Below, piece by piece: positions 1 to 10,713 of a DNA stretch of 10,713 nt (the first letter of the stretch is position 1; the number at the start of each line of letters is the position of its first letter). Made by a program: the position numbers and the translations under genes. The notes beneath the pieces were generated by a model. That model saw only the letters and a list, made by a program, of their open reading frames with translations, ran no database searches and was not told the DNA's origin. Source of the DNA: Lentisphaeria bacterium (GTDB lineage: Bacteria; Verrucomicrobiota; Lentisphaeria; Oligosphaerales; Oligosphaeraceae); the NCBI GenBank assembly GCA_016287975.1, contig JAEEXV010000057.1, positions 1 through 10,713 on the forward strand, written 5' to 3'.

Positions 1-10
1 GGGGGCGGGG

Positions 11-375
11 GGCGTCCGCCGCACGACGGCGGCGGCCCGGCACCACGGAGGAGGGGGCAGGGGGCGGGCGGCGCGAAACCGGCGGGGCGGGGGGACAGGC
101 GGGGGAAATGGGCCTGGCGCGGGGGCGGCTTCCGCCGCAAATGCGGCGGCACGGCACCACGGAGGATGGTGCATGGGGCAGGCGGCGCGAAAACAACGGG
201 GATGGCGCACGGGCGGGGGAAATGGGGCCAGGCGCGGGAACGGCTTCCGCCGCAAGAATGCGGCGGCACGGCACCGCGGAGGATGGTGCATGGGGCGGGC
301 GGCGCGAAAACAGCGGGGATGGCGCACGGGCGGGGGAAATGAGCCTGGCGCGGGGGGGCTTCCGCCGCAGCGGCG
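11..375. repeat. Tandem 115/116-bp direct repeat, three full copies plus a partial fourth, each with a GC hairpin
   Basis: Copies begin at 11, 127, 242 and 357, giving periods of 116, 115 and 115 bp; the last copy is cut off next to the stop codon of the ATPase gene at 381. Shared landmarks in each full copy are a gcttccgccgc-type start, a cggcaccacggagga-type block, ggcggcgcgaaaa and gggcgggggaaatg. Every copy carries an inverted repeat: stems 132-139/142-149 (loop of 2), 247-254/259-266 (loop of 4), 16-21/27-32 and 362-366/372-376. The stems are kept while the loop length changes. Open frames through this stretch are low-complexity Gly/Arg sequence, and I do not consider them genes. The array may continue to the left of the window. 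It could be an intergenic mosaic repeat or serve as a transcription stop for the minus-strand cluster, although there is no U-tract. Confidence 0.85.
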
Positions 376-380
376 GGGGG

Positions 381-1679
381 TTAGATTTCCAGTTCGTCGG
401 GGCGGTCGGTCGGGGCGGGGGCGAGGAAGTCCTGGGATTTCAGGAGGTCGGCGGTGGCGAGGGCGGGGTTCTGGGCGAGGATGTCGAGGAGCTGGATGAA
501 GTCGCGGATGACCTCGCGGGGGGTGATGTGGGTGTCGGCGCCGATGCGGTCGTATTCGAAGCGGATGAAGGCGATGAGGTCCTGCTGGGCGAGGCGGGGG
601 GTGTATCCGTAGAGCCCCGCGTGGATGGCGGTGAGTTTTTCGACGAGTACGAGCATCTCCTCGTTGGTGAGGGGGGCGAGGCGGATGACGGGGGCGAGCA
701 GGTCGCGGGCGCCTGCGGCCTGGGCGAAGCGGCCGTCCTGGAGGCGTGAGCGGAGGGCCTCGTAGGAGAAGATGCCGCGGCGGGGATCCTCGACGCACTG
801 TGGGGTGCCGCCCATGAGGATGCCGAGATGGGAGGCCTTGCCCTGGAGGGCGTCGTTGTACATCGCGAGGAGTTTCTCGTAGTTGGCCTGGCGCGCGATG
901 GAGTTGGGGATCTTGTAGATGTTGACGAGTTCGTCGATCAGGATGTAGAGGCCGCTGTAGCCTGCGCGCCTGAGGAACGCGGCGAAGAGCTTGAGGTAGT
1001 CGTACCAGTCGTCGTCGGTGATGACGATGCCCACGCCGAGGTCGGCCTTGGCGTCGCGGCGGGTCGGGTATTCGGCGCGGAACCACTTGACGACCTTGGC
1101 GCGGGTGTCGGGATCGTCGTCGATGGTCGCCTGGAAATAGCGCACGAGCAGGGAGGCGAACTCGAAGCCGTGCACGAGTTCCTGGACAGCGCCGATGGCC
1201 TCGTAGATGCGCTGGCGGACGGCGGCGGCGAAGTCCGCCGTGCCAGGCTGGACGGCGGCGGCGACTTCGGTCTGGATGCCGCTGATCCAGCGGTCGAGGA
1301 TGAGCTGGACGGCGCCGCCGTCGGGGCGGGTGCGCGTGGACATGTTGCGGATGAGTTCGCGGTAGGTCGCGAGCCCCTGTCCGCGGGTGCCGTGGAGCAG
1401 GCGCTCGGGGGAGAGGTCGGCGTCCACGACGACGAAGTTGCGGTCCATGACATAGTTGCGGATGGTCTGGAGCAGGAAGCTCTTGCCGCTGCCATAGCGC
1501 CCGACGATGAAGCGGAAGGCGGCGCCGCCCTCGGAGATGACGCCGACATCGTGGAGCAGCGCGTCGATTTCGGCGGCGCGGCCGACGGTGATGTAGGGCA
1601 GCCCGATGCGGGGGACGACGCCGCCCTTGAGGGAGTTCAGGATGGCGGTGGCGATGCGTCTGGGGACGGCGGTGGTCAT
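381..1679 (-). CDS. P-loop ATPase of the BrxC/BrxD (DUF2791) type
   Basis: The 432-residue protein has a Walker A motif at residues 60-67 (GRYGSGKS) and a Walker B at 245-250 (YILIDE). A conserved segment at about 287-312 (LMGGTP, then DPRRGIFSYEALRSRL) and HITPREVIRDF at 384-394 are hallmarks of the BREX-type ATP-binding family (DUF2791). Relatives occur in BREX type 2 loci (BrxD) and beside TerB_N/TerB_C proteins, often with a superfamily 2 helicase. They are thought to load or regulate DNA-acting machinery in the cytoplasm. The start ATG overlaps the stop of the TerB gene by four bases (ATGA), which indicates translational coupling. The reading frame stays open far upstream only because of the repeat in the neighbouring gene. 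The usual helicase partner is not in the window. The family is confident; the role is inferred. Confidence 0.87.
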   Translation of the reverse strand: MTTAVPRRIATAILNSLKGGVVPRIGLPYITVGRAAEIDALLHDVGVISEGGAAFRFIVGRYGSGKSFLLQTIRNYVMDRNFVVVDADLSPERLLHGTRGQGLATYRELIRNMSTRTRPDGGAVQLILDRWISGIQTEVAAAVQPGTADFAAAVRQRIYEAIGAVQELVHGFEFASLLVRYFQATIDDDPDTRAKVVKWFRAEYPTRRDAKADLGVGIVITDDDWYDYLKLFAAFLRRAGYSGLYILIDELVNIYKIPNSIARQANYEKLLAMYNDALQGKASHLGILMGGTPQCVEDPRRGIFSYEALRSRLQDGRFAQAAGARDLLAPVIRLAPLTNEEMLVLVEKLTAIHAGLYGYTPRLAQQDLIAFIRFEYDRIGADTHITPREVIRDFIQLLDILAQNPALATADLLKSQDFLAPAPTDRPDELEI

Positions 1680-3343
1680 GCGAGCATTCCTTGGAGTTCG
1701 TCGCGGTAGTCTTCGGGGACGACGGGGCGGTCGTTGTCGTCGTAGATGAGGATGGTGTCGCCGAAGCGGTCGAAGAGGCGGTCGTTGATGGAATCGACGA
1801 GCATGGAGAGCGGATGCCCCGTCTCGCGCAGTGCCTCGTCGTATGGCGCGCCCGCGAGCAGGCAGCGAAGGAAGGCGCGCTCGGCGGGGGAGAGGGCGAA
1901 ATCGCCAACGGCGGCTTGCGCCGCTGGCGCAGGACAGACGACGGAAGACCCGGAAGATCCGGAAACTCCGGAAGATCCGGAAACTCCGGAAACTCCGGAA
2001 GACCCGGAAACTCCGGAAGACCCGGAAACTCCGGAAGACCCGGAAACTCCGGAAGATCCGGAAACTCCGGAAGATCCGGAAACTCCGGAAGATCCGGAAA
2101 CTCCGGAAGATCCGGAAACTCCGGAAGATCCGGAAACTCCGGAAACTCCGGAAACTCCGGAAACTCCGGAAACTCCAGAAGACCCGGAAGATCCGGAAAT
2201 TTCGGCGGCATCGGGGCTTTCGGTGGGGGCGGTTTCTTCTTCGACGACGAGTTTTTCCTGGGTGCGCTGGGCGTCGTCGCGGATGGTCTGGAGGCGGGAG
2301 AGGTCGAAGGAGACGGGGGGGCGGGCGAAGGTTTCGTGGAGTGTGTCTTCGAGGAGGCGGCGGAAATCGGCGGGGAGTTCGGGGGTGCGGAGGGCGGAGC
2401 GGCCGTCGAGGCGTTCTCGGAGGCGGGCGTCGAGTGCCTTGAGGAGGAGGGCGAGGAGGCGGTTCCTGCCTCGGAGGAGGAGTTCGTGGCGGATCCACTG
2501 TCCGTCGTCTCTTGCGCAGTAATGCCAGGGGGTGAAGGAGTAGAGGCGGTTTGGGAGATGGGGTGGCTCGTAGAAGACGGTGCCGCTGAAGATTTGCATG
2601 ATGCACAGGGTTTCCTCGCCGTAGAAGTTTTCGAGCATGATGCGGCTTTGGTTTTTCAGGAAGCGCGCGATGGCGCGGAGAAGTGTTGCGACGGCGGCGA
2701 GGTATTCGGCAGGATGTCGGCGGCAGCCTGGACTGCGGCCCAGGTCGTGCCTGCTGGCGGTGACGGCGGCATGGAAGAGTTCCTCAGGCGGGCGATTCTC
2801 GGGGGCCAGTAGCGCTGGAAGCACGTCGTTTTCCCGACGTGGCGGGAGGGTGTCGGCGAGTGCGTGCGGCAGGTCGTAGCAGGCGAGGTAGTCGTATTGC
2901 CAGTGCACGAGCGTTTCGCGGAAGTCGGGGGCGAGCCAGGGGAGGGCGCGGAGGCGTTCCAGTTGGCGGAAGCCGTCCTCGGGGGTGCCTCCAGAGACGC
3001 CGTTCACGAGTTCGGTGGCGAGGAGCCGCGCGAAGGCGGCTGGGGCGCGTGGGGCTTCGCCGTCGCGGAAACGGGTTCGCCAGTCGAAGTATCCACGGAG
3101 CTGGTCGAGGGAGAGGGTCTCGTAGGTCGGGCGGGGCTGGTCGCACTGGCCTGCCCAGGCGTATTCCTCGCGCCAGTTCTCCATCAGTTTCGCCTGGACA
3201 TGGAAGATTTCCGCGACCGCGTTGGTCGTATGGCGAAAGGCGCCGCCCAGCCGCCGCATCTTCCGATAGATGGGGGGCGTGACCGCGAAGCCAGAAGGAG
3301 GAGGCGGCAGCGGCACATCTTCGTATGTGCATTCGATGGGCAT
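1676..3343 (-). CDS. TerB_N/TerB_C domain protein with a Val/Ser-Ser-Gly repeat linker
   Basis: The 555-residue protein has a TerB_N-like region at about residues 38-160, with the motif LDQLRGYFDWRTRFRDG (79-95), the stretch FARLLATELVNG and EDGFRQLERL. A TerB_C-like tail lies at about 485-555 (LSPAERAFLRCLL, DSINDRLFDRFGDTIL, PEDYRDEL). Between them, residues 383-467 are almost entirely VSG and SSG tripeptides, preceded by an acidic segment. In known operons the TerB_N/TerB_C family pairs with the DUF2791 ATPase, as here, in Ter-type stress or defence islands; its biochemical role is unclear. I chose the start at 3343 because homology begins soon after it, and the longer open frame up to 3715 would overlap the deacetylase-like gene and is Ser/Thr-rich shadow sequence. 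No Shine-Dalgarno is evident; a -10-like TATATT sits exactly six bases before the ATG. A C7 run near residue 339 is a possible slippage site. Confidence 0.82.
   Translation of the reverse strand: MPIECTYEDVPLPPPPSGFAVTPPIYRKMRRLGGAFRHTTNAVAEIFHVQAKLMENWREEYAWAGQCDQPRPTYETLSLDQLRGYFDWRTRFRDGEAPRAPAAFARLLATELVNGVSGGTPEDGFRQLERLRALPWLAPDFRETLVHWQYDYLACYDLPHALADTLPPRRENDVLPALLAPENRPPEELFHAAVTASRHDLGRSPGCRRHPAEYLAAVATLLRAIARFLKNQSRIMLENFYGEETLCIMQIFSGTVFYEPPHLPNRLYSFTPWHYCARDDGQWIRHELLLRGRNRLLALLLKALDARLRERLDGRSALRTPELPADFRRLLEDTLHETFARPPVSFDLSRLQTIRDDAQRTQEKLVVEEETAPTESPDAAEISGSSGSSGVSGVSGVSGVSGVSGSSGVSGSSGVSGSSGVSGSSGVSGSSGVSGSSGVSGSSGVSGSSGVSGVSGSSGVSGSSGSSVVCPAPAAQAAVGDFALSPAERAFLRCLLAGAPYDEALRETGHPLSMLVDSINDRLFDRFGDTILIYDDNDRPVVPEDYRDELQGMLA
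1944..2198. repeat. Coding minisatellite of 9-bp units (about 28 units) in the TerB gene
   Basis: Read on the minus strand, the units are GGA-GTT-TCC (Gly-Val-Ser) and GGR-TCT-TCC (Gly-Ser-Ser), for much of the tract alternating to form an 18-bp period. About 255 bp are affected, nearly without point differences except A/G in the Gly codon and a single degenerate unit near 2176. Because the unit is a multiple of three, gain or loss of units keeps the frame. All six frames stay open here, which creates many false open frames. The near identity suggests recent expansion by slippage. Confidence 0.95.
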
Positions 3344-3368
3344 GCCGCCAATATAATGCGGGGGGGGG
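3344..3368 (-). promoter_or_regulatory. Possible leaderless promoter and G9/C9 tract before the TerB gene
   Basis: On the minus strand a TATATT box (3350-3355) is followed by six bases, GGCGGC, and then the ATG at 3343. This spacing would put the transcription start on or next to the A of the ATG. A run of nine C (G9 on the plus strand, 3360-3368) lies just upstream, inside the region that would separate -10 and -35. No TTGACA-like -35 is seen at 16-18 bp; the nearest resemblance (TTGTCC, 3380-3385) is 24 bp away. A GC hairpin lies at about 3391-3412, just after the stop of the preceding gene, without a U-tract. Confidence 0.4.
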
Positions 3369-3410
3369 AGTTCGGCGCGGGACAACCTGGCCGCCCGCGG
3401 CTGGCGGCGG

Positions 3411-4241
3411 CTATTGGAATTGCGGGGGGCGGTTTCGGAAGAAGGGGCCGCGGCGCATGAGATGGCGGAGTCCGTCGAAGTCGTAGTTGCCAGACCACCA
3501 GGTCGGGTGCTGGAGGAACATGACGACGTCGCCGAGTTCGCAGGCGCGGAGGGCGGCGACGAATTCGTCGCCGCCGAGACAGGTGGATTCGCCGAAATAG
3601 TGGAAGCGGTCGCCGTAGGTCTGCTCCATGAGTTCCATGAAGGAGTAGAGTTCGCCGTATGGGGGGAGGCCCGCCTGCTGGAGGAGGTGCTGGTCGAAGT
3701 GTCCTGCCGCGTCATGGAAGAGGGCGGCGGAGTCGATGCCTGACTTGTAGACGCCGTGTCCGAAGGCGAGGGTGACCTTCGGGTAGTATTGGCGCAGGAG
3801 GGCGAGGTTTTTCCTAAAGGATTCCAGCGCGGCGGCCTGGTCGCCTGCGGTGATGACGAGATCCTCGTGCTGATACTCGAATTCGTGTCCGAGTTCGAGG
3901 ATGCGGTCGAGGTCGCGCCGCCATTCGTCGTCCCAGATGCAGACCATGCGCAGATTGAAGCTGGAGCGGAAGCCGTAGCGGTGTTCGACCTCGGCCATGC
4001 GTCGGGCGAGGAAGTTGTCGTTGGGGCGCTCCACGTCGTGCATCCAGATCACGCGGACGTGGTCGGGCGAGACGAGATTCCCTTCCTGCCAGAGCCGATA
4101 GCCCTCGGCCTCCGTGACGGGGAGGTATCTGGGATTGGCCATCTCCTCGCAGATCTTGACGTATTCGGCCTCGTTGAGGTCTTGCTTCACATGCGCGTAG
4201 TGCTCGAACGCCAAATCCATCGGGACATACATCTTGGTCAT
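3411..4241 (-). CDS. Polysaccharide-deacetylase-like (NodB-fold) protein
   Basis: The 276-residue protein has no signal peptide. It carries motifs typical of the divergent polysaccharide deacetylase-like group: HDVE at residues 68-71 (metal-binding Asp/His style), followed by RRMAEVEHRYGFRSSFNLR, GHEFEYQHE at 118-126, a GHG at 161-163, and QHPTWW at 244-249 near the C-terminus. Known members with this HDV(D/E)...GHE...HP layout remove acyl groups from sugars or act on related substrates, and many are uncharacterised. The start at 4241 has AGGAG eleven bases upstream; ATGs at codons 4 and 8 are alternatives. It lies between the macrodomain gene (91 bp upstream) and the TerB gene (67 bp downstream), so a cytosolic small-molecule or nucleotide-sugar substrate is more likely than cell wall. 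The fold is likely, the substrate unknown. Confidence 0.65.
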   Translation of the reverse strand: MTKMYVPMDLAFEHYAHVKQDLNEAEYVKICEEMANPRYLPVTEAEGYRLWQEGNLVSPDHVRVIWMHDVERPNDNFLARRMAEVEHRYGFRSSFNLRMVCIWDDEWRRDLDRILELGHEFEYQHEDLVITAGDQAAALESFRKNLALLRQYYPKVTLAFGHGVYKSGIDSAALFHDAAGHFDQHLLQQAGLPPYGELYSFMELMEQTYGDRFHYFGESTCLGGDEFVAALRACELGDVVMFLQHPTWWSGNYDFDGLRHLMRRGPFFRNRPPQFQ

Positions 4242-4332
4242 CGTCGGAAACGCTCCTGATGCAAGTGTGGGGGGGCGTCCGCGCCGTCGGCGTGGACGGT
4301 CTCACAATATAGTCGAATTTTGCGGACGCGGG
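4242..4332 (-). promoter_or_regulatory. Intergenic hairpins and a possible internal promoter before the deacetylase-like gene
   Basis: This 91-bp gap contains a long inverted repeat, 4276-4285 against 4289-4298 with a 3-base loop (one wobble on the plus strand, one A-C mismatch on the minus transcript). A second inverted pair, GCGTCCGC/GCGGACGC, spans 4275-4282 and 4322-4329. Between them, on the minus strand, is TATATT (4306-4311), the same box seen before other genes in this window. No matching -35 is visible. The Shine-Dalgarno AGGAG for the downstream gene lies at about 4253-4257. The structure could attenuate readthrough from the upstream ADP-ribose genes or mark a second transcription unit. 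Confidence 0.4.
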
Positions 4333-5160
4333 CTATCCCAGGATTCTCTGGAAGGCCTCGTAGTTTTTGGTCTCGTGTCCAGGCATGCAGAACACGGCGA
4401 ACTCCACGCAGCGGAAGTCGTAGCGGAACTCAGGCAGGACGCGGGCGGCGGCGGTGGCGACCAGCTCGGGCGGATTGTGGAAGGCGCCGCAGCCGAAGGC
4501 GCCGAGGATGGCGATGTCGACTTTGGCGTAGCGCATGACGGTGAGGATTCTGCGCCAGCGCCGTTCAAGCACCCCCTGCAGTGCATACGCGGGGATTGTC
4601 TTTTCGCCGAAGTTTTCGCCGAGGGTGTCGTGCTCCAGATGCGGCGCGGCACAGGTGACCACGCTGAGAGTTTGCCATTCCCGAGGTGGGAGCAGCTGTA
4701 TCGGCTCCGTCACATCTGACTTGAAGACGACCACTCCTGACGTCAGAATGCAGTCGTCCCGATTTAGCGGCGAGTAGTTTGTCCGATGCGGCAGATAGTA
4801 TCTGTTCCAGCATTCTTCCGTCTTCAGGGCGGGATAGAGCGTCGAGCAGCGGCAGAGCGCCTCCTCCTGCGAGTGGGCGCCGTTTACCACGCCGCCGCCC
4901 GGGGTGGTGGAGGAGGCGAAATTCAGCACCGCGACCGTCTGCCCTTTGTATGCGGCGGCAGCCTCGAAGGTGCGCTTGGGCGAGACGATGACGCGCGCGG
5001 GGGCGATGAAGCGCGGAGACGGGAACGTCGGCAGTTCCTCCTCCTCCAGGAAGATGCGTTGTGTCGCGAGTGATATGTGCAGAGCTTGCGCCAGCGCCGC
5101 GTCCTTGCGGCAGCGTTGCAGGGTGTCCTCGAAGGCCAGGCGATTTTCAAAGTGCGACAT
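4333..5160 (-). CDS. Macrodomain protein of the bacterial-type PARG family (TIGR02452-like)
   Basis: The 275-residue protein carries the signature of poly(ADP-ribose) glycohydrolase-like macrodomains: VAVLNFA at residues 77-82, the GGG loop at 88-90 and QEE at 98-100, the latter including the catalytic glutamate, followed by ALCRCSTLY. The second phosphate-binding loop is ILGAFGCGAFHNPPE at 218-232. Its length matches the TIGR02452 family. Such enzymes hydrolyse ADP-ribose from modified macromolecules in the cytoplasm; activity is expected because the catalytic residues are intact. The start ATG at 5160 lies 12 bp after the ADP-ribosylglycohydrolase stop, which indicates co-transcription; only a weak GGGGAAA ribosome site is visible. 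Having two different classes of ADP-ribose eraser side by side points to reversal of ADP-ribosylation on more than one linkage type. Confidence 0.88.
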   Translation of the reverse strand: MSHFENRLAFEDTLQRCRKDAALAQALHISLATQRIFLEEEELPTFPSPRFIAPARVIVSPKRTFEAAAAYKGQTVAVLNFASSTTPGGGVVNGAHSQEEALCRCSTLYPALKTEECWNRYYLPHRTNYSPLNRDDCILTSGVVVFKSDVTEPIQLLPPREWQTLSVVTCAAPHLEHDTLGENFGEKTIPAYALQGVLERRWRRILTVMRYAKVDIAILGAFGCGAFHNPPELVATAAARVLPEFRYDFRCVEFAVFCMPGHETKNYEAFQRILG

Positions 5161-5172
5161 GATGCATTTCCC

Positions 5173-6024
5173 CTATTTGCGATTTCGGATTTCGTCGATG
5201 GTTTTGAGGAAGTCGGTGATTCTGGCGTCGATGGTTTGCCAGTCCTTGACGTCGTGGATCCATTCCTGCGGGATGGCGTCGCATCCGAAGTATGCGCCTG
5301 CGAGTTGTCCGTAGACGGCGCCGATGGAATCGGAGTCTCCGCCGAGATTGACGGCGGCGAGCATTCCCTCGCGGAAGGTCGGGTGGTTGCAGAAGGCCCA
5401 GGTGGCGGCTTCGACGGTGTCGAACGCCCAGCCGCTGTTGGGGGCGCTTTCGCGGGTATGGGTGGAGTGGAGGCGGCTGGCATCGCCGTCGATGAGCGCG
5501 AGGCAGGTCAGGCGCAGTTCGGCAAGCAGTCGGCGGATGGCGCGGGAGTTGTGGGTGAGGTCGCTGATTTCGGCGATGATGTCGGGGTTGTTGCAGGCTT
5601 CGGCGAGGATGAAGCCCGGGGCGAACCGCATGATGCTGCCGTTGCCCTGGGTGGAATCGTCGCCGTTCTGGAGGCGTCCCTGGAGGATTCCGCGCATGGC
5701 GCGGTGGGTCGCGCCGCCGATGTCGAAGGCGCGTTTCCAACTGGAGAGGAAGCCCGTCTGGTACCACCGCAGGAAGTTCCAGGCGATGTCAGGGAGGTCG
5801 TAGCGGCGGAGGCGGATGACGCTTTCCATGATGCAGAAGGCCATGGAACTGTCATCGGTCCAATAGCCTTTGGGGAGGTCCATGCCGTAGACGCCGACGG
5901 CGGGCTCCATGGCGGTGATTTCGCGGTGTCCGTCTTTCGAGGTGAACTGGATTGGCGAACCCATGCAGTCACCGACGACGAGTCCCCAGAGCATCCCCCG
6001 CAATTTGTCTTGATCAAAGTTCAT
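5173..6024 (-). CDS. ADP-ribosylglycohydrolase (DraG-type)
   Basis: The 283-residue protein has all motifs of the ADP-ribosyl-[dinitrogen reductase] hydrolase fold: GLVVGDCMGSP at residues 14-24, the metal-binding WTDDS at 55-59, QGNGSIMRFAP at 126-136, and NLGGDSDSIGAVYGQLAGAYFG at 226-247, which supplies further metal ligands (D230, D232). This predicts an active two-magnesium enzyme that removes ADP-ribose from arginine or another acceptor, or cleaves a related metabolite. The preferred start at 6024 has GGAG ten bases upstream; an ATG three codons earlier (6033) sits too close to that site but cannot be excluded. The gene overlaps the 3' end of the radical SAM-Nudix gene by 11 bp, indicating translational coupling. 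Confidence 0.9.
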   Translation of the reverse strand: MNFDQDKLRGMLWGLVVGDCMGSPIQFTSKDGHREITAMEPAVGVYGMDLPKGYWTDDSSMAFCIMESVIRLRRYDLPDIAWNFLRWYQTGFLSSWKRAFDIGGATHRAMRGILQGRLQNGDDSTQGNGSIMRFAPGFILAEACNNPDIIAEISDLTHNSRAIRRLLAELRLTCLALIDGDASRLHSTHTRESAPNSGWAFDTVEAATWAFCNHPTFREGMLAAVNLGGDSDSIGAVYGQLAGAYFGCDAIPQEWIHDVKDWQTIDARITDFLKTIDEIRNRK

Positions 6025-8194
6025 TGTTGTCATTCTCCTGTTGCTTGGTGTAGATGATGGCGGGGCGGTGGCCCGCGCCGCTGGTTGTGCGTTTGGTGGG
6101 CGAGAGGAAGGGCAGGATCTTGCGCCTGAAGTTGGCGGCGAGCAGGGGCCTGCCCAGGAGCAGTTCATGCACCGTCTGGAGTTCGGCGATGGTGAACTCG
6201 GCGGGCAGGAACGCGAAGGCGAGGCGGCGCAGGCCGTCGCCTGCCTGCAGCGCCTTGAGGGCGGTCGCGATGATGACGGCATGGTCGAAGGCCAGTTCCG
6301 ACGAAAGCGTTCCGAAGGCGAACTGCCCGAAGCGGTTGCGGGTCAGGCGCAGCGACGCCTCCAGGCGCACCTGGGCGTGGGTGAAGACCAGCGTGAGGCG
6401 GTCGTTTTCCTCGTGGAAGTCCAGGTCAAACCACTGGGCGTCCATCGCGTCGTCGCCAGCGAGGAGCGAGCGGTCGGCGGTGCCGACGACGGCGAGGAAT
6501 GCGTTCGAGAGGATCCATCCGCGGGGGTCTCGTCCTGGCTCGCTGAAGCATCCCAGTGGATGGAGCGCCTCGACGCTCAGTCCCGCTTCCTCGAAGAGTT
6601 CGCGCTGGGCGCAGTGCCCGACGGCCTCCCCGTGGCGCAGGAATCCGCCAGGCAGCGCCCATTTTCCCATGAACGGGTGTTCGGCGCGGCGGATCAGCAG
6701 CACGGACAGATGGGGGCGGCCAGGGCGTCGGTAACTGTCCGCCGTCTCATGGCGGATGGTCATCGCCACCACGTCCGTCGCCACCGACGGGCGGTCGAAG
6801 GCCTCGATGGAGTAGGTTGCCAGGAAGTTTCGCTCGCCTTCGCTTTCGGGGGCGCGGCGGCGTTCGTAGAGGCGCAACAGTTCCTGCTTCGAGCGTTCGG
6901 AGTAGAACAGCGGGATCACGCCGTTGATGAAGTCGGCGCCGCGCGGGGTCAGCATCAGTTTGCCGTCGTGGAACTCCATCAGATTTCGATCGAGCACGAA
7001 ACGGACTTCGTCGGGATAGACCTCCTGGAGGTCGCGTCCGAAGCGCCTGCGGAAGGCTTGGAGGTCCACGAAGCCGAAGTAGAAGCAGACGGCCAGCATT
7101 TTGGCCATGCACTCCTCCTGAGGGAGCGCGTAGACGTCCTGCAGCGGGAAGATGCCTGCCATGACCTTGTCGCGGTATTGGTCCAGGCGCTTGGTCGCCG
7201 CGCCCTCGTTGTAGGATAGGTATCCCAGGCCGAAACTCTGTGCGCCGAGGCCGAGTCCCAGATAGGGCATTCCCTCGATGACCCGATGGGTCAGGTAGTC
7301 GCTGGTGCCCCAGTCTCCTTCGAGGCGGCTGAAGGTGTTCTTGCCGATGTTCGCATGGTAGCCGTTTTCCGTCAGGATCCGATAGGCCAGTCGGTACTGC
7401 CGCATCGCCTTGTAGAGCGACACGCCGCCTGCCTCGGCCTCCAGTTTCGTGCCCTTGTAGCGGTTTCGGTAGAGAGTGATCTGCGTCGGCTTCAGGGCGA
7501 CCGCATACCGCAGCGTCGTCTCCAGTTCCTGGTCGGACTGCTTCAGGAAGCCGTACATCAGATCCACATTGAACTGCTCGAAGCCCGCCTGGCGGATATG
7601 GCGCACCGCCTTCTCGTAGATGTGCGGCTCGCCCTCCCGCCCCAGTTCCGCCAGCAGATGCGGTGCCACCGTCTGGATGCCCATGCTGATTCGGCGGAAG
7701 CCCAGTTCACGCACCGCCCGCAGTTTCTCTGGATCCCGCGCCGCGATCACAGGCGTCGTCTCGATGCTCCACATCACCGCGGGATCCACCGCAAACAGCG
7801 CCCTCGCACGCGCCACGATCCGCGCCAACTCCCCTGTCGACAACTTCAGGGGCGTCCCGCCGCCGATGTCGAAGCCCATCACCCGTTTGCCGCGCAGCAG
7901 AGGCGCGTACAACTCCATCTCGCGCAGCAGCAGATCCACATACTCCGCCTCCGTCTCCTCGCCCGCGCCCTCCAGGACCGTATACTCGCAGAAACGGCAG
8001 CGCGACTGGCAGAACGGAATGTGCACATACAAGCAGTACGATTCCACCCGCCCCCACTCCGCTTCCAGCTGCCGCTTCACCCCCTCCGCGCCAGATACGC
8101 GATACGCCCCGAACGACCCTGGGGTCAGCGGATAGGCCGTGTTCGCGTAATGGTGGTACAACAAACCCGTGTCGTAAACTTTACTCGCTTCCAT
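6014..8194 (-). CDS. Radical SAM (HemW-like) / Nudix / NrtR-like winged-helix fusion protein
   Basis: The 726-residue protein begins with a HemW/HemN-like radical SAM domain: cysteines 62, 66 and 69 form the CxxxCxxC cluster site inside YVHIPFCQSRCRFCEY, and FDIGGGTP lies at 108-115. A HemN-like C-terminal region ends near residue 430. A Nudix domain follows (about 470-600) with a complete Nudix box, G517-x5-E523-x7-R531-E532-x2-E535-E536-x-G538. The tail (about 655-716) resembles the NrtR winged helix: LPAEFTIAELQTVHELLLG, then NFRRKIL and a GHRPAIIY strand. NrtR proteins sense ADP-ribose and repress NAD genes; active Nudix enzymes cleave ADP-ribose. A direct fusion to a radical SAM enzyme is unusual. 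The start has AAAGGAG (8200-8206) five bases upstream. It is the first gene of the cluster, so it may control its own promoter. Heme function is unlikely from context. Confidence 0.88.
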   Translation of the reverse strand: MEASKVYDTGLLYHHYANTAYPLTPGSFGAYRVSGAEGVKRQLEAEWGRVESYCLYVHIPFCQSRCRFCEYTVLEGAGEETEAEYVDLLLREMELYAPLLRGKRVMGFDIGGGTPLKLSTGELARIVARARALFAVDPAVMWSIETTPVIAARDPEKLRAVRELGFRRISMGIQTVAPHLLAELGREGEPHIYEKAVRHIRQAGFEQFNVDLMYGFLKQSDQELETTLRYAVALKPTQITLYRNRYKGTKLEAEAGGVSLYKAMRQYRLAYRILTENGYHANIGKNTFSRLEGDWGTSDYLTHRVIEGMPYLGLGLGAQSFGLGYLSYNEGAATKRLDQYRDKVMAGIFPLQDVYALPQEECMAKMLAVCFYFGFVDLQAFRRRFGRDLQEVYPDEVRFVLDRNLMEFHDGKLMLTPRGADFINGVIPLFYSERSKQELLRLYERRRAPESEGERNFLATYSIEAFDRPSVATDVVAMTIRHETADSYRRPGRPHLSVLLIRRAEHPFMGKWALPGGFLRHGEAVGHCAQRELFEEAGLSVEALHPLGCFSEPGRDPRGWILSNAFLAVVGTADRSLLAGDDAMDAQWFDLDFHEENDRLTLVFTHAQVRLEASLRLTRNRFGQFAFGTLSSELAFDHAVIIATALKALQAGDGLRRLAFAFLPAEFTIAELQTVHELLLGRPLLAANFRRKILPFLSPTKRTTSGAGHRPAIIYTKQQENDNNEL

Positions 8195-8217
8195 GAAAGC
8201 TCCTTTCGCTTAAAATG

Positions 8218-8260
8218 AACAATGTGTTATTAACAATGTGATATTAATATAATGCACATT
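8218..8260. promoter_or_regulatory. Candidate operator with repeated AATGTG half-sites and a palindrome
   Basis: AATGTG occurs at 8221-8226 and 8235-8240, within two 14-bp direct repeats (8218-8231 and 8232-8245) differing at one base. Its inverse CACATT is at 8255-8260. Between the inverted pair lies the perfect palindrome ATATTAATAT (8241-8250). The sites overlap the promoter's -10, spacer and start region, as expected for repression. The winged-helix tail of the adjacent protein is the obvious candidate binder; this is inference. Confidence 0.55.
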
Positions 8261-8273
8261 TTGGGGATGTCAA
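8246..8273 (-). promoter_or_regulatory. Sigma-70-like promoter for the radical SAM-Nudix gene
   Basis: On the minus strand a perfect TTGACA (8268-8273) is separated by 16 bp from TATATT (8246-8251). This is the best promoter match in the window. Transcription would start near 8239 and give a leader of about 45 bases with a strong ribosome site before the ATG at 8194. Confidence 0.7.
8248..8253 (+). promoter_or_regulatory. Plus-strand -10 box (TATAAT) overlapping the divergent promoter
   Basis: A perfect TATAAT lies on the plus strand and overlaps the minus-strand TATATT by four bases, forming a possible bidirectional promoter. The -35 region 17 bp upstream (TGTTAT, 8225-8230) is a poor match. 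It could drive the plus-strand reading frames from 8267 on. Confidence 0.35.
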
Positions 8274-8344
8274 GCGGGAGGGGCGAGAAATTCGGGGCCG
8301 ACCTGGACGAGATCAAGGAGAGGCGCAAGCAGATCTGGAAATAG
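8267..8344 (+). CDS. Short reading frame (25 aa), possible 5' part of a frameshifted gene
   Basis: This ATG-started frame encodes 25 residues rich in charged amino acids (GEKFGADLDEIKERRKQIWK at the end). Its codons end almost always in G or C, like the metallopeptidase gene downstream, which hints that it is or was coding. It has no Shine-Dalgarno and stops at two consecutive TAG codons. Joined to the next frame (8345-8556) by a single frame change, it would form a helical, charged protein of about 95 residues. It may instead be a leader peptide or chance. Confidence 0.25.
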   Translation: MSSGRGEKFGADLDEIKERRKQIWK

Positions 8345-8373
8345 TAGGGGCCAGGTTCAGGGGCGTCAGGGGC

Positions 8374-8556
8374 GTGAAGTCCGACGTTGGCAGGGAGCTT
8401 GCAAAGGCCGAGGACGCGGGGGCCTTTGTCAAGGAGGCCGAGGAAAAACAGGAAGGCGACGGCACCAAGGAGCAGATAGGCAGGCTTGCCGTGGCCATTC
8501 CCAGGAAGAGCCTGGAAGTCGAAAGCACCTACCAGCCAGTGTCGGTGACCCTGTAG
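8374..8556 (+). CDS. Small hypothetical protein upstream of the metallopeptidase
   Basis: The frame encodes 60 residues from a GTG start. It contains a charged, probably helical segment (ELAKAEDAGAFVKEAEEKQ) and a Ser/Val-rich tail. I do not recognise a family. The frame is also open upstream of the GTG, without an ATG, back past the start of the 25-residue frame, so the true 5' end is uncertain. Its TAG stop is separated by two bases from the ATG of the metallopeptidase gene, which suggests translational coupling. Codon choice (AGG for Arg, AAG for Lys) matches that gene. An antisense frame (8230-8571) also exists but lacks support. Confidence 0.45.
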   Translation: MKSDVGRELAKAEDAGAFVKEAEEKQEGDGTKEQIGRLAVAIPRKSLEVESTYQPVSVTL

Positions 8557-8558
8557 CC

Positions 8559-9608
8559 ATGTCGGATACACAGACCGTAGTCAAGCCTCCCAAGCATCCG
8601 GACCAGGCTGGATCCGCAGCCACTGCGCTTGGCAGCATATCCAACGCCACCCAGCAGTTCATCGCCGACGTCCTTACCGAGCCGCCTTCCAGGGGCTACC
8701 GCCTGGACGACTACGACGCCATCCGCGACAACCTGTTCGACAACGTCAAGACCGCCGTGACCAGGAGGTTTCCGCTCAGGAACAGCCGCTACGCGCTGAC
8801 CGTGGAGGACCTGGACTACGACGACCCCGCCGAGATCGGGGTGGACGAGGAGAAGCGCCTGCTGCTGGAGAACAAGTCCGGCGTCAGGAGGCTGCGCGTG
8901 GCCACGGGCATCGCCAACTGGTTCCGCGCCCGCGCGTTCAAGAAGAAGCTCCAGGCCGCGAAAAACTCGAACCTGCAGGAGCTGAGGCGACTGATCCGAC
9001 TCAGCAACAGCGCCAAGGTCCCAGTCTATATCCAGAGCGGAGGGACGCCGCTGGGAAACGCCTATTACGCGGATTTCGGGGTTCCAACGGTGGACTGGGG
9101 GCCTGGCATCACCTGGAAGGACGCGCTAACCGGACGCAGCGTCAGGATGCCCAAGGACAAGGCGGTGTTCATTGGCAAGGGCTACAACAAGCTCCCTGTG
9201 ATCGCGCACGAGCTGGGCCACGCCAGCGACCTCAACGAGAACACCTGGTCCACCAAGGCGGGTGCGGCGCTGGACGTCGTACAGGGGCTGTCGCTTGCCA
9301 CGGCGATGCTGGCGGCGCACCCCGACGCCGTTGACAAGGGCGTGTCTCCGCTGGTCGGCATAATCGGCGGCGCGGGGCTGCTGGCAGCCTCGACGCTGTC
9401 CTCGATGCTCAGCAAGCGCGATGAGCGCGCCGCCTCCGACCGCGCCATCCAGAGCCTGCGCCAGCTCCAGAAGGAGAAGCAGCTGAACAAGAGCCTGGAG
9501 CTGCTGGTGTCGGCCTACAAGACCTACGACCCGCTTTCCATCGGCACCCCAGACTTCGGCTCCAACAAATATGCGAAGGCCGCCCTGCCGCCGCTCAAGG
9601 CGAAATGA
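8559..9608 (+). CDS. Membrane-embedded HExxH zinc metallopeptidase with YugP-like layout
   Basis: The 349-residue protein has the zinc motif HELGH at 217-221 inside VIAHELGHASD. Two Gly/Ala-rich hydrophobic stretches follow, about 236-256 and 262-283, then DERAASDRA at 288-296. The pattern E-x-x-A-S-x-R-A, with E289 as the likely third zinc ligand, matches the arrangement in YugP-type (Peptidase M48-related) membrane peptidases; overall similarity is otherwise limited to this region. The first 150 residues are charged and unrecognised, without a signal peptide. The protein may sit at the inner membrane with its active site facing the cytoplasm. AGG and AAG codons are frequent, unlike the minus-strand cluster, pointing to a separate origin, perhaps a phage or other mobile element. 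It follows the small frame by two bases, with no clear Shine-Dalgarno. Confidence 0.7.
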   Translation: MSDTQTVVKPPKHPDQAGSAATALGSISNATQQFIADVLTEPPSRGYRLDDYDAIRDNLFDNVKTAVTRRFPLRNSRYALTVEDLDYDDPAEIGVDEEKRLLLENKSGVRRLRVATGIANWFRARAFKKKLQAAKNSNLQELRRLIRLSNSAKVPVYIQSGGTPLGNAYYADFGVPTVDWGPGITWKDALTGRSVRMPKDKAVFIGKGYNKLPVIAHELGHASDLNENTWSTKAGAALDVVQGLSLATAMLAAHPDAVDKGVSPLVGIIGGAGLLAASTLSSMLSKRDERAASDRAIQSLRQLQKEKQLNKSLELLVSAYKTYDPLSIGTPDFGSNKYAKAALPPLKAK

Positions 9609-9667
9609 TATACACCGGGGCTTTCTTTTACTCTGGATGTAAGATCCCCAGATCCGGTCGGTAGTGT

Positions 9668-9698
9668 TATATTGACGGGGGGAGACAGCCCAAGGAGG
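9668..9698 (+). promoter_or_regulatory. Possible promoter -10 and Shine-Dalgarno for the lipoprotein gene
   Basis: TATATT at 9668-9673 could be a -10 box; no -35 match is seen. AAGGAGG at 9692-9698 is a near-perfect ribosome site placed seven bases before the ATG at 9706, which decides the start over the ATG at 9700 (one base away). The preceding stretch 9609-9667 shows a small imperfect hairpin (9632-9638 against 9644-9652) without a T-run. Confidence 0.5.
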
Positions 9699-9705
9699 AA
9701 TGGAA

Positions 9706-10281
9706 ATGAGAACGGTGGGAATGATGTTGATGGCGCTGGCTACTGCACTGATGCTGTCGTCGTGCAGCACCGTGGTGGATCAGGCACTTGGAGACGATCC
9801 GCTGCTGGTGGTGAGGCAGGTAAGGGATATAAATGCGCAGAAGACGGAGGTGAGTGCGTTCGAGTTTGATATCTGTTGTACTGGCCCCAGACCTTCCGCT
9901 GCCAGTGCCGAAAATGATTTGAAGCGAAGTCTAGGCGATATAGTGTCTGTACTGTTTGCGCAGAGCCACGACGTCAATCGTTTTTCGGAGCTTTTGCTAG
10001 AGGAGATTGAAATTGCTGTAAATCTCAGTCTGAAGGAAGTGCCGCGGACCGTCGCGGGAGACACCGAGTGGATAAAAATGCATGAAAATACACTATGGCG
10101 AGGGGCCGTCAATGTTTATTATCATCTCATGTGGAGTGCTATCTGCGAGCGCTATCACAACTGGCCCGAAAAAAAGCCTGCTCGGTTTGATCTATGGCCA
10201 GATGTCGTGAAATCTGGAATCGAACAGGGGTGGAGTCAGCGAAAACAAGCACGGGCATGGCCACGTCCTTTCGATGACTGA
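9706..10281 (+). CDS. Small lipoprotein of unknown function
   Basis: The 191-residue protein starts with a classic lipoprotein signal peptide: MRTVG, a hydrophobic core (MMLMALATALML) and lipobox LSSC with C20 as the lipidated cysteine. Ser at +2 fits transfer to an outer membrane. The mature part has a pair of cysteines (near residue 57), an amphipathic mid-region (NRFSELLLEEIEIAVNLSL) and a Trp/Arg-rich C-terminus. I do not recognise a family. Base composition in the second half is clearly lower in GC than the neighbouring genes, and codons are less biased, which suggests a separate acquisition. It has its own ribosome site and possible promoter, and stands alone between the metallopeptidase and the transposase fragment. 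Confidence 0.7.
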   Translation: MRTVGMMLMALATALMLSSCSTVVDQALGDDPLLVVRQVRDINAQKTEVSAFEFDICCTGPRPSAASAENDLKRSLGDIVSVLFAQSHDVNRFSELLLEEIEIAVNLSLKEVPRTVAGDTEWIKMHENTLWRGAVNVYYHLMWSAICERYHNWPEKKPARFDLWPDVVKSGIEQGWSQRKQARAWPRPFDD

Positions 10282-10299
10282 AGGGGTGCCCCGACTTTT

Positions 10300-10334
10300 A
10301 ACCTGCGTTGTTGTTTATAACAGAAACACAGGTT
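10300..10334. other. Imperfect stem-loop between lipoprotein gene and transposase fragment
   Basis: AACCTG (10300-10305) pairs with CAGGTT (10329-10334), and an inner stem TGTT-TAT-AACA lies at about 10312-10322, separated by unpaired bases. A short GGGGTGCCCC lies just before it (10283-10292). It may end transcription of the lipoprotein gene or mark an element border; neither is proven. Confidence 0.35.
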
Positions 10335-10340
10335 CAGATT

Positions 10341-10713
10341 ATGCGCTATAGAGACTTTAAATGTTTGAATTGTGAGGGGCATCTGCTCAAACAAGCAGAC
10401 GAGGCCCCGGCCTTCCAGAGACTGGACACCAACATCGGCAATAGAAAAGCCTACGGCGGAGCCGAGCAGCAGAAACCGACAGATATCACAGGTCAGCCTA
10501 TTCCTGCGCGGCCCATGGAAGAGGTGCTGGATGTCTACAAAAGACCCTACAGCCCGAAAAAACCCGTGGTGAGCATTGACGAGATGCCCAAGCAGCTCAT
10601 CCAGGAAAACCGCAGGGAATTCACTGATTCAAAGGGTGTTGTGCACTATGACTCCGAGTATGTCAGAAATGGGACGACAAATGTCTTCATGGCGGTCGAA
10701 CCCCTGGCGGGGA
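10341..10713 (+). CDS. IS630-type transposase, partial at the window edge, with a foreign N-terminus
   Basis: The frame is open from an ATG at 10341 to the end of the window (124 codons). From 10515 it matches the DDE domain of IS630-family transposases: MEEVLDVYKRPY, PVVSIDEMPKQL with the first catalytic Asp at 10578-10580, then YDSEYVRNGTTNVFMAVEPLAG. The normal N-terminal helix-turn-helix region is missing. The first 58 residues (CxxC pair, then FQRLDTNIGNRKAYGG and DITGQPIPARP) do not resemble it; only the short IPAR before the match may be a relic of the CIPAR-type linker. It therefore looks like a truncated or rearranged insertion sequence, possibly fused to part of another gene. The ribosome site is weak. 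The second and third acidic residues would lie beyond the window. Confidence 0.72.
   Translation, partial: MRYRDFKCLNCEGHLLKQADEAPAFQRLDTNIGNRKAYGGAEQQKPTDITGQPIPARPMEEVLDVYKRPYSPKKPVVSIDEMPKQLIQENRREFTDSKGVVHYDSEYVRNGTTNVFMAVEPLAG

Follow-up and report, generated by a model that had tools for sequence, protein, structure and literature searches.

Do six adjacent genes of a Lentisphaeria bacterium, which pair enzymes of ADP-ribose metabolism with a TerB-domain protein and a P-loop ATPase, act as one system, or do they merely lie side by side? The genes (G1 to G6) all lie on the minus strand with short gaps between them, at 381..8194 of the 10,713-nucleotide stretch analysed here, hereafter the window. 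The original prediction placed the six genes correctly, and all of them are real; it read them as a single defence or stress pathway in which an ADP-ribose-type signal controls, or is cleared by, the remainder of the island. The reading that we favour, and regard as rather likely, is that G1-G3, G4 and G5-G6 are three adjacent transcription units and not a single system.

A radical SAM-Nudix-winged helix fusion ahead of two predicted erasers

G1 (6014..8194, minus strand) encodes a radical SAM protein (HemN/STM4012-like) fused to a Nudix domain and an NrtR winged helix, with Pfam matches to Radical_SAM at 56-230, NUDIX at 495-592 and NrtR_WHD at 659-715. A CxxxCxxC motif (62-69) and a Nudix box (517) are present, and the key residues are invariant across 23 aligned sequences, G1 counted among them. 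All three domains occur in 115 of 120 homologues, among the matches listed, and judged by such sequence matches the fusion family is large. With HemN/HemW/STM4012-type proteins G1 shares the core, the CxxxCxxC motif and a HemN_C-like end, but unlike them it is fused to the Nudix-winged helix part, and it scores below the cut-off of each NCBIfam model among the matches listed (25 of 31). None of the literature searched, in which few subscription papers were covered, joins “radical SAM” and “NrtR”. A search of genome contigs with G1 returned only two distant loci, one on a Gracilibacteria contig that has stretches related to the radical SAM and Nudix parts, the other on a Lachnospiraceae contig with NrtR only. 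A full-length relative (E 1e-110) was found in 1/391 Clostridia genomes, where the frame stops before the winged helix and no other window gene, hence neither eraser, was detected within ~9 kb on either side; a family-level search around that genome matched 1/14, the genome itself.

The two following genes encode predicted erasers of ADP-ribose. G2 (5173..6024, minus strand) is an ADP-ribosylglycohydrolase of the ARH/DraG family (PF03747, 170 bits, Pfam 1.2e-49) with TDDS and GGDSDS motifs, which we take to be metal-binding, and its closest solved structure is 2cwc (150 bits). G3 (4333..5160, minus strand) belongs to the microbial PARG family TIGR02452 (134.9 bits, cut-off 50), macrodomain-type poly(ADP-ribose) glycohydrolases; it carries GGG-x7-QEE at 88, presumably the PARG signature, and matches the solved PARGs 5zde and 3sig. 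Domain models and intact catalytic motifs agree with the identities first proposed for G1, G2 and G3.

Together, G1-G3 probably form a separate, self-regulated operon with a predicted function in removing ADP-ribose tags from molecules, and G1 is its predicted ADP-ribose-type sensor and autoregulator. Repression, ligand and substrates are inferred as follows. The Nudix-winged-helix half of G1 would keep the G1 promoter repressed as long as levels of ADP-ribose, or of a related nucleotide, stay low. Once they rise, G2 and G3 would free modified macromolecules of their ADP-ribose, both mono- and poly-type; the released ADP-ribose could be hydrolysed by the intact Nudix domain of G1, while the radical SAM half would contribute Fe-S/SAM chemistry. 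As the fusion heads a two-eraser operon with a candidate operator, ligand, operator and erasing activity are all directly testable.

An anti-phage role has been predicted for operons of ADP-ribose erasers under Nudix regulation (PMC9503650, section 3.8). The ARG-centred systems described there have a Nudix-HTH or WYL transcription factor in >42% of cases and a phosphatase coupled to ARG, an optional feature, in just over 55% (PMC9503650). The window shares with them the ADP-ribosylglycohydrolase (PF03747, G2), a Nudix-winged-helix regulator (NUDIX and NrtR_WHD in G1) and a further ADP-ribose-acting enzyme, and, as in these systems, there is no ADP-ribosyltransferase or sirtuin among the 8 window proteins scanned. 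It differs from them in that no phosphatase family or chaperone was matched among the window proteins, Nudix-type models aside, in its second eraser, a TIGR02452 PARG, and in the fusion of its regulator to a radical SAM domain, a term absent from the main text of PMC9503650. By analogy, G1-G3 may work like the ARG-centred Nudix/WYL systems, a likeness from which we claim no membership.

Promoter-like sites and the limits of the proposed units

The best of three sites found by a consensus promoter scan (1.6 expected in the window) is a sigma-70-like promoter of G1 (8246..8273, minus strand; TTGACA-16-TATATT, 11/12 consensus positions). Over its -10 element lies a candidate operator (8235..8260), the perfect palindrome AATGTG-N14-CACATT, which, with up to one mismatch allowed, has one match in the window against 0.01 expected; 2/200 shuffles reach one match, for a pattern picked after the site had been seen. 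Possible further half-sites (8218..8245) consist of two direct copies of AACAATGTGWTATT (TRF score 53); both are exact, and at 3 mismatches 18/200 shuffles give at least two matches as well. The palindrome occurs at the G1 promoter only, which counts for three units and against joint control.

The hexamer TATATT occurs four times in the window, where 0.34 are expected and 0/200 shuffles reach four, and all four copies are sense-oriented in the gaps before G1, G4, G5 and the gene at 9700. Those at 4306..4311 and 3350..3355 (both minus strand) are candidate -10 elements for G4 and for G5-G6, with best -35 matches of 3/6 and 2/6, respectively; the latter, used as a -10, would imply a near-leaderless G5-G6 mRNA. 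A single six-gene operon is disfavoured because such promoter-like hexamers lie in the gaps and because adjacency is missing from the neighbourhoods described below. Several observations count against three units, namely that the consensus scan missed the G4 and G5 sites with their weak -35 hexamers, that the gaps between the units (91 and 67 bp) are short enough for read-through, and that codon use is alike in G2, G3, G4 and G6 (correlations 0.71-0.90), which is compatible with long residence together.

G4 (3411..4241, minus strand), the putative second unit, has the CE4/NodB fold anticipated for it and belongs to a small unnamed family; its HD motif (H68-D69) does not vary across 15 sequences, and it is predicted to be sugar-deacetylase-like. 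Foldseek matches to G4 (best 13 rows: pyruvate carboxylase and other folds) were rejected as chance, with TM by query length ≤0.30.

A Shango-type pair at the end of the cluster

G5 (1676..3343, minus strand) has the TerB_N and TerB_C domains proposed for it, both confirmed by Pfam, and is a homologue of SngA (PADLOC SngA, 166 bits, E 5.7e-49) with a collagen-like insert. It overlaps by 4 nt with G6 (381..1679, minus strand), a P-loop ATPase with Walker A GRYGSGKS and Walker B YILIDE. The label “BREX-type” misfiled this gene: G6 shares the Pfam family BrxC_BrxD with BREX BrxD and reaches only 144.3 bits against the BrxD equivalog cut-off of 350, PADLOC scores SngB far better (606.5 bits vs 143.5 for BrxD), and no other BREX match was found among the window proteins scanned. 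On these matches G5-G6 are homologues of SngA-SngB and not a BrxD-type module. Shango is a known anti-phage system composed of SngA-SngB-SngC (PMC10250203), and the window shares with it a TerB-like SngA followed by the SngB ATPase, the overlap, the order and the strand. It differs in the insert and in that no SngC helicase follows SngB within the remaining 380 bp. The insert, a GSSGVS-type stretch (1942..2198, minus strand; 14.3 copies of 18 bp by TRF; Pfam Collagen at 408-466), is missing from five aligned SngA relatives.

The distance from the stop of SngB to the opening of the SngC frame is -85 to +105 nt in 24/26 compared loci, and SngB is broken in the remaining two. In the window, the 380 bases between SngB and the edge are mostly a GC-rich 117-bp tandem repeat (7..370; 3.2 copies by TRF) where SngC would be expected, and five SngC queries found none in the six frames of the window (best E 0.56). 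We therefore claim no complete Shango here: SngA and SngB are present, SngC directly after SngB is not. G5-G6 would be the SngA-SngB part of a Shango-type system whose SngC has been lost, has moved or lies past the tandem repeat. Alternatively, and compatible with three units, the pair might be a non-functional remnant broken by repeat expansion or rearrangement, as the absent SngC, the repeat array at the break, the insert in SngA and the broken Shango copies at two other loci (L103 and L107) would suggest. We think this rather unlikely given that both frames are open, the Walker motifs and the 4-nt overlap are intact, and SngA can be aligned over its full length with the five relatives at 28-33% identity. 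Viral contigs yielded no relatives of the G1 family, SngB or the gene at 8559, and no exact match to a 42-base pattern taken from the 117-bp repeat. The right edge of the window holds an IS630-type transposase fragment.

Neighbourhoods of ADP-ribose and Shango genes in other genomes

Outside the window's own lineage the two halves were not adjacent: none of the 31 SngB loci opened has a detectable ADP-ribose gene, and none of the 37 ADP-ribose loci opened has a Shango gene. SngB matched 49/398 Bacillota genomes, of which 24 were opened and 25 weaker ones left out, and 7 of 691 plasmid records were opened. SngA-SngB-SngC stand in a row in 21/24 of these Bacillota loci (one, L103, with broken frames) and SngB-SngC, with SngA undetected, in the other three; all three genes are present in 7/7 plasmid regions. 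PARG and SngB do share genomes above chance (strong SngB in 6/12 PARG genomes vs 24/398; Fisher p 1.8e-5, with kinship ignored and both searches taken as the same 398-genome Bacillota sample), and five of these six genomes are similar in size (5.6-7.3 Mb) with near-equal SngB scores, so that shared ancestry is the likely cause of the excess. In the five genomes with both NrtR-NADAR-PARG and Shango, the two lie on different contigs or are separated by no less than 304 kb. Shared genomes and the range of lineages covered keep this from being a full refutation of the joint pathway. It is a useful negative result nonetheless, which leaves the joint ADP-ribose/Shango reading without support in the neighbourhoods reached. 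Of the defence pathway originally proposed, the defence context stands, given the SngA-SngB homologues and the anti-phage prediction for Nudix-regulated eraser operons (PMC9503650), with the defence role itself inferred; the joining of both halves is not supported.

Two versions of a joint system have to be weighed against this. In the first, a single composite system of this lineage, a phage ADP-ribosyltransferase would raise ADP-ribose, G1 would derepress the whole cluster, G2-G3 would erase the tags and SngA-SngB would attack phage DNA without SngC. The co-directional genes with short gaps, the window without SngC and the effector genes described beside eraser operons (PMC9503650, section 3.8) fit it, but with non-adjacent halves, promoter-like hexamers in both gaps and a palindrome at G1 only, we consider it quite unlikely. 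Highly improbable, in our view, is the more specific version for the window's lineage, in which the ADP-ribose-sensing radical SAM-Nudix repressor would control a joint anti-phage island, G2-G3 would erase phage-made tags and a two-gene Shango variant (collagen-armed SngA plus SngB, no SngC) would be the nucleic-acid effector. Under the three-unit reading, the units may instead have been collected together as defence-related genes pile up beside mobile elements.

Eraser clusters with an NrtR-type regulator were found elsewhere. Three-gene NrtR-NADAR-PARG clusters occur in 5/12 PARG genomes of the Bacillota sample (one Pfam-checked), and likewise a regulator leads a row ending in a TIGR02452-type PARG, but it is unfused and NADAR takes the middle place held in the window by the ADP-ribosylglycohydrolase. 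On the Prevotella plasmid pE2-28, Nudix-NrtR directly follows an ADP-ribosylglycohydrolase, with a G1-related radical SAM gene ~4 kb on. These clusters show that operons of this kind recur, and they come close to the eraser systems under Nudix regulation that PMC9503650 predicts. Against this, a pair exactly like G2-G3 was not found again (ARH beside PARG in 0/12 PARG genomes), and the one full-length G1 relative opened lacks both erasers nearby; 68 ARH-bearing plasmid records were matched, and of 26 PARG plasmid records the two opened (Butyrivibrio and Treponema) have no ARH or NrtR annotated nearby.

Within the three-unit reading, G1-G3 might also serve housekeeping, salvaging ADP-ribose from NAD turnover, which would leave defence to G5-G6 only. 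NrtR proteins regulate NAD metabolism; the G1 family is large, and Clostridia often have NrtR-like proteins with no ARH or PARG detected nearby (20 stretches from a 148-genome search, single-sequence phmmer). We hold this possible though doubtful, since the scan of the window proteins turned up no NAD biosynthesis gene, the substrates of PARG and ARH are conjugates of ADP-ribose, and one relative has a mobile setting, the Prevotella plasmid. Among the NrtR loci, L038 gave a marginal match to a SngC-like helicase (E 9e-4) with no SngA or SngB, and L053 carries NADAR ~2 kb away.

Two neighbouring halves

All six minus-strand genes of the original prediction were found, the gaps of 91 and 67 bp that it gave were correct, and its domain content agreed with a Pfam domain scan. 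Motifs that we take to be catalytic in their respective families are intact in G1, a radical SAM-Nudix-NrtR winged-helix fusion (6014-8194; a CxxxCxxC motif and a Nudix box of canonical form), in the ADP-ribosylglycohydrolase G2 (5173-6024; TDDS and GGDSDS), in the PARG G3 (4333-5160; GGG-x7-QEE) and in the ATPase G6 (381-1679; Walker A and Walker B). What found no support was the proposal that the ADP-ribose genes (G1-G3, unit 1) and the Shango genes (G5-G6) form a single pathway; four lines argue against it: TATATT hexamers, a palindrome confined to G1, gene neighbourhoods, and genomic distances.

The window contains four TATATT hexamers (0.34 expected), all of them sense-oriented in a gap ahead of a gene, namely G1, the CE4/NodB-fold gene G4 (3411-4241), G5 (1676-3343) and a plus-strand gene at 9700, and some hexamer common to all four gaps arose in only 5 of 5000 single-base shuffles of these gaps. 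At G1 it is part of a promoter-like site, TTGACA-16-TATATT, the best of three matches to the promoter consensus across the window (1.6 expected), and its -10 element is overlapped by a perfect palindrome, AATGTG-N14-CACATT, which is present in the window at G1 only (0.01 expected, an optimistic figure since the pattern was chosen after the site was seen). Two direct copies of AACAATGTGWTATT lie beside the palindrome, a pair that is not rare with mismatches allowed (18 of 200 shuffles). Against separate promoters count the weak -35 boxes at G4 and G5; both TATATT sites were missed by the consensus promoter scan, and the one at G5, 12 nt upstream of the start, would make a near-leaderless mRNA.

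A joint system is further opposed by the neighbourhoods of relatives: no ADP-ribose gene was detectable in 31 SngB loci and no Shango gene in 37 ADP-ribose loci (two of which, L110 and L111, overlap), using single-sequence profiles on stretches of ~4.5-20 kb, which distant relatives could escape. Likewise, no G4 relative was detectable in the 31 SngB loci, and an NrtR stretch from the smaller database (L038) gave a marginal SngC-like helicase match (9e-4). A profile search of 24 SngB genomes located PF03747 in 15 and PF10021 in six, with the nearest match on the same contig ~48 kb from SngB (G171). NrtR-NADAR-PARG clusters and Shango are both found in five genomes, never adjacent: 304 kb separates them in G363, 1.6 Mb in G513 and 1.7 Mb in G474, and in G214 and G252 they sit on separate contigs. 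PARG and SngB do share genomes above chance (6 of 12 PARG genomes) by a statistic that ignores kinship, and this co-occurrence probably stems from shared ancestry.

SngA and SngB homologues

G6 had been described as a BREX-type ATPase, an assignment contradicted by its scores (NCBIfam BrxD 144 against a cut-off of 350; PADLOC SngB 606 bits vs. BrxD 143). G5 matched SngA at 166 bits (PADLOC), and by these profile matches G5 and G6 are SngA and SngB homologues. Shango is described as a three-gene anti-phage system of a TerB-like protein, an ATPase and a helicase; in P. aeruginosa PAO1 it protected modestly on plates against many but not all phages, and cells in liquid culture were, in general, strongly protected (PMC10250203).

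The SngB model matched in 49 of the 398 Bacillota genomes sampled, strongly (>200 bits) in 24, and all 24 of these loci were opened: SngA-SngB-SngC stood in a row in 21, including L103 with its broken frames, and the remaining three held SngB-SngC with SngA undetected. The three genes were also in a row in 7/7 plasmid regions opened (from 691 matching plasmid records). Relative to the stop codon of SngB, the SngC frame began at -85 to +105 nt in 24 of 26 compared loci; the exceptions, L103 and L107, have broken SngB frames. In the window, the 380 bases downstream of SngB to the edge consist mostly of a GC-rich 117-bp tandem repeat (TRF; 7-370, 3.2 copies), from which a 42-base exact pattern had no match in viral_contigs, and five SngC queries against all window frames found none (best E 0.56). 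Because of these empty queries and the repeat after SngB, G5 and G6 are taken as SngA and SngB homologues, and no complete Shango is claimed.

The SngA of the window is unusual in carrying a 14-copy 18-bp repeat (TRF; 1942-2198, minus strand) that codes for ~86 collagen-like GSSGVS-type residues between a TQEKL-like stretch and the TerB_C end and is missing from all five aligned relatives. The 92% matches between copies suggest a recent slippage expansion. PHROG tail-fibre matches to G5, and most of its 120 listed database matches, were due to this low-complexity stretch and not to homology.

The ADP-ribose unit

At least 4097 of 7998 scored candidates matched G1, some of them not fusions; all three domains were present in 115 of the 120 matches listed. 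Among the sources named for these are Lentisphaeria, Oscillospiraceae, Clostridia and Planctomycetia. The closest named relative among the matches listed is a Lentisphaeria MAG (69%), with ten matches (69-80% identical) ranking higher, so the lineage of the window is probably Lentisphaeria. The sole full-length relative opened for its surroundings (G715) had no ADP-ribose eraser nearby, which counts against a tight bond. This relative, the one full-length match found in Clostridia, is ~2 kb away from a row of genes that closes with a large SMC-like ATPase, presumably resembling Wadjet JetABC (L111, 531-7337).

PARG was borne by 12 genomes of the Bacillota sample, all of whose contexts were examined: NrtR-NADAR-PARG formed a row in five (L126-L130; families confirmed with Pfam in L126), and an ADP-ribosylglycohydrolase adjoined PARG in none. 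On the Prevotella plasmid pE2-28 an ADP-ribosylglycohydrolase is directly followed by a Nudix-NrtR protein; DUF1810 genes accompany them, and ~4 kb on lies a radical SAM gene akin to the radical SAM half of G1. The whole cluster (3782-10233), which also has DUF6717 and includes two genes each of the DUF1810 and radical SAM types, is a possible ADP-ribose/radical SAM cassette. Judged by these clusters and this plasmid, a Nudix-winged-helix regulator next to ADP-ribose hydrolases recurs with variable partners. Systems built around an ADP-ribosylglycohydrolase and a Nudix or WYL repressor, in some cases along with Macro or NADAR, have been predicted as counter-measures to phage ADP-ribosylation (PMC9503650, section 3.8). 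G1-G3 would work like those, with a radical SAM fusion that is absent from that paper's main text.

If family membership is a guide to repression, ligand and substrates, G1 would most likely repress unit 1 as long as ADP-ribose has not risen. G2 and G3 would free ADP-ribose that is bound in conjugates, and the nucleotide so released would be cleared by the Nudix domain. SngA-SngB would work apart from unit 1, if still active at all.

Flanking genes

A 349-aa protein (8559-9608, plus strand) had no match in a PHROG search and carries a HELGH-type motif, presumably that of a metallopeptidase (Zn_peptidase_2 at 17 bits, under its cut-off). Further right, the lower-GC gene at 9700 (51% GC) adjoins a transposase-related fragment that runs off the window edge (10308-10712, plus strand), without a Pfam match and resembling annotated plasmid-borne IS630-family sequences at 45-55% identity over 49-61% of its length. 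The right edge thus appears to be that of a mobile element, and such edges are usual for defence genes.
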